From NCBI GenBank assembly GCA_020248405.1, contig JADCHQ010000015.1, forward strand, positions 78,643 to 142,642: DNA of 64,000 nt, given 5' to 3'. The first letter of the stretch is position 1. Each line of letters begins with the position of its first letter. This DNA is from Rhodocyclaceae bacterium (GTDB lineage Bacteria; Pseudomonadota; Gammaproteobacteria; Burkholderiales; Ga0077523). Below are positions 1 through 64,000 of the stretch, in pieces. The notes under the pieces were generated by a model. The model searched no databases. It was not told the origin of the DNA and saw only the letters and a list, made by a program, of their open reading frames with translations. Both the position numbers and the translations under genes were made by a program.

Positions 1-52
1 GTTCGTAGCCCACCGAACGGATCTTCGAGGCATTCACTCGCTTACGGTCCAT
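1..52 (-). CDS. KTSC-domain protein, 5' end only
   Basis: Only the first 17 codons lie in the window; the gene runs off the left edge. The ATG (complement of 50-52) is followed by Met-Asp-Arg-Lys-Arg-Val-Asn-Ala-Ser-Lys-Ile-Arg-Ser-Val-Gly-Tyr-Glu. This matches the start of KTSC-domain proteins, whose first strand reads roughly V-x-S-S-x-I-x-S-V-G-Y-D. An AAGGG ribosome binding site sits 7 bases upstream. KTSC proteins are small and have no settled biochemical role. The identification rests on a short stretch, but the motif fit and the ribosome binding site agree. Confidence 0.7.
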   Translation of the reverse strand, partial: MDRKRVNASKIRSVGYE

Positions 53-383
53 GGGGTGCCCTTAGGTCGGGCCAGGGGAAAACCAGATCGAACGCGCCTT
101 CAACGTGGTGAAACAGCGACGAGGGAAACGGCTTGCCAGAGAAGGCAGGCTATGGTCGAAGCACGCAACAATGGCCGGCGGGGAAGGTGGCCGTGGCTGA
201 GGTGCTGCCGCACCACGAAACTCGACGGGAAGCCACCCGACCGGAACCCAATGCCACACGCCACGACACTCGCTCTCGTGCGCCGGACTGGCGCACACCG
301 CGCCAAAAGCCTGCTGATCAGCGACTGGAATCCATCTCGGATGCAGGTCCGATCGCAGGCATCTGGTAAGCACCTATACGCGC
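53..383. other. Intergenic, nothing recognised
   Basis: About 330 bases between the KTSC gene start and the stop of the Lys/Ala-rich protein. Open frames exist on both strands, but their translations are rich in Arg and Pro, match no family I know and lack good ribosome binding sites. It must hold the promoter of the KTSC gene, but I could not pick out convincing hexamers. No terminator hairpin with a T-run was seen. Confidence 0.6.
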
Positions 384-881
384 TTAGTTAGGCCGGCCAG
401 CCACCGGGAAGGGCCAAGCAGCAGGGGCTGCCGCAGGCTTTGGCGCCGGCGCCGGTGCTGCCGCGGGAGCGGCCACGGGCTTCGCCGCAGCCTTCTTGGC
501 GGGCGCTTTCTTGACGGCGGGCTTCTTGACCGCAGCCTTGGCAGCAGGCTTCTTCTCTACGGCCTTGGCGGCGGGCTTGGCGGCAGGCTTGGCAGCAGGC
601 TTCTTAGCCGCGGGCTTCTTCGCCGCCGGTTTCTTGGCGACGGCCTTCTTCGCTGCTGGCTTCTTGGCTGCCACTTTCTTCGCCGCCGGCTTCTTGGCGG
701 CTACCTTCTTCGCCGCCGGCTTCTTGGCGGCTACCTTCTTCGCCGCCGGCTTCTTGGCAGCTACCTTCTTCGCCGCCGGCTTCTTGGCAGCGACCTTCTT
801 CGCTGCGGGCTTCTTGGCAGCGACCTTTTTCTTCGCGGGCGCTTTCTTGGCCGTGGCGGCCTTTTTGTTGGCAACAGCCAT
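384..881 (-). CDS. Lys/Ala/Pro-rich histone H1-like (AlgP-type) protein
   Basis: A 165-residue, extremely basic protein made almost wholly of Ala, Lys, Pro and Val. Residues 20-79 are six tandem copies of [10 protein letters not shown], followed by degenerate AAKK and PAAK units. The C-terminus is Ala/Pro-rich and ends in an uncharged tail. This composition is typical of bacterial H1-like/AlgP proteins, which bind DNA or RNA through disordered Lys-rich tails. The ATG has an AGGAGGT ribosome binding site at good spacing. It lies downstream of nrdB on the same strand but about 380 bases away, so it is probably a separate unit. The exact function cannot be read from the sequence. Confidence 0.8.
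645..824 (-). repeat. Six 30-bp tandem coding repeats
   Basis: Six in-frame 30-base units encode [10 protein letters not shown] (residues 20-79 of the H1-like protein). Copies differ mainly at synonymous third positions (for example GGCGGCTACC versus GGCAGCGACC). This suggests expansion by slippage or recombination followed by drift. Copy number could vary between strains without breaking the frame. Confidence 0.9.
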
Positions 882-1259
882 CTCGATTACCTCCTGGTTG
901 AGTTGAACAACACTACCGTTCCTCCCGCCGCCAGATCAGCACGACGAAGGGAACGACCGCAAACGCGCGCCGCAACCGCAGGCTTGCCTGCCTTGCCAAG
1001 ACGCACCTTCGCAGAGGGGGGCGGCGGTTGCAGGGAACCCATGCAACCAGCCACCAGAATGGTGATCGAGGCGCCTTGCCGGCACCCAATGAAAAGTGGC
1101 GCTCTGTCCCACGGCGAGGGACGGGCGCTGGCGTCGAGGGGGACACTTCCCCCTCCGTCCGAGCAAGAGCGCGACGGCCAAGGCCTTTCGGCGACGCGGG
1201 TGAGTCGCGCGGCGTTCACCGCGGCGGCTCACCCCTGGGTTTGGGACTGCTCGAGTCGC
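882..1259. other. Intergenic between nrdB and the H1-like gene
   Basis: No convincing gene. It carries the leader and presumably the promoter of the H1-like gene (minus strand). A hairpin with GGTTGCA/TGCAACC arms lies at 1026-1048 but has no T-run, so it is not a standard terminator. Short minus-strand open frames end near 887-936 but resemble no family. Confidence 0.5.
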
Positions 1260-2402
1260 TCAATCCCAACTGAGCGCACCTCCCGTCTGGTACTCGATGA
1301 CCCGAGTCTCGAAGAAGTTCTTCTCCTTCTTGAGATCGATCATTTCGGCCATCCAGGGGAAGGGGTTCGTAGCCCCCGGATAGAGCGTATCGAGGCCGAT
1401 CTGCTGGCAACGGCGGTTGGCCACGAAGCGCAGGTATTCCTTGAACATGGGAGCGTTGAGCCCCAGCACCCCGCGCGGCATGGTGTCCTCGGCGTAGCGA
1501 TACTCGAGTTCGACGCCCTTCTGGATGAGGCTGCGGATCTCGTCCCGGAACTCCGGGGTCCACAGGTGGGGGTTCTCCAGCTTGATGGTATTGACGAGGT
1601 CGATGCCGAAATTGCAGTGCATGGACTCGTCGCGCAGGATGTACTGGTACTGCTCGGCCGCGCCCGTCATCTTGTTCTGGCGCCCGAGGGCCAGAATCTG
1701 GACGAAACCCACGTAGAAGAACAAACCTTCCATGACGCAGGAAAAGACGATCAGGCTCCTGAGAAGCTTCTGGTCATTTTCCAGGGTGCCGGTCTTGAAC
1801 TCGGGGTCGGTGAGGGTCTCGATAAAGGGGATGAGGAACTGGTCCTTGTCCCGGATCGACGTCACCTCGTGGTAGGCATTGAAGATCTCGCTCTCGTCCA
1901 GCCCAAGACTCTCTACGATGTACTGGTAGGCGTGGGTGTGGATGGCCTCCTCAAAGGCCTGACGGAGCAGGTACTGGCGGCACTCGGGGGCTGTGATGTG
2001 GCGATAGGTGCCAAGCACGATGTTGTTGGCGGCGAGGCTGTCCGCCGTAACAAAAAACCCCAGGTTGCGCTTGACCACCAGCCGCTCGTCCTCGGTAAGG
2101 CCGCCGGGGTCCTTCCAGGTAGCGATATCCCTGGACATGGACACTTCCTGGGGCATCCAGTGGTTGGCGCAGCCCGCCAGATACTTCTCCCAGGCCCACT
2201 TGTATTTGAAAGGGACCAACTGGTTGACGTCGGCGGCGCCGTTGATGACGCGCTTGTCCTCGATGCGCACACGAGAGGCGACCTCGGGTGCTGCAGCAGG
2301 CGCCGGCGGCCGGGACGAAGGCGCATGGCGGCCAGCATCGGCCAGGACTGGTTGGAGCGCCGGGCGGGCAGACGGGATCAGGGTGTCTTCGAACTGAAGC
2401 AT
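1260..2402 (-). CDS. nrdB: Ribonucleoside-diphosphate reductase, beta subunit (class Ia)
   Basis: A 380-residue R2 subunit. It houses the diiron centre and tyrosyl radical used by NrdA to reduce ribonucleotides to deoxyribonucleotides. Visible motifs are the EAIHTHAY segment (metal ligands Glu and His, with the radical Tyr in the E-x2-H-x3-Y arrangement), VMEGLFF, and the RDESMH segment with the second Glu/His pair. The retained Tyr argues for class Ia rather than Ic. The start chosen is the ATG opening MLQFEDT; the open frame continues upstream only because it overlaps nrdA in another frame. It follows nrdA by 25 bases, so the two form an operon. Confidence 0.96.
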
Positions 2403-2427
2403 CTTGGGCTCTTGTGGTCGCGCGGGC

Positions 2428-5301
2428 CTACTGGCAGGCCTCGCAGGTAGGATCGTCGATGGCGCAGAACCGCGGTTCGGCCGGCGCCTCGTTGACGGCC
2501 GCCAGGCCGGCCATGCCGCCCAAGGCGGGCACGGCGTTGAGTTCGCCACCCTTGCCCGTGGACTTCTCGGCTCCGGTGGCTGCCAGGGTGCGCAGGTAGT
2601 AGGTGGTCTTGAGACCGCGCTTCCAGGCGAGCTTGTAGGTGTCGTCGAGCCTCTTGCCCGAGGCGCCCGCCATGTAGATGTTGAGCGACTGGGCTTGGTC
2701 GATCCACTTCTGGCGGCGAGCCGCCGCCTCGACGATCCAGGCGGGCTCCACCTCAAAGGCGGTGGCGTACAGGTTGCGCAAGTCAGCCGGGATTCGGTCG
2801 ATCTTGGCGAGGCTGCCATCGAAGTACTTGAGGTCGGCGATCATCACTTCGTCCCACAGGTTGAGCGCCTTGAGATCGCGGGCGAGGTACTCGTTGGTCA
2901 CCGTGAACTCGCCGGAGAGATTCGACTTCACGTACAGGTTTTGATAATTGGGCTCGATGGAGGCCGACACGCCCACGATGTTGGCGATGGTTGCCGTGGG
3001 AGCAATGGCCAGGCAGTTGGAGTTGCGCATGCCGTGCCGTCGGATGCGCTCGCGCAGGCCCGTCCAGTCAAGCGACTCGCTGCGGTCCACCTCCACGTAG
3101 CCACCCCGTTCCTGCGAAAGCAGGTCGAGGGAATCCTGGGGCAGCACGCCACGCGACCACAACGAGCCATCGAAGGTGGAGTAGCGGCCGCGCTCCTCGG
3201 CGAGCTCGGTGGAGGCCCAGTAGGCGAAGTACGCCACTGCCTCCATGGAGCGGTCGGCAAACTCCACCGCGGCCTCCGAGGCGTAGGGCACGCGCATCTC
3301 GTGCAGGCAGTCCTGGAACCCCATGATGCCCAGGCCCACGGGACGATGCTTGAAGTTGGAGTTGCGGGCCTTGTTGACGGCGTAGTAGTTGATGTCGATC
3401 ACGTTATCGAGCATACGCATGGCGGTGGAGACCGTTGCGCGCAGCTTGTCGTGATCGAGCTGGCCGCCCTTCATGTGGTTGACGAGGTTGATCGAACCGA
3501 GGTTGCAGACCGCGATCTCGCTGTCCGAGGTGTTTAGAGTGATCTCGGTGCACAGGTTGGAGCTGTGCACCACGCCGGTGTGCTGTTGGGGCGAGCGGAT
3601 GTTGCACGGGTCCTTGAAGGTGATCCACGGGTGCCCGGTCTCGAACAGCATGGACAGCATCTTGCGCCACAGCTGGACCGCCGGAATCTTCTTGTGCAGC
3701 CGAAGCTCGCCGCTGGCAGCCCTGGCCTCGTAGCGCACATAGGCCTCTTCGAAGGCCTTGCCGACTTTTTCGTGCAAATCGGGGCAATCAGCGGGGGAAA
3801 ACAGCGTCCATTCGCCGTTTTCCATCACGCGCTTCATGAACAGGTCTGGAATCCAGTTGGCCGTGTTCATGTCGTGGGTGCGGCGCCGGTCATCGCCAGT
3901 GTTCTTGCGCAGCTCAAGAAACTCCTCGATATCCAGGTGCCAGGTCTCGAGGTAGGCGCAGACCGCCCCCTTGCGCTTGCCGCCCTGGTTCACGGCCACC
4001 GCCGTGTCGTTGACCACCTTGAGGAAGGGCACCACACCCTGGGACTTGCCGTTGGTGCCCTTGATATGACTGCCCAAGGCGCGCACGGGTGTCCAATCGT
4101 TGCCCAGACCACCGGCGAATTTCGACAGCAGGGCGTTCTCCTTGATGGCGTCGTAGATGCCTTCCAGGTCATCGGCCACCGTGGTGAGGTAGCAGCTGGA
4201 GAGCTGGGAGCGCCGGGTGCCGGAATTGAACAGAGTGGGTGTGGAACTCATGAAATCGAAGCTGGACAGCACGTGGTAGAACTCCACTGCCCTGGCCTCG
4301 CGGTTAACTTCGTTCAGGGCCAACCCCATGGCGACGCGCATGAAGAACGCCTGCGGCAGCTCGATGCGCTGACCACGCACGTGCAGGAAGTACCGGTCGT
4401 AGAGCGTCTGCAGGCCGAGGTAACCGAACTTGAGGTCACGGCTGGCATCGAGGGCCCGGCCCAGGGCCACCAGGTCGTAGCGCCCGAGCTGTTCGTCCAG
4501 AAGCTCGGCTTCGATGCCCTTGCGGATGAACCCCGGAAAATAATCGGCATAGGCAGTTGCCATGTCGGCCTGAACCACCTCGCGACCAAGAATCTCGTGC
4601 TGGATAGTGTTGAGCAGCAGCCGGGCAGTGACGTAGCTGTAGGCTGGGTCCTTTTCAATCATGGACCGGGCGGCCAGCACGGAGGCCTTGCGAACCTCCT
4701 CCATGGGAACGCCGTCGTAGAGGTCCTTAAGGATGCTAGCCAGGATGGCGCCCGGCTCCACCGAACTCCCCAGCCCGGCGCAGGCCTCCTCCACCTGCGT
4801 CGCGAGCCTGGCGAGGTCGAGAGGCCGTACAACACTTCCCTCCATGACATTGACCACGTGGGGATGCGACGAGGAGGCATCTCCCGCCTGCCTGAGGCGG
4901 GCCCGCTCACGCGCGCGCTCTTCTCGGTACAGCACATACGCTCTGGCGACGTCGTGCTCGCCCGACCTCATGAGCGCCAGCTCCACCTGGTCCTGGATGT
5001 CCTCTATATGGAATGTCCCACCGGTGGGCTGTCGCCGCACCAGCGCGCCCACCGCCGATTCGGTGAGAGCGGCCACGAGCTCCCGAACGCGCGCCGATGC
5101 CGCCCCCTGCCCGCCGTTGACGGCAAGGAAGGCCTTGGTCATGGCTACGCTGATCTTTGCAGGCTCGAACCCCACCACAGCACCATTGCGGCGGATCACC
5201 TTGTAATCGACGAAACGAGACGGCGCTGCCGCCGGCGCGTCGAGCGCGGCTCCCACGGCCGGGTTGCGGCCAGCTGCACTTGTCTCGATCACAACTTGCA
5301 T
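2428..5301 (-). CDS. nrdA: Ribonucleoside-diphosphate reductase, alpha subunit (class Ia)
   Basis: A 957-residue catalytic R1 subunit. An N-terminal ATP-cone (about residues 30-130) is the allosteric activity domain. The catalytic barrel follows, with the SSCYL cysteine, the NLCTE active-site loop and the AVCNLGS cysteine. The C-terminal tail ends in a swivelling Cys pair, TCEACQ, re-reduced by thioredoxin or glutaredoxin. The start is an ATG with an AAGGAGG site just upstream. An in-frame ATG 43 codons earlier would place coding sequence over the NrdR boxes and was rejected. Two NrdR-type boxes upstream imply dATP/ATP-sensed repression. Confidence 0.96.
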
Positions 5302-5375
5302 GGCTCCTCCTTGGCGTCGCCGCCGTTCGAGTGCGGCGCCTCTCAGGGCCTGCACTTTCAACTGTCCGGCGCGTT

Positions 5376-5389
5376 CACTATATGTTGTG
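5376..5389 (-). promoter_or_regulatory. NrdR-type box, proximal
   Basis: The sequence CACTATATGTTGTG is close to the NrdR consensus (acaCwAtATaTwGtgt) and lies about 75 bases upstream of the nrdA ATG. It pairs with a second copy starting exactly 52 bases further out. NrdR is the universal bacterial repressor of ribonucleotide reductase genes and binds such paired boxes. Confidence 0.75.
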
Positions 5390-5427
5390 ATCTCTCGCGG
5401 CTCTTCCCACCAAGTGTGGTCGATGAC

Positions 5428-5441
5428 CACTAGATGTTGTG
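5428..5441 (-). promoter_or_regulatory. NrdR-type box, distal
   Basis: CACTAGATGTTGTG differs from the proximal box at a single position. Start-to-start spacing is 52 bases, about five helical turns, so both boxes face the same side of the DNA. This is the geometry expected for cooperative NrdR binding. Confidence 0.75.
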
Positions 5442-5575
5442 GTGGGCACGAGATTACGTACCAATTCTAGTGTTGGAAGACAAGGTGTCAAGCGAATTCT
5501 GGATTACGCTCCACAGGCGATCGGGCAGCCGTCCGGATCGCGCGGGACGCGGCACGCCAAGAGCCGGCGGCGCCT

Positions 5576-6481
5576 CTAGCCGCGGTTGAAGGCGGCGGCG
5601 ATACGAACGGTTTGGAGATGAATGGCCACGGTGATTTCAAGCCTCCGGCCGTAGCCGCCAGCCATGGCAACTGCGGTGGGAATTCCCGCGTCGCCGAGCA
5701 TGCCCAGCACCAGGCGGTCGCGCCGGGCCAAACCCTCGATAGTCAGCGAGAGCCGCCCAAGCCGGTCATCTTCGTGGGGGTCCGCGCCAGCGAGGAAGAT
5801 GGCCAGGTCGGCCTGACTTGCAGAGAGCGCATGGCAAAGCCCAGCCTCCAGCGCCTCGAGGTAGACATCGTCGCCCGTGCCGTCGGGCAGCTCCACGTCC
5901 AGGTCGCTGGTTTCCTTTTGGAAGGGAAAATTGTTGGCGCCGTGAATGGAAAAAGTGAACACGCTCGGGTCGCCCGCCAGGATCGCAGCAGTGCCGTTTC
6001 CCTGGTGCACATCGCAGTCGACGATCACCACGCGGCGAGCCCTTCCCTCCGCCTGCATCCCCAAGGCAGCAATGGCGGCATCATTGAACACGCAATAGCC
6101 CTCCCCCCGGTCGCGAAAGGCGTGGTGGGTGCCACCGGCCAGATTGACCGCCACGCCGCCGCCTTCAAGGGCACGGCGGCAGGCGGCCAGGGTTGCGCCG
6201 CTGGAGCGCCGCGACCTTTCCACCATCTCCGGGCTCCAGGGAAATCCGATGCGCTTGAGTTGGGAGGCGGAAAGTTCGCCGCGTACCACGCGCTCCAGAT
6301 AGGCGCGGTCGTGGGCCCGCAAAATCTCCTCGTCCGATGCGGCGGGCGGTTCGGCCAGGGGACGCGTGCCGCCCAACCCCTCGGCCATCACCCGCTCCCT
6401 GAGCAGTTGATACTTGAGCATGGGGAAGCGGTGCCCCTCGGGCAGGGGCAGCACGAAACGGTCGGTGCAGAAAATATGCAC
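5576..6481 (-). CDS. Histone deacetylase-family (AcuC-like) zinc hydrolase
   Basis: About 301 residues with the arginase/deacetylase fold signatures. GGTHHAF carries the active-site His pair, [11 protein letters not shown] carries Asp and His zinc ligands, GADPHEDD carries the second Asp ligand, and AGGYGR carries the transition-state Tyr. Bacterial members remove acyl groups from small molecules, polyamines or acetyl-lysine; the substrate here is unknown. The start is taken as the GTG opening VHIFCTDRF, because family members begin with this strand. An ATG 17 codons upstream would overlap ampD. It is probably co-transcribed behind ampD, whose stop lies 20 bases upstream. Confidence 0.85.
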
Positions 6482-6501
6482 TTGGGCGCGGACCAGCCTC
6501 G

Positions 6502-7056
6502 TCAAGCCAGCGCGGCTCGCAGCCGCGCCCAATCGAAAAAGGGTCCGGGGTCGGTCTTACGGCCGGGCGCAATGTCGCAGTGTCCGGCCAGGGCGCGGAT
6601 CGGATACGCAGCCAGCAGCGCGCGTGCCAGCGGCACGAGCGCCTGGTACTGGGCGGGCTCGTAGGTCTGATGGTCGGTTCCCTCCAACTCGATACCCACG
6701 GAGAAGTCGTTGCATCGCTGCCGCCCGCTCCAGGTCGACTGGCCAGCGTGCCACGCCCTCAGGCGGCAGGGCACGAACTGCACCACCTCACCGTCGCGAC
6801 GAACCAGAAAGTGCGCCGACACCCGCAGCCCTTCGATCTCCCGGAAATAGGGATCGGCGGCCGGATCGAGCCGGCCAAGGAACAGGTCTTCGATGTGCGG
6901 GCCGCCGAAGCGGCCCGGTGGCAGGCTGATGCCGTGGATGACCACCAACTCCACCGCCGCGCCCGGAGGGCGCGGGTCACAGTGGGGCGAGGGCACGCGG
7001 CGAACTCCGGCGAGCCAGCCTTGGGCGTCGAATCCCGGCGGCTCGCCCCCCGTCAT
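6502..7056 (-). CDS. ampD: 1,6-anhydro-N-acetylmuramyl-L-alanine amidase
   Basis: A 184-residue cytoplasmic zinc amidase of the Amidase_2 family that cleaves the anhydromuropeptide amide bond during peptidoglycan recycling. The first ligand His is in [11 protein letters not shown]; the other ligands and catalytic residues are in the [14 protein letters not shown] motif. Length matches classic AmpD (about 183-187), without a signal peptide. The ATG at 7056 overlaps the pilR stop as ATGA, showing translational coupling. In organisms with ampC-ampR, AmpD loss derepresses beta-lactamase; no such genes are seen here. Confidence 0.93.
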
Positions 7057-8474
7057 TCGATGCCCAGCCGCTCCATGCGGTAGCGAATGGAGCGAAACGT
7101 GATGCCAAGCAGCTTGGCCGCAGCAGTGCGATTGAAGCGCGTTTTCTCGAGCGCATCGAGGATTGCTTCCTTTTCGGTCCTGTCGAGAAACTCCTGCAGC
7201 GGCCACTTGTGACCGGCGCTGCCACCGCCACCGCTACCCCCGGCGCCGGCGCCAGCACCGGCACCGGGTTCGGAGTCGCGGTATGCGGTTTCGAGGGGCC
7301 TGAGCTGCAGGTCTTCCTCGGTGATCCGGCCGTTGCTGCACAGCGCCAGGGCGCGCTCCAGGATGTTTTCAAGCTCCCGTACGTTGCCGGGAAAATCGTA
7401 GCGCTGGAGCAGCTTCATCGCGCCGGCATCCAACTCGGGCCTGCCATGGGCCATGGAACGCGTCATGCGCTCGAGAATGGCGGCCGCGAACACCGGCACG
7501 TCCTCGCGGCGATCCCGAAGGGATGGCATGCGCAGTTCGATGACGTTCAAGCGGTAGAAGAGGTCATGGCGAAACCTTCCAGCCTCCACGCATGACGCGA
7601 GGTTCTGATGGGTGGCGCTGATGATGCGCACATCCACCGGCTCCTCCTGCGTGGATCCCACCTTGCGAACCTTCTTCTCCTGGATGACCCGCAACAGCTT
7701 CACCTGCATCGCCAGCGGCAGATCCGCCACCTCGTCCAGGAACAGAGTGCCTCCATGGGCAACCTGGAAGAAACCATCACGATCCGATTCGGCACCGGTG
7801 AAGGCCCCCTTGCGGTAGCCGAAGAACTCGGACTCCATGAGTGATTCCGGAATGGCCCCGCAGTTGACGGCGATGAATGCCCCGTCGCGGCGCACGCCAT
7901 TGCGGTGAATCAGGCGCGCGGCCAGTTCCTTGCCGCTGCCCGACTCCCCCGTGACGTGCACTGGCGCCTCGCTGCGGGCGACCTTGTCGATCAGATGGCG
8001 CACATGCTGGATGGGCTGCGACTCTCCAATCAGGGCGTTCTCCCCGCCTGCCGCCTTGGGGCCGGCGCCCTGCTGGGGCAGCGAAAGCGCCGACTTCACC
8101 AGCGTGCGCAACTGGTCGAGCGACACCGGTTTGACGAGATAGTCGAATGCACCGGCCTTTAGGGCCGCAACGGCGTTCTCCGCATTGCCGTGTGCGGTGA
8201 TCACGGCGACGGGAAGATCGCGAATGCTCTGGGACACGTGCTCCACGATGCGCAGCCCGTCACCGTCAGGCAGGCGCATGTCGGTGAGACACAGGTCGTA
8301 GTGGGTGCCTCCCTGCAGCCGTTCCAGGGCCTCCGCGACGTTCATGGCCCGATCCACCTCAAGGCCCATGCGCAAGAGGGTGAGCTCGATCAGCTCAAGG
8401 ATGTGCGCCTCGTCGTCCACGATCAGCACGTGGCGCATGGGCAGGGCGGTGGGTCCAGCTTCACGTCGCTTCAA
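7053..8474 (-). CDS. pilR: Sigma-54-dependent response regulator PilR
   Basis: A 473-residue NtrC-family activator. It has an N-terminal receiver (VLIVDDE acidic pocket, phospho-acceptor Asp in CLTDMRLPDG), an AAA+ domain with Walker A GESGSGKE and the sigma54-contacting GAFTGA loop, and a C-terminal Fis-type helix-turn-helix. An unusual Gly/Ala/Ser-rich linker joins the AAA+ and DNA-binding domains. The CLTDMRLPDG segment and the PilS partner point to PilR, activator of type IV pilin transcription. The TTG at 8474 has GGGAGG five bases upstream and overlaps the pilS stop as TTGA; an ATG at 8438 is the alternative. No pilin genes lie in the window. Confidence 0.88.
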   Translation of the reverse strand: MKRREAGPTALPMRHVLIVDDEAHILELIELTLLRMGLEVDRAMNVAEALERLQGGTHYDLCLTDMRLPDGDGLRIVEHVSQSIRDLPVAVITAHGNAENAVAALKAGAFDYLVKPVSLDQLRTLVKSALSLPQQGAGPKAAGGENALIGESQPIQHVRHLIDKVARSEAPVHVTGESGSGKELAARLIHRNGVRRDGAFIAVNCGAIPESLMESEFFGYRKGAFTGAESDRDGFFQVAHGGTLFLDEVADLPLAMQVKLLRVIQEKKVRKVGSTQEEPVDVRIISATHQNLASCVEAGRFRHDLFYRLNVIELRMPSLRDRREDVPVFAAAILERMTRSMAHGRPELDAGAMKLLQRYDFPGNVRELENILERALALCSNGRITEEDLQLRPLETAYRDSEPGAGAGAGAGGSGGGGSAGHKWPLQEFLDRTEKEAILDALEKTRFNRTAAAKLLGITFRSIRYRMERLGIE

Positions 8475-10123
8475 GACTGCCTCCCGCGGCGCGGCTTGCG
8501 TACCACTGCGCCCTTGATGAGGATGGTGAATCGTGCTCCAGGCCCCTCGCTCTCCTCGCAGCCCAGCGTCGCACCGTTGGCTTCGCAGAGCTCCCGCGCG
8601 ATGTACAAACCCAACCCGGTGCCAGCAGAATTGGTGGTGAAGAACGGCTCGAACAGGTGAGCGCGAAGCGCCTCGTCCACTCCGGGCCCGTCATCCAGAA
8701 CACGTACGGCGATCGAATCGCCCGACGAGTGCGGCGCCCCCTCGATGCGCACACTCCCCGGCTTTCGCTGGCAATAGCGCAAGGCGTTCCTGCAAAGGTT
8801 CCACATCACCTGGTTGAGGTGGCTGCGGTCGAAAACCACGGTGGGTTCCAGTTCCATCCGCACGCGAAGCACATCCCCGGGCACCTTTTCGATCTGGGCG
8901 AACTCTGCGGCAAAGGTTCGCAGGAAGTCCCCCAGGAGGAAAGTTTCACGCACGGCCCGGTCGCGACGGTTGAGGCGCAACACGTCCTGAACCATTCGGT
9001 CGAGGCGCTGCACGTTGTCGTGGATGATCTGCAACAGACGCCCGTGATGTTCGCGCATCCCGGGCTCCTCCTGAAGAAGCTCGGTCGCATGGTTGATGGC
9101 CGAGAGTGGATTGCGAATCTCATGGGCGATGTTGGCGGTGAGCCTTCCCAGGGATGCAAGCTTGAGCTGCTGGACCTGGGCCTGCACCCTCGTGAGGTCC
9201 TCCACGAAAACCACCACGCCCTGGCCGCCGCCCGGCCCCACGGGCACGAATCGCGCCGCCGTCAGCGTGTTGGACAACACGGTGCGGATTGGCTCCAGGC
9301 TGCCGCCATCAGGGTTCGCGTGCCAGCGCGCCAGGCGCGCGGCGATGGGCGGGCTGTACTCCCGCAGCGGCACCTCTGCGGCCTTGGCGAGCGGCCCCAC
9401 GAGCTGCTCCGCGCGACTGTTGATCTGGCGGACCGCGCCGCGGGAATCCACGACGATGACCCCGTCCTGCATGTCCTGCATCACCAGTTGGCTCACCAAG
9501 GCCTGGCTGGCGAGGTCCACTTGACGCTGCTCCGCCAGGCGCTCGCTCGCCACGGCGCGCTGCGCCAAGGAGTGGGCGAGCCAGGCCGTGGCGAAGAAAC
9601 CGATGGACAGCAGCCCTGCCTGGACAAACAAGCCCGGACTGGCGGCCGCGGTAACCACCTCGTATGCATGGGTGAGCAGGACCGCGAGTGACGCGAGCGA
9701 GGCGTAGAAAAGTGCAAGGCGTCCTCCCGAGATGATGGCGGCACCGGCAAGGTTGGCGAGCAACAGCAGGCCCAGCCCGCTCCCGATCCCGCCGCCGGCA
9801 TGCATCAAAAGGGCCATGAAAACGATGTCAGCGCACACTTGCAGGCCGAGTTGCAGCTGAACGCCAGGCTGTCGGGCACTGATGCTCGCGAAGCTCGCCA
9901 AGGCGAAGAAGACATAAGCCGAGGCGGTTCCGAGGAACATCGCCCGGTTGCCCACGTCAAGCTGAGGCAGTTGCTCCGCGGCCGTTGCCGCCACCAAGAG
10001 CAATGCGGCCACCACGAGGCGGTATGCGTTGAAGTAGAGCAACGAGCGCCAAGCGCCTGACAGCAAGTCCCTGTCGCGCTGTGCCGGCGGGGAGCTCGGG
10101 GCCGTTGTCGCCACGTCGGCCAT
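8471..10123 (-). CDS. pilS: Sensor histidine kinase PilS
   Basis: A 550-residue membrane kinase. About six hydrophobic helices fill residues 25-190. A PAS-like region follows, then a HisKA domain with the phospho-acceptor His in NIAHEIRNPLS and a C-terminal HATPase domain (DDGPGVDE, GTGLGLYIARELCE). The many-TM N-terminus without a periplasmic loop, and the tight coupling to a PilR-type regulator, identify PilS. It senses pilin levels in the inner membrane in Pseudomonas. Start is ATG; the stop overlaps the pilR start. Confidence 0.88.
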   Translation of the reverse strand: MADVATTAPSSPPAQRDRDLLSGAWRSLLYFNAYRLVVAALLLVAATAAEQLPQLDVGNRAMFLGTASAYVFFALASFASISARQPGVQLQLGLQVCADIVFMALLMHAGGGIGSGLGLLLLANLAGAAIISGGRLALFYASLASLAVLLTHAYEVVTAAASPGLFVQAGLLSIGFFATAWLAHSLAQRAVASERLAEQRQVDLASQALVSQLVMQDMQDGVIVVDSRGAVRQINSRAEQLVGPLAKAAEVPLREYSPPIAARLARWHANPDGGSLEPIRTVLSNTLTAARFVPVGPGGGQGVVVFVEDLTRVQAQVQQLKLASLGRLTANIAHEIRNPLSAINHATELLQEEPGMREHHGRLLQIIHDNVQRLDRMVQDVLRLNRRDRAVRETFLLGDFLRTFAAEFAQIEKVPGDVLRVRMELEPTVVFDRSHLNQVMWNLCRNALRYCQRKPGSVRIEGAPHSSGDSIAVRVLDDGPGVDEALRAHLFEPFFTTNSAGTGLGLYIARELCEANGATLGCEESEGPGARFTILIKGAVVRKPRRGRQS

Positions 10124-10192
10124 GGAGAGTGGGATCAGGACTGGTCTAGCGTTGCGACTACACGGTTCACGGCAGAGGGACCGACAGTGCCC

Positions 10193-10441
10193 TCAGCGAG
10201 CGCCCGACCCGAGGCGCTTGTGCTCCTCGCTGCAATACAACTTGCCCTCGGAAAGGTAACTCTCGCTGCGCGGCAAGTGCACACCGCATTGCGCACATCG
10301 CACCATGTCTTCTCCGGAAGCGGACGCGTCCGGCTCCGAATGGCGGTCGGCGTCCTGCTGCCTCGCAATGGCGCGCTTGTAGTTTCGCAGCAGGAAATAA
10401 ACGATGGCGCCAAGCGCCACCAGCAACAGGAACTTTCCCAA
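10193..10441 (-). CDS. PP0621-family small membrane-anchored Cys protein
   Basis: About 82 residues: one N-terminal transmembrane helix (FLLLVALGAIVYFLL), a polar linker, then MVRCAQCGVHLPRSE and YCSEEHK. The CxxC plus C-x-x-x-H pattern looks like a small zinc-binding treble-clef. This is the architecture of the uncharacterised PP0621 family, usually found just upstream of pilS. The start is taken as TTG at 10441, since homologues begin with a GK-FLL-type helix; GTG at 10477 is the alternative. No strong ribosome binding site supports either. Confidence 0.75.
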   Translation of the reverse strand: MGKFLLLVALGAIVYFLLRNYKRAIARQQDADRHSEPDASASGEDMVRCAQCGVHLPRSESYLSEGKLYCSEEHKRLGSGAR

Positions 10442-10604
10442 GGGCTCGGTCCGGAGTTCGGGCTGAGGAATGACCACGTGCCACACCACGCCATTTGCTT
10501 CAAGCGGCCAATCGATACAAACACACCAACGACAACCGCCAGTTGACCACACACGCCTGTGCCCGAGGCCTGGCCGGACGGCCGTGACCGAGGAGGACCA
10601 TGTG

Positions 10605-10681
<77 letters not shown>

Positions 10682-10784
10682 AAGACAACCATTTAACGAG
10701 TTAATCAACAACCCCGCGCGCCGACGGACCCAAGGCCCCACGCCCGGGCAACCCTAATATGCTGGGGTGCCCATGAAGTTGATG

Positions 10785-11753
10785 TCACGAACTGCGTGCC
10801 ACCGCAAAAGCGGGCAAGTCTAGCAAACTCTGCTTGTACTGCGAATCCGGCAGGATGCCGACGCACTCCCGGGCCCTGCCCGCCTCACGCTCAGCGGCGG
10901 CGCGGGCGTAATCGAGGGCACCGGTTTCTCGGATCACCTGCTCCACCGGCTCGAAACCCGCCTCCCCGCCGCTTTCGATGGCCTGCCGCAGCAGCGCTTG
11001 CTGTGCAGGGGAGCCCTCGCGCATGGCGTAGATGAGCGGCAGCGTCGCCTTGCCCTCGGCCAGGTCGTCGCCCAGGTTCTTGCCCGTCTGGGCACGCTCG
11101 CCAGAGTAGTCGAGCACGTCATCGATCAGCTGGAAGGCCGTTCCCAGGTGCATGCCGTAGGCGGCCAGTGCCCCCTCGGCACCCTCTCCCGCTCCACCCA
11201 GCACAGCGCCAATCCGCCCGGCGGCCTCGAAGAGCTTGGCCGTCTTGTAGCGGATCACGTGCAAATAGGCGTCTTCCGTAAGGTCGGGATCGCGGGCATT
11301 CATGAGTTGCAGTACCTCCCCTTCGGCGATCACGTTGGTGGCCTCGGAGAGAACCTCCATCACCCGCATGTTGCGCACCGTGACCATCATCTGGAAGGCA
11401 CGGGAGTAGAGGAAATCCCCCACCAGCACGGCGGCCGGATTGCCGAAGGCTGAGTTGGCCGTGGACCGGCCCCTGCGCATCGCGGAGTCGTCCACCACGT
11501 CGTCGTGCAGCAAGGTGGCGGTGTGGATGAGCTCGATAACCGCCGCCAATTCGTGCACGGCCGCGCCCCGGGCGCCGCAGGCGCCCGAGGCCAGAATGCC
11601 CAGCAAAGGGCGCAACCGCTTTCCTCCGGCGGCGATGATGTACTCGCTCACCTGGTTCACCAGGGCCACTTCGGAGTGCAACCGGGCGCGGATCACGGCG
11701 TCCACGGCCCGCAGGTCTTCCGCGGCAAGCCGGCGGATGTCATCTATGGTCAA
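10785..11753 (-). CDS. ispB: Octaprenyl (polyprenyl) diphosphate synthase
   Basis: A 322-residue trans-isoprenyl diphosphate synthase that builds the side chain of ubiquinone. The first Asp-rich motif is in LLHDDVVDDSAMRRG and the second in FQLIDDVLDYSG. GGKRLRP and the Lys of RYKTAKLFE bind the diphosphates. The TTG opening LTIDDIRRL gives the usual IspB length and aligns with the family start. An ATG 24 codons upstream would add an unconserved tail that reaches towards the rplU promoter. It is divergent from rplU, a common ispB/rplU arrangement in proteobacteria. Confidence 0.92.
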   Translation of the reverse strand: MTIDDIRRLAAEDLRAVDAVIRARLHSEVALVNQVSEYIIAAGGKRLRPLLGILASGACGARGAAVHELAAVIELIHTATLLHDDVVDDSAMRRGRSTANSAFGNPAAVLVGDFLYSRAFQMMVTVRNMRVMEVLSEATNVIAEGEVLQLMNARDPDLTEDAYLHVIRYKTAKLFEAAGRIGAVLGGAGEGAEGALAAYGMHLGTAFQLIDDVLDYSGERAQTGKNLGDDLAEGKATLPLIYAMREGSPAQQALLRQAIESGGEAGFEPVEQVIRETGALDYARAAAEREAGRARECVGILPDSQYKQSLLDLPAFAVARSS

Positions 11754-11859
11754 GGAAGGCTGCCTCGCACGAGGGGCGCGATGGTAGGAAGCGGCCCAAA
11801 GCCCTGTCAAGCAAGGCTTTTCCACGAAGGACCCGGATTGGCTCGCTGGCTCGTGCGCA

Positions 11860-11888
11860 TTGACCAGAAAACAACACTGCGGTATCTT
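11860..11888 (+). promoter_or_regulatory. Sigma70-type promoter for rplU-rpmA
   Basis: TTGACC (11860-11865), a 17-base spacer and TATCTT (11883-11888) match the housekeeping promoter, ending 35 bases before the rplU ATG. Transcription should start near 11895. Confidence 0.65.
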
Positions 11889-11923
11889 CCGCGCCTTTTA
11901 GCGACTTCACGCTGGAGATGTTT

Positions 11924-12238
11924 ATGTACGCGGTCATCAAGACGGGCGGCAAGCAATACAGGGTCAGCGCTGGCGACAAGCTGCGGGTTGAAACGCTCCC
12001 GGCGGACGTTGGTGCCGAAGTGGCGTTCGATCAGGTTCTTATGGTGGCTGAAGGTGATAAGGTGTCCGTGGGCCGTCCCGTAGTGGCGGGCGCTTCTGTA
12101 AAGGGCACGGTCATCGCCCACGGCCGGGGCGACAAGATTCGTATCTTCAAGCACCGTCGCCGCAAGCACTTCAAGAAACAGGCCGGCCACCGGCAGAATT
12201 ACACCGAAATTCAGATCAGCGGCATCACCGCGGGCTGA
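11924..12238 (+). CDS. rplU: 50S ribosomal protein L21
   Basis: A 104-residue L21 with the canonical start [18 protein letters not shown] and the C-terminal [12 protein letters not shown] signature. It binds 23S rRNA in the large subunit. The ATG at 11924 was chosen over one two codons earlier because family members start MYAV, and GGAG then lies six bases upstream. First gene of the rplU-rpmA unit. Confidence 0.97.
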
Positions 12239-12271
12239 TACGTTGCCCGCACTGCTCCAGGAGAACGAAAC

Positions 12272-12535
12272 ATGGCACACAAGAAGGCAGGCGGTAGCAG
12301 CCGCAACGGCCGCGATTCTGAAGCCAAGCGCCTTGGCGTCAAGCGCTTTGGAGGGCAACTGGTTTCTGCGGGCAGCATCCTGGTTCGCCAGCGCGGAACC
12401 CTGATGCATGCGGGTTTGAACGTGGGTCTTGGGAAGGATCACACCTTGTTCGCCAAGGTGGACGGGCATGTTCAGTTCGGCGTCAAGGGGCCGGACAAGC
12501 GTAAGACCGTGAGTATCGTTCCAGCGGTCGCCTGA
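12272..12535 (+). CDS. rpmA: 50S ribosomal protein L27
   Basis: An 87-residue L27 starting [17 protein letters not shown]. Its flexible N-terminus reaches the peptidyl transferase centre. AGGAG precedes the ATG, and a strong terminator follows the stop by 23 bases. Confidence 0.98.
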
Positions 12536-14894
<2,359 letters not shown>

Positions 14895-14929
14895 GCCGCC
14901 GGGGGCGATGGCTTCCGCCACCAAGGCAG

Positions 14930-15532
14930 TCAGTAGTTCGGCGCTGTCGGCGCCCTGAGGCCCCGCTCCAGCCGGTTGACGATATCCGCCTTGCCGCGCG
15001 GCGCCCCCATGGGACCGCAGAAGTAATCCTTGGCCAGGGAGAACTGCACCGCGTTGTAGGTGACGTTGCTCACGGGCTCCCACTCCGACCGGCTGACACG
15101 CCCCCAGGAACCATCGGTCCGCGCGATGGCGATACGTTTGGATTCATTGGGATCGCAGCGAATCGCCTCGTGGCTGATGTTTCGAACACCGCCTGGGGTG
15201 GTGACAGCTACCACATATCTAACGACGAGATCCTCATCCACCCGCAGGGTGCGTGTATCGATCCTCACCTTGCCTGACGTGAAATCCCTCAGCCGCACCT
15301 CCGCAAGATCGGCATCGCGCGGCAGGTCCGGCAAACCCACCTCGAGCTCCGGGAGCCGTGCCGCGGGACCGAAGAAACCACCTTTCGCGCCCTCCTTGCC
15401 CTTGTTCTTGTCGGCAATCGTGGGCTCGGCGAGGCTGCCCGGCTTGTCGGGCGCCTCGCGGCGCTCGGGGCTCGCGCCACAGGCCGCGAGCCCCACGGCT
15501 ACCAGAAAAGCCAACGGCGCGCGGATGCTCAT
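14930..15532 (-). CDS. CNP1-like family lipoprotein
   Basis: A 200-residue protein with a lipoprotein signal (lipobox LAAC, Cys18) and then the CNP1-like domain, known mainly from betaproteobacteria and uncharacterised. SNVTYNAVQFSLAKDYFCG near the C-terminus fits the family. The ATG shares one base with the DUF3501 stop, making it the last gene of the rubrerythrin operon. It converges on proB 35 bases away. CNP1 genes are often found near proB, so its link to the redox genes may be partly positional. Confidence 0.75.
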   Translation of the reverse strand: MSIRAPLAFLVAVGLAACGASPERREAPDKPGSLAEPTIADKNKGKEGAKGGFFGPAARLPELEVGLPDLPRDADLAEVRLRDFTSGKVRIDTRTLRVDEDLVVRYVVAVTTPGGVRNISHEAIRCDPNESKRIAIARTDGSWGRVSRSEWEPVSNVTYNAVQFSLAKDYFCGPMGAPRGKADIVNRLERGLRAPTAPNY

Positions 15533-16149
15533 CAGAATCGCAGGTCGCCCAGCAGCGAGGCGCGGGTATCCGCGGGCACCGGGTCGAGCGCCATGGCAAC
15601 CCTCGGGTGATCCACACCCACGGCCAGCGCGGCGCCCGCCCTGAGCGCCTGTTTCATGGCCTCGGTCAGTTCGAAGCGCAAGAAATGCACCGAAGAGGTC
15701 TTTTGCTCGTTCTCGCGCTCCAGATCTTCATCGGCGATGGCGAGCACCTTGGCCTGGCCCTCCACGCGCACCCAGACCGAGTCCTCCACGCCCTTCAGCG
15801 CCGCCAGTTCGCGGCGCCGTTCGTCCACGTCGGCGTACTCGATCAGCATGGTGGCTTTCCAGTTCGACCCTTCAGGCACCAGCGGGTTGTAGGCGTCGAG
15901 CTCATCCTGGATACCGCTCTCCTCGAAGATTTTTTCGATGCGCAGCATTTCCTGAATCTGGTAGCGCAGTGTCAATTCATCCTCGAACAACAGAGTGATG
16001 TAGGGGCCCAGGTGAACCTTGCGAGCCTGCTTGTGGGCCAGCACCCTGGCACGGAAGTCCTTGCGGTTCTTCGAGTAGGCCTCGAGCGTCATGAGGCTTT
16101 CGCGGGTGATGCCCAGCTTGGCGTGGGTCTGTGCAGTGGCGGTTTGCAT
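15532..16149 (-). CDS. DUF3501 family protein
   Basis: A 205-residue soluble protein. LEAYSKNRKDFRA, VHLGPYITLLFEDELTLRYQIQEMLRIEKI and the WKATMLIEYADVDERR region are hallmarks of DUF3501. The family has no assigned biochemistry but is repeatedly found with rubrerythrin and CCG-domain Fe-S proteins, as here. No signal peptide, membrane helix or Cys motif is visible. It lies 47 bases behind the Fe-S gene and abuts the CNP1-like gene. Involvement in oxidative or redox defence is inferred from context only. Confidence 0.85.
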   Translation of the reverse strand: MQTATAQTHAKLGITRESLMTLEAYSKNRKDFRARVLAHKQARKVHLGPYITLLFEDELTLRYQIQEMLRIEKIFEESGIQDELDAYNPLVPEGSNWKATMLIEYADVDERRRELAALKGVEDSVWVRVEGQAKVLAIADEDLERENEQKTSSVHFLRFELTEAMKQALRAGAALAVGVDHPRVAMALDPVPADTRASLLGDLRF

Positions 16150-16196
16150 GATGTGGGAAGGTGGTTTTGGAAGGAGGCTGCTGCGCTAGTCTGCGG

Positions 16197-17519
16197 CTAC
16201 AAGCCGTAGGCGATGCGCACCAGGGACAGGGGGTGCTCCTTGGCAGTATCCGGGTTTCCCATGCCCTGGAGGATGTGGCGGCCGGCAATGGCGCAGTCGG
16301 AGCTGACGTAGTCGGGCCCGGGGGCCGCCATGGCCTTGAACACCGGCTTGCCGATCTTCATGGAATCCTTGAAGAACTCGCTCTTGACGCCCCAGGTGCC
16401 GTCGTGGCCGGAGCAGCGCTCCACCACAGTGACCTTGGTGTCGGGCACCAATTCCATGAACTCGCGCGTTTTCTGCCCCATGTTTTGAACGCGCAGGTGG
16501 CAGGGGATGTGATAGGAAACCTTGCCCAGGGAGCGCTTGAAGTCGGTCTTGAGCAACCCATCCTTGTTGCGCAACACCAGGTACTCGAAGGGGTCAAACA
16601 TGGCCTCCTGCACAGCCTTTACATCAGCGTCGTCGGGGAACATGAGCGGGAGCTCCTGCTTGAACATGAGCGTGCAGGATGGCACTGCCGTCACGATGGC
16701 GTAGCCCTCCCGGGCGAGCCTTGCAAGCACGGGGATGTTGCCTTCCTTGAGCTTGTTCACCGCTTCCAGGTCGCCCAGCTCCAGCTTGGGCATGCCGCAG
16801 CAGTTCTCCTTTTCCACCACTTTGTGGGGAACGGCGTTGTGCTTGAGGATGGCGATCAGATCGTGTCCGATGCCGGGCTCGTTGTAGTTCACGTAGCAGG
16901 TGGAGAAGATAGCTACCTTGCCCGGGGTGAACTTGCCGTCCTTCACGGCAAAGGAGTGATCGGGCCGCGCAGTGCTGCGAAACTTGGCGCTGTCGTATTC
17001 GGGCAGCTGTCGTTCTGCGGCGATACCCAGCACGCTGTCCATCACCTTGCGGGTGGCGGGCGCCTTGTTCACCGCGTTGACAGCCTGTACCACCACCGGG
17101 ATCGAAGCCAGCTTACCCAGCGCGTCGGTGGAGGAGAGCAGCTTGTCCCGGAAGCTGGCGCCCTGCTCGCGAAACTTTACTGCCTTGGCGCGTAGCATGA
17201 GGTGGGGGAAATCCACGTTCCACTGGTGGGGGGGAACGTAAGGGCACTTGGTCATGTAGCACAGGTCGCACAGGTAGCACTGGTCCACCACCGTCCAGTA
17301 ATCGCCCTTCTTCACCCCGTCCACTTCCAGGGTTTCGCTGTTGTCCACCAGGTCGAACAACGTGGGGAAGGCATTGCACAAGCTTACGCAGCGGCGACAG
17401 CCGTGGCAGATGTCGTAGACACGCTCCAGCTCATCGAACAGCTTCTCCTGGTCGTAGAAATCAGGATTGCGCCAGTCGATGGGGTGGCGGGTGGGGGCTT
17501 CGAGGCTGCCTTCGCGCAT
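16197..17519 (-). CDS. HdrB/GlpC-like CCG-domain Fe-S oxidoreductase
   Basis: A 440-residue protein. Two N-terminal cluster motifs are seen: C38-x2-C41-x2-C44-x3-C48, and C81-x2-C84-x2-C87-x4-C92-P, with one extra residue in the last spacing. Two CCG domains follow. The first has C208, C240-C241-G and C282. The second has PC340H, then RC369-S-G in place of CCG, and C409. The layout resembles GlpC and heterodisulfide reductase subunits. No flavin domain is present, so an electron-donor partner is expected. It lies between rubrerythrin and DUF3501 and may feed electrons to rubrerythrin (inference). Confidence 0.85.
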   Translation of the reverse strand: MREGSLEAPTRHPIDWRNPDFYDQEKLFDELERVYDICHGCRRCVSLCNAFPTLFDLVDNSETLEVDGVKKGDYWTVVDQCYLCDLCYMTKCPYVPPHQWNVDFPHLMLRAKAVKFREQGASFRDKLLSSTDALGKLASIPVVVQAVNAVNKAPATRKVMDSVLGIAAERQLPEYDSAKFRSTARPDHSFAVKDGKFTPGKVAIFSTCYVNYNEPGIGHDLIAILKHNAVPHKVVEKENCCGMPKLELGDLEAVNKLKEGNIPVLARLAREGYAIVTAVPSCTLMFKQELPLMFPDDADVKAVQEAMFDPFEYLVLRNKDGLLKTDFKRSLGKVSYHIPCHLRVQNMGQKTREFMELVPDTKVTVVERCSGHDGTWGVKSEFFKDSMKIGKPVFKAMAAPGPDYVSSDCAIAGRHILQGMGNPDTAKEHPLSLVRIAYGL

Positions 17520-17608
17520 GGCCGTTCACCTGTTGCGTGGGGTTGCTGCAAAGAAAACACGGGGGTCGGGACAACGCCGCCCCTCACCCCGCGCACCGCG
17601 TGGCTTCC

Positions 17609-18031
17609 TTAGTCGGCCAGCGCGTCCAGAGCCTTCTGAAACCGGTTGGCGTGGGAGCGCTCGGCCTTAGCCAGCGTCTCAAACCAATCGGCGATTTCCT
17701 CGAAACCCTCGTCACGGGCGGTCTTGGCCATGCCCGGGTACATGTCGGTGTACTCGTGGGTCTCGCCCGCGATGGAGGCCTTGAGGTTGTCGCGCGTGCC
17801 GCCGATGGGCAGGCCGGTGGCGGGGTCGCCCACCTGCTCCAGGTACTCCAGGTGACCGTGCGCGTGGCCGGTCTCGCCTTCGGCGGTGGAGCGAAACACG
17901 GCGGCAACGTCGTTCTGGCCTTCCACGTCGGCCTTGTTTGCGAAGTACAGGTAACGGCGGTTCGCCTGGGATTCGCCGGCAAAGGCGGCCTTCAGGTTGT
18001 CTTCGGTCTTGGAGCCCTTGAGATGAGCCAT
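17609..18031 (-). CDS. Rubrerythrin-family diiron protein
   Basis: A 140-residue ferritin-like protein. Diiron ligands are visible in [40 protein letters not shown] and [12 protein letters not shown] (the E-x2-H pairs). The C-terminal rubredoxin domain of classic rubrerythrin is absent, so an external electron donor is needed. Members reduce hydrogen peroxide in the cytoplasm. The ATG has GGAGG eight bases upstream. It heads the operon with the CCG Fe-S protein, DUF3501 and CNP1-like genes, behind a strong promoter and an overlapping palindrome. Confidence 0.92.
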
Positions 18032-18102
18032 GGATGACGCCTCCAGAGATGCAGGTCGAAAAACGGAAGAGCCGGCATTGCCGACCCCGGAACAGGTAGA
18101 GA

Positions 18103-18117
18103 TTAGACTTAATCTAA
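18103..18117 (-). promoter_or_regulatory. Palindromic operator, Fur/PerR-like, for the rubrerythrin operon
   Basis: TTAGACTTAATCTAA is a near-perfect 7-1-7 inverted repeat with one mismatched pair. It spans about +5 to +20 relative to the start predicted from the adjacent hexamers, a repressor position. The 7-1-7 layout resembles Fur-family (PerR/Irr) sites. Assignment to PerR is inference; no regulator gene is nearby. Confidence 0.6.
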
Positions 18118-18128
18118 ACCGTGAACGA

Positions 18129-18158
18129 AGTATAGGCGTGCGCTTTGTCCAATGTCAA
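18129..18158 (-). promoter_or_regulatory. Sigma70-type promoter of the rubrerythrin operon
   Basis: On the minus strand, TTGACA (perfect -35, 18153-18158) is followed after 18 bases by TATACT (18129-18134). Transcription should begin near 18122, about 90 bases before the rubrerythrin ATG. Confidence 0.7.
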
Positions 18159-18263
18159 AGCAAACCTTTTGTTCAGGCTGAAGGCGGACCGCCCATGGCG
18201 GCGCGTGCCCCACATACTGCCTGCACGTTCGCGCCGCCTCGATTCAGCCCGCCCCGCCCACCA

Positions 18264-19007
18264 TCAAGGCCGGAAGACGCGCAAGCGCTCGCCCACGGCA
18301 AGGGCCGCGGACTCGGAAATCATCACCGGTACGCCCTCGATGCCCCCGGGCTGGATGGGGCCCACCCAGCCATGCAGTCTCGTGCCGTCCGCACGCGCCG
18401 CCACCACGCGGGTTCCGGGTCGCCAGCCGGGCGCGGCGCGCATCACCACTCTCACCGTGGACGCATCCACCACCTCCGCCACCGGCGCCCCTGCCGCCAG
18501 CCATGCGCCTTCGATTGCAAACCAGCGGCGCAACTGCACTGCGGCAGGCGCTCGCAGCACAGCGGCACGGTTGTCCAGCACGGCGCGGCGCAGTTCCAGC
18601 CCTGCAGTGGCCACCCCCAACTCCGCCTGCAGGACTGCCACACGCAGAGCATCGAAGCGCTCCGGCGCCACCACCGACGGCAGCATGGTACGCAGGGCCT
18701 CGGGGTCCATGTAACCGGCCACGCGGCGCTGCTCGGCCGCCTGCAGCGCCGCCGAGCGATCCAGCACCCGCGCCTCGAAGGGCGCGGGATCCAGCACCGC
18801 CAAGGGATCGCCCTCGGCGGCACGGCCACCCGCGGCAACCCTCTGGGACACCAGGGTGCCGGCCACAGGGAAGGACAAGGTCCACCGCACCCCGGGCACC
18901 ACCTCGGCCTCCACCGCCGAGTCGGATGCTCCGCGCAGGGCACACCCCGCCAGCAGCGCCACGGCCAGCATGGCGCCACCGCGGCTTGACGGTGAAGCCC
19001 CTATCAC
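18264..19007 (-). CDS. HlyD/RND adaptor-like lipoprotein
   Basis: A 247-residue protein with a lipobox (LLAGC) after a short N-terminus. A barrel-sandwich half-motif follows (FPVAGTLVSQRVAAGGRAAEGDPLAVLDPAPFEARV), then a helical hairpin rich in Ala, Leu and Glu, and a second half-motif (WLAAGAPVAEVVDAS). This is the core of periplasmic adaptor proteins, but it is short for an RND adaptor and no pump or outer-membrane channel gene is adjacent. The GTG at 19007 overlaps the serine hydrolase stop as GTGA; ATG at 18971 is the alternative. Confidence 0.7.
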   Translation of the reverse strand: MIGASPSSRGGAMLAVALLAGCALRGASDSAVEAEVVPGVRWTLSFPVAGTLVSQRVAAGGRAAEGDPLAVLDPAPFEARVLDRSAALQAAEQRRVAGYMDPEALRTMLPSVVAPERFDALRVAVLQAELGVATAGLELRRAVLDNRAAVLRAPAAVQLRRWFAIEGAWLAAGAPVAEVVDASTVRVVMRAAPGWRPGTRVVAARADGTRLHGWVGPIQPGGIEGVPVMISESAALAVGERLRVFRP

Positions 19008-20182
19008 CGCGACGCGGTGTCCTGCACCGCAGCCGTGAGGCGCTGGACGAAACCATCGAGCTTCGGGATGTCCAGCCAGCGCACCACGGCCACCAAGTCG
19101 CGGGACGGGTCAACGAAGATCATGTTGCCGCCCGACCCTAGCGCCGCGAAGCTGCCCGCCGGGAGATTTGGCAGGGCCGGATTGGCGGGCGAGGCCAGCC
19201 ACCACAGGTATCCCTGGAAACTGGTGAGCCCCGAAGGCGTGGTCATGCGCCGGACCCATTCCGCCGCCAGCAACTGCCGCCCGTCCCAGTGGCCTTCGCG
19301 CAGCATGAGATAGCCGAAGCGGGCGTGATCGCGGGTGCTGGCCCAGAAACCGCCGCCCCAGTGGCTGCCGCCGCTCACCGACTGGATGCGCCGCCCGCCC
19401 ACCTCCACGAAGGAGTTGAGATAGCCGTGCCACACCCACTCGCTGCTGGCGCCGATGGGGTCCATGATGCGCGCCTTCAGCACCTCGGGCAGCGGCCGCT
19501 CGTACAACCGCAGCAGCGACAGCGCCAGCCGGTTAACCCGCACGTCGTTGTATTCCCAGAAGGTACCTGGCTTCTGCAGGGCGCGGCCATAGCCGCGACG
19601 CCGGTCCGCCACGTCGGGCTTGTCCCATAGCGTGCCCTGCCACTCGCTGGTGTGTTGCAGGTGCATGGTCCAGGTGATGGGCGCATTGTGCGGCGAGTCG
19701 TAGCCGCCGTCCCTGACGCGAGCTCCCACCGGCTGATCGGGGTCGCCCAGCAGGCCCTCGTCGTAAGCCAGCCCTGCCACCACGGAGAGGTAGCTCTTGG
19801 CCACCGAAAAGCTCAGGTCAACGCGCCGCGTGTCGCCCCACTCCGCCACGATGCGCCCGCCCTTCAATACCAACCCGTTCTGCCCGCCGCGGGGCTTCAC
19901 GAGGCCGAGGATTTCCGGATAGGGCTCCTTGGCCGTGTCCTTCTCGATCTGGGCGCGTAAGTCTCTGGGCCAGAGAACCTCGTTGGCCTGGGCATAGGCC
20001 ACTGCCTCGGCGAGGCGCGCTGCATCCATCCCCGCCTCGGCGGGGGCGCGCACCGCCCAGCCATCGCCCGGGGGAGGAAAGTAGGGCGTGGCATCCCGCG
20101 CGCACGCCGGCCCCCAACCGGCCAGCAGGGCGCCGCCGAGGAACAGCGCGAACAGGGCACGCGAAGCTGAGCAACGGGTCAA
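19004..20182 (-). CDS. Secreted serine hydrolase, class C beta-lactamase fold
   Basis: A 392-residue protein with an N-terminal signal sequence (ALFALFLGGALLAGWG, cleavage near ACA-RD). The S-x-x-K nucleophile motif is SVAK at about residues 130-133, and the Y-x-N motif is in WEYNDVRVN. These define the serine beta-lactamase/esterase/peptidase group. Substrate cannot be told, and resistance activity should not be assumed. Start is TTG with GAGG seven bases upstream. Its stop overlaps the adaptor-like gene. Confidence 0.82.
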   Translation of the reverse strand: MTRCSASRALFALFLGGALLAGWGPACARDATPYFPPPGDGWAVRAPAEAGMDAARLAEAVAYAQANEVLWPRDLRAQIEKDTAKEPYPEILGLVKPRGGQNGLVLKGGRIVAEWGDTRRVDLSFSVAKSYLSVVAGLAYDEGLLGDPDQPVGARVRDGGYDSPHNAPITWTMHLQHTSEWQGTLWDKPDVADRRRGYGRALQKPGTFWEYNDVRVNRLALSLLRLYERPLPEVLKARIMDPIGASSEWVWHGYLNSFVEVGGRRIQSVSGGSHWGGGFWASTRDHARFGYLMLREGHWDGRQLLAAEWVRRMTTPSGLTSFQGYLWWLASPANPALPNLPAGSFAALGSGGNMIFVDPSRDLVAVVRWLDIPKLDGFVQRLTAAVQDTASR

Positions 20183-20281
20183 GGCTAATCCTCGACAAGT
20201 GGGATCGGGGACAAAAGCATACCGGAGCAGACGCTCGTCACACCGGGGCGGCAGCCCGCCGTGAGCGGCTGCGGCCAGGAT

Positions 20282-21475
20282 TCACCCGTACCCGGCCGGC
20301 GGCCGGCTCCGCAGCGCCATCAGCCGCGCGCTAAACCACCATGCCAGCGCCGCCAGCCCTGCCCCTGCCGCCACGAAGGGCCACCTGTAGCCAAACCGCT
20401 CCACCATGAGCCCGAAGGTGCTCACCCCGGCCGCCTGCCCCAGGAACAGGCACAGCGCGAAGAACGACACGCCTGCTCCCCTCGCATCGGGCGCCATCTC
20501 CGTGGCGCGCGTCTGTAGCGTGTTGTGGAGCATGTAGAAACCCAGTCCCATCACGCCGACGGCGGTGGCCGCCACTGCCAGCAGGGGCATGCAAGCGAGT
20601 GCCAGGAAGCACCCCAGCAGCGTGACGCCACCTGCCACCACCAGCCCGGCCTCGCCAAGGCGCCCCACCAGCTGGCGCACCAGCAGGCTGTAGGCGACAC
20701 CGCCCACGCCGAAGCCGGCCACGAGCACCCCCGTCGCCGTGTCGCTCAGCCCAAAGCGCTGATGCGCGTACGCACCGACGAAGCCAAGCGCACCGAAGAA
20801 CAGGAAACCCTCCACGCCCACGGTGAACAGCACGGGGCGCGCCCTCGGCGATCGCAGGATGGCCAGGTACTGGCGCCACGCCGCCACGGGCGCGCCGGAG
20901 GTTTTACCGCGATCGTGGCGCGCATCGGCCGCGAGCGCGAACCCCACCAGCAGGAAAGCCGCGCCCAGCGCCACGAAGGTGGCGTGCCATCCCGCCAGGT
21001 CGCTCAGCGTGCCGCCCAACAGCGGCCCGAAACTCTGGCCCAGCAGCGTGCCGGCTACGAAGCGCCCCAGCACCGCCTGACGGTGGGCGTAGTCCACGTG
21101 ATCACCGATCCACGCCAGCGACAGCGGAATGATGGCGCCGGAGAACATGCCGGTGGCGAAGCGCAGGGCGGAAAGCGCCTCGATGGAAGACGCCGCCGCG
21201 CAGGCCATGGCGGCCACCGCCGCCAGCAGCATGGCCGCAGTGGCCAGGCGCAACTTACCCACACGATCGCCCAGCGGGCCATGCACGATCTGGAAGCTGC
21301 CGTAGGCAACGCTGAAGGCCGCCAGCACCACAGAGGCCTCGCGCACCCCCGCGCCGAACTCCCGCGCCAGGGTGGGCAGGAGCGGCTCGGCCACCCGCAT
21401 GGACGCGCCGGAAACAAACCCAGCGCAGGCAAGCAGCAGCAGCGCGCGGCGCGGCGCCGTGCCGTCGTGGCTCAC
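20282..21475 (-). CDS. MFS transporter
   Basis: A 397-residue protein with about 12 hydrophobic helices. An MFS loop signature between helices 2 and 3 reads GPLGDRVGKLRL, and a related GRLGEAG loop occurs in the second half. The architecture resembles drug:H+ antiporter-type members such as the YnfM/NepI group. Substrate unknown. The GTG start opens MSHDGTAPRRALLLL. Same strand as the flanking genes but about 80-100 bases from each. Confidence 0.85.
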   Translation of the reverse strand: MSHDGTAPRRALLLLACAGFVSGASMRVAEPLLPTLAREFGAGVREASVVLAAFSVAYGSFQIVHGPLGDRVGKLRLATAAMLLAAVAAMACAAASSIEALSALRFATGMFSGAIIPLSLAWIGDHVDYAHRQAVLGRFVAGTLLGQSFGPLLGGTLSDLAGWHATFVALGAAFLLVGFALAADARHDRGKTSGAPVAAWRQYLAILRSPRARPVLFTVGVEGFLFFGALGFVGAYAHQRFGLSDTATGVLVAGFGVGGVAYSLLVRQLVGRLGEAGLVVAGGVTLLGCFLALACMPLLAVAATAVGVMGLGFYMLHNTLQTRATEMAPDARGAGVSFFALCLFLGQAAGVSTFGLMVERFGYRWPFVAAGAGLAALAWWFSARLMALRSRPPAGYG

Positions 21476-21559
21476 GGGATCGACGGGATGGCTGGCACAG
21501 CGCGGCGGAAATAGGACGCACTCATCACAGGCGAGTGTACCGGCGGGCCGGCGCCGGCC

Positions 21560-22387
21560 TCACCCCTGATCCGCTCCGCGGACCCGCCGTCCAGGCCGGA
21601 ACACCGCCGGGTCGTCGTAGAAGGCAGGGTCTTCGTTACCGGGCCACCACCCGGGCAGGCCCAGAACCGGCAGCGGTGCGAGCGCCTGCGGAGAAATCAG
21701 CCCCGCCACCTGCGGCGCGGCGATCCGGTCCGCGAGCGCCCGCTGCTCGGACGGCGGCAAGCGCCCGAATCCCGGTGGCACGGCCACGAACAGTGCCTTG
21801 CCCGTGATGCCCTTGAAGGGCGCCAGCAGTTTCTCGCACAGCGCGTGGCCGAAAACGAGGGCGTGCAGCCGCGCGCAGGCCGCATCCCGGTGGTCCACGA
21901 ACAGCTCGCGCCAGCGGAAATCGCGCACCAGGGCTTCGAGATCGTCATCTTCGCAGGCAACCACCAGACCGTCCTCGTCGAAGGCCGCCAGCGCGTCGCG
22001 CCGCGGGCCTCGGCGCCCCTCGGCTTCGTGCACCAGCGCCTCCAGATGGGCACCGTTGACGGCCGCCTTGGTGCGGGGAAAAGCCCGCCAGGCGAGCAGG
22101 TTGAACAGATCGTGCCAGCTCCCCTGCCGCACTGGGATCTCGCCCGTGGTTGCCAGCCGCCGCTCCCAGTCGCCCCCCCCGAGGGCAATGCCGGGCACAG
22201 CACGCACCGGCACACCCCCCGCGGTCACCGCCGTACCGCCGCCGCGGGCCAGCAGAGCGTTCAGCGCCCGCGGGTCGGGCCAGGCGCGGGGCAATGGCTC
22301 CAGGTCGCCGAACAGCGCTGCGAGGGCGCGGTGGCGCCCCGGAAAGCGCGCATCCCAGGGCAGCGGGCCACGAGTGGCACCGGGCAT
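21560..22387 (-). CDS. DUF3025 family protein
   Basis: A 275-residue soluble protein. The motif GSWHDLFNLLAWRAFPRTKAA and the later RWRELFVDHRD and FGHALCEKLLAPFKGITGKA segments are characteristic of DUF3025, a proteobacterial family of unknown function. The ATG opening MPGATRGPLPWDARF was chosen; the frame extends 33 codons further but that part is low-complexity and unlike the family. No signal peptide or membrane helix. Confidence 0.8.
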   Translation of the reverse strand: MPGATRGPLPWDARFPGRHRALAALFGDLEPLPRAWPDPRALNALLARGGGTAVTAGGVPVRAVPGIALGGGDWERRLATTGEIPVRQGSWHDLFNLLAWRAFPRTKAAVNGAHLEALVHEAEGRRGPRRDALAAFDEDGLVVACEDDDLEALVRDFRWRELFVDHRDAACARLHALVFGHALCEKLLAPFKGITGKALFVAVPPGFGRLPPSEQRALADRIAAPQVAGLISPQALAPLPVLGLPGWWPGNEDPAFYDDPAVFRPGRRVRGADQG

Positions 22388-22552
22388 GACCGGTGGCCGT
22401 GCCGCCGTACTGCACGGCGATGGTCGGCGACCCGACTGGGATTCACCGGGAGATTCGGGCGTGCCAGACCGAGAACTCAAGGCCACCTCGCCGCAACTGG
22501 GGTCAGCCGAGCATCCGTGCCGCCGCCCGGCGTGGCGCCCCGCCAGCCGCGC

Positions 22553-23368
22553 TCACGAGGACGCTCCGGGGCGGTCCCCATCGGCCAACCAGCGCCTGAA
22601 GCGGCGATTCTCCAGGCCCTGGACGAGCCACTTGAGGGGCGGTGCGAAGCGGCTGGCCACCGCCACCGTGCGGAACACCGCCGAAGGATGGATGACCGCC
22701 GCGTCCTTGCGCACGCCCGAGAGGATGGCGCGCGCCACGCACTCGGGGCTCTGGGTGGGCCAGGGTCGGGGGGCGGCACGGACTGCGGCGGTGTGGAAAA
22801 AGTTGGTGCGGGTGCCGATGGGGTACACCAGCGTCAGGCTGGCAGGGTCGCCCGTCTCGAAGCGGTAGGCCTCGGCGAAGTGGTGCAAGGCGGCCTTGGT
22901 GGACCCGTACACGGCATACCCCGGCAGCGCCATCATGGCCATGGCAGAGGCGGTGAACACCACCCGGTGGCGGCGCCCGGCATTGAGCACCGCCATCTTG
23001 CGGGCACTGTAAAGGGGAGACAGCACGTTGACCCGGTAAATGCGCTCCAACCGTTCCCAGTCGGGCTCGCCCATGCGCTCGTAGTAGGCGAAGCCGGCGT
23101 TGGCGAAGAACAGGTCCACACCGCCCAAGGACCGCACCGCGTGGTCGAACAGACGGTCTACCTGGAGCGGATCGGCTACGTTGCAGGCAAAGGGCTCGAT
23201 GCGGGCAGCACCGCCGGCAGGGAGTTGCCGTGCAGTTTCCTGCAGGCGCGAGAGGTCCATGTCGGTGGCGAGCACGTGCGCCTCGATGCGGCTCAAGTCG
23301 TGCAGCAAAGCACGGCCGATGCCCGAGGCGGCTCCCGTGAGGATGATGCGGCAGCCCTCGAGCTTCAT
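22553..23368 (-). CDS. SDR-family NAD(P)-dependent oxidoreductase
   Basis: A 271-residue classical short-chain dehydrogenase. The cofactor-binding loop is LTGAASGIGR, the structural motif is FANAG, and the catalytic residues are Ser in FTASAMAM and Y-x-x-x-K in YGSTK. An Asp after the second strand (ATDMDLSR) favours NAD over NADP. It begins four bases after the acetoacetate-decarboxylase-like gene, so the two are co-transcribed and may act on the same keto or hydroxy metabolite. Confidence 0.9.
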   Translation of the reverse strand: MKLEGCRIILTGAASGIGRALLHDLSRIEAHVLATDMDLSRLQETARQLPAGGAARIEPFACNVADPLQVDRLFDHAVRSLGGVDLFFANAGFAYYERMGEPDWERLERIYRVNVLSPLYSARKMAVLNAGRRHRVVFTASAMAMMALPGYAVYGSTKAALHHFAEAYRFETGDPASLTLVYPIGTRTNFFHTAAVRAAPRPWPTQSPECVARAILSGVRKDAAVIHPSAVFRTVAVASRFAPPLKWLVQGLENRRFRRWLADGDRPGASS

Positions 23369-23372
23369 GGCG

Positions 23373-24038
23373 TCAGACCGCAGCGGGGAAGGCTTGCGCG
23401 GCGGGAAACCGAACCCGGAAATGGCGCGCGTGGAATGCGGCCAGCAGCGGCAGGCGGGTGAAGTCGGGGAACAGGCTTCCGTTCACCCTAGCCTCGTACA
23501 CGCCCGACAGGCCCACCCAGCCCTGGCCGCCGGGCGCGGTGGCCAGCAGCCGGTCGCCGGCCGGTTGCACCAGCGTGCGCAGTGGGGCAGGCACGAGCGC
23601 CGTGGTGAAGGGCGCGCCCCAGCCGCTGGTGCGCAGGGTCACATCGGCGATGGCGTCCTCACCCCGGCGCACCACGAACCGGCAGGAGCGGTCCCCGGGC
23701 AAGCTGACGTGGAAGTCCGCCCGGTCTTTCGGAATGCCCCAGTTCTCCCGCCCGTTGAAGACGCTTTCTTGGGTGGACACGTAGATGCGCGTGATGGCGA
23801 AACGTGCTTGCCCCCTGAACCGGAACCGCCCGGGCACCACCAGCAGTTCCCGGTAAGGCCCCACGTCCGAGCTACGGTAGTCCACCAGCATGACCGCACC
23901 CAAACCACCGAGGTAGCAACCACGCCATGGCTCGGGAACCAGGCCCTCGACGGCTGCGGGATCCCTGGGGAACCGGTAGCAAAGAATGAAACCCTCGCCA
24001 TCCAGGCTCCAGGGGGCGGGTACGCGGGTCATGGACAT
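23373..24038 (-). CDS. Acetoacetate decarboxylase-like protein
   Basis: About 221 residues of the acetoacetate decarboxylase fold: GCYLGGLGAVMLVDY, YVSTQESVFNGRENWGIPK and the C-terminal beta-rich part. The NWGIPK lysine is in family context, but the classic catalytic Lys pair cannot be confirmed by eye. Many family members are not decarboxylases. The ATG at 24038 is used. A TTG at 24062 would overlap the stop of a small upstream frame as TTGA, a style common in this genome, and remains possible. The SDR follows after four bases. Confidence 0.75.
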   Translation of the reverse strand: MSMTRVPAPWSLDGEGFILCYRFPRDPAAVEGLVPEPWRGCYLGGLGAVMLVDYRSSDVGPYRELLVVPGRFRFRGQARFAITRIYVSTQESVFNGRENWGIPKDRADFHVSLPGDRSCRFVVRRGEDAIADVTLRTSGWGAPFTTALVPAPLRTLVQPAGDRLLATAPGGQGWVGLSGVYEARVNGSLFPDFTRLPLLAAFHARHFRVRFPAAQAFPAAV

Positions 24039-24058
24039 GGCGGCAGCGTCGCTGCTTC

Positions 24059-24205
24059 TCAAACAGGCAGTGCAGGCGCAATGGCCACGATGCGCGGGCC
24101 CGAGTGCTCAGGACCGGAATCGACCCGCAAGGAGCTGTGGCCGCATTCGCACTCGCAGATGATGGGCGCGGTTGCGTCCTTGCGCAAGTCCGACTGTCCA
24201 GCCAT
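24059..24205 (-). CDS. Possible 48-residue CxCxC protein
   Basis: A short open frame opening MAGQSDLRKDA contains ICECECGHSS, a tight CxCxC-x-H cluster that could bind a metal. It ends on a TGA overlapping a possible TTG start of the next gene. No good ribosome binding site is seen and no family is recognised, so it may be chance. Confidence 0.25.
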   Translation of the reverse strand: MAGQSDLRKDATAPIICECECGHSSLRVDSGPEHSGPRIVAIAPALPV

Positions 24206-24303
24206 CGCCCAACCGGGCGCGGCGGCGGCCCGTCGGGCAGGCATGGGTGGAGGAGCGCGCGCCTCCCGCGGGGCCTTGCCGGGCGCCCGGCACTTGTTTC
24301 ATT

Positions 24304-24320
24304 ATGCAACTCTATTGCAT
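24304..24320 (+). promoter_or_regulatory. Palindrome before the TonB receptor, possible Fur-type site
   Basis: ATGCAA-CTCTA-TTGCAT is a perfect 6-bp inverted repeat with a 5-base centre, 24 bases upstream of the receptor ATG. It lies in an AT-rich patch just before a possible -10 (TACAAT, 24322-24327). Its position suits an iron-responsive repressor site, but the match to the Fur consensus is only partial. Confidence 0.45.
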
Positions 24321-24344
24321 TTACAATCCCAGAGGCATGTCACC

Positions 24345-26636
24345 ATGACCGCACTTCTCTCCGGTACGCGCGCTCATCACCACCCCGGGCAGTCAATGCT
24401 CGGGGAAACCTGCAGCACGCGGGCAGCACCGCCTGTACCGCAGCCCCGTCGCGAACGCTGGCGCTTCGCCTGGATCACCGTTTCGGGACTGGCGCTGGCC
24501 TGCCCGGCCCTGGCCCAGACGCCGCCCATTTCCGCTCCGGAAGTTCGTGTTTCCGCCAGCGGCAGCACGCCCTTGAAGGGCAAGACGCAGGTGGACAGCG
24601 GCAGCCTGCTCCGCCTGACCCCTCGCGAGACGCCCGCTTCCATCGACGTGGTGGACCAGGAAACCATTCGCGCCCGCGGCATACGCACAGTGACGGAGGC
24701 GGCCGAGGCCGCCACCGGTGTCACCGCCGCAGATTTCCCCGCCGAACCGGCCGCGTTTTCCATGCGCGGCTTCACCAACAGCCAGATCAACGTTCTCTAC
24801 AACGGCATCCGCATCGGCCCCCAGAACATGACCTCGCGGGTCATGAATGCCTTCAACCTGGAGCGCATCGAGATCCTCAAGGGGCCTGCGTCGCTCATGT
24901 CGGGAGAGGGCGCCGCCGGCGGCGCGATCAACTACGTGACGCGGGGGCCCCAGAGCGGGCCGGTGCAGATCAACGGCGAGGCGGCCTACGGATCGTTCGG
25001 AACACGCCGCTTCGGCCTCGGCGTGGGCGGCAGCACGAGCATCCCCGGGCTCGACTTCCGCGCCGATTTCTCCGATGTGCGCTCCGACGGATTCATCAAC
25101 GACACGGGCAGCCGCTCCTCGCACTTCTCCGGCGGCCTTGATTACCGCCTAAGCGACACGGTCAAGCTCTGGATGGCCACCGAAATGAAGTCCGACGAGG
25201 CAAGCCCCTACTGGGGCACGCCACTGGTGCCGCTCTCCGTGGCGGGCGCCGACGCCACCAACGGCATTGTCTCCGGCACTCACGTATCGAACTTCAACGG
25301 CACCGACCTTGGGGCAATCACCATCGATCGCCGCACCTTGCGGACCAACTACAACGTGCTGGACAACCGCAACCGGGCGGATGAGTACTTCGTGCGCGGC
25401 GGGTTCGACGTGCAGGTGCTTCCCGGGGTCACAGTGCGCAACCAGACCTATTTCTATACGGCCGACCGGGAGTGGCGCAACAACGAGGTCATCGCTTTCA
25501 ACGCAGCCACGGGCCTGGTGGACCGGGAGCGCTTTTTCGTCGCCCACAACCAGTCCCTGGTGGGCAACAGGACGCAGGTTCTCTGGGATCACAAGATTGG
25601 CGCCATGGACAACCGCCTCACGGCCGTGGTGGACGCGAGCCAGTTGGACTTCGACCGGCCTGGCGCGGGCAATTTCCCCGGCGACAGCGTGCCGCTGGTG
25701 GACCCTCCGCGCGGAACCTACGGCCCGCTCACCCAGCGCAAGCAGAGCACCGATATCCGCAATGTGGCGCTTTCCGTGGAAGACCGGCTGCGCCTCACGC
25801 CGGAACTTGCGGTGATGGCCGGGCTGCGGCATGAGGTGATCGATCTCGACCGGGGCCACGTGAATGCCGATGGCAGCAACCGGCCGGGCTTTCCGTACTC
25901 CAAGTCGTTCAACCCCACCACCGGGCGCGTGGGCGCCACCTACGACATCACGCCCGGCACCATGCTGTATACGCAATTCGCCACCGGGGCCGACGTGGCG
26001 GCCAACAACCTGTTCCTCCTGGGGCCCACGCAACCTCTCGAACTGACGCGCTCGCGCAGCGTCGAGGCAGGGATCAAGTCGCTGTTCTGGGACTCGCGGG
26101 GCGAATGGAATTTCGCCGTATTCGACATCCAGCGAAACAACGTATACGCGGCGGCCGGCGGCCAGGCGCTCAACGTGGCCGGGCAGCAGAAGTCCCGCGG
26201 TGCCGAACTGGCCCTAGGGGTGCGCCCTTCGCCAGTGTGGAATCTGTGGGCCAACCTGGCTTACACCGACGCTGAGTATCAAAATTATAGTTTCACCGGG
26301 GGCAGCTTTTCCGGCAACGCACCGCCCAACGTGCCCCGCGTGGTGGCCAATGCCGGGGCGGCCTACCGATTGCCCGTCGCCCTGCCCACCGACATCGGCA
26401 CCTCAGTCCGACACGTTGGCGACCGCTTCCACAGCGACGCCAACACTGTGAAGCTGCTCGCGTACACGGTGGTGGACGCCTTCGCGGCGGTGGAGGTGGC
26501 CAAGACGCGCTTCACCTTCCGGGTCCGCAACCTCACCAACCAGGAGTATGCGGTGTGGAGCGACGCGTTCTACCCGGATCAGATCCTGCTCGGCGTACCG
26601 CGCACGTACGAGGTACAGGCCCAGTTCCGGTTCTGA
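24345..26636 (+). CDS. TonB-dependent siderophore receptor
   Basis: A 763-residue outer-membrane receptor. A signal peptide (ITVSGLALACPALAQ) follows a long basic leader. The plug domain includes TPRETPASIDVVD, MRGF, NVLYNGIRIGPQNM and ERIEILKGPASLMSGEGAAGG. A 22-strand barrel ends in the aromatic QAQFRF terminus. The FhuA/FoxA-like pattern suggests a ferric hydroxamate-type siderophore, but the ligand cannot be fixed. The ATG opening MTALLSG has AGAGG nine bases upstream. It is followed after 10 bases by a PepSY membrane protein, a typical ferrisiderophore reductase pairing. Confidence 0.92.
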   Translation: MTALLSGTRAHHHPGQSMLGETCSTRAAPPVPQPRRERWRFAWITVSGLALACPALAQTPPISAPEVRVSASGSTPLKGKTQVDSGSLLRLTPRETPASIDVVDQETIRARGIRTVTEAAEAATGVTAADFPAEPAAFSMRGFTNSQINVLYNGIRIGPQNMTSRVMNAFNLERIEILKGPASLMSGEGAAGGAINYVTRGPQSGPVQINGEAAYGSFGTRRFGLGVGGSTSIPGLDFRADFSDVRSDGFINDTGSRSSHFSGGLDYRLSDTVKLWMATEMKSDEASPYWGTPLVPLSVAGADATNGIVSGTHVSNFNGTDLGAITIDRRTLRTNYNVLDNRNRADEYFVRGGFDVQVLPGVTVRNQTYFYTADREWRNNEVIAFNAATGLVDRERFFVAHNQSLVGNRTQVLWDHKIGAMDNRLTAVVDASQLDFDRPGAGNFPGDSVPLVDPPRGTYGPLTQRKQSTDIRNVALSVEDRLRLTPELAVMAGLRHEVIDLDRGHVNADGSNRPGFPYSKSFNPTTGRVGATYDITPGTMLYTQFATGADVAANNLFLLGPTQPLELTRSRSVEAGIKSLFWDSRGEWNFAVFDIQRNNVYAAAGGQALNVAGQQKSRGAELALGVRPSPVWNLWANLAYTDAEYQNYSFTGGSFSGNAPPNVPRVVANAGAAYRLPVALPTDIGTSVRHVGDRFHSDANTVKLLAYTVVDAFAAVEVAKTRFTFRVRNLTNQEYAVWSDAFYPDQILLGVPRTYEVQAQFRF

Positions 26637-26646
26637 GGGCCCCTTC

Positions 26647-28044
26647 GTGCGGACCCTGGCGCTGCTGCACCGCTGGCTCGGGGTGGCCTGCTGCCTGCTG
26701 TTCTTCGCCTGGTTCACCACCGGTCTGGTCATGCACTTCGTTCCGTTTCCGCATCTCACGGAGATGGAGAGGCGGGCAGGCCTGGAGCCGCTGGGACAAC
26801 CTCCCCATTGGGCGCCCGCGGAAATCCTGGGCCGGACAGCCGTTCGAGACCCAATCCGGCTGAGGCTGTTCCGATCCGGCGGCGAACCCGTCTACCTGGT
26901 GGAGGGTCTGGGGGGGCAGCGCGAAGCGCTCGACGGATCCTCCGGCGAGCGGCTGTCCGTGACCGGCGACCGCGCCCTGGCGATCGCCCGCGCCCACGCC
27001 GCGAGGAGGTCCCTGGAAGCAGCGGCAGCAGCGGTTGCGGTACTTGAACCCTACGACCAGTGGAGCGTGCCGAACCGCTTCGACCCTCACCGGCCGTTGT
27101 TCCGGGTTTCCCTGAACGACCTCTACGATACGTCGTTGTACGTATCCTCCACCACCGGCGAAGTGGTCCTGGACACCACGGCCCGGGAGCGGCTGTGGAA
27201 CTGGGCGGGGAGCGTGATCCACTGGGTCTACCCCACCGTGCTGCGCAAGCACTGGCACACCTGGGACCGCACGGTCTGGTGGCTGTCGCTTGTGGCCGCC
27301 GTGGCGGCGATGAGCGGCACGGCGGTGGGCGTCATGAGACTGAAGCACCTCCAATCGCGGCGCGCCCTCCTGCAGCGCTACCACCACCTGCTGGGACTTG
27401 CGTGCATGACCTTCGTACTTTCTTGGATCGTGAGCGGCTGGCTTTCCATGGATCATGGACGGCTGTTTTCCACGGGACGGCCCACCGCCAGCGACCTCGC
27501 CCGGCTTTACGAAGGACCCCTTGTGCCATCACCGTTGGTCGTCACCGAACCCGTCGCGGAGGTGGAGTGGTTCGTTCTGGGCGGCAAAACGCATGTCCGC
27601 CTCGTGAGCGCCGCTGCCGGCTCGGGGGACGCCTCGGACCGCCCGCACTCGACTCACCTCAGCCTGCCGGCAATCGCCGCGGCTACAGCACCTTTACGCG
27701 AAAACTGCGACCACCCTTTCTGGGTGGAGCCTCATGATGCGTACCGCGGTAGAGTCGATGCCGACGACCAGCGCGTGGCGCGCGCAGTGTGCGGGTCGCT
27801 CTGGTTCCATGTGGACGCCGCCACTGGCCGAGTCGTCGAAGTGCTCGATCCTTCGAGAAGAACCTACCGGTGGCTGTTTGACGCGGCGCACACGTTCGAT
27901 ATCCCCGCGCTCCGGAACTCACGGTGGCGGACGGTGGCCATCGTCACACTCACTATCCTCGGCGCTCTTTTTTCGGCATCTGGCGTAGCGTTGGCGTGGA
28001 AGCGTCTGGGAGGGTCGTCCCGTCGTATCGCGAAGACCCTCTGA
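26647..28044 (+). CDS. PepSY-domain membrane protein, probable ferrisiderophore reductase
   Basis: A 465-residue inner-membrane protein. TM1 is in LLHRWLGVACCLLFFAWF, two or three helices lie mid-protein (WWLSLVAAVAAMSG; YHHLLGLACMTFVLSWIVSG), and the last is near the C-terminus. Conserved His residues (HRWLG, MHF, YHH) could ligate heme, as in FoxB/PiuB-type reductases. The GTG at 26647, with GAGG eight bases upstream, is 10 bases after the receptor stop, so the pair is an operon. It would reduce Fe(III)-siderophore in the periplasm (inference from family and context). Confidence 0.8.
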   Translation: MRTLALLHRWLGVACCLLFFAWFTTGLVMHFVPFPHLTEMERRAGLEPLGQPPHWAPAEILGRTAVRDPIRLRLFRSGGEPVYLVEGLGGQREALDGSSGERLSVTGDRALAIARAHAARRSLEAAAAAVAVLEPYDQWSVPNRFDPHRPLFRVSLNDLYDTSLYVSSTTGEVVLDTTARERLWNWAGSVIHWVYPTVLRKHWHTWDRTVWWLSLVAAVAAMSGTAVGVMRLKHLQSRRALLQRYHHLLGLACMTFVLSWIVSGWLSMDHGRLFSTGRPTASDLARLYEGPLVPSPLVVTEPVAEVEWFVLGGKTHVRLVSAAAGSGDASDRPHSTHLSLPAIAAATAPLRENCDHPFWVEPHDAYRGRVDADDQRVARAVCGSLWFHVDAATGRVVEVLDPSRRTYRWLFDAAHTFDIPALRNSRWRTVAIVTLTILGALFSASGVALAWKRLGGSSRRIAKTL

Positions 28045-28632
28045 AAGTGGACGCCTGTTCCCGGATACCGCGTTATTCGCTGTATCCCGAACCAATCCGC
28101 CCGGGCGGATGCAGACCTCCAATGCAATTCGTCAGAGGCTGCCGAGTTGCCACTGCCTCGCCTTTCAGCCCTGGCCATACCGGTAGGGCTACACGCCTTA
28201 CCGGTGAACTTCACGTCCACCGCACTTACGATGTCCGGAAACATACACCCGGTCGAAGTTCCTCAGAAGCCGGCCTCTGCGCTGTCCAACTCAGCACTGC
28301 ACACCTTGAAAGTGGCTAAAACCATCCGCGCCGCTCCACATTCGCAGTGGTACGCATTGAGCCGGGAACTATGGACATATCAGTCCTGACCGAGCGCGCG
28401 GATCGGGGCATGGGAGCGAAAGCCCTGCGCTTCCACGAAACCATCGACCATCGACAACCCTTCCATGCCCAGGTAGACCGACTCTTCCCCATCTCGCACC
28501 ACCGTTTCCCGCTGCACACCGAGAGCAGCATTCGTCGAAAGCAGCGTCCACGGGACACCAAAAGCGCTTGGGAAAGCGCTCTCCAGTTTTACGTGTGGCA
28601 CTCGGATGGGGTCGTGTGCATAGCCAATGGGC
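28045..28632. other. Long gene-poor stretch
   Basis: About 590 bases between the PepSY gene and the convergent adhesin-like gene, slightly less GC-rich than its surroundings. Several short open frames exist on both strands, but none has a good ribosome binding site or a recognisable family. A minus-strand frame ending at 28380 looks plausible in composition but matches nothing I know. A hairpin lies at 28179-28205. Confidence 0.5.
28179..28205 (+). other. Stem-loop downstream of the PepSY gene
   Basis: ACCGGTAGGGC/GCCTTACCGGT forms an 11-bp stem with a TACAC loop. The single non-Watson-Crick pair is G-U on the plus-strand RNA but would be A-C on the minus strand. This favours plus-strand function, perhaps as an mRNA 3' end. 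No T-run follows. Confidence 0.4.
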
Positions 28633-29058
28633 CTAGCGGCGGGCGAGGAAGGGCGTGCAGACCCGCTGCACAAGACGTTCGACCGCGGGCTCTGAGGAAG
28701 CGCGAAACATGGCCACTGCTTCCGCTTTGTCCGACCACACCACCTCGCCCTGGCCGAAGTTGGCGCTGTACAGCGTCCAGACTGTCAGTCCCGCCTGAGC
28801 CGTGTCGCAGTCCACCCTGTAGGTGCTCATGCGCGACTTGTGCGGAAAGACCGGCGCACCCAGGAATTCGGTGTCGCGAAAGTCCTCCAGCATGGAGACT
28901 TCGAGGCCCTCGTCGGTCAAATTCACCGACTTGGGTTGAAAGAAAACCGCCTGGCCTCCCTGGGCAGCAACGAGTTGCCATCCGGACCGCGCCGCCAGGG
29001 CGGAGTTGGCAACCAGCAGGGAAGCGGAGGAAATCAAGGCAGCAAGAGCGCTTTTCAT
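28633..29058 (-). CDS. Surface-adhesin E-like secreted protein
   Basis: A 141-residue protein with a signal peptide (MKSALAALISSASLLVANSALAA). The mature domain contains WQLVAAQGGQAVFFQPKSV, STYRVDCD and a C-terminal VQRVCTPF. The paired cysteines and spacing fit the surface-adhesin protein E family, small secreted beta-rich domains found widely in betaproteobacteria; adhesion is proven only for the Haemophilus member. The upstream open frame adds 34 codons, but the signal peptide marks the ATG at 29058. Confidence 0.75.
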   Translation of the reverse strand: MKSALAALISSASLLVANSALAARSGWQLVAAQGGQAVFFQPKSVNLTDEGLEVSMLEDFRDTEFLGAPVFPHKSRMSTYRVDCDTAQAGLTVWTLYSANFGQGEVVWSDKAEAVAMFRASSEPAVERLVQRVCTPFLARR

Positions 29059-29415
29059 GGACTGGTTCCCTAAATGGATGTGAGATATCGGAGGGAGAGT
29101 TATTGAACCTTTGTCCAGAAGATGTCGACTTGTTGACCAGTACAATGCCTTAGCTGACACGCTCCATTAGGCCTATCACACTTAATGCATTATTTCCGCT
29201 TGAGCATGAGAATAATTCCTGAAGGAAAATGATGTTTCCGGACAAGATCTGGACAAACCAGCGAGACGAGCTCAGGGGGCATGCTGTCCAGCACAACGAC
29301 GGCCCTGACGATCACCACCCGATACGCCGCAACACCCTTACCGGGGACAGGTAACTCTTCGCAACGATCCCCTGGCCGTGCGCACCATGTCCCTGCGCCA
29401 GGAGGGGCCCCTTCC
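29059..29415. other. AT-richer leader of the adhesin-like gene
   Basis: A 357-base stretch that is noticeably less GC-rich. It should hold the minus-strand promoter of the adhesin-like gene. Two symmetrical elements are seen: GGAAA-N6-TTTCC at 29224-29239, and ATGAGAATAATTCC at 29206-29219, whose left half matches Fur half-sites of the ATGAGAAT type. No gene is recognised. Confidence 0.45.
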
Positions 29416-30546
29416 TCAGATGAACGCCTCCTGCAGCAACCCGAGGTAGTCCGCCGCGCTGGCCAGGCGAGGATTGGTTGCGTGGCAGTGATCCTTCGTT
29501 GCGGCAGCGGCGATGCCCTCGAGCGCGGAATGCGGCACGCCCATGGACTTGAGCCCCGCAGGCAAGCCCAGGCGGGCATTCAGCCCGGTGATGGCCCCCG
29601 GCACATCAGCGCCCGGAGACAGACCCAGGGCGAGGGCGATACGCCCGAGCTTGTCGCCCACGTGGCCGGCGTTGAAGCGCAGCACCGGCGGCAGCAGCAC
29701 GGCATTGAGCGTGCCGTGGTGAAGCCTCAGGTCGTGCAGCGCGCCCAGGGGATGAGACAGGGCGTGTACCGCCCCCAGGCCCTTCTGGAACGCAAGGGCA
29801 CCTTCCATGGCAGCCATCATCATGTTCCAGCGCGCCTCGCGGTCGCTACCGTCGCGGGTTGCGCGCTCCAGGAAGGAGCCTGCCCGTACCAGCCCGTCCA
29901 GCGCAATGGCTTCGGCGGGCGGATTCACCAGCGGGGACAGAAAGGTTTCGATGCAGTGGGCCATGGCGTCCATCCCCGTAGCCGCGGTGAGCAGCGGCGG
30001 GAGCCCCAGAGTGAGCTCCGGATCGCACAGCGCCACCTTGGGCAGAAGGTGCGGTGACAGGAAGCCGAGCTTGCGGCCGTCCTTGAGCACCACCACGCTG
30101 GCGCGTCCCACCTCGCTGCCCGTACCCGCCGTGGTGGGGATCGCCACTAGCGGCGCCACGGCGGCGGTGATGCGCGCCACGCCGCCTTCCACCGCCGCGT
30201 ATTGCACCAGCGGCTGAGGATGGGTGGCCAACAGAGCCACTGCCTTGGCTAGGTCAATGGACGATCCACCTCCCACAGCCAGCAAGCCGTCAGCGCTGGC
30301 GGCGCGATAGCGCTCCACCGCCTCCAGAACCGCCGCCTCCGTGGGATTGGCGGGCGTGCCGTCGTACACCGTCACTGGCAGTCCCTCCAGGTGCGCCTCA
30401 ACCCGTGCCAGCAGGCCCGCTGCCCGCACACCGGAATCGGTAACCACCAGAGGGCGCGTGATGCCCAGGCGCTGGCACTCCGCGCCGGCAAGCTTCACCG
30501 CGCCATGGTCGAACTGGACGGTGGTGAGGTACTGGATCGTGGCCAT
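29416..30546 (-). CDS. Iron-containing alcohol dehydrogenase
   Basis: A 376-residue group III metal-dependent alcohol dehydrogenase. The cofactor segment is GGGSSIDLAKAVA, then the TTAGTGSEVG signature, and metal-ligand His residues in DAMAHCIETFLSP and HALSHPLGALHDLRLHHG. The family covers alcohol, lactaldehyde, 1,3-propanediol and 4-hydroxybutyrate dehydrogenases and maleylacetate reductases; the substrate is open. The ATG opening MATIQYLTTVQF was chosen over an extended frame. It is divergent from the TRAP operon, 166 bases away, hinting at a shared pathway or regulator. Confidence 0.88.
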   Translation of the reverse strand: MATIQYLTTVQFDHGAVKLAGAECQRLGITRPLVVTDSGVRAAGLLARVEAHLEGLPVTVYDGTPANPTEAAVLEAVERYRAASADGLLAVGGGSSIDLAKAVALLATHPQPLVQYAAVEGGVARITAAVAPLVAIPTTAGTGSEVGRASVVVLKDGRKLGFLSPHLLPKVALCDPELTLGLPPLLTAATGMDAMAHCIETFLSPLVNPPAEAIALDGLVRAGSFLERATRDGSDREARWNMMMAAMEGALAFQKGLGAVHALSHPLGALHDLRLHHGTLNAVLLPPVLRFNAGHVGDKLGRIALALGLSPGADVPGAITGLNARLGLPAGLKSMGVPHSALEGIAAAATKDHCHATNPRLASAADYLGLLQEAFI

Positions 30547-30712
30547 GGATTTCACTCCGCTTGTGCATGACAGTGGAAAGGCGGGGACATTATCGCCCCG
30601 TGCTTGGCGCCACCCCGCACCATCGCCGGGAACCCTTGTCCCCGGGCGCGGACCAAACGGCACTTCTGCAACCAACTTTCATTTACGAAGACCACAGTGG
30701 AGGAGGGGGAAA

Positions 30713-31888
30713 ATGGCAAAACAAACCCGCGGCGCGCGCCGCAAGTTCCTGACAGGCGCAGTGGCCACCAGCGGTGTGGCCGCTCTTGCCATCACCTCTG
30801 GCTGCGGCCTCGGCGGCGGAGACAAGGCGCCCGAGGCGCAGGGCGGTCCGGCCGCCGGGGCAGGCATGGGCGCCAGCGTGACCCTCAAGTTTCAGGCGGG
30901 CTTCCCGGCCAAGGATCCTTTTTTCGAGATCAGCAGCGATTTCCTGCGCGCCGTCTCCGACATCAGCGGCGGCACCGTGAAGATCGAGCTGTTGCCGGCG
31001 GGCGCCGTGGTGGCTCCCTTCGACATGGCCGATGCCGTGCACAAGGGAATCCTCGACGGCTGCATCGGGGCGCCGGCATTCTGGTATGGCAAGGACAACG
31101 CCTTGTCGCTGTTCGGTACCGGCCCGTCCCTGGGGCAGGACGCCAACACGCTGCTCGCCTGGATGGAGTACGGCGGCGGCAAGACGCTCTACGAAGAGCT
31201 GTACCGCGATGTCCTCAAGCTCGACGTGGTTCCCCTGCTGTGGGGTCCCATGGGCGCTCAGCCCTTTGGATGGTTCAAGAGCGAGGTGCGCTCCACGGCG
31301 GACATCAAGGGGCTCAAGTACCGGACCGTGGGCCTGTCCATCGACGTGTTCAACGAGATGGGCGCCTCCGTAGTGGCTATGCCCGGCGGCGAGATCATCC
31401 CCGCGCTGGAGCGCGGCGTAATCGATGCCGCGGAATTCAACAACCCCGCTTCCGACCAGGCGCTTGGTTTTCCAGACGTGGCGAAAGTGTGCATGGTGAA
31501 GAGCTACCACCAGCCTGCCGAGTGTTTCGAAGCGCTGGTGGGCAAGCGCGTCTTCGAGGGCCTTTCGCCCCTTCAGCAGGCCGCCTTCCGTCATGCGGTC
31601 AAGGCCGCCAGCGCTGACATGCACTGGAAGATGCTCGACCGTTACTCGAAAGCCTACGAGGAGATGCGCGACGGCCGCGGCGTCAGGTTCGTGGAAACCC
31701 CGCGCGAGATCCTCGAAGCGCAGCTGGGCGCCTGGGACAAGGTGATCCGCCGCAAGGCAGAGTCGAACGCGTTCTTCGCCAGGGTCCTCGAGTCCCAGCG
31801 CGGCTTCCTCAAGCGCGTGGTGGGCTACCAGGTGAAGTTCAATAACGATCCTCGCCAGGCCTACGAGCACTTTTTCGGGAAGGCCTGA
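30713..31888 (+). CDS. TRAP transporter substrate-binding protein (DctP type)
   Basis: A 391-residue periplasmic receptor. The N-terminus has a twin-arginine motif, ARRKFLTGA, and then ITSGCGL, which could also act as a lipobox. The DctP domain includes LKFQAGFPAKDPFF, QPFGWFKSEVRSTADIKGLKYRT, the family Arg in that segment that contacts substrate carboxylates, and IPALERGVIDAAEFNNPASD. The latter resembles TRAP receptors for 2-oxo acids. A GGAGGGGG site precedes the ATG. First gene of a receptor/small/large-permease operon. Confidence 0.92.
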   Translation: MAKQTRGARRKFLTGAVATSGVAALAITSGCGLGGGDKAPEAQGGPAAGAGMGASVTLKFQAGFPAKDPFFEISSDFLRAVSDISGGTVKIELLPAGAVVAPFDMADAVHKGILDGCIGAPAFWYGKDNALSLFGTGPSLGQDANTLLAWMEYGGGKTLYEELYRDVLKLDVVPLLWGPMGAQPFGWFKSEVRSTADIKGLKYRTVGLSIDVFNEMGASVVAMPGGEIIPALERGVIDAAEFNNPASDQALGFPDVAKVCMVKSYHQPAECFEALVGKRVFEGLSPLQQAAFRHAVKAASADMHWKMLDRYSKAYEEMRDGRGVRFVETPREILEAQLGAWDKVIRRKAESNAFFARVLESQRGFLKRVVGYQVKFNNDPRQAYEHFFGKA

Positions 31889-31889
31889 C

Positions 31890-32477
31890 GTGAGCGCCTT
31901 TCTTCTCGCCATCGACCGGGTGAGCGCGCTCGCCGGCAAAGCGTTTGCATGGTGCATCGTGCTGCTCACCGCCGTGGTGGGATGGGATGTGGTGGTGCGC
32001 AAGCTCGGCACGCCCACGCAATGGGGCTTCGACGTCTCCCTGGCGCTGTTCGGGATCCTGTTCATGATGAGCGGTGCCTACACGCTGTCGCGCAACGGGC
32101 ACGTGCGCGCCGACCTGCTGTATCGCACGCTGTCGCCGCGCGCCCAGGCGGCTCTTGATCTGGTGCTGTATCTGGCCTTCTTCCTTCCGGGCATCGCCGC
32201 CCTGGTGTATGCGGGCTGGGAGTTCGCCGGGAAGTCGTGGGCGATCCGCGAAGCGTCGAGCGTGACCGGCTCGGGCCTGCCGGTATGGCCGGTCAAGGCC
32301 TTCATCCCCCTGGCCGGGGCGCTGCTGCTGCTGCAGGCCTTCGCCGAGATGGCGCGCTGCCTCATCTGCCTGCGCCTCGGCCGGTGGCCGGCGCGTCAGC
32401 ACGACGTGGAGGAAGCGGATGTGGAGCAGCTCAAGACCATCGTCAGGGCCGCCGAGGTAAAGGGAGTGACGCGATGA
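31890..32477 (+). CDS. TRAP transporter small permease (DctQ type)
   Basis: A 195-residue membrane protein with four hydrophobic helices and the family-typical WGFDVSLALFGILFMMSGAYTLSRNGHVRADLLY region. It links the receptor to the large permease. The GTG start lies one base after the DctP stop, and the TGA overlaps the DctM ATG. The C-terminal tail is charged and cytoplasmic. Confidence 0.92.
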   Translation: MSAFLLAIDRVSALAGKAFAWCIVLLTAVVGWDVVVRKLGTPTQWGFDVSLALFGILFMMSGAYTLSRNGHVRADLLYRTLSPRAQAALDLVLYLAFFLPGIAALVYAGWEFAGKSWAIREASSVTGSGLPVWPVKAFIPLAGALLLLQAFAEMARCLICLRLGRWPARQHDVEEADVEQLKTIVRAAEVKGVTR

Positions 32478-33913
32478 GGGCGCTCCGGCTGGACACCCGC
32501 ACCATCGGCTTCGGGCTGATCGGGCTGATGCTGCTGGCCTACATCCTGTTCCTGCCGCCGCCCTCGCGCATCACCAACGCCCACCTGGGCATGGTGATGC
32601 TGGGGCTGATCGTGGCGGCCATACTGCTGGGCTTCCCCATCGCCTTCACCCTCATGGGTATGGGCATCCTGTTCGGCGTGGCGGCCTTCTGGAGGCCGGG
32701 AATGGCCCTGGGCGACAACCCGGTGTTCGACTCCATGGTGCTGCGGGCCTATGGAGTGATGACCAACGACGTGATCATCTCCGTGCCGCTGTTCATCTTC
32801 ATGGGCTACATCGTTGAGCGCTCCGGGATCATCGACCGGCTGTTCAAGAGCCTGGAGCTGTCCATGGCCAGAGTGCCGGCGGCGCTGGCGGTGGCCACCA
32901 TCGCCACCTGCGCGGTGTTCGCGGCGGCCACCGGCATCGTCGGCGCGGTGGTCACACTCATGGGGCTGCTGGTGTTGCAGCCCATGCTGAAGGCGGGCTA
33001 TGACGTGAAGATGGCCGCCGGTGCCATCGCCGCGGGCGGCTGCCTGGGCATCCTCATCCCGCCCTCGGTGATGCTGATCCTCTATGGCGCCACCGCGGGC
33101 GTCTCGGTGGTGCAGCTCTACGCGGGCGCCTTCGGCCCCGGCATCCTGCTCGCGCTGCTGTACATCGGCTACGTGATGGTGCGCGCCAAGCTCAACCCGC
33201 GCCTGGCCCCGCCGCTGCCCGCCGAGGAGCGCAACGTGCCCCGCTTGCAGATCGCGCGCATGCTGCTCACGTCCTTCCTGCCCCTGGCGCTGCTGATCGG
33301 CGCGGTGCTGGGCAGCATCGTGGGCGGCTGGGCCACGGCCAGCGAGGCCGCCGCGCTCGGCGCCATCGGCGCGCTGGCACTCGCCGCGGCCTACCGGCGC
33401 CTTTCCTGGGATCGGCTGAAGGACTCCGTGTTCCTCACCAGCCGCACCACCGCCATGGTGTGCTGGCTGCTGGTGGGATCCATGGTGTTTTCCTCCACCT
33501 TCGCCGTGCTCGGCGGTCAGCGCATCCTGGAGCAGTGGGTCTACTCCATGGACCTTTCGCCGGGGGGCTTCATGCTGCTGTCCCAGGTCATCATCTTCCT
33601 GCTGGGCTGGCCCCTGGACTGGACGGTGATCATCATCATCTTCATCCCGATCTTCCTGCCGATGCTCGCGCATTTCGGCATTGACCCGCTGTTCTTCGGC
33701 CTGCTCACGGCGCTCAATCTGCAGACCGCGTTTCTCTCCCCGCCCATGGCCATGGCGGCCTACTACCTGAAGGGCGTGGCACCGCCCCACGTCACGCTCG
33801 GGCAGATCTTTTCGGGCATGGTGCCCTTCATGCTCCTGCAGATCTCCGCCATGGTGATGCTGTTCCTGTTCCCCCAGATCGGTCTTTGGCTGCCCCGGCT
33901 GCTGTACCAGTAG
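32474..33913 (+). CDS. TRAP transporter large permease (DctM type)
   Basis: A 479-residue protein with 12 or more hydrophobic helices. DctM signatures include ATGIVGAVVTLMGLLVLQPMLK, AAGAIAAGGCLGILIPPSVMLILYG and LGWPLDWTVIIIIFIPIFLPM. It carries the Na+-coupled transport of the organic acid delivered by DctP. The ATG overlaps the DctQ stop (ATGA). Confidence 0.93.
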   Translation: MRALRLDTRTIGFGLIGLMLLAYILFLPPPSRITNAHLGMVMLGLIVAAILLGFPIAFTLMGMGILFGVAAFWRPGMALGDNPVFDSMVLRAYGVMTNDVIISVPLFIFMGYIVERSGIIDRLFKSLELSMARVPAALAVATIATCAVFAAATGIVGAVVTLMGLLVLQPMLKAGYDVKMAAGAIAAGGCLGILIPPSVMLILYGATAGVSVVQLYAGAFGPGILLALLYIGYVMVRAKLNPRLAPPLPAEERNVPRLQIARMLLTSFLPLALLIGAVLGSIVGGWATASEAAALGAIGALALAAAYRRLSWDRLKDSVFLTSRTTAMVCWLLVGSMVFSSTFAVLGGQRILEQWVYSMDLSPGGFMLLSQVIIFLLGWPLDWTVIIIIFIPIFLPMLAHFGIDPLFFGLLTALNLQTAFLSPPMAMAAYYLKGVAPPHVTLGQIFSGMVPFMLLQISAMVMLFLFPQIGLWLPRLLYQ

Positions 33914-33925
33914 CCGGTTCAACAG

Positions 33926-33946
33926 TGGTTAGAATCGTGGTAACCA
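33926..33946. promoter_or_regulatory. Inverted repeat before the 2-hydroxyacid dehydrogenase
   Basis: TGGTTA-N9-TAACCA is a perfect 6-bp inverted repeat between the TRAP operon and the dehydrogenase, 46 bases before its ATG. The layout resembles operators of dimeric helix-turn-helix regulators such as GntR or LacI types. No regulator gene is nearby, so assignment is open. Confidence 0.4.
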
Positions 33947-33992
33947 TGCGACCACTGGGTCGCGTGGACAGACCACGGGGGTGGCAGCAAAC

Positions 33993-34982
33993 ATGAAACC
34001 GCGCGTGCTCGTGTGCCGGGAGGTCTTCGACGAGACCCTGGCCATTCTGGCGGAGCATTTCCACGTCGAATCCAACCAAGGCGACCAGCCCTTCACCGCC
34101 ACCGACTTGCGCCAGCGGCTGGCGGACAAGGACGGGGTACTGGCCTCCACCACGGATCGCATCGATGGCGATGTGGTGGCGGGGGCCACGCGCCTCAAGG
34201 TAGTGGCCAACGTGGGGGTGGGCTACAACAACCTCGACGTGGCAGCCTTGAGTGCGCGCGGCATCATGGTCACCAACACCCCCGGCGTGCTCACCGAGAG
34301 CGTGGCCGACCACACCATGGGGCTGGTGATCGCTGCCTGCCGGCGCATGGGCGAGGCCGAGCGGCTGCTGCGTGCAGGACAGTGGCAGCGCGTCTACCTC
34401 AAGTTCATGCTCGGCGCAGACGTGCACGGTGCCACACTGGGTATCGTGGGCTTCGGACGCATCGGGCAGGCGGTAGCTCGCCGCGCCAGCGGCTTCGGCA
34501 TGAAGCTGCTCTACAGCAACCGCCGGCGCCTGCCACCCGCGGAGGAGGCACTCCACGGCGCCGCCTACCGGGGTCTGCACGACCTGCTGCGCGAATCCGA
34601 TGTGGTGATGCTGCTGGTTCCCTACAGCGCCGAGGTGCATTACATGATCGGCGCGGCCGAGCTGTCGCTCATGAAGCCCACGGCGGTGCTGGTGAACGTG
34701 GCGCGTGGCGGCATCGTGGACGACGCGGCTCTCATCGCGGCTCTGAAGGCGCGGCGCATCCGGGCAGCAGCGCTGGATGTCTTCGAGAACGAACCGGCGC
34801 TCAACCCCGATTTCCTGGCATTGGACAACGCCGTTCTCACGCCGCACATCGCCTCGGCCTCGGAGCCCACGCGCCGTGCCATGGCAGATACGGCAGCGCG
34901 CAACTGCATCGCAGCTCTAACCGGCAGCACGCCCCCGCACCTCCTGAACCCGGAGGTTCTGGCGCAACGCACGGGCGCCTGA
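33993..34982 (+). CDS. D-2-hydroxyacid dehydrogenase (glyoxylate/hydroxypyruvate reductase type)
   Basis: A 329-residue NAD(P)-dependent enzyme. It has the substrate-loop VANVGVGYNNLDVAA, nucleotide-binding GIVGFGRIGQAVA, catalytic Arg in NVARGGIVDD, Glu in FENEP and His in LTPHIASAS. NRR after the second strand of the cofactor fold favours NADP(H). Likely reduces glyoxylate, hydroxypyruvate or 2-ketogluconate. The ATG opening MKPRVLVCREVF was preferred to a GTG four codons earlier. It stands behind the TRAP genes, so it probably handles the imported hydroxy- or keto-acid. Confidence 0.9.
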   Translation: MKPRVLVCREVFDETLAILAEHFHVESNQGDQPFTATDLRQRLADKDGVLASTTDRIDGDVVAGATRLKVVANVGVGYNNLDVAALSARGIMVTNTPGVLTESVADHTMGLVIAACRRMGEAERLLRAGQWQRVYLKFMLGADVHGATLGIVGFGRIGQAVARRASGFGMKLLYSNRRRLPPAEEALHGAAYRGLHDLLRESDVVMLLVPYSAEVHYMIGAAELSLMKPTAVLVNVARGGIVDDAALIAALKARRIRAAALDVFENEPALNPDFLALDNAVLTPHIASASEPTRRAMADTAARNCIAALTGSTPPHLLNPEVLAQRTGA

Positions 34983-35055
34983 ACGCTCGGGTGCATCGCG
35001 AACACCACCGGCAGCACCCGGCTCGCGGGAACGCCACGACAATACAGAGGGAAGC

Positions 35056-36429
35056 ATGAAGGCACTGCACGCACTCGGTTTGCGAGGGGCCGCCGCGCAA
35101 CTGGCCGCCGGCACCGTCACCAGCGAGGCGCTGGTGACGGCCTGCGCCGAGCGCATCCACGCGCTGGAGCCACGGGTGATGGCGTGGCAGGCTTTCGATC
35201 GCGCCGGGGTGCTGGAGGCTGCGCGCGCGGCCGACCATGACCTTGCCGCTTCCCGAGGGGCCGCCGCGGCGGATCCGGCCGCAGCGCTGCCCTGGGCTGA
35301 ACGCGGCTTCCTGTACGGCGTACCCGTGGGCGTGAAGGACATCATCGATGTGGCGGGCTATCCCACCGGCATGGGCTCGGAACGCTACGCCAGCCACCAA
35401 CCCGCCGGCAGCGCGGAGCTCGTTCAGCGGATGGCAGCCTCGGGCGCCCTAGTGATGGGCAAGACCGTCACCACGGAATTCGCCTTCATGCAGCCGTCCC
35501 GGACCACGAACCCCTGGAACCCGGCCCACTCGCCGGGCGGCTCCTCCAGCGGCTCGGCCGCAGCCGTGGCCTGCGGCATGGTGCCCGCGGCCATCGGCAC
35601 GCAAACCAATGGCTCGGTCATCCGGCCCGCCGCCTTCTGCGGCGTGGTGGGCTTCAAACCCGATCGCGACCTCATCTCCACGGCGGGCGTGCTGGCCTTC
35701 AGCCCCACCTTCGATCAGCCCGGCGTGTTCGCCCGCTCGGTGGCCGATGCGGGTCTGCTGGCCTCCTGGCTCACCCGGCGAACGGGGGTCCTGGGACATC
35801 AGATCATACCGGCGCGCACCGCGCCGCGGCTCGCAGCCGTGCGCACGGCGTTGTGGGACCGCGTCCAGACCGCCCAGGCGCAACGCTTCGCCGCCGACAT
35901 AGAGCTTCTGCGAGCCGCAGGCGCGGCAGTGGACGAGGTGGAGCTTCCGCGGGCGTTCGATGATGTGTGGAAGGTGCATCGTCTGATCATGTTGCGTGAG
36001 GCTGCGCAACTCGCAAGGCCGATGCGCACGATGCATCGCGACGCCCTGAGCGACACCCTCAATCGCGCCCTCGACGAAGGCGAGGCCATCAGCGACAGCG
36101 CCTATGGGGACGCCATGAAAGCCCGCCAGGCGCTGCTGTCGGCCTTCGAACGATTCCTGGACCGGGGCTACGGCGCGGTGATCACCGTGCCCGCGGCTGG
36201 CGAAGCACCCCACGGACTCGACAGTACCGGCGACCCGGCCTTCTGCACGCCCTGGACACTGCTGTGCACCCCCGCCATCACCCTGCCCACCGGCCTGGGC
36301 CCGAAGGGGCTTCCGCTGGGCCTCCAGGTGGTGGGACGGCGCGGGGAATCCAATTACCTGCTGGCTGCCGCAGCGTGGTGCGAAGCGCAACTACCCTTCA
36401 AGGCGCTGGTGGCGCGCGAGCCCGCCTGA
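35056..36429 (+). CDS. Amidase signature family enzyme
   Basis: A 457-residue amidase. Catalytic Lys is in VGVKDIIDVAG, the cis-Ser in GGSSSGSAAAVA and the nucleophile Ser in NGSVIRPAAF. The last segment is normally GGS-I-R-x-P, so Asn-Gly-Ser is a small deviation. It hydrolyses an unknown amide or acts like the AtzE/biuret hydrolase group. No GatB or GatC is nearby, so it is not the tRNA amidotransferase subunit. It lies 73 bases after the hydroxyacid dehydrogenase, same strand. Confidence 0.87.
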   Translation: MKALHALGLRGAAAQLAAGTVTSEALVTACAERIHALEPRVMAWQAFDRAGVLEAARAADHDLAASRGAAAADPAAALPWAERGFLYGVPVGVKDIIDVAGYPTGMGSERYASHQPAGSAELVQRMAASGALVMGKTVTTEFAFMQPSRTTNPWNPAHSPGGSSSGSAAAVACGMVPAAIGTQTNGSVIRPAAFCGVVGFKPDRDLISTAGVLAFSPTFDQPGVFARSVADAGLLASWLTRRTGVLGHQIIPARTAPRLAAVRTALWDRVQTAQAQRFAADIELLRAAGAAVDEVELPRAFDDVWKVHRLIMLREAAQLARPMRTMHRDALSDTLNRALDEGEAISDSAYGDAMKARQALLSAFERFLDRGYGAVITVPAAGEAPHGLDSTGDPAFCTPWTLLCTPAITLPTGLGPKGLPLGLQVVGRRGESNYLLAAAAWCEAQLPFKALVAREPA

Positions 36430-36449
36430 CACCGCCAGGTCTACGGGGC

Positions 36450-36896
36450 TCAGCCCTGGCCCGGCGGCCTCTGCCGAAACCCTTCCAGACGCACCACCCC
36501 GCGCGACACGCGCCGGGCGGCGGTAGTCTCGGAATCCACCCCTTCCTCGAAGGACAGGATGCTGAAGCTCTCGAAGCCGCTGCCGTTGGCAATCTCGCCG
36601 GCCTTGCGCTGGAACAGCGCCCGCGCCTCGCCGTCGCCCCCCGTGGAGAAGCGTTTTTTGCGCAAGCTGATGACAACGCGCGTGTCGTCCACGCGCTCGG
36701 TCTTCACTTCCCAGTTGGGGGCGGTAGGTTCGATGACGTAATAGGCGGCCACGCCCGCGAGCACGGTGAACACGACCGCCTCCACCGGCGGCTGAAACCC
36801 GGGCGAGAATGCAACATTTTTGTCGGGGATGAGCGGCTTGCTGCCGCAACCGGCAACAATTGCCGCCAGCGCGAGGGCAAATGCGGTACGTCCCAT
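36450..36896 (-). CDS. Small putative lipoprotein
   Basis: A 148-residue protein with a lipoprotein signal (lipobox VAGC, Cys17). One hydrophobic segment (AVVFTVLAGVAAYYVI, about residues 39-54) is followed by a mixed beta-rich domain (NWEVKTERVDDTRVVISLRKKRFSTGGDGEA). I recognise no named family; similar lipoproteins occur in betaproteobacteria. It converges on the amidase 20 bases away and is divergent from the Ca/Na exchanger operon. Confidence 0.7.
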   Translation of the reverse strand: MGRTAFALALAAIVAGCGSKPLIPDKNVAFSPGFQPPVEAVVFTVLAGVAAYYVIEPTAPNWEVKTERVDDTRVVISLRKKRFSTGGDGEARALFQRKAGEIANGSGFESFSILSFEEGVDSETTAARRVSRGVVRLEGFRQRPPGQG

Positions 36897-37073
36897 GGCC
36901 AAGGCTCCAGTTTCCGGGCCCGGCGGGCCCTGCGGCCAACGGCATTGCAAACTCCGCGCCCGTGCGGAAAACCTTTCGCAAGGCAGCGGGTCTGAGGTCG
37001 GGTCGTGCGGCACCCGCGGTGCCGGCGCCCTGCACTCCCCACTCCACACTCCACCTTCCATCCCCATGCCATC

Positions 37074-38177
37074 ATGACGCTGCTGCTGTTCGCCCTGGGC
37101 CTCGCGCTGCTGGTGGCCGGTGCCGAATTGCTTGTGCGCGGCGCGTCGCGACTGGCGGGCGCGCTGGGCATACCGCCGCTGGTGATCGGGCTCACGGTGG
37201 TGGCCTTCGGCACCAGTGCGCCGGAAATGGCCGTGAGCGTGCAGGCCGCCGCCAGCGGCGAGACGGCCATCGCCATGGGCAACGTGGTGGGCAGCAACAT
37301 CTTCAACGTGCTCCTCATCCTCGGGCTTGCGGCGCTGATCACGCCCTTGGTGGTGCACCAGCAACTGGTGCGCCTGGATGTGCCGGTGATGATTGCGGCC
37401 GCATTCTTGCTCGCCTTCATGGCCCGGGACGGCCGCCTGTCGCTGCCGGAGGGCGCGGTGCTGCTTGCGTCCCTGGCGGCCTACACGGCGCTGCAGGTGC
37501 GGCTGGCGCTGCGCGAGCGCGATGCACGGGTGGTGGCAGAGTATCAAGGCGCGGTGGGCCGCGAAGGCGCGCGGGTGAACGGCGGCTGGCCCTGGCAGGT
37601 GCTGCTGGTGGCGGCGGGGCTGGTACTGCTGGTGATGGGGTCTCGCCTGCTGGTGCAGTCCGCTGTCACGTTGGCGGGCTGGCTGGGAATCAGCGAAACC
37701 GTGGTGGGCCTCACCATCGTGGCTGCCGGGACCTCGCTGCCGGAGGTGGCCGCCTCGGTGATGGCCAGCATCCGCGGCGAGCGCGATATCGCCGTGGGCA
37801 ATGTGGTGGGCAGCAACGTGTTCAACATCCTTGGCGTGCTCGGGCTGTCCGCGCTGGTGTCGGGCCAGGGGCTGCCGGTGCCTGCGTCGGTGCTGGCCTT
37901 CGACCTGCCGGTGATGCTGGCGGTGGCAGTGGCCTGCCTGCCCATCTTCTTCACCGGCTGGTCCATTGCCCGCTGGGAGGGCGCGGTGTTCCTGGGCTAC
38001 TACGTAGCCTACACGGCGTTCCTGGTGCTCGATGCCGCCGGCCACGATGCCCTGCCGCGCTATAGCCAGGTGATGCTGTGGTTCGTGATGCCCCTCACCG
38101 CGCTCACGCTGCTGGTGGTGACGGCGCGTTCGCTGCGCGGCGCACGCGCCGGCGCCGGCGGCCCGCGCCATGACTAG
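37074..38177 (+). CDS. Calcium/sodium antiporter (CaCA family, YrbG type)
   Basis: A 367-residue inner-membrane exchanger with two homologous five-helix halves. Alpha-repeat 1 has VAFGTSAPEMAVSVQAA and GNVVGSNIFNVLLILG; alpha-repeat 2 has VAAGTSLPEVAASVMAS and GNVVGSNVFNILGVLG. The acidic residues in SAPE and SLPE coordinate Ca2+ and Na+. Its last 8 bases overlap mrpA, making it the first gene of the Mrp operon. Start is ATG; no strong ribosome binding site was seen. Confidence 0.92.
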   Translation: MTLLLFALGLALLVAGAELLVRGASRLAGALGIPPLVIGLTVVAFGTSAPEMAVSVQAAASGETAIAMGNVVGSNIFNVLLILGLAALITPLVVHQQLVRLDVPVMIAAAFLLAFMARDGRLSLPEGAVLLASLAAYTALQVRLALRERDARVVAEYQGAVGREGARVNGGWPWQVLLVAAGLVLLVMGSRLLVQSAVTLAGWLGISETVVGLTIVAAGTSLPEVAASVMASIRGERDIAVGNVVGSNVFNILGVLGLSALVSGQGLPVPASVLAFDLPVMLAVAVACLPIFFTGWSIARWEGAVFLGYYVAYTAFLVLDAAGHDALPRYSQVMLWFVMPLTALTLLVVTARSLRGARAGAGGPRHD

Positions 38178-40965
38178 CGCCGGCCCCTGGCTGGCCGCAC
38201 TGGTGGCGGCGCCCTTCGCGGGGGCGCTGCTGCCGGCGCTGCTGCACCGCCGCCCTCGCGCGGTGATCGCCTGGGTCACGGCCGCCGTGCCCCTGGCGGC
38301 CTTGGCCCTGCTGCTGGCCTTCGCCCCTGCCGTCCTGCGCGGCGAGACACCGGCGGTGGCCTGGCCATGGATCGAGGCGGCGGGGCTGGAGGTGGCGCTG
38401 CGCCTGGACGGACTGTCGTTGTTGTTCTCCGGGCTGATCCTGGCCATCGGCGCTCTGATCGTGCTCTACGGCGCCTACTACCTCTCGCCCCAGGACCCCT
38501 TCGGCCGCTTCTTCTCCATGCTGCTGGCCTTCATGGGCGCCATGCTGGGCATCGTGCTGTCGGACAACCTGCTGCTCACGGTGGTTTTCTGGGAGCTCAC
38601 CAGCCTCTCCTCATTCCTGCTGATCGGCTACTGGAGCCATCGCGCCGATGCCCGGGTGGGCGCACGCATGGCCCTTGCCGTCACCGGGCTGGGCGGACTT
38701 GCGCTGCTGGGGGGCGCTTTGCTGCTGGGCAGCGCCGCCGGCACCTATCGCATCTCGGAGCTGAACCTGGCGGGCGATGCGCTGCGCGCCCATCCCGACT
38801 ACGCCGTGGCGCTGGTGCTGGTACTACTGGGGGCCTTCACCAAGTCGGCGCAGTTCCCGTTCCACTTCTGGCTGCCCAACGCCATGGCCGCACCCACACC
38901 CGTGTCGGCTTACCTGCACTCGGCCACCATGGTGAAGGCCGGCATCTTCCTGCTGGCGCGGCTGTGGCCGGCTTTGTCGGGTACCGAGTTGTGGTTCTGG
39001 CTGGTGGGCGGCACGGGTCTGGCAACCCTTGCCATCGGCGCCTGGGCGGCACTGTTCCGCCACGATCTGAAGGGGCTGCTGGCCTACTCCACCATCAGCC
39101 ATCTGGGGTTGATCGTGTTGCTGCTCGGGCTCGACAGCCCCATGGCAGCCGTGGCGGGCGTGTTCCACGTGATCAACCACGCCACCTTCAAGGCCTCGCT
39201 GTTCATGGCGGCAGGCATCGTGGACCACGAAACCGGCACCCGCGACATGCGCCGCCTGGGCGGGTTGTGGCGGGCCATGCCCTACACCGGCACGCTTGCC
39301 ATCGTGGCCTCGGCCGCCATGGCGGGCGTTCCGCTGCTCAACGGTTTTCTGTCCAAGGAAATGTTGTTCGCCGAGACCCTGCGTCTGAAATCGCTGGGCA
39401 TCCTGGGCTGGCTGTTTCCGGTGGTGGCCCTGGGCGCGGCGGTGCTGAGCGTGGCCTATTCCACTCGCTTCGTGCACGACGTGTTCTTTGGGGCGCCGGC
39501 CCGCGACCTGCCCCGAACGCCCCACGAACCGCCGCGGTGGATGCGCATCCCGGTGGAAGTGCTGGCGGGTCTGTGCCTGCTGGTGGGCATGTTGCCGGGC
39601 GCCACCGTGGGCGGGCTGCTGGCGGCAGCCTCGGGGGCGGTGGTGGGCGCGGCGCTGCCGTCTTACAGCCTGGCGGTGTGGCATGGCCTGAACGGGCCGC
39701 TGGCCATGAGCGCCCTGGCGCTGGTGGCGGGCGCGATCCTCTACTTCACCCTGTTGCACCGCTTCGATCTGCATGGGCGCGACCCGTCCCATGGTCGCTG
39801 GACGGCACAACGTCTGTTTCTCGACGGGCTCGCCGCACTCACCCGTGGGGCGCAACGCTTCACACGCCTGAGCGCCGATGGCACCCTTCACCGCCAGGTG
39901 GCGCTGGTGCTGCTGGTTGCCCTGGCCCTGGGGGCAGCCCCCTTCGTCACCACCCTGCCGGCACACACTTTTGATGTCCACACGCCCTTCGGTCCGGCAG
40001 CCGCCGCGGTCTGGCTGGTGCTCGCCATCTCCACCGCCGCCGTGGTGGCCCTGCACCGCCAGCGCCTCACTGCCGTGATCCTCATGGGGGCCGTGGGGCT
40101 GACAGTGTCACTGGCTTTCCTGGGGTTGTCCGCGCCCGACCTGGCCCTCACGCAGTTGTCGGTGGAGGTGGCCACCGTGCTGCTGCTGCTGCTGGCCCTG
40201 CCCTTCCTGCCCGCTGCCACGCCGGTCGAGTCCACCGCAGCCCGACGCTGGCGTGATGCCGCTTTGGCGCTGGCCTGCGGCCTGGCCATGGCGGCCGCCG
40301 CCTGGTGGATGACCACCACCACCGGACCCACGGTCTCCGCCGAGCACATCGCCCGCAGCGTGGCCGAGGGTGGCGGCAGCAACGTGGTGAACGTGATCCT
40401 GGTGGATTTCCGCGGCTTCGACACCTACGGCGAGATCACCGTGCTGGCCATCGCTGCCCTGGGCATCGTGGCGCTGCTGGGCGGCGCCCCAGCCCCACGG
40501 CCGCGCGTGGCTGGCGACGAACCGGCACCGGCCGTCTTCCGCCCGGTGATGCTAAGCCTGCTGGCGCGCGTGGTGCTGGCCCTGGCGTTGCTGCTGGCGG
40601 TGCACATTTTTCTGCGTGGCCACAACCTGCCCGGCGGAGGCTTCGTGGCAGGGCTGGTGACAGGCGTGGCAGTGGCCATGTTGTACGTGGCCAATGGCGG
40701 GGCGTGGAGCGCGGCAAGGCTGGGGCTGGACTTCACCCGCACCCTGGCCGCCGGTCTCGCAGTGGCCGGCGCCACGGGGCTGGCCGCCTGGGCCTGGTCG
40801 AAGCCGTTCCTGACCAGCGCCCACGGCCATCTGCACCTGCCCGTGGCGGGTGATATCCACTGGGCGAGCGCGGCGCTCTTCGACCTGGGCGTCTATCTCA
40901 CGGTGCTGGGCGTGGTGATGCTGATCCTCGAACAATTGGGCTGGCTGCGGCCGGCACGGGCCTGA
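38170..40965 (+). CDS. mrpA: Mrp Na+/H+ antiporter subunit A (fused A/B)
   Basis: A 931-residue polytopic protein. Residues 1 to about 520 resemble NADH dehydrogenase NuoL (FWELTSLSSFLLIGYW, TKSAQFPFHFWLPNAMAAPTPVSAYLHSA region), with the proton-path Glu and Lys residues present. The C-terminal part (residues about 790-930) contains LHIFLRGHNLPGGGF-like MnhB sequence, so MrpB is fused. This fits the fused group 2 Mrp systems of Gram-negatives. It exchanges cytoplasmic Na+ or K+ for protons as part of a seven-subunit complex. Confidence 0.93.
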   Translation: MTSAGPWLAALVAAPFAGALLPALLHRRPRAVIAWVTAAVPLAALALLLAFAPAVLRGETPAVAWPWIEAAGLEVALRLDGLSLLFSGLILAIGALIVLYGAYYLSPQDPFGRFFSMLLAFMGAMLGIVLSDNLLLTVVFWELTSLSSFLLIGYWSHRADARVGARMALAVTGLGGLALLGGALLLGSAAGTYRISELNLAGDALRAHPDYAVALVLVLLGAFTKSAQFPFHFWLPNAMAAPTPVSAYLHSATMVKAGIFLLARLWPALSGTELWFWLVGGTGLATLAIGAWAALFRHDLKGLLAYSTISHLGLIVLLLGLDSPMAAVAGVFHVINHATFKASLFMAAGIVDHETGTRDMRRLGGLWRAMPYTGTLAIVASAAMAGVPLLNGFLSKEMLFAETLRLKSLGILGWLFPVVALGAAVLSVAYSTRFVHDVFFGAPARDLPRTPHEPPRWMRIPVEVLAGLCLLVGMLPGATVGGLLAAASGAVVGAALPSYSLAVWHGLNGPLAMSALALVAGAILYFTLLHRFDLHGRDPSHGRWTAQRLFLDGLAALTRGAQRFTRLSADGTLHRQVALVLLVALALGAAPFVTTLPAHTFDVHTPFGPAAAAVWLVLAISTAAVVALHRQRLTAVILMGAVGLTVSLAFLGLSAPDLALTQLSVEVATVLLLLLALPFLPAATPVESTAARRWRDAALALACGLAMAAAAWWMTTTTGPTVSAEHIARSVAEGGGSNVVNVILVDFRGFDTYGEITVLAIAALGIVALLGGAPAPRPRVAGDEPAPAVFRPVMLSLLARVVLALALLLAVHIFLRGHNLPGGGFVAGLVTGVAVAMLYVANGGAWSAARLGLDFTRTLAAGLAVAGATGLAAWAWSKPFLTSAHGHLHLPVAGDIHWASAALFDLGVYLTVLGVVMLILEQLGWLRPARA

Positions 40966-40968
40966 CCC

Positions 40969-41322
40969 ATGGAACTGCTGATCGCCTCCGCCATCGGCCT
41001 GCTGACCGCGGCCGGCGTGTACCTGGTGCTGCGGGCGCGCACCTTCCCGGTGGTGCTCGGCCTCACCTTCCTGTCCTATGCGGTGAACCTGTTCATTTTT
41101 GCCTCGGGCGGACTGCGCACCGGCGCGCCACCGGTGGTGGGCGCCCAGGCCACCTACGCCGATCCGCTGCCTCAGGCGCTGGTGCTCACCGCCATTGTCA
41201 TCGGCTTCGGCATGACGGCCTACCTGATCGTGCTGGCCATGCAGGCACGCGCCGCAACAGGCAGCGACCACGTGGACGCCGGCACCACCCCGCAAGCCCG
41301 ACAGGCCGCGGAGGAAGCGTGA
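40969..41322 (+). CDS. mrpC: Mrp antiporter subunit C
   Basis: A 117-residue NuoK-like protein with three helices. FLSYAVNLFIFASGG and the DPLPQALVLTAIVIGFGMTAYLIVL segment are typical of MrpC/MnhC. The ATG lies three bases after the mrpA stop; the stop overlaps the mrpD GTG. Confidence 0.93.
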   Translation: MELLIASAIGLLTAAGVYLVLRARTFPVVLGLTFLSYAVNLFIFASGGLRTGAPPVVGAQATYADPLPQALVLTAIVIGFGMTAYLIVLAMQARAATGSDHVDAGTTPQARQAAEEA

Positions 41323-42857
41323 ACCACCTGCCAGCCCTGCCCTTCCTGCTGCCAGCCCTGTCCGCCTGCCTGCTGGTATTGCTGTGGGGGCGGCTGCGCG
41401 CACAGCGGGCCGTGGCGGTGGTGTCGGTGGCGGCGCTGCTGGCGGTGGCCTCGGCCTGCCTGCTGCACACCAGCGACGGCGGAGCCCGCGTGTACGCCAT
41501 GGGCGCCTGGCCGGCGCGGCTTGGGATCGTGTTCGTGCTCGACCGGCTGTCGGCGCTCATGGTGGCGCTCACGGCGGCGGTTGCGGCCGCCAGCCTGCTC
41601 TATGCCCTGCGCGGCTGGGATACCAGGGGTGCCCATTTCCACCCGTTGCTGCAGTTCCAGATCATGGGGCTGAACGGCGCCTTCCTCACGGGCGACCTGT
41701 TCAACCTGTTCGTGTGCTTCGAGCTGATGCTGATTGCCTCCTACGGCTTGCTGCAGCACGGCCGCGGCGCGCCCCGGTTGCGGGCCAGCGTGCACTACGT
41801 GGTTCTCAATCTCATCGGATCAACCCTGTTTCTCGTGGCGGTGAGCCTGCTCTACCGGGTGGGAGGCACGCTCAACATGGCCGACCTGGGCGTGATGCTC
41901 GCCCAGGCGCCCCGGGCCCAGTGGCCCTGGATACAGGCGGGCGCCGGGGTGCTGCTGGTGGTGTTCCTGCTGAAGGCGGCGGCCGCGCCCCTTTACCTGT
42001 GGCTGCCGGGCACCTACGGCGCCGCGGCGGCGCCGGTGGCGGCGATTTTCACCCTCCTCACCAAGGTGGGCGTGTACGCGGTGCTGCGCGTCTATCCGCT
42101 GGTGTTTGGCGCCAGTCCGGCTGCCGACCTGGCCACCACGGTCGCGCTGCCGGCCGCCTTGGGCGCAGTGGCGGCGGCGGCGCTGGGCGCCCTGTCCGCG
42201 CCCTCGCTCGGCACGCTGACGGCATGGTTGGCCCTGGGCTCCACGGCCACCTGGCTGGCGGCCGTGGCCACGGGCGCGGCGGGCGCCGTGGGCGGTGGCC
42301 TGTACTACCTTCTGGCCAGTTCGCTCGCCACCGCCGGGCTGTTCCTCCTCACCGACACCATCGCGCGCCACCGCGGCGCTGCCGCCGACCGCCTGGAGCG
42401 GGCCCCACCCATGCCGGCGGCAAGGCTCATGGGCGCGGCGTTCTTTGTCCTCGCGGTAGCCCTGTCGGGCATGCCGCCGCTGGCCGGCTTCCTGGGGAAG
42501 TTCATGATCCTCCAAGGCGCCCCCGGGGCGCCCTGGTTGTGGGGGGTGATCCTCGGCGCCTCGCTGCTCAACATCGTGGCCCTTGCCAAGGCAGGCTCGC
42601 GGCTGTTCTGGAATCTCGAACCGCCCCCCCCAGCCACAACCCTCGACCGGCGCCTGCTGGCAGCACCCGCCGTGTTGCTGGGGCTCATTACGGCACTCAC
42701 CGCGGTGGCAAACCCGGTGGTGGGCTTCACCCGCCAGGCGGCCGCGGAAGCCCTGGACCCCGGCGGCACCCGTTGGGAAGTGCTGGGTGCCGGTCCCAGC
42801 GCCCCCCGGACGGGCGGGAGACTGCCCGCGCCCGGGGGCCGCGAGGCGGCGCCATGA
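41319..42857 (+). CDS. mrpD: Mrp antiporter subunit D
   Basis: A 512-residue NuoM/N-like protein with about 14 helices. GDLFNLFVCFELMLIASYGLL carries the conserved Glu, and FLLKAAAAPLYLWLPGTYGAA the conserved Lys of the proton channel. GTG start overlaps mrpC (GTGA); the stop overlaps the mrpE ATG. Confidence 0.93.
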   Translation: MNHLPALPFLLPALSACLLVLLWGRLRAQRAVAVVSVAALLAVASACLLHTSDGGARVYAMGAWPARLGIVFVLDRLSALMVALTAAVAAASLLYALRGWDTRGAHFHPLLQFQIMGLNGAFLTGDLFNLFVCFELMLIASYGLLQHGRGAPRLRASVHYVVLNLIGSTLFLVAVSLLYRVGGTLNMADLGVMLAQAPRAQWPWIQAGAGVLLVVFLLKAAAAPLYLWLPGTYGAAAAPVAAIFTLLTKVGVYAVLRVYPLVFGASPAADLATTVALPAALGAVAAAALGALSAPSLGTLTAWLALGSTATWLAAVATGAAGAVGGGLYYLLASSLATAGLFLLTDTIARHRGAAADRLERAPPMPAARLMGAAFFVLAVALSGMPPLAGFLGKFMILQGAPGAPWLWGVILGASLLNIVALAKAGSRLFWNLEPPPPATTLDRRLLAAPAVLLGLITALTAVANPVVGFTRQAAAEALDPGGTRWEVLGAGPSAPRTGGRLPAPGGREAAP

Positions 42858-43342
42858 CGCGCTGGCTGCCCTTTCCGCGGTTGTCCGTGGTGCTGGCGGC
42901 GTTGTGGCTCCTGCTGGCCAACTCCCTGTCGGCGGGCCAGGTAATCCTGGCCGCGGCACTGGCGGTGGCCATCCCGCTGGCAGTGCGACGGGTGTTCCCC
43001 ACCGTGCCGCCCATCCGCCGTCCGCTGGCGGCGCTCGCTTACGTGGCGCTGGTGCTGGGCGACATCGTGGTGGCCAACCTGCGCGTGGCGCGGCTGGTGC
43101 TGAGCCCCGTGGCGCGGCTGCGGCCACGCCTGGTGGAAGTGCCCCTGGCGGTGCGCGATCCGGTGGTGGCCAGCGCGCTGGCTGCCACCGTCACCCTGAC
43201 CCCGGGCACGGTGTCGGTTGACCTGGACCTAGAGCGCGGCGTGTTGCTGGTGCATGCCCTGGACGCACCCGACGACGCCGCGGTGCGCGAGGACATCAAG
43301 GCACGCTACGAGGCACGCCTGCGGAGGGTATTCGAATGCTGA
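42854..43342 (+). CDS. mrpE: Mrp antiporter subunit E
   Basis: A 162-residue protein with two N-terminal helices. A cytoplasmic MrpE domain follows, with LTPGTVSVDLD and LLVHALDAP signatures. The ATG overlaps the mrpD stop. The end overlaps mrpF by seven bases. Confidence 0.92.
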   Translation: MTRWLPFPRLSVVLAALWLLLANSLSAGQVILAAALAVAIPLAVRRVFPTVPPIRRPLAALAYVALVLGDIVVANLRVARLVLSPVARLRPRLVEVPLAVRDPVVASALAATVTLTPGTVSVDLDLERGVLLVHALDAPDDAAVREDIKARYEARLRRVFEC

Positions 43343-43608
43343 TGGCCTGGACACTGCTCGCGGCGGCTGCCATGCTGGGGCTTGCCATGCTCCTCAACGT
43401 CTACCGGCTACTGCGGGGCCCAGACACCGCCGACCGCATCCTTGCCCTAGACACCCTGTACGTGAACGCCACCGGCCTGATCGTGCTGCTCGGACTGCAC
43501 ACCGGCAGCACCCTGTACTTCGAGGCGGCACTGCTGATCGCGGCGCTGGGCTTCATCAGCACGGTGGCGCTGTCGAAGTACCTGCTGCGTGGCGACATCA
43601 TCGAGTGA
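43336..43608 (+). CDS. mrpF: Mrp antiporter subunit F
   Basis: A 90-residue protein with three helices, including YRLLRGPDTADRILALDTLYVNATG, the MrpF/MnhF hallmark. Overlaps mrpE and precedes mrpG by seven bases. Confidence 0.93.
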   Translation: MLMAWTLLAAAAMLGLAMLLNVYRLLRGPDTADRILALDTLYVNATGLIVLLGLHTGSTLYFEAALLIAALGFISTVALSKYLLRGDIIE

Positions 43609-43615
43609 GACATCC

Positions 43616-43939
43616 ATGATTCTGGAACTGGCGGTTTCGGCTCTGGTGCTGGCAGGCGCGGGCTTCGCGTTGCTGGGCTCCATCGGACTGGCGCGGTTCC
43701 CCGATCTGCTCACGCGCCTGCATGGCCCGAGCAAGGCCACCACCCTGGGCATCGGCGCGCTGCTGCTGGCCTCCATGGTGTGGTTTTCCGGCCGCGGCGA
43801 CGGAGTCAGCCTGCACGAGTTGCTCATCACGTTGTTCCTGGTGATCACCACGCCGGTGAGCGCCCTGTTCATCGCCAAGGCCGGGCGGCGCGCGGACCAC
43901 ACGGCCGGCACCCATCCACCGCCCCCGCCCCGCCCTTAG
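43616..43939 (+). CDS. mrpG: Mrp antiporter subunit G
   Basis: A 107-residue protein with three helices. GLARFPDLLTRLHGPSKATTLG is the MrpG/MnhG signature. The ATG opening MILELAV was chosen; a nine-codon extension would overlap mrpF. It completes the set A/B, C, D, E, F, G. Confidence 0.92.
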   Translation: MILELAVSALVLAGAGFALLGSIGLARFPDLLTRLHGPSKATTLGIGALLLASMVWFSGRGDGVSLHELLITLFLVITTPVSALFIAKAGRRADHTAGTHPPPPPRP

Positions 43940-43948
43940 GGAGATGCC

Positions 43949-44362
43949 ATGAAGACCTACCCCGCCGACAGCCCCGAAGCCATGGCCCGTGTACTGGCCA
44001 TGGTGATGCTTGCCGACGCGCGGCTCGACGACCGCGAACTGCAAGCCCTGGAGCGCCTCGACCTGTTGCGCCTGATCGGCCTCACCCGTGAGCAGTTCTC
44101 GCAGGTGGTGAAGGACTACTGCGACGAACTGCTGGCCGCCGGCGCCGCGGGAGGCAAGATCAACCTCATGGACAAGGCGCGCATCGATACCATCGTGGAT
44201 GGCGTGCAGGACGAGCGCAAGCGCACCGACGCCGCCAGCATGGCGCTGATCCTCATGAAGGCCGACCAGCAGTTCCACGATGCCGAACTGGCGCTGTTGC
44301 GCTACACCCTTGGGCGCTGGGGCCTGTCCCTGGACGAACTGCAACGCTCGCTGGCGGGTTGA
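43949..44362 (+). CDS. TerB-like protein
   Basis: A 137-residue all-helical soluble protein. MARVLAMVMLADARLDDRELQALERL and the later MALILMKADQQFHDAELALLRYTL segment, with acidic residues after VMLADAR, fit the TerB/TerB-like fold known from tellurite-resistance and DnaJ-linked proteins. It begins nine bases after mrpG with GGGAG ahead of the ATG, so it is co-transcribed with the antiporter. A role in tellurite resistance is not implied. Confidence 0.7.
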   Translation: MKTYPADSPEAMARVLAMVMLADARLDDRELQALERLDLLRLIGLTREQFSQVVKDYCDELLAAGAAGGKINLMDKARIDTIVDGVQDERKRTDAASMALILMKADQQFHDAELALLRYTLGRWGLSLDELQRSLAG

Positions 44363-44372
44363 CGTAAATCAA
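44359..44372 (+). promoter_or_regulatory. FNR/CRP-family binding site
   Basis: TTGAC-GTAA-ATCAA matches the FNR/ANR consensus TTGAT-N4-ATCAA at nine of ten defined positions. It overlaps the stop codon of the TerB-like gene. Its centre lies 41.5 bases before the start predicted from the TAGAGT hexamer at 44395-44400, the class II activator position. Confidence 0.65.
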
Positions 44373-44406
44373 GGCTGACCCGCGGCCCGGCCCCTAGAGT
44401 CGCGTC

Positions 44407-44629
44407 CAACGCGCGGGGGAAAAGGCCGGCGCGGGCCGGGAGCACGCCGTGGCGAGGGGCCGCGGACCCGGACACCGGCGGCCATGCAGTTCCACGGATG
44501 TACCGCGTTACCGGGCACGCTGGAATTTTCGGTGTGCGATCGGTCGGAGTGGCGTTCCGGCCGGTTCATGGTTGCTTCGCTACGTCGTTTCAGGGAACTT
44601 CGGGGTGCCGTCAGGCACCCCGTTTTTTT
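44407..44629 (+). ncRNA. Candidate FNR-activated small RNA
   Basis: About 223 bases run from the predicted start (near 44407, from the FNR box and TAGAGT) to the end of a strong intrinsic terminator. No open frame here ends before the terminator with a good start site; the frames read through it. The 5' part is extremely GC-rich with many complementary blocks, while the 3' part is less so. This fits an anaerobically induced regulatory RNA like FnrS or Neisseria AniS in its control logic; no sequence homology is claimed. It could instead be an attenuated leader of hrpA. Confidence 0.45.
44601..44629 (+). terminator. Intrinsic terminator upstream of hrpA
   Basis: A perfect 9-bp GC-rich stem, CGGGGTGCC/GGCACCCCG, with a GTCA loop, is followed by seven T residues. 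It lies 239 bases beyond the TerB-like stop and 82 bases before the hrpA start, so it ends a separate transcript or attenuates one. Confidence 0.93.
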
Positions 44630-44711
44630 GTGCGCCGGGTTGCCGAACCAGCGGACCACGGCGGCTCTCAAAGCCGCCTGCGCCCGTGACTTAACATTGC
44701 ACCCCACCGCC

Positions 44712-47700
44712 GTGACCTCCCCCTCGCCGTCAGACCTTCTCGCGTCACCGCCCTCGCGGCGTTCGCCCCTGGACGCCCAGTGGCAGCGCGTGCCTGCCTG
44801 CATGATCGAAGACCAGTCGCGGCTTCGCGCCCGCCTGGCGCGGCTGCGCGAAGCCAAGACCGGCGTGGACGAGGCCGATCTGGCCCGTATCGGAAGCGAC
44901 ATCGACACCTCGCTGGCCCGAGTGGCCCGGCGCCGCGCCCGCCTGCCGGTGCTGCGCTACCCAGAAGAGCTGCCCGTGAGCGGCAAGCGCGGCGAAATCG
45001 CCGCTGCGCTCAACGCCCACCCGGTGATCATCGTGTGCGGCGAGACCGGCTCGGGCAAGACCACGCAACTACCCAAGATCTGTCTGGAAGCAGGACGCGG
45101 CGTGCAAGGCCTCATTGGCCACACCCAGCCGCGACGCATCGCGGCGCGCACCGTGGCCGGGCGCATCGCGCAGGAGCTGGGCTCGCCGCTGGGAGAGCTG
45201 GTGGGCTACAAGGTGCGCTTCAACGACCACGTGGGGCCCGAGCCCTTCGTCAAGCTCATGACCGACGGCATCCTGCTCGCCGAGACGCAGGCCGACCGCC
45301 AGCTGCGCGCCTACGACACGCTCATCGTGGACGAGGCCCACGAGCGCAGCCTCAACATCGACTTCCTGCTGGGCTACCTGCGCCAGCTGCTGCCCAGGCG
45401 CCCGGACCTGAAGCTGATCATCACCTCGGCCACCATCGACGCCCAGCGCTTCTCGCGGCATTTCATGGACGCGCCGGTAATCGAGGTGTCCGGGCGGCTG
45501 TATCCCGTGGAGGTGGAGTATCGCCCGATCCGCGTGGACGAAGAGGACAAGGGCGGCGAAGCGCCCGACCTGCCCGAGACCATCGCCGACGCGCTCGACC
45601 ACCTGTACCTGAAGCACGGCAGCGGCGACGCGCTGGTGTTCCTGCCGGGCGAGCGCGAGATCCGGGAAACCGCCGAGCACCTGCGCAAGCATCCCGTGGG
45701 GCGGGTGCGCGGCGGAGCGGGCGGCGTGGAGATCCTGCCGCTGTTCGCGCGCCTGTCGCTCGCCGAGCAGGAGCGCGTGTTCAAGCCCGATGCCGGGCCG
45801 CGGGTGGTGCTGGCCACCAACGTGGCCGAGACCTCGCTCACGGTGCCGCGCATCCGCTACGTGGTGGACCCGGGGCTGGCGCGCATCAATCGCTACAGCT
45901 TCCGCAACAAGGTGGAGATGCTGCAGGTGGAGCCCGTGTCCCGGGCTTCGGCCAACCAGCGCACGGGGCGCTGCGGGCGCGTCTCGAGCGGTGTGTGCGT
46001 ACGGCTGTACTCCGAGGAGGAATTCCAGGCACGACCCGAGTTCACCGACCCCGAGATCCTGCGCTCCTCGCTCGCGGCGGTGATCCTGCGCATGAAGGCG
46101 CTCAAGCTCGGCGAGCCCGAGTCCTTTCCCTTCGTGGAGCCGCCCCAGCCGCGCATGATCGCCGACGGCTACCAGCTGCTGCTGGAACTGGGCGCGGTGG
46201 ACGAGCGCCACAACCTCACCAGCGTGGGCGCCCAGCTCGCCCGGCTGCCCATCGACCCGCGCATCGGCCGCATGATCGTGGCCGCGAAGCGCGAGAACTG
46301 CCTGCGCGAGGTGCTCGTCATCGCCGCGGCCCTGTCGGTGCAGGACCCGCGCGACCGGCCCATGGAGAAGGCCGAGTCGGCCGACGCCGCCCACGCCGCC
46401 TTCGTGGACGAGCGCTCCGACTTCCTTGGCTTCCTCAAGCTCTGGGACTTCTACGACGAGCTGCTCAAGCACAGGAAATCCACCCGCAAGCTGCAGGCCG
46501 AGTGCCGCGAGAAGTTTCTCTCGTGGCTGCGGCTGCGCGAGTGGCGCGATCTGCACGGCCAGCTGCACGCGCTGGTGTCGGAGATGGGCTGGCGGGAAAA
46601 CGACAAGCCCGCCGAGCACGCCCAGGTGCACCGCGCGCTGCTCGCCGGGCTGCTGGGCAACATCGGCATGAAGGGCGAGGAGGGTGGCGAATACCTGGGC
46701 GCGCGGAGCGTGAAGTTCCACGTCTTCCCCGGCTCGGCGTTGCGCAAGAAGCAGCCCCGCTGGGTGATGGCCGCGGAGCTCACCGAGACCACGCGGCTGT
46801 TCGCGCGCTGCGTGGCGGGCATCGAGCCCGAGTGGATCGAGGCAGCCGCGCCACACCTGGCGAAGAAGCACCACTTCGACCCCCACTGGGAGAAGGCCAC
46901 CGGGCAGGTGGTGGCCTTCGAGCGGGTGACGGTCTACGGCCTCATTGTGGTGCCGCGGCGGCGCGTGGCCTACGGGCCCATCGACCCCGCCGAGTCGCGC
47001 CGCATCTTCATCCGCGCCGCGCTCGTGGAAGGCGACGCGCGCCTGGAGGCGCCCTTCCTGCGCCACAACCGCCGACTGGTGGAAGAGGTGCGCGACCTGG
47101 AGCACAAGTCGCGCCGCCACGACGTGCTGGTGGATGCCGAGGACATGTTCGCCTTCTACGACGCGCGCATCCCCGCCGGCGTGCATGGCATGGCTGCCTT
47201 CGAGCACTGGCGCAAGGAGGCTGAGCGCGCCGATGCGAGGCTGCTGTTCATGACCCGCGAGGGGCTCATGCGCCAGGGCGCCCAGGCGCCCAGCGCCGAG
47301 CGCTTTCCCGACGCGCTGGAGATGAACGGCGTGCGCTACGCGCTCGCCTACCGGTTCGACCCGGGCCACCCGCTGGACGGGGTCACGCTGCAGGTGCCGC
47401 TGCACCTGCTCAACCAGGTGGACGAGCGCCGCGCCCAGTGGCTCGTGCCGGGGTTGCTGCGCGACAAGCTCACCGAGCTGCTGAAGAGCCTGCCCAAGGG
47501 GCTGCGCAGGCATTTCGTGCCCGTGCCCCAGGTGGTCACGGCGCTGCTGGGCGAAATCGAGGCCGACGCAGTGCCGCTGCCCGAGGTGCTGTCCGAGGCG
47601 CTGAGGCGCCAGACCGGGGTGGAGGTTCCCGTGGACGCATGGGATTTGGCCGGCCTGCCGGCGCACCTGCACATGAACTTCCGCGTGCTCGACGAGAAAG

Positions 47701-48695
47701 GTGCCGAGCTCGCCCAGGGGCGCGACCTGCCGGCGCTGCGGCTGCAACTGGGTGTGAAGGCGCGCCGCCAGTTCACCGAAACGGCGCGCTCGAGCTTCGA
47801 GCGCCAAGGCGTCACCACCTGGGACTTCGGCGAGCTGCCCGAGCAGGTGGAATTCACCCGGGCCGGACAGAAACTGCTGGGCTATCCGGCCATCGTGGAC
47901 GACGGCAAGTCGGTGTCCCTGGTGCTGCTGGACACCGAGGACGAGGCCGCCGCGGCCACGCGCCGCGGCCTGCGCCGCCTGTTCCAGCTCGCCGCGGTGG
48001 AACAGGTGAAGTTCGTGGGCCGCAACCTACGCGGCGTACAGGACATGGCGCTCAAGTGGACCGCGCTGGCCGAGCTGCTGGGCGAGCGTCCCCAGGACAA
48101 GGCCGGCACCATGGAGCGGCTGCAGGAGGCACTGGTGACGGCCGCCTGCGACCGCGCCTTTTTTGCCGAGGCAGACCGCATCCGCGACCGCAGCGCCTTC
48201 GAGGCGCGGGTGGTAAAGGCGCGTACCCGCCTGGTGGAAGTGGCCAACGAGGTGTGCACCGTGGTTCTGTCCACCCTGGGCGAGGTGTACGCCTTGCGCC
48301 CGCGCATCCAGCAGCCCGGCGCCCAGGCGTGGCAGAGGCTGATGACGGACGTGAAGGCGCAATTGCGGGCGCTGCTGCCAGCGGACTTCATCACCACCAC
48401 ACCCTACGAGCGGCTGAAGCAGTTGCCCCGCTACCTTCAGGCCATCGCCATACGTCTGGACAAGTTCGCCTCCAATCCGGCCCGCGATGCCCAGTGGCAG
48501 GACACCGTCGCCCATTGGTGCAAGCTGTGGACCCAGCGCCGCGAGGCGGACCGGGCCCGCGGCAGCCGCAACCCGCGGCTGGAGGAGTTCCGCTGGATGC
48601 TGGAAGAGCTTCGAGTGTCCCTCTGGGCGCAGCAGTTGCGCACGCCCTACCCGGTGTCCTTCAAGCGGATCGAGAAGGCCTGGAGCGAGCTCTAG
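44712..48695 (+). CDS. hrpA: ATP-dependent RNA helicase HrpA (DEAH box)
   Basis: A roughly 1327-residue helicase. It has Walker A GETGSGKTTQLPK, the DEAHERS box, motif III ITSATID and motif VI QRTGRCGRV, then HA2, OB and the long C-terminal DUF3418 region typical of HrpA. Length is close to the 1300-residue E. coli protein. The GTG at 44712 was chosen because residues before the later ATG (44802) align with the E. coli N-terminus (LDAQWQRVPACMIEDQSRLRARL region). It unwinds RNA and helps rescue stalled ribosomes. Probably transcribed on its own. Confidence 0.94.
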   Translation: MTSPSPSDLLASPPSRRSPLDAQWQRVPACMIEDQSRLRARLARLREAKTGVDEADLARIGSDIDTSLARVARRRARLPVLRYPEELPVSGKRGEIAAALNAHPVIIVCGETGSGKTTQLPKICLEAGRGVQGLIGHTQPRRIAARTVAGRIAQELGSPLGELVGYKVRFNDHVGPEPFVKLMTDGILLAETQADRQLRAYDTLIVDEAHERSLNIDFLLGYLRQLLPRRPDLKLIITSATIDAQRFSRHFMDAPVIEVSGRLYPVEVEYRPIRVDEEDKGGEAPDLPETIADALDHLYLKHGSGDALVFLPGEREIRETAEHLRKHPVGRVRGGAGGVEILPLFARLSLAEQERVFKPDAGPRVVLATNVAETSLTVPRIRYVVDPGLARINRYSFRNKVEMLQVEPVSRASANQRTGRCGRVSSGVCVRLYSEEEFQARPEFTDPEILRSSLAAVILRMKALKLGEPESFPFVEPPQPRMIADGYQLLLELGAVDERHNLTSVGAQLARLPIDPRIGRMIVAAKRENCLREVLVIAAALSVQDPRDRPMEKAESADAAHAAFVDERSDFLGFLKLWDFYDELLKHRKSTRKLQAECREKFLSWLRLREWRDLHGQLHALVSEMGWRENDKPAEHAQVHRALLAGLLGNIGMKGEEGGEYLGARSVKFHVFPGSALRKKQPRWVMAAELTETTRLFARCVAGIEPEWIEAAAPHLAKKHHFDPHWEKATGQVVAFERVTVYGLIVVPRRRVAYGPIDPAESRRIFIRAALVEGDARLEAPFLRHNRRLVEEVRDLEHKSRRHDVLVDAEDMFAFYDARIPAGVHGMAAFEHWRKEAERADARLLFMTREGLMRQGAQAPSAERFPDALEMNGVRYALAYRFDPGHPLDGVTLQVPLHLLNQVDERRAQWLVPGLLRDKLTELLKSLPKGLRRHFVPVPQVVTALLGEIEADAVPLPEVLSEALRRQTGVEVPVDAWDLAGLPAHLHMNFRVLDEKGAELAQGRDLPALRLQLGVKARRQFTETARSSFERQGVTTWDFGELPEQVEFTRAGQKLLGYPAIVDDGKSVSLVLLDTEDEAAAATRRGLRRLFQLAAVEQVKFVGRNLRGVQDMALKWTALAELLGERPQDKAGTMERLQEALVTAACDRAFFAEADRIRDRSAFEARVVKARTRLVEVANEVCTVVLSTLGEVYALRPRIQQPGAQAWQRLMTDVKAQLRALLPADFITTTPYERLKQLPRYLQAIAIRLDKFASNPARDAQWQDTVAHWCKLWTQRREADRARGSRNPRLEEFRWMLEELRVSLWAQQLRTPYPVSFKRIEKAWSEL

Positions 48696-48829
48696 CCATC
48701 CTCAGCACCGCGGTCTGGGCCCGCCCTCGTCGCACCGCACGCGCCGCACGAGACTTGCCGCCGCCGCGGCGGGGCGCCTACACTTTGCGCTCAGGCGGCG
48801 TTGTATGGCCGCAGCGCGAGGAGACCGGC

Positions 48830-49258
48830 ATGAAGACCGTGGCTCAGGTCCTGCAAAGGAAAGCGCTAACCGTGCTCGGCGTCGGACCCGAGGATACGGT
48901 CTTCGATGCCTTGCGGCTCATGGCCGAGCACGACGTGGGCGCACTGCTGGTGATGGACGGTGAGCGGCTGGCGGGTATCTTTTCCGAACGCGACTACGCT
49001 CGCAAGGTGATTCTCATGGGCAAGGCCTCCCGCGACACCCGGGTGCGCGACATCATGACCGAACGGGTGCACGTGGTCTCGCCGGACAACACAGTGGACG
49101 ACTGCCTGGGCATCATGACCGACCTGCGGGTACGGCACCTGCCCGTGGTGCAGGGCGGACGGGTGGTGGGCGTGGTGTCCATCGGCGATGCCGTAAAGGA
49201 AACCATTGCCGACCAGCGCTTCCAGATCCAGCAGCTCGAGTCCTACATTTCCGGATGA
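48830..49258 (+). CDS. CBS-pair domain protein
   Basis: A 142-residue protein made of two CBS motifs (residues about 12-65 and 75-130). MAEHDVGALLVMDGERLAGIFSERDYARK and LRVRHLPVVQGGRVVGVVSIGDAVK are typical. CBS pairs sense adenosyl nucleotides such as AMP, ATP or NAD. A GAGGAG site precedes the ATG. Stand-alone CBS-pair proteins of this type are common in betaproteobacteria. The stop overlaps the next gene as ATGA. Confidence 0.9.
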   Translation: MKTVAQVLQRKALTVLGVGPEDTVFDALRLMAEHDVGALLVMDGERLAGIFSERDYARKVILMGKASRDTRVRDIMTERVHVVSPDNTVDDCLGIMTDLRVRHLPVVQGGRVVGVVSIGDAVKETIADQRFQIQQLESYISG

Positions 49259-49524
49259 TCGCGGTGTCTCGCATGCTCGCCGCCACCGCCCTTGCCCTGG
49301 GCCTGGCCGCGCTTCTGGGGGCTTGTTCCAGCCAGGAAGCGCTTACGGCCAACGCCATCGATTGCAGCCGCCGCGAAGTGGACGTGCTCAAGAGCCGTTA
49401 CAAGGATCAGGGGATCACCACCACTTGGTGCGCGGCCTGCCGCGGCGAACGCTACCGCTGCGTGAGCAACGCCGATCGCAGCCGCGCCGAATGCCGTGCG
49501 GCGCAGCCAGGCGACGGCTGCTGA
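49255..49524 (+). CDS. Small Cys-rich lipoprotein
   Basis: An 89-residue protein with a lipoprotein signal (lipobox LGAC, Cys24). The short mature part has six more Cys residues (IDCSRRE, WCAACRGERYRCVS, AECRAAQPGDGC). In the periplasm these likely form disulphides. No family recognised. The ATG overlaps the CBS-protein stop (ATGA). Confidence 0.75.
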   Translation: MIAVSRMLAATALALGLAALLGACSSQEALTANAIDCSRREVDVLKSRYKDQGITTTWCAACRGERYRCVSNADRSRAECRAAQPGDGC

Positions 49525-49633
49525 AACATCCGCCCGAACCACGCCGCCAGCGCCCCGCGCCCGCCCGGTGCGGCGCCAACTTTTCCATGGGGCGCCTGTC
49601 GAAGCAGCGGTTTTTTCACGGAGGACCCTGACC

Positions 49634-50011
49634 ATGCAACGCCATCTTTCCGCCGTACGCTCCAAGACATGGCTGGCCGCTGCAATTCTCGCATTGGCGT
49701 CCGGCTGCGCCACCGTCAAGGTGGGCCGCGATTTCGATTTCGGCGCCTTCGCCGCCCGCATGAAGCACGGTGAAACCACCATGGCCCAGGTACGCGAATG
49801 GCTTGGCCCACCGCTGGGCAGCGGCCAGGTGCTGGAGGTGGACGGCACGCGCCATGAACAATGGACGTGGTACTACGGCTCGGGCAAGCTGCCCGGCGGC
49901 GAGGACACCAGTTTCAAGATGTTGCAGGTGAAATTCGACCAATCCGGGCGGCTCATGTCCTACAACTGGTCGGGTGAAACCCGGCCAGCGGCGCCCATCG
50001 AAAAGCGCTGA
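49634..50011 (+). CDS. SmpA/OmlA-like (BamE-domain) lipoprotein
   Basis: A 125-residue lipoprotein (lipobox ASGC, Cys25). The mature domain has GETTMAQVREWLGPPLGSG and then QWTWYYGSG and MLQVKFDQSGRLMSYNWS, the alpha-alpha-beta-beta pattern of the SmpA/OmlA fold. BamE has this fold, but this copy is not embedded with other assembly genes, so it may be a paralogue. ATG preceded by a GGAGG-like stretch (ACGGAGGACC). Confidence 0.8.
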   Translation: MQRHLSAVRSKTWLAAAILALASGCATVKVGRDFDFGAFAARMKHGETTMAQVREWLGPPLGSGQVLEVDGTRHEQWTWYYGSGKLPGGEDTSFKMLQVKFDQSGRLMSYNWSGETRPAAPIEKR

Positions 50012-50056
50012 ACGTCCACAGCCTGCCCGCTCCTTCCCAATCCGGCCAAACCAACA

Positions 50057-50839
50057 ATGACTGCCTTCGGCGTGTTCATCATCGGCGACGAAATCCTGTC
50101 GGGTAAGCGCCAGGACAAGCATCTGGCGCGAGTGATCGGCGCGCTCGCCGGTCGCGGGCTGGCGCTTGCCTGGGCGCGCTACCTGGGCGATGAGCGGGAC
50201 CGCATCGCTGCGGCGCTGCGCGAAACCCTTGCCACCCCGGACGTGGTGTTCAGCTTCGGCGGCATCGGCGCCACACCCGACGACCACACCCGGCAGGCAG
50301 CCGCGCAGGCCGCCGGCGTGCCGCTCGAACTGCACCCTGAGGCCAAGGCCGAGATCGAGGCGCGTTTTGGCGCCGAGGCCTATCCCCGCCGCATCCGCAT
50401 GGGCGAGTTTCCCGCCGGCAGCCTCATCGTCCCCAACCCCTTCAACCGCGTGCCTGGCTTCAGCCTCGGCAACCACCACTTCCTTCCTGGCTTCCCGGAG
50501 ATGGCCTGGTCCATGCTGGAGTGGCTTCTGGACACCCGCTACGGGCACCTGCGGCGCACCGAGCGCGAGGTGGACGAGGCCATCCTGGTGCGCGAGGCGG
50601 GCGAGAGCCAGCTGGTGGACCTCATGAACGTCATCGTTTCCCGCTACCCGCAGCTCAAGCTCTTCAGCCTGCCCCACCTGGGACCGGGGCAACGCCACAT
50701 CGAACTGGGCGTGCGTGGTGAGGCGATGGCCGTGGCCCGCGCCATGGTGGAAATCCGCGCCGGCGTGGCCGGAAGCGGATTTCCTTGGGAGCCCAGGGAG
50801 CCGCTCCCGGCCCCCTCAACCAGGCCTCAGTCCTCCTGA
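50057..50839 (+). CDS. Molybdopterin-binding (MoCF/CinA N-terminal) domain protein
   Basis: A 260-residue protein with the MoaB/MogA fold. IIGDEILSGKRQDKH, FSFGGIGATPDDHT and the LIVPNPFNRVPGF region match the N-terminal part of CinA-type proteins. The C-terminal NMN-deamidase domain of full-length CinA is absent; instead about 80 residues of unclear fold follow. Probably acts on a nucleotide or pterin substrate. It follows the BamE-like gene by 45 bases on the same strand. Confidence 0.87.
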   Translation: MTAFGVFIIGDEILSGKRQDKHLARVIGALAGRGLALAWARYLGDERDRIAAALRETLATPDVVFSFGGIGATPDDHTRQAAAQAAGVPLELHPEAKAEIEARFGAEAYPRRIRMGEFPAGSLIVPNPFNRVPGFSLGNHHFLPGFPEMAWSMLEWLLDTRYGHLRRTEREVDEAILVREAGESQLVDLMNVIVSRYPQLKLFSLPHLGPGQRHIELGVRGEAMAVARAMVEIRAGVAGSGFPWEPREPLPAPSTRPQSS

Positions 50840-51098
50840 TTCCGCTCAAGCCACGTCCGGCCGTGCCGCAGTAGTCGGCAGTGCCTGGCCGCCGAGGCCG
50901 GCCTATCCAGGGCTCACTGGACGATCCGGTTTCTGTGGCTGGGGTGACCAATCCAGTCACCGGCTGGCCTCCGGGAAGCCCTTCCCCATGGACGATTTCT
51001 GCCTTCCCGGCTCAAGAAAGTCGCGCGGGGGTCGATGAAAACGCCATCGCGGTGTGCGCGCACGGCTTTGCCGGGCCCGGACTCGTACCTAGACGGCC
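50840..51098. other. Intergenic leader of the HDOD-GGDEF gene
   Basis: A 259-base gap with short hairpins, including GGTGAC/GTCACC at 50943-50961, then a sigma28-like promoter at 51012-51038. No small gene is recognised. Confidence 0.5.
51012..51038 (+). promoter_or_regulatory. Sigma28 (FliA)-like promoter
   Basis: TCAAGAAA (51012-51019), an 11-base spacer and GTCGATGA (51031-51038) resemble the FliA consensus TAAAGTTT-N11-GCCGATAA (six of eight in the -10). The start would be near 51045, 54 bases before the ATG. Confidence 0.5.
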
Positions 51099-53051
51099 AT
51101 GAACAAGAGCGATTTCGACGAGCTGAAGACCACTGGCAAGCTGCCCACTCCCTCGGGGGTGGCCTTGCAGATCATGGAACTCACCCGGCGCGACGACGTG
51201 AGCCTGTCGGAACTGGCTCGAGTCGTGCGGACCGACCCGGCTCTGGCAGGACGTCTGATCAAGTTCGCCAATTCAGCCATGGCGGGGCCGCGCCGTCCGG
51301 TAGTGGCGGTGGCCGATGCCATCCACCTGCTGGGAATTGCAACAGTACGGCAGCTTTCCCTGAGCCTGTCGATCCTGGAGCAGAACCAGTCGGGCGCCTG
51401 TGAGGGTTTCGACTACCAGAAGTACTGGTCCGGGTCGCTCGCCAGGGGTATCGCCGCGAACGCCCTGTGCATGCGCACCCGCGTGGCCGCCCCGGACGAG
51501 GCCTTCAGTTGCGGTCTGCTGGCCGAGGTGGGCACACTTGCACTTGCCACCCTTCATCCGGAAGCCTACGGCGAACTGCTGGCGGCCCATGGCGGCAGGA
51601 CCGGGCCCGGGTTACGCGCCCAGGAGCGCACACGCTTCCGCGCCGATCATACCGAGCTGAGCGTGGCGCTGTTGGAGAACTGGATGCTGCCACGGGTGTT
51701 CATCGGCGCCATTTCTCACCATGAAGAGCCCTCCACTGCATCCTTCCCCGAGGGCTCACGCGAGGCCTTGCTCACGCGCTTGCTGCACCTGGCCCGCGGG
51801 ATCGGGGAGTTCTGTTGCGCATCCGAGGCCTCCCGGCCGCTGCTGGTCCAGGACCTGTTGTTCGGAGCGGCGCGCATCGGCATCGATGCCGATGCGCTGG
51901 CCATGCTGGTGGACGAGGTAGCCTCGGAGTGGCGCAACTGGAGCGGGATCCTCGACGTGACCGCCATGATCGTGCCTGCCTTCTCCACCATCCGTGCCAC
52001 CAAAACGGATGAGCCGAGAGCGGCCGTTCACGAATCCCTGCAAGCCACCGAGACCACCTCGGACCTGATGCGAGTACTGGTGGTTGACAGTGATCCGGCA
52101 GCACTTGCCACGCTTCGACAACTGTTGGTCGAGCAAGGGCATGAGGTGACAGTGGCTGCAGACGGGCCCCAGGCGCTCAAGCAGGCCATGGCCACGCTCC
52201 CGCACATGATCCTCTGCAACAGCGCCACCCCGGACCTGGACGGTCTGGCCCTTTGCCGCGCCATTCGCGAGACCGAGGAAGGGCGTCAAATCTACTTCCT
52301 GCTGCTCTCCGAGGCCGACGGGCACGAGCGTCTGGTGGAGGCGTTCGAGGCGGGCGCCGACGACTTCGTTGCCAAACCCATCGCACCGCGGGTCCTGTTG
52401 GCGCGTTTGCGGGCCGGTCAGCGGGTGGTACGGCTGCAGGAGGAATCGGCGCGCGACAGTCAGAACCTGCGGCGTTTCGCCAACGAACTTGCCGTGGCCA
52501 ATCGCCAGTTGCGGCAGGCGGCGCTCACCGATCCGCTCACTGGGCTGCCGAACAGGCGGTACGGCATGGAGCGCCTCGAACAGGAGTGGGCAGCTTCAAG
52601 CCGCAACCAGCGCCCTCTCTCGGTGATGATGATCGACCTGGATCGCTTCAAGACGGTCAACGACACCCACGGCCACGATGTGGGCGACATGCTGCTTCGC
52701 CAAGCCGCCGGATTGCTGCGCAAGGCTGCCCGCGCCGAAGACGTCATCTGCCGGATCGGCGGCGAGGAGTTCCTCGTGATCTCGCCCGACACGGCGCTGG
52801 CCGCGACCACTCGCGTGGGCGACCGGCTTCGCAAGGCCATTGCCGATTCTCCTATCATGCTAGGAGCGCTGCGCCAGGCGGTCACGGTTTCCATCGGCGT
52901 GGCCGAACGCACCAGCGCGATGAGCCGCTACGACGAGTTGCTGAAGGGCGCCGACCAGATGCTCTACCACGCCAAGCGCAAGGGCGGGAACCGGGTGGAA
53001 GCAGCCGGCGCCAGTCACCCGCTGCCCGCCAGCAAGGCGGCGCCCCGCTGA
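51099..53051 (+). CDS. HDOD-receiver-GGDEF signalling protein
   Basis: A 650-residue cytoplasmic protein. The HDOD domain covers residues about 10-210 and lacks an enzymatic HD pair. A receiver-like domain at 324-445 keeps the acidic pocket (VVDSD, 328-332) and Lys426, but the phospho-acceptor position is Asn374 (ILCNSATPDLDG). A GGDEF domain at 475-635 has an intact GGEEF (554-558) and an inhibitory RxxD site (R545-D548), so it should make cyclic di-GMP with product feedback. A sigma28-like promoter suggests co-regulation with motility. The receiver probably acts as a phosphorylation-independent pseudo-receiver (inference). Confidence 0.9.
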   Translation: MNKSDFDELKTTGKLPTPSGVALQIMELTRRDDVSLSELARVVRTDPALAGRLIKFANSAMAGPRRPVVAVADAIHLLGIATVRQLSLSLSILEQNQSGACEGFDYQKYWSGSLARGIAANALCMRTRVAAPDEAFSCGLLAEVGTLALATLHPEAYGELLAAHGGRTGPGLRAQERTRFRADHTELSVALLENWMLPRVFIGAISHHEEPSTASFPEGSREALLTRLLHLARGIGEFCCASEASRPLLVQDLLFGAARIGIDADALAMLVDEVASEWRNWSGILDVTAMIVPAFSTIRATKTDEPRAAVHESLQATETTSDLMRVLVVDSDPAALATLRQLLVEQGHEVTVAADGPQALKQAMATLPHMILCNSATPDLDGLALCRAIRETEEGRQIYFLLLSEADGHERLVEAFEAGADDFVAKPIAPRVLLARLRAGQRVVRLQEESARDSQNLRRFANELAVANRQLRQAALTDPLTGLPNRRYGMERLEQEWAASSRNQRPLSVMMIDLDRFKTVNDTHGHDVGDMLLRQAAGLLRKAARAEDVICRIGGEEFLVISPDTALAATTRVGDRLRKAIADSPIMLGALRQAVTVSIGVAERTSAMSRYDELLKGADQMLYHAKRKGGNRVEAAGASHPLPASKAAPR

Positions 53052-53095
53052 AGGCCCCCCGCGGCCCCCGGCACCGGACTCCCGTCCCAGGGCGA

Positions 53096-54022
53096 TCACG
53101 AAGGAGTTGCATCCGGCAAGCCACTGCCCCAAGCGGACCCCGGGGCTGGACGCGACGCGGTCCTGGGGAGCCGCGTTCTGTCCCACGCTCCCGTTACCCA
53201 TTCCCAGAGCTCCGCAACGCTGCCAGCGTCCGCAGGCGGCACGTGATCCAGAAAGCAGAAAGCCGCTCGCAGCGCCGCCACCGGGCGGGTTTCATCCACT
53301 GGCGAGGCCAGCGTCTGTTTGGACAGCTTCTCTCCTGCGGCGCCCGTGGCCACAGGCAGATGCAACCAGGCAGGTGACGGCCAGCCCAGCAAGTGCTGCA
53401 GCCACCGCTGGCGCGGCGTCGAGGCAAGCAGGTCCGCCCCCCGCACCACGTGATCGAAGGCCGAATCGGCGTCATCCACCACGCACGCCAGGTGATAGGC
53501 AAACACACCGTCGGCGCGACGCAACACGAAGTCGCCCACTTCGGCATTCAAGTCCTGCCGCACGGGGCCCTGGAGCAGGTCGACCAGTTCCGCCGTGGCA
53601 CCGCGGGTGTCGATGCGTACCGCCAGGGGACGAGAGGGATCCCGCGGCGCCTGACGGCACGCACCGCAATAGCGGGCACCGTCAGCGCCGTGCAGACCAG
53701 CGGCTTCCACCTCGCGCCGGCTGCACGAGCATCCGTATACACGCGCCCTGCCGCCCAGGCAGGCCAGCACTTCGGCATAACGGGACCCGCGCTCCGACTG
53801 CCGGATCAGCGGACCGTCCCAGGTCATGCCCAGGCGTTCGAGCGTGCGCAGGATGGCATCCTCCGCCCCTGGACGTACCCTCGGAGGGTCCAGGTCGTCT
53901 ATGCGCAGATGCCAGTGACCGCCGTGGGCCAGTGCGTCGGCGCGGCTGCCCGCGGCCGCCACCACCGAGCCGAAGTGCAACGGCCCCGAAGGCGTGGGCG
54001 CGAAGCGTCCCCGGTAAGCCAC
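53096..54022 (-). CDS. gluQ: Glutamyl-Q tRNA(Asp) synthetase
   Basis: A 308-residue paralogue of glutamyl-tRNA synthetase lacking the anticodon-binding half. It attaches glutamate to queuosine of tRNA-Asp. RFAPTPSGPLHFGS is the HIGH region, KLSKQ the KMSKS-like loop. A Cys4 zinc site is seen in YGCSCSRRE and YCGAC. The GTG at 54022 (opening MAYRGRFAPTPSG) was chosen, since upstream codons belong to the overlapping DUF2069 gene. Last gene of the wrbA operon. Confidence 0.92.
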   Translation of the reverse strand: MAYRGRFAPTPSGPLHFGSVVAAAGSRADALAHGGHWHLRIDDLDPPRVRPGAEDAILRTLERLGMTWDGPLIRQSERGSRYAEVLACLGGRARVYGCSCSRREVEAAGLHGADGARYCGACRQAPRDPSRPLAVRIDTRGATAELVDLLQGPVRQDLNAEVGDFVLRRADGVFAYHLACVVDDADSAFDHVVRGADLLASTPRQRWLQHLLGWPSPAWLHLPVATGAAGEKLSKQTLASPVDETRPVAALRAAFCFLDHVPPADAGSVAELWEWVTGAWDRTRLPRTASRPAPGSAWGSGLPDATPS

Positions 54023-54027
54023 AGCCG

Positions 54028-54383
54028 TCAGCGGTGCATCCGGGTGCGCACGAACACGTATCCCAGGCAGGCGGCAAACAGCGCCAGGGAGAGCGCGATT
54101 TCCGCCAGCGCGAGCTGGCGGGCTGCACCAGCCTCGGACCATCCGCGCACCACCCCCTCGGTGAAGTAGGCCAGCGCCAGCATGGGTGTCCAGCGATAAG
54201 TGAACAGCCGTTCGCGCAGCAGGCCGAACAGCGGCGCCAGCAGCGGCAGACACTTGAGCATCAGCGCCGAACCGCCCGGGCGCAATGGTGCCAGCAGCCA
54301 CTCCCAGGCCAGGCAAAGCGCGGTCAGGGCAATGAGCGCGGCCACGGCGGCCCAGTGAAACCCGGCGCGCAGGGGGGCGGCCC

Positions 54384-54387
<4 letters not shown>
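54028..54387 (-). CDS. DUF2069 membrane protein
   Basis: A 119-residue protein with four predicted helices. LPLLAPLFGLLRERLFTYRWTPMLALAYFTEGVVR is the DUF2069 hallmark. Function unknown; the gene commonly lies next to wrbA in proteobacteria, as here. GTG start overlaps the HugZ-like stop (GTGA). Confidence 0.88.
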
Positions 54388-55728
<1,341 letters not shown>

Positions 55729-55766
55729 GGTGGCGGTCGCCGAAGGCGGCACCGCGAAGGAACCCT

Positions 55767-57011
55767 GTGCTAGCCACCCTGCCCGACTTCGCCCGCATCC
55801 TGGTGCGCCGCTTCCGCGAGGAGTCGCTCGCCCAGGTGGCCGGCAGCCTCACCTTCACCACCCTGCTCGCACTGGTACCGCTGGTGACCATCGCGCTGAC
55901 CGTATTCTCGGCATTTCCGGGATTCGACAAGCTGGTTGGTGCGCTGCGCGAATTCATCGCGGCCAATTTCGTGCCCGCGGCCGCCACCCGGCTGATCACC
56001 GTCACCATGCCGCAGTTCGCCGAGCGCGCCTCGCGTCTCACCGCCCTGGGCATGGCCATGCTGGCGATCTCGGCGGTCATGCTCACGCTCACCATCGATC
56101 GTGCCTTCAACCGCATCTGGCGCGTACGCCGTCCGCGGCCGCTGCTGCAACGCCTGCTGGTGTACTGGGCTGTGCTCACCGTGGGACCGCTGCTGCTGGG
56201 CACCAGCCTGTATGCAACCTCCTGGGTGCTCACCACCGCGCTGGGCTTCATTCACGAAGACCGGGTGGAGGGACCAGCGCTCAAGCTCGCGGCGTTGGCG
56301 CTCACCTGCACCGCGGCAGCCTTCGTGTATCGCACCGTTCCCAACCGCAAGGTGGCGCTCGGTGATGCAGCGGTGGGCGGGTTGCTCGCCGGGCTTGCCT
56401 TCGAAGTGATGAAGAGCGGCTTCGCAGCCTTTGCAACCGCGGTGGGCGGCTACCGCACCGTGTACGGTGCCTTCGCGGGGGTTCCGCTGTTCCTGCTGTG
56501 GCTCTACCTCTCGTGGATCGTGGTGCTGGGTGGCGCGGTGGTGACCGCCTCTTTACCTTTCCTGCGCGCCGGCGGCTGGAGACTCGCGCGGGCGCCCGGC
56601 AGCCTGCTGGTGGAAGCCCTGCAGGTGCTGCGCGCCCTGGGCCAGGGCCACGGGCGCGGCGCCGTTGTCACCAGCACCCAACTGGGCGCGCAACTGCGCG
56701 TGGACAGCGACGAGGTGGAACACCTGCTCGAGCGCATGGGCGCCCTGGCCTGGGCCGCGCGCAGCCCGGGCGGCTGGGTGCTGGCGCGCGACCTGCGCAC
56801 CATCACCGTGGCGGACGTGGCCCACGAGTTTCTCTACCATCCTGTGGAAGTGCGGCGGGAAGCCCAATACGCCGGGCTGGAACCCCTGACCGCGGCGCTG
56901 GGCGCTGCCATCGCCCAGGCCGGAGCCCGGTCCCTGGATGAAGCGTTCGCAGCCCTGGATGCGGCACCCGAGCACACCGGGGAGCCGATACCCCTTTGGG
57001 CGGAAAACTAA
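55767..57011 (+). CDS. YihY-family inner membrane protein
   Basis: A 414-residue protein. Residues 1-280 form the six-helix YihY/virulence factor BrkB domain (AGSLTFTTLLALVPLVTIALTVF; YGAFAGVPLFLLWLYLSWIVVLGGA). The remaining 130 residues form a soluble C-terminal region with a winged-helix-like part. The family was once misnamed RNase BN. GTG at 55767 has AAGGA six bases upstream and fits the family start. Its TAA overlaps the convergent methyltransferase stop by two bases. Confidence 0.88.
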   Translation: MLATLPDFARILVRRFREESLAQVAGSLTFTTLLALVPLVTIALTVFSAFPGFDKLVGALREFIAANFVPAAATRLITVTMPQFAERASRLTALGMAMLAISAVMLTLTIDRAFNRIWRVRRPRPLLQRLLVYWAVLTVGPLLLGTSLYATSWVLTTALGFIHEDRVEGPALKLAALALTCTAAAFVYRTVPNRKVALGDAAVGGLLAGLAFEVMKSGFAAFATAVGGYRTVYGAFAGVPLFLLWLYLSWIVVLGGAVVTASLPFLRAGGWRLARAPGSLLVEALQVLRALGQGHGRGAVVTSTQLGAQLRVDSDEVEHLLERMGALAWAARSPGGWVLARDLRTITVADVAHEFLYHPVEVRREAQYAGLEPLTAALGAAIAQAGARSLDEAFAALDAAPEHTGEPIPLWAEN

Positions 57012-57946
57012 CGTCCCAGCAGCCGTGCGAGCCAGCCGCGGGCCCGCGTGGGCACCACTGCTGTGGTCGCAGCTGCCGGGAAGGCGACACCGGAGGCTGC
57101 GATGTAGCTGTCGAGATAGCGGGCAGCGCGTTCACCACCGTCGAGAATGTCTGCGTTGGCAAGCGCGCGGCAGGCAAGATCAGGCGCATCGATCATCTCG
57201 TGGGCGGCGAGCGCAAGCGATAACCACACCGACAACGGCTGCGAACACGGATCGGTGTAGTCCTTCACATAAATCGCCTCGCTCCACAACAGTTGCCCCC
57301 CGTATGACTCAGCTTGCGCTACCGCCAAACCCGGCAGGCTCGCCAGGGAAGCGGAAACACCATCGAAAAACCGGTGCATGATGAATCCGCACGACCCGAG
57401 CACTGCATCGACGCGATCGAAAGCGGGCGCTTCTTCATAGAGGGGAGCCATTGCGGCCGTGGTGTGCACCACGGCCGCAGTGGCGAGGTGGCCACCGGCG
57501 TTTTCCAGAACCAGGGCTTCCGCGCCTCGCACATCCACACGCAGATAGTCACAACCGGCGCCGACCGGCAAAGACACGTCCGCAAGGCGGATGCTATCGA
57601 GCCGCTCCACGCGCTCCACTTGGCACGCCTCTGCCAGGCCTTCGAAGGCAGACGCGAAGGCGGTATTGGGGCGAAACACGGATGTATAGCGCGGGTCGCG
57701 CGTGCGATGCAGCCTTACGGGGTTGCCATCGGCCACAAGCCCAGGCAGGTAGGCGATGCCGGGCGGCGCCTGCATGTTGCATCTCGCGCAGGCGCCGGGA
57801 TCGGGATCGAAGCCCGTCAGCGTGCCGATAGCGCGCTCGGAAAGAAACCGCCAGTGAATCCATTGCGCCGCACCCAGCACTCCCACGTCGATGACGGCCA
57901 ACCGAGGCAGATCATCCACGGCATCCCGGATGGCAAAGCTGGTCAC
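57008..57946 (-). CDS. FkbM-type methyltransferase, second copy
   Basis: A 312-residue protein with an SAM-type Rossmann start (LAVIDVGVLGAAQWIHW) and the FkbM motif CDYLRVDVRGAEALVLENAG. The first glycine-rich loop is unusual for FkbM, so catalytic competence is uncertain. It pairs with the upstream gene through a GTGA overlap and shares ALYV-type C-terminal features (WSEAIYVKDYT versus WGDAVYVRDYT), showing they are paralogues. Substrate unknown; glycan or lipid modification is typical of the family. Confidence 0.75.
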   Translation of the reverse strand: MTSFAIRDAVDDLPRLAVIDVGVLGAAQWIHWRFLSERAIGTLTGFDPDPGACARCNMQAPPGIAYLPGLVADGNPVRLHRTRDPRYTSVFRPNTAFASAFEGLAEACQVERVERLDSIRLADVSLPVGAGCDYLRVDVRGAEALVLENAGGHLATAAVVHTTAAMAPLYEEAPAFDRVDAVLGSCGFIMHRFFDGVSASLASLPGLAVAQAESYGGQLLWSEAIYVKDYTDPCSQPLSVWLSLALAAHEMIDAPDLACRALANADILDGGERAARYLDSYIAASGVAFPAAATTAVVPTRARGWLARLLGR

Positions 57947-58809
57947 GACTGCGCCGCGGCGAGCGTCGCATAGCGCGCTGCGTGGTCCGATCCCAGCAAG
58001 GCATCGGCGCAGCGCAGTGCAAGATGCGCGAGGTCGGTCGCTCCATACAGCGCGTGCGCCAGCATCGCGAGCTTTGTCCACTGTGACGCATCGAAACTAT
58101 CGCCGCGGGTGTAATCGCGCACATACACCGCGTCCCCCCAGAGAGTCTGGCTTAGGTACTCGGGCGGCTCGCCCTCGGCCCGTAAGGGCTTGAGCGTACG
58201 GCCGCCGCACCCAAGGTAACGCCAAGGCATGAAGCCAAGGCACCGCAGCGCGTTATCCAACTCGCCGGGTCTTGGCGCGCCTTGGTACATGGGCGCGAGC
58301 GTGATTTCGGTTTGGATCATCATTGTGCGCGCGAGCACGGCGCGACCTCCCTGCAGCGCGGCGGTCTCGGCACATTGGATGTCGAGCTTGAGATAGTCAC
58401 AACCGGCCTCGCGCAACTCTGTGATGTCGTCAAGCCGTTGTGTAGTCAAGTCGAAGGTATCGCGCAGGTCAAAGAGCGGGGCCAATTCCTGGAAGAGTTC
58501 CAGAAAGGGCCAGTTGGGCTCGAAGATGGACGTGCAGGCGGGAAACTGCGTCATGTACAACCGGTGCGTGGCGCCATCGCCGATGGCGAAGGGAAGGAAT
58601 CGGTGATGAGCGAGGTTCATGCGGTTCAAGCGCTGGCACTCAGCCTCCACTGGCTCGAAACCGATCACCTGCGCGAGGCCGGCATCAACCAGCGGCTGCC
58701 AGGGTAGCGCTCCTGTTTGCCCGAGGTCCATGGCGCCTGCATCCACGATCGTGACGCAGGGGCACTCAGGCAGTGCAGCAGTGATGGGAAAGATGCCCGG
58801 CCGTTTCAA
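57943..58809 (-). CDS. FkbM-type methyltransferase, first copy
   Basis: A 288-residue protein. TIVDAGAMDLGQTGALPW and VIGFEPVEAECQRLN are the SAM-binding start, and CDYLKLDIQCAETAAL matches the FkbM motif, with Cys where Gly is usual. The TTG at 58809 overlaps the stop of the transglycosylase gene as TTGA, so translation is coupled. A longer frame begins 15 codons earlier inside the transglycosylase and is less likely. Paralogous to the next gene. Confidence 0.77.
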   Translation of the reverse strand: MKRPGIFPITAALPECPCVTIVDAGAMDLGQTGALPWQPLVDAGLAQVIGFEPVEAECQRLNRMNLAHHRFLPFAIGDGATHRLYMTQFPACTSIFEPNWPFLELFQELAPLFDLRDTFDLTTQRLDDITELREAGCDYLKLDIQCAETAALQGGRAVLARTMMIQTEITLAPMYQGAPRPGELDNALRCLGFMPWRYLGCGGRTLKPLRAEGEPPEYLSQTLWGDAVYVRDYTRGDSFDASQWTKLAMLAHALYGATDLAHLALRCADALLGSDHAARYATLAAAQS

Positions 58810-59423
58810 TTGCGCGCCACCCGCGCCGCGCTGGGGGTGGCCTCGAGTTGCCACCGGGCCTTCCAGGCGGTGTGCACCAGTGTGGGGTACTCGGGGCGGC
58901 CAAGGCTGCCGTTGTAGCGCCCCAGTGCGCGGAACAGGTTGCCCTTCTCCATATCAAGGTAGTGGCGCAGGATGATGCAGCCATAGCGTAGGTTCACGCG
59001 CAGGCTGAAGAGGTTGTGATCGCGCTCACCGATCACCTCCCGCCAGAAGGGCATCACCTGCATGTAGCCGCGGGCGCCTGCGCGGGATACGGCGTATTTT
59101 CGAAACCGGCTCTCCACCTCGATCAGCCCCAGCACCAGCTCAGGATCGAGCCCCGCCCGGCTCGCCTCGTAGTGAACGGTGGCGAGCAGTTCCTCGCGCT
59201 CGAAGGGGTCGGCCACGAACCTTGCCATGCGCTGGGACATGGCCTTGAGCCACAACTGCCCTTCCATGGGGTTGGCAAAGGCCAGCCTGGGGACGGCACG
59301 ATCGGCGACGGCGCGCTGTAGCTGCGCGCGCACCGAATCGGCCAGCGCCTCGTAGCGTTGCGCGCCGGCCATGGCCAGGCCGGGCGCCAGGCCGAGCCAC
59401 AGGGCGGCCAGCCAGCACCGCAT
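58806..59423 (-). CDS. Lytic transglycosylase (SLT domain)
   Basis: A 205-residue secreted protein. Signal peptide [19 protein letters not shown], then a short helical segment and an SLT domain. The catalytic Glu is in GLIEVESRFRKYAVS, followed by AGARGYMQVMPFW and LGRYNGSLGRPEYPT. It cleaves peptidoglycan to 1,6-anhydro products, which AmpD at 6.5-7.1 kb recycles. The ATG overlaps the proS stop (TGATG). Confidence 0.9.
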   Translation of the reverse strand: MRCWLAALWLGLAPGLAMAGAQRYEALADSVRAQLQRAVADRAVPRLAFANPMEGQLWLKAMSQRMARFVADPFEREELLATVHYEASRAGLDPELVLGLIEVESRFRKYAVSRAGARGYMQVMPFWREVIGERDHNLFSLRVNLRYGCIILRHYLDMEKGNLFRALGRYNGSLGRPEYPTLVHTAWKARWQLEATPSAARVARN

Positions 59424-61132
59424 CAGCGCAGGCGCTCCAGCAGCCACTGGGCAGCGCCCGCCGCAGGCAGGGCGGTGACACCACCATCACGGCGCGGCTG
59501 GTACTCCATCTCGCCGTTCTTCAGGCCGCGCTCACCCACGGTGATGCGGTGTGGTATGCCCACCAGCTCCATGTCGGCAAACATCACTCCGGGCCGCTCG
59601 TCGCGGTCGTCGAGCAACACTTCCACGCCCGCCGCCTCGAGGGCATCGTGGAGCGCGTGGGCAGCGCCGCGCACCGCCTCGCTCTTGCCGTAGCCGATGG
59701 CCACGATGGCCACCCGGAAGGGCGCCAGAGCCTCGGGAAACAGGATGCCGCGCGCATCGTGGTTCTGCTCGATGGCGGCGGCGACGATACGCGAAACGCC
59801 GATGCCGTAGCAGCCCATTTCCATGGGGCGTGAGCGGCCTTGCTCGTCGAGGAACTGGCAGCTCATGGCCTCGGAATACTTGGTGCGCAACTGGAACACA
59901 TGGCCCACCTCGATACCGCGGGCGATGGCAAGGCGGCCCGCGCCATCGGGGCTCGGGTCGCCGTCCACCACGTTGCGCAAATCGGCCACGTGGTCAGGCA
60001 GCGGCAGGTCGCGGCCGAAGTTCAACCCTGCAAAATGGAAGCCATCGGCATTGGCCCCGCAGGAGAAGTCGCCCATGGCCACCACCGCGCGATCTGCCAC
60101 CACCGGAACGGCCGCGCCCACCGGCCCGATGGAACCGGGGCCGGCGCCTAGCCGGGCACGAATCTCGGCCTCGGTGGCAAAGCGAAACCCGCCCTCCGGC
60201 GAGAATTTCCGGCCAGCCTTGACCTCGTTCAATTGATGGTCGCCGCGCAGCAACAGCAGCACCAGGCGGCCGTCCCCGGCAATCACCGCCAGGGTCTTGA
60301 CGATGCGGGAGGCCGGCAAGCCAAGGAACGCCGCCACATCATCGACCGAGTGCACCCCAGGCGTGGCGTGACGCGCCATGGGCGCACCCGGCGCCGGGCG
60401 CGGCTCAGACGGTGCGAGCGCCTCGGCGAGCTCCACGTTGGCGGCATAGTCGGACTCGGGGCAGAAGGCGATGGCGTCCTCACCCGAATCGGCCAGCACG
60501 TGGAACTCGTGCGATCCGGTGCCGCCGATGGCGCCGGTATCGGCAGCCACCGCGCGAAACCGCAGTCCCAGCCGCGTGAACACCCGCGAATAGGCCTCAT
60601 ACATGTTGCGGTACTCGCGCTGCAAGTCATCGACGCTGGCGTGGAAGGAATAGGCATCCTTCATGAGGAATTCGCGGGCGCGCATCACCCCGAAGCGCGG
60701 CCGGATCTCGTCGCGGAACTTGGTCTGTATCTGGAAGAAATTCACCGGCAGCTGTCGATAGCTGCGCAACTCGCGGCGCGCAATGTCGGTGATCACCTCC
60801 TCGTGGGTGGGGCCGAAGCAGAAGTCGCGCTCGTGGCGGTCCTTGATCTTGAGCATCTGCGGTCCGAACTGCGCCCATCGGCCGGTCTCCTCCCACAACT
60901 CAGCGGGCTGCACCGCAGGCATGGACAGCTCCACTGCGCCGGCGGCGTTCATCTCCTCGCGCACCACCGCTTCCACCTTGCGCAGCACCCGCAAACCAAG
61001 CGGCATCCACGTGTAGAGCCCGCTGCCGAGCTTGCGGATGAGCCCGGCGCGCAGCATCAGGCGGTGGCTGACAAGCTCCGCCTCGGCGGGCGCTTCTTTG
61101 AGGGTCGACAAGAAAAACTGGCTAACGCGCAT
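59423..61132 (-). CDS. proS: Prolyl-tRNA synthetase
   Basis: A 569-residue class II synthetase of the bacterial type. Motif 1 and motif 2 regions ([41 protein letters not shown]) are clear. The YbaK-like editing insertion lies at about residues 240-400, then motif 3 ([17 protein letters not shown]) and the anticodon-binding domain. First gene of a unit with the transglycosylase and two FkbM genes. Confidence 0.97.
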
Positions 61133-61183
61133 TGCTGGGAACTTTCACAAAAATTGCTATTTTACAGTTCATAATTCAGGCAA

Positions 61184-61972
61184 ATGAGCGTGCTTTCGCG
61201 ATTTCGCCCACGCCGCGCCTGGCGCGCGGAGGCTCCGGTTCAGGTCAGCGAGCGCGACGGGCTGCGTTCCTTGCACCTGGGGTCCGATACCGTTCAGAGC
61301 ACCATGCGCCTTTCCGATCCGGTGCAGCTGGTGCTGTCCTATACCCGCGCCATGATGGGCTTCCTGCTGTTCCACCCCAATCCCCGGCATCTGTTCATGG
61401 TGGGGCTGGGCGGCGGGTCACTCGCCAAGTTTGCCTATCACCGACTGTCCCAGGCGCGTGTAACGGTGCTGGAAAACAGCGCCGAGGTGATCCGCGTGGC
61501 GCGCCAGCTGTTCGAGGTTCCCGACGACGACACCCGCTTGAAGATCATGCTTGGCGACGGCGGCGAGTGGGTCCGGCGGCCCGAGGCATCCTGCGACGTA
61601 CTCATGGTGGATGCCTTCGATGGACAGTCGCAAGTGGAGGCGCTGGCCTCGGAGGCTTTCTACGGCGATTGTGCGGCCGCGCTCGAACGCGATGGCGTGC
61701 TCGTGCTCAACCTCTGGAGCTCGGACCAACGCTTCGATGGCTTCCTGCAGCGCGTGGAGAAGGTCTTCGACGGACGGGTGCTGTGCCTGCCGGCCGAGCG
61801 CCGCGGCAACGTGGCGGTGTTTGCGTTTCGGCGCGCCCCGGAGCCATCTCGCTGGGAGGCGTTGCGCTTGCGTGCAAGGCAGCTGGAGGCGGCCCATGGG
61901 CTGGAATTCCCGTCCTTCGTGACCCGCCTGTCGGAAATGAACGCGCACACGTCCCACCGCCTGATCGTCTGA
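61184..61972 (+). CDS. Spermidine synthase-like protein
   Basis: A 262-residue protein with the Rossmann methyltransferase fold of aminopropyltransferases: [36 protein letters not shown] and MVDAFDGQS. The usual proton-acceptor loop of true spermidine synthases is replaced by VDAFDGQSQ, so polyamine activity is uncertain. It is divergent from proS by 51 bases and precedes rppH. Confidence 0.8.
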
Positions 61973-62076
61973 GGCGCCCGGCCCCGCTGCCGCCCGCATG
62001 GGGCGGCGCGCTGTCCTCCTCGGCAAGGCGTTTTTGTGAAAAAATCAGGCGAAAACACCTTATCGAGACCGGCATC

Positions 62077-62610
62077 ATGATCGACCGAGACGGCTACCGG
62101 CCCAACGTGGGTATCGTTCTGGTCAACACGCGCAACGAAGTGTTCTGGGGCAAGCGGGTGCGCGAGCACGCGTGGCAATTTCCCCAAGGCGGCATCCAGG
62201 TGGGCGAGACTCCCGAGCAGGCCATGTACCGCGAGTTGCGCGAGGAAGTGGGCCTCGATCCGGGGCACGTGCGCATCCTGGGGCGCACGCGGGAATGGTT
62301 GCGCTACGACGTGCCGCATCACTGGACCCGTCGCGAGGGGCGCGCCCACTACCGCGGCCAGAAACAGATCTGGTATTTGTTGCGCTTGGTGGGACAGGAC
62401 TGCAACGTCAGCTTGCGTCGCTCGGACAAACCCGAGTTCGACGCGTGGCGCTGGACCGACTACTGGGTGCCCCTGGAGGCCGTGGTGGATTTCAAGCGCG
62501 AGGTCTATCAGCTGGCGCTCACCGAACTGGCACGCTTCATCGCAGCGCACCCGGGCCCCGGCTGGAAAGCGCACGACTCCCTGCCGGCACGCAGCCAGCA
62601 GACCGGCTGA
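62077..62610 (+). CDS. rppH: RNA pyrophosphohydrolase RppH
   Basis: A 177-residue Nudix hydrolase. [17 protein letters not shown] and FPQGGI precede the Nudix box [23 protein letters not shown] (G-x5-E-x7-R-E-x2-E-E-x-G). [10 protein letters not shown] and [16 protein letters not shown] are RppH-specific. It removes 5' pyrophosphate from RNA, triggering decay. The ATG at 62077 follows an A/T-rich leader with no strong ribosome binding site. Confidence 0.96.
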
Positions 62611-62647
62611 GGCGCTTCACCCGCGAGCCCGCGGCCCATTGCCTGTT

Positions 62648-63649
62648 TCAGGACACCCGCAGCACAATCTTGCCCACATGGGCGCTGCTCTCCATGAGCG
62701 TGTGCGCCTGGGGGGCGTGTTCCAGCGGAAACTCGGCGTGGATCAGCGGCGCGACCCGTCCGGCGTCCAGCAGCGGCCAGACCTGTTCATGCAGCGCCTT
62801 GGCCACGGCGCTCTTGAAGGCCACGCTGCGCGGGCGCAGCGTGGAGCCCGTGATGGTGAGCCGGCGGAACAGGATGTCGCTCATGTCCAAGGTGGCCTTG
62901 GTGCCGCCGAGGAAGGCGATGAGCGACAGGCGCCCGTCGTCGGCCAGGGCCTTGAGCTCGCGCGGCACGTACTCGCCGCCCACCATGTCCAGGATCACGT
63001 CCACGCCGCGCCCGCCGGTGAGGGACTTCGCCACCGCCACGAAATCCTCCGTGCGGTAGTTGATTCCCCGCTCTGCCCCGAGCCGCTCGCAGGCGAGGCA
63101 CTTGTGGTCGCTGCCCGCCGTGGCGAACACGCGGTGGCCCCGGGCGGCGGCCAGCTGGATGGCCGTGGTGCCGATGCCGCTGGAGCCGCCCTGCACCAGC
63201 AGGGTCTCGCCCGGCGCCAGGGCGGCGCGCTGGAACACGTTGATCCACACCGTGAAGAAGGTCTCCGGCAGCGCCGCGGCCCGCACGGCGTCGAATCCCG
63301 CCGGCCAGGGCAGGCAGTGGCCCACGGGCGCGAGGCAGTACTGGGCATAGCCGCCTCCCGGCGTGAGGGCGCACACGCGGTCGCCCGGTGCTAGCCCGGA
63401 CACTTCCGCGCCGATGGCCACCACCGTGCCAGCCACCTCGAGCCCCGGCAGGTCCGAGGCTCCCGGCGGCGGGCGGTAGAGCCCCATGCGCTGCAGCACA
63501 TCGGGCCTGTTCACGCCGGCTGCCTCCACGCGGATCAGCACCTCGCCCGGCCCGGGCGCCGGTACTGGCCGGGTGGCGGGCTTCAGCACCTCCGGGCCGC
63601 CCGGGCTGGCGATCTCGACGACGGTCATGGTGGCGGGCACGGCGCTCAT
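62648..63649 (-). CDS. NAD(P)H:quinone oxidoreductase, zinc-free MDR family (PIG3-like)
   Basis: A 333-residue medium-chain reductase. GVNRPDVLQRMGLYRPPPGASDLPGLEVAG is typical of TP53I3/PIG3-type quinone reductases. The NADPH-binding GGSSGIGTTAIQLA and the LIAFLGGTK segment support this. No structural zinc Cys cluster is present. The ATG has AAGGAG six bases upstream. It converges on rppH and is divergent from the aldo/keto reductase. Confidence 0.92.
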   Translation of the reverse strand: MSAVPATMTVVEIASPGGPEVLKPATRPVPAPGPGEVLIRVEAAGVNRPDVLQRMGLYRPPPGASDLPGLEVAGTVVAIGAEVSGLAPGDRVCALTPGGGYAQYCLAPVGHCLPWPAGFDAVRAAALPETFFTVWINVFQRAALAPGETLLVQGGSSGIGTTAIQLAAARGHRVFATAGSDHKCLACERLGAERGINYRTEDFVAVAKSLTGGRGVDVILDMVGGEYVPRELKALADDGRLSLIAFLGGTKATLDMSDILFRRLTITGSTLRPRSVAFKSAVAKALHEQVWPLLDAGRVAPLIHAEFPLEHAPQAHTLMESSAHVGKIVLRVS

Positions 63650-63759
63650 GGCATCTCCTTGGCACTGGATCGCGCGATTGTAGGCGCTCGCCATGGCATC
63701 ATCGTCGGCCAGCGCCGCGAGGGCCGGCGCGCAGCCTCGAATCGAAACGGGAGGACTCC

Positions 63760-64000
63760 ATGGAATACCGCGCGCTTGGCGCCAGCGGGCTCAAGGTCTC
63801 GCCGCTGTGTCTTGGCACCATGATGTTCGGCGATCGCACCGACATCACCGAGGCCGGCCGCATCGTCGCCTCGGCCTACGACCACGGCGTGAACTTCATC
63901 GACACCGCAGACCAGTACGCCAGGGGCGAGTCCGAGCGCATCACCGGCAAGCTCATCGCGGGCAATCGCGACCGCTGGGTCCTCGCCACCAAGGTGGGCA
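63760..64000 (+). CDS. Aldo/keto reductase, 5' end only
   Basis: The first 80 codons are inside the window; the gene continues beyond the right edge. MEYRALGASGLKVSPLCLGTMMFG and FIDTADQYARGESERITGK are the start of the aldo/keto reductase barrel, with catalytic Asp and Tyr in DTADQY. GGGAGG precedes the ATG. NADPH-dependent reduction of an unknown carbonyl substrate is expected. Confidence 0.93.
   Translation, partial: MEYRALGASGLKVSPLCLGTMMFGDRTDITEAGRIVASAYDHGVNFIDTADQYARGESERITGKLIAGNRDRWVLATKVG

Follow-up and report, generated by a model that had tools for sequence, protein, structure and literature searches.

A candidate FNR-activated small RNA gene with a near-invariant 28-nt block in an uncultured clade of Burkholderiales

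FnrS, the FNR-dependent small RNA (sRNA) of E. coli and other enterics, is a stand-alone gene with an FNR box at −41.5, a class II promoter, and an intrinsic terminator (PMC3032703, PMC8139620), and its homologues are reported only in Enterobacteriaceae (PMC3032703). The betaproteobacterial sRNA AniS/FnrS of Neisseria likewise has a class II FNR site and a terminator and is induced without oxygen; Neisseria AniS is ~111 nt long, with a 5′ stem-loop and an unstructured middle (PMC3032703). SicX (PA1414) of Pseudomonas aeruginosa is a low-oxygen sRNA that is driven by an Anr/FNR box, has a very narrow phylogenetic range, and acts on the ubiUVT 5′ UTR (PMC10247376). Other anaerobic-respiration sRNAs include NarS, which derives from narK mRNA, PaiI, which needs NarL, and PcrZ, which needs PrrA (PMC8139620). 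The known FNR-driven sRNAs look independently evolved: FnrS in enterics, AniS in Neisseria, and SicX in one Pseudomonas species.

Here we analyze a locus in a 64-kb window (the whole stretch of DNA under study) of a 3.7-Mb genome, G000, whose family has one genus in our search set. The features of the locus, all on the forward (+) strand, are as follows:

43949-44362, +, TerB-like gene, last gene of the Mrp operon (sodium/proton pump); Pfam TerB E 9.5e-5, slightly under the cut-off
44359-44372, +, FNR-type box, TTGACGTAAATCAA; centre 44365.5, at −41.5 from the inferred start at 44407
44395-44400, +, −10-like hexamer, TAGAGT, 22 bp past the box; offset identical in six of six genomes
44407-44629, +, inferred small RNA, ~223 nt; start from class II geometry, end from the terminator
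44541-44563, +, hairpin, CGGTCGGA (44541-44548) pairing with TCCGGCCG (44556-44563), loop GTGGCGT
44549-44583, +, possible pseudoknot, loop GTGGCG (44549-44554) with CGCTAC (44578-44583); pairing possible in six of six genomes
44569-44596, +, core block and candidate seed, TGGTTGCTTCGCTACGTCGTTTCAGGGA, 28 nt just before the terminator; 27 of 28 positions identical
44601-44629, +, intrinsic terminator, 9-bp stem at 44601-44622 (eight G-C pairs) followed by T7 at 44623-44629

The locus resembles FnrS in having an FNR box at −41.5, a class II promoter, a stand-alone gene organization, and an intrinsic terminator; unlike FnrS, it has a conserved block on the 3′ side and a possible pseudoknot, and it has no Rfam match. 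It resembles AniS in its class II FNR site and terminator, and differs from AniS in that its RNA is longer and matches no Rfam family. It resembles SicX in its FNR-box promoter and narrow range, and differs in the organism and in that the target of SicX is the ubiUVT 5′ UTR. Unlike NarS, PaiI, and PcrZ, it shows only an FNR box. According to the explanation that we consider likely, the locus is a stand-alone sRNA gene that FNR switches on as oxygen declines, with a core that likely pairs with mRNAs. Reduced [4Fe-4S] FNR would bind the box at −41.5 and recruit RNA polymerase, by class II activation, to the weak −10 element, transcription would proceed from approximately 44407 and stop at the intrinsic terminator at 44629, and the resulting RNA would comprise a variable 5′ half, a conserved and possibly pseudoknotted hairpin, and, before the terminator, the near-invariant 28-nt block. 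That block would most likely base-pair with mRNAs, with consequent changes in translation or stability in low oxygen, as for FnrS and SicX. Anaerobic expression, dependence on FNR, the precise 5′ end, base-pairing, and any target are inferences. The parts of this explanation differ in strength: the locus is almost certainly a real, selected RNA gene; FNR very probably activates it; and action by base-pairing is the reading that we moderately favor.

The promoter region exhibits the geometry expected for class II activation. A preliminary description of this DNA had placed an FNR-type box and a TAGAGT hexamer here, and had put the centre of the box 41.5 bases from the start implied by the hexamer; both positions are exact, and the distance from 44365.5 to 44407 gives the class II geometry. 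The pattern TTGAYNNNNATCAA has a single match in the window, which is this box, against a chance expectation of 0.05. Five other genomes have counterpart boxes at an equal distance (TTGACCTAAATCAA, TTGACCTGAATCAA, TTGATCTGAATCAA, TTGACCTGCGTCAA, and TTGATTTGAATCAA), such that all six genomes have a box at −41.5 and a matching −10 distance; the spacing between box and hexamer is constant, and the intervening letters are not conserved. The hexamers (TAGAGT, CAGACT, CACACT in two genomes, CACAAT, and CAATCT) share an invariant A at position 2 and an invariant T at position 6, but are weak, with matches at two to four of six positions, which counts against an FNR-activated sRNA. No sigma-70-type promoter was found at the locus, as is expected where FNR stands in for a −35 element.

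The whole arrangement recurs in related genomes. BLAST against relatives matched the 3′ portion of this region in a further five members of the genus, so that six of its 12 genomes have a homologue. The preliminary description had named conservation of the FNR box plus terminator in relatives as a check; the check was run, and it is passed by all six genomes, each with an FNR box upstream of the homologue, a terminator downstream, and identical class II geometry. The FNR box lies <400 bp from the core in each genome, for which we estimate a chance of ~0.002 per genome; there are ~20 FNR boxes in the whole of the 3.7-Mb G000 genome, and chance co-occurrence of box and core is therefore negligible. 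Scored with a covariance model built on the 3′ part, the six carriers reach 93-130 bits, versus ≤31 bits for the next matches (399 genomes of the order searched, ~390 of them besides the carriers); neither the core nor the FNR box is present at the matches of ≤31 bits in the order and the genus. Pattern matches elsewhere in the order (L020-L023) were rejected as chance-like, having no setting of FNR box plus terminator. The exact core occurs in four public named records, from metagenome-assembled Betaproteobacteria, Burkholderiales, or Pseudomonadota; because the named carrier genomes are all metagenome-assembled, the RNA would not surface from model organisms. The plasmid, phage, and viral collections searched gave no match.

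Searches of Rfam 15 returned nothing above the gathering score, and the best match with permissive settings (E 0.39) placed phage C4 antisense RNA on the terminator; this result applies to Rfam 15 as a whole rather than to individual models for FnrS, AniS, or SicX. The best reading is that the locus represents a new, clade-restricted sRNA family belonging to a functional class already known, with no homology to FnrS, AniS, or SicX by the tests applied. As an unrelated further case, from an uncultured Burkholderiales clade, it supports the idea that fast-evolving sRNAs have repeatedly been placed under FNR.

The boundaries of the RNA are set by the class II geometry and by the terminator, which is present, ending in seven T residues at 44629, as had been described previously. 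In a search over 1.5 kb, one terminator was found, versus 0.9 expected in shuffles, and the terminator by itself is therefore unremarkable; the locus stands above chance because its whole arrangement recurs in five other genomes. A codon-model gene finder, trained on G000 itself, places no gene within 44363-44801, in agreement with the earlier statement that no gene lies between, and begins hrpA at 44802. The length of roughly 220 bases proposed in the preliminary description holds for G000 (~223 nt) and not for the other carriers: the homologous RNAs are 153-221 nt, giving a range by genome of ~153-223 nt. The inferred RNA has an MFE z-score of −2.9.

Within the RNA, the 5′ half varies among genomes in both length and sequence, and conservation is concentrated on the 3′ side. 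In the hairpin stem, three of the six inner pairs have changed on both sides and still pair, and in the terminator stem four pairs are changed on both sides across the six genomes. Together these comprise seven compensatory pairs, a number reached in none of 500 shuffles, and the fraction of paired cells is 95%, versus 37-47% after sliding of the partner strand. The core has a mean pairwise identity of 98.8%, versus 60% on its 5′ side and 71% in the terminator, and is present as a single copy in each of the six genomes. Its location fits the earlier proposal that the 3′ half is the working part of the RNA, and, by analogy, this single conserved block is a probable seed for mRNA pairing; a seed so compact and well conserved provides a handle for target search.

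The hairpin loop, generally GUAGCG(A) and GUGGCGU in G000, could pair with a segment of the core to form the pseudoknot listed above. The helix hardly varies, with only one A-U to G-U change among the six genomes, and the pseudoknot therefore remains a proposal. We regard as tentative, and rather doubtful, the extended reading in which the loop of the upstream hairpin locks the seed of a new sRNA family in a pseudoknot, to be opened by a target or a chaperone; if true, it would provide an oxygen-controlled sRNA with a built-in seed lock.

The genomic neighborhood bears on the alternatives to an FNR-activated stand-alone gene. Upstream of the RNA, five of the six carriers have Mrp antiporter genes (in G000, subunits named by NCBIfam), two of the five with a TerB-like gene; the sixth, G003, has other antiporter-type (complex I-like) subunits plus TerB there. 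A small TerB-like protein is the last of the Mrp operon in G000 and in several relatives. The terminator could end the mRNA of the Mrp operon, and a processed 3′ fragment of that mRNA could be the functional RNA, with or without an FNR promoter. In G000 the FNR box overlaps the TGA stop (44360-44362) of the TerB-like gene, in most carriers the box lies close behind the operon, and enteric NarS provides a precedent for an origin of 3′ UTR type (PMC8139620). Against an origin of this type, all six genomes keep the FNR box and the box-to-hexamer distance, including the three from which TerB is absent (G001, G005, and G006), and in G003 behind other antiporter-type subunits. We consider a 3′ UTR-derived RNA unlikely as the main explanation; the Mrp operon 3′ UTR is a possible side source of the RNA.

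A stand-alone gene is also what the downstream side indicates. The downstream genes differ among carriers and are unrelated, while the terminator is present in all six genomes, and we conclude that the RNA most likely stands alone. A small protein is very improbable: over the core, G000 has an open frame (MVASLRRFRE...) that extends from 44568 into hrpA, but this frame passes through the terminator, and the core is not a peptide, because every codon position is conserved, third positions being invariant, and because a 1-nt indel directly after the core shifts the frame between genomes. The alternative raised in the preliminary description, an FNR-dependent attenuated leader of hrpA, is rejected, since hrpA, although the next gene in G000, is not next in the other five genomes, at least two of which (G003 and G001) have a convergent neighbor on the opposite strand, and since the strong terminator ends 172 bp before the hrpA start.

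Activation by FNR presupposes an oxygen-sensing FNR, and all six carriers encode an FNR with a C-x2-C-x5-C cluster and a distal fourth Cys; the G000 protein is of the canonical [4Fe-4S] type (NCBIfam Fnr, 253.9 bits, cut-off 228). The FNR-box pattern has 20 sites in G000, versus one for a reversed control pattern, and the boxes precede fnr, hemN, ccoN, and a ccoI-like heavy-metal P-type ATPase gene, a set that, as predicted from box positions, is a textbook FNR regulon. FNR is also encoded in five of the six genomes that lack the RNA, from which it follows that FNR is required without being sufficient. In an FNR protein tree that omitted G005 (nearly identical to G006), the other five carriers form one group, the support for which is moderate (0.61) when G000 is among them. 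This grouping fits either a single origin within one clade or divergence elsewhere past the point of recognition. Two further observations concern the regulator itself. No canonical FNR is encoded in G010, the sixth genome without the sRNA: the nearest relative there is a Cys-poor paralogue in which the Cys cluster is missing (C108). In G000, one FNR box lies between the divergent fnr and hemN genes (C45:152500-156000), and fnr is therefore probably autoregulated together with hemN.

Target searches used the core as the query. In a duplex search against 2,088 gene starts, ~60% of G000, the best duplex had −34.6 kcal/mol, and 15 of 20 shuffled cores gave an equal or better value; none of the 2,088 gene starts rose above the shuffled controls. 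A search of the six genomes for 14-15-mers complementary to the core gave no gene that recurs, and an Hfq motif scan of ~60% of G000 gave no match. These negative results weigh against the explanation favored here. The top duplex match, nuoG, was not accepted as a target: it exceeds shuffles in G000, G005, and G006, two of which (G005 and G006) are near-identical, and not in G001, G002, or G003. Separately, a 25-nt stretch (92%) is common to G005 and G001 in different surroundings (L116 and L118, near 1500), possibly by chance; it lies around CCCCTGAAACGACGAC, which is complementary to a portion of the core. A second candidate target in G000 is an isoquinoline-1-oxidoreductase-like gene (C22:33223-33762, minus strand), with 13 bases just before its start that can pair with the core, one of the pairs being G-U.
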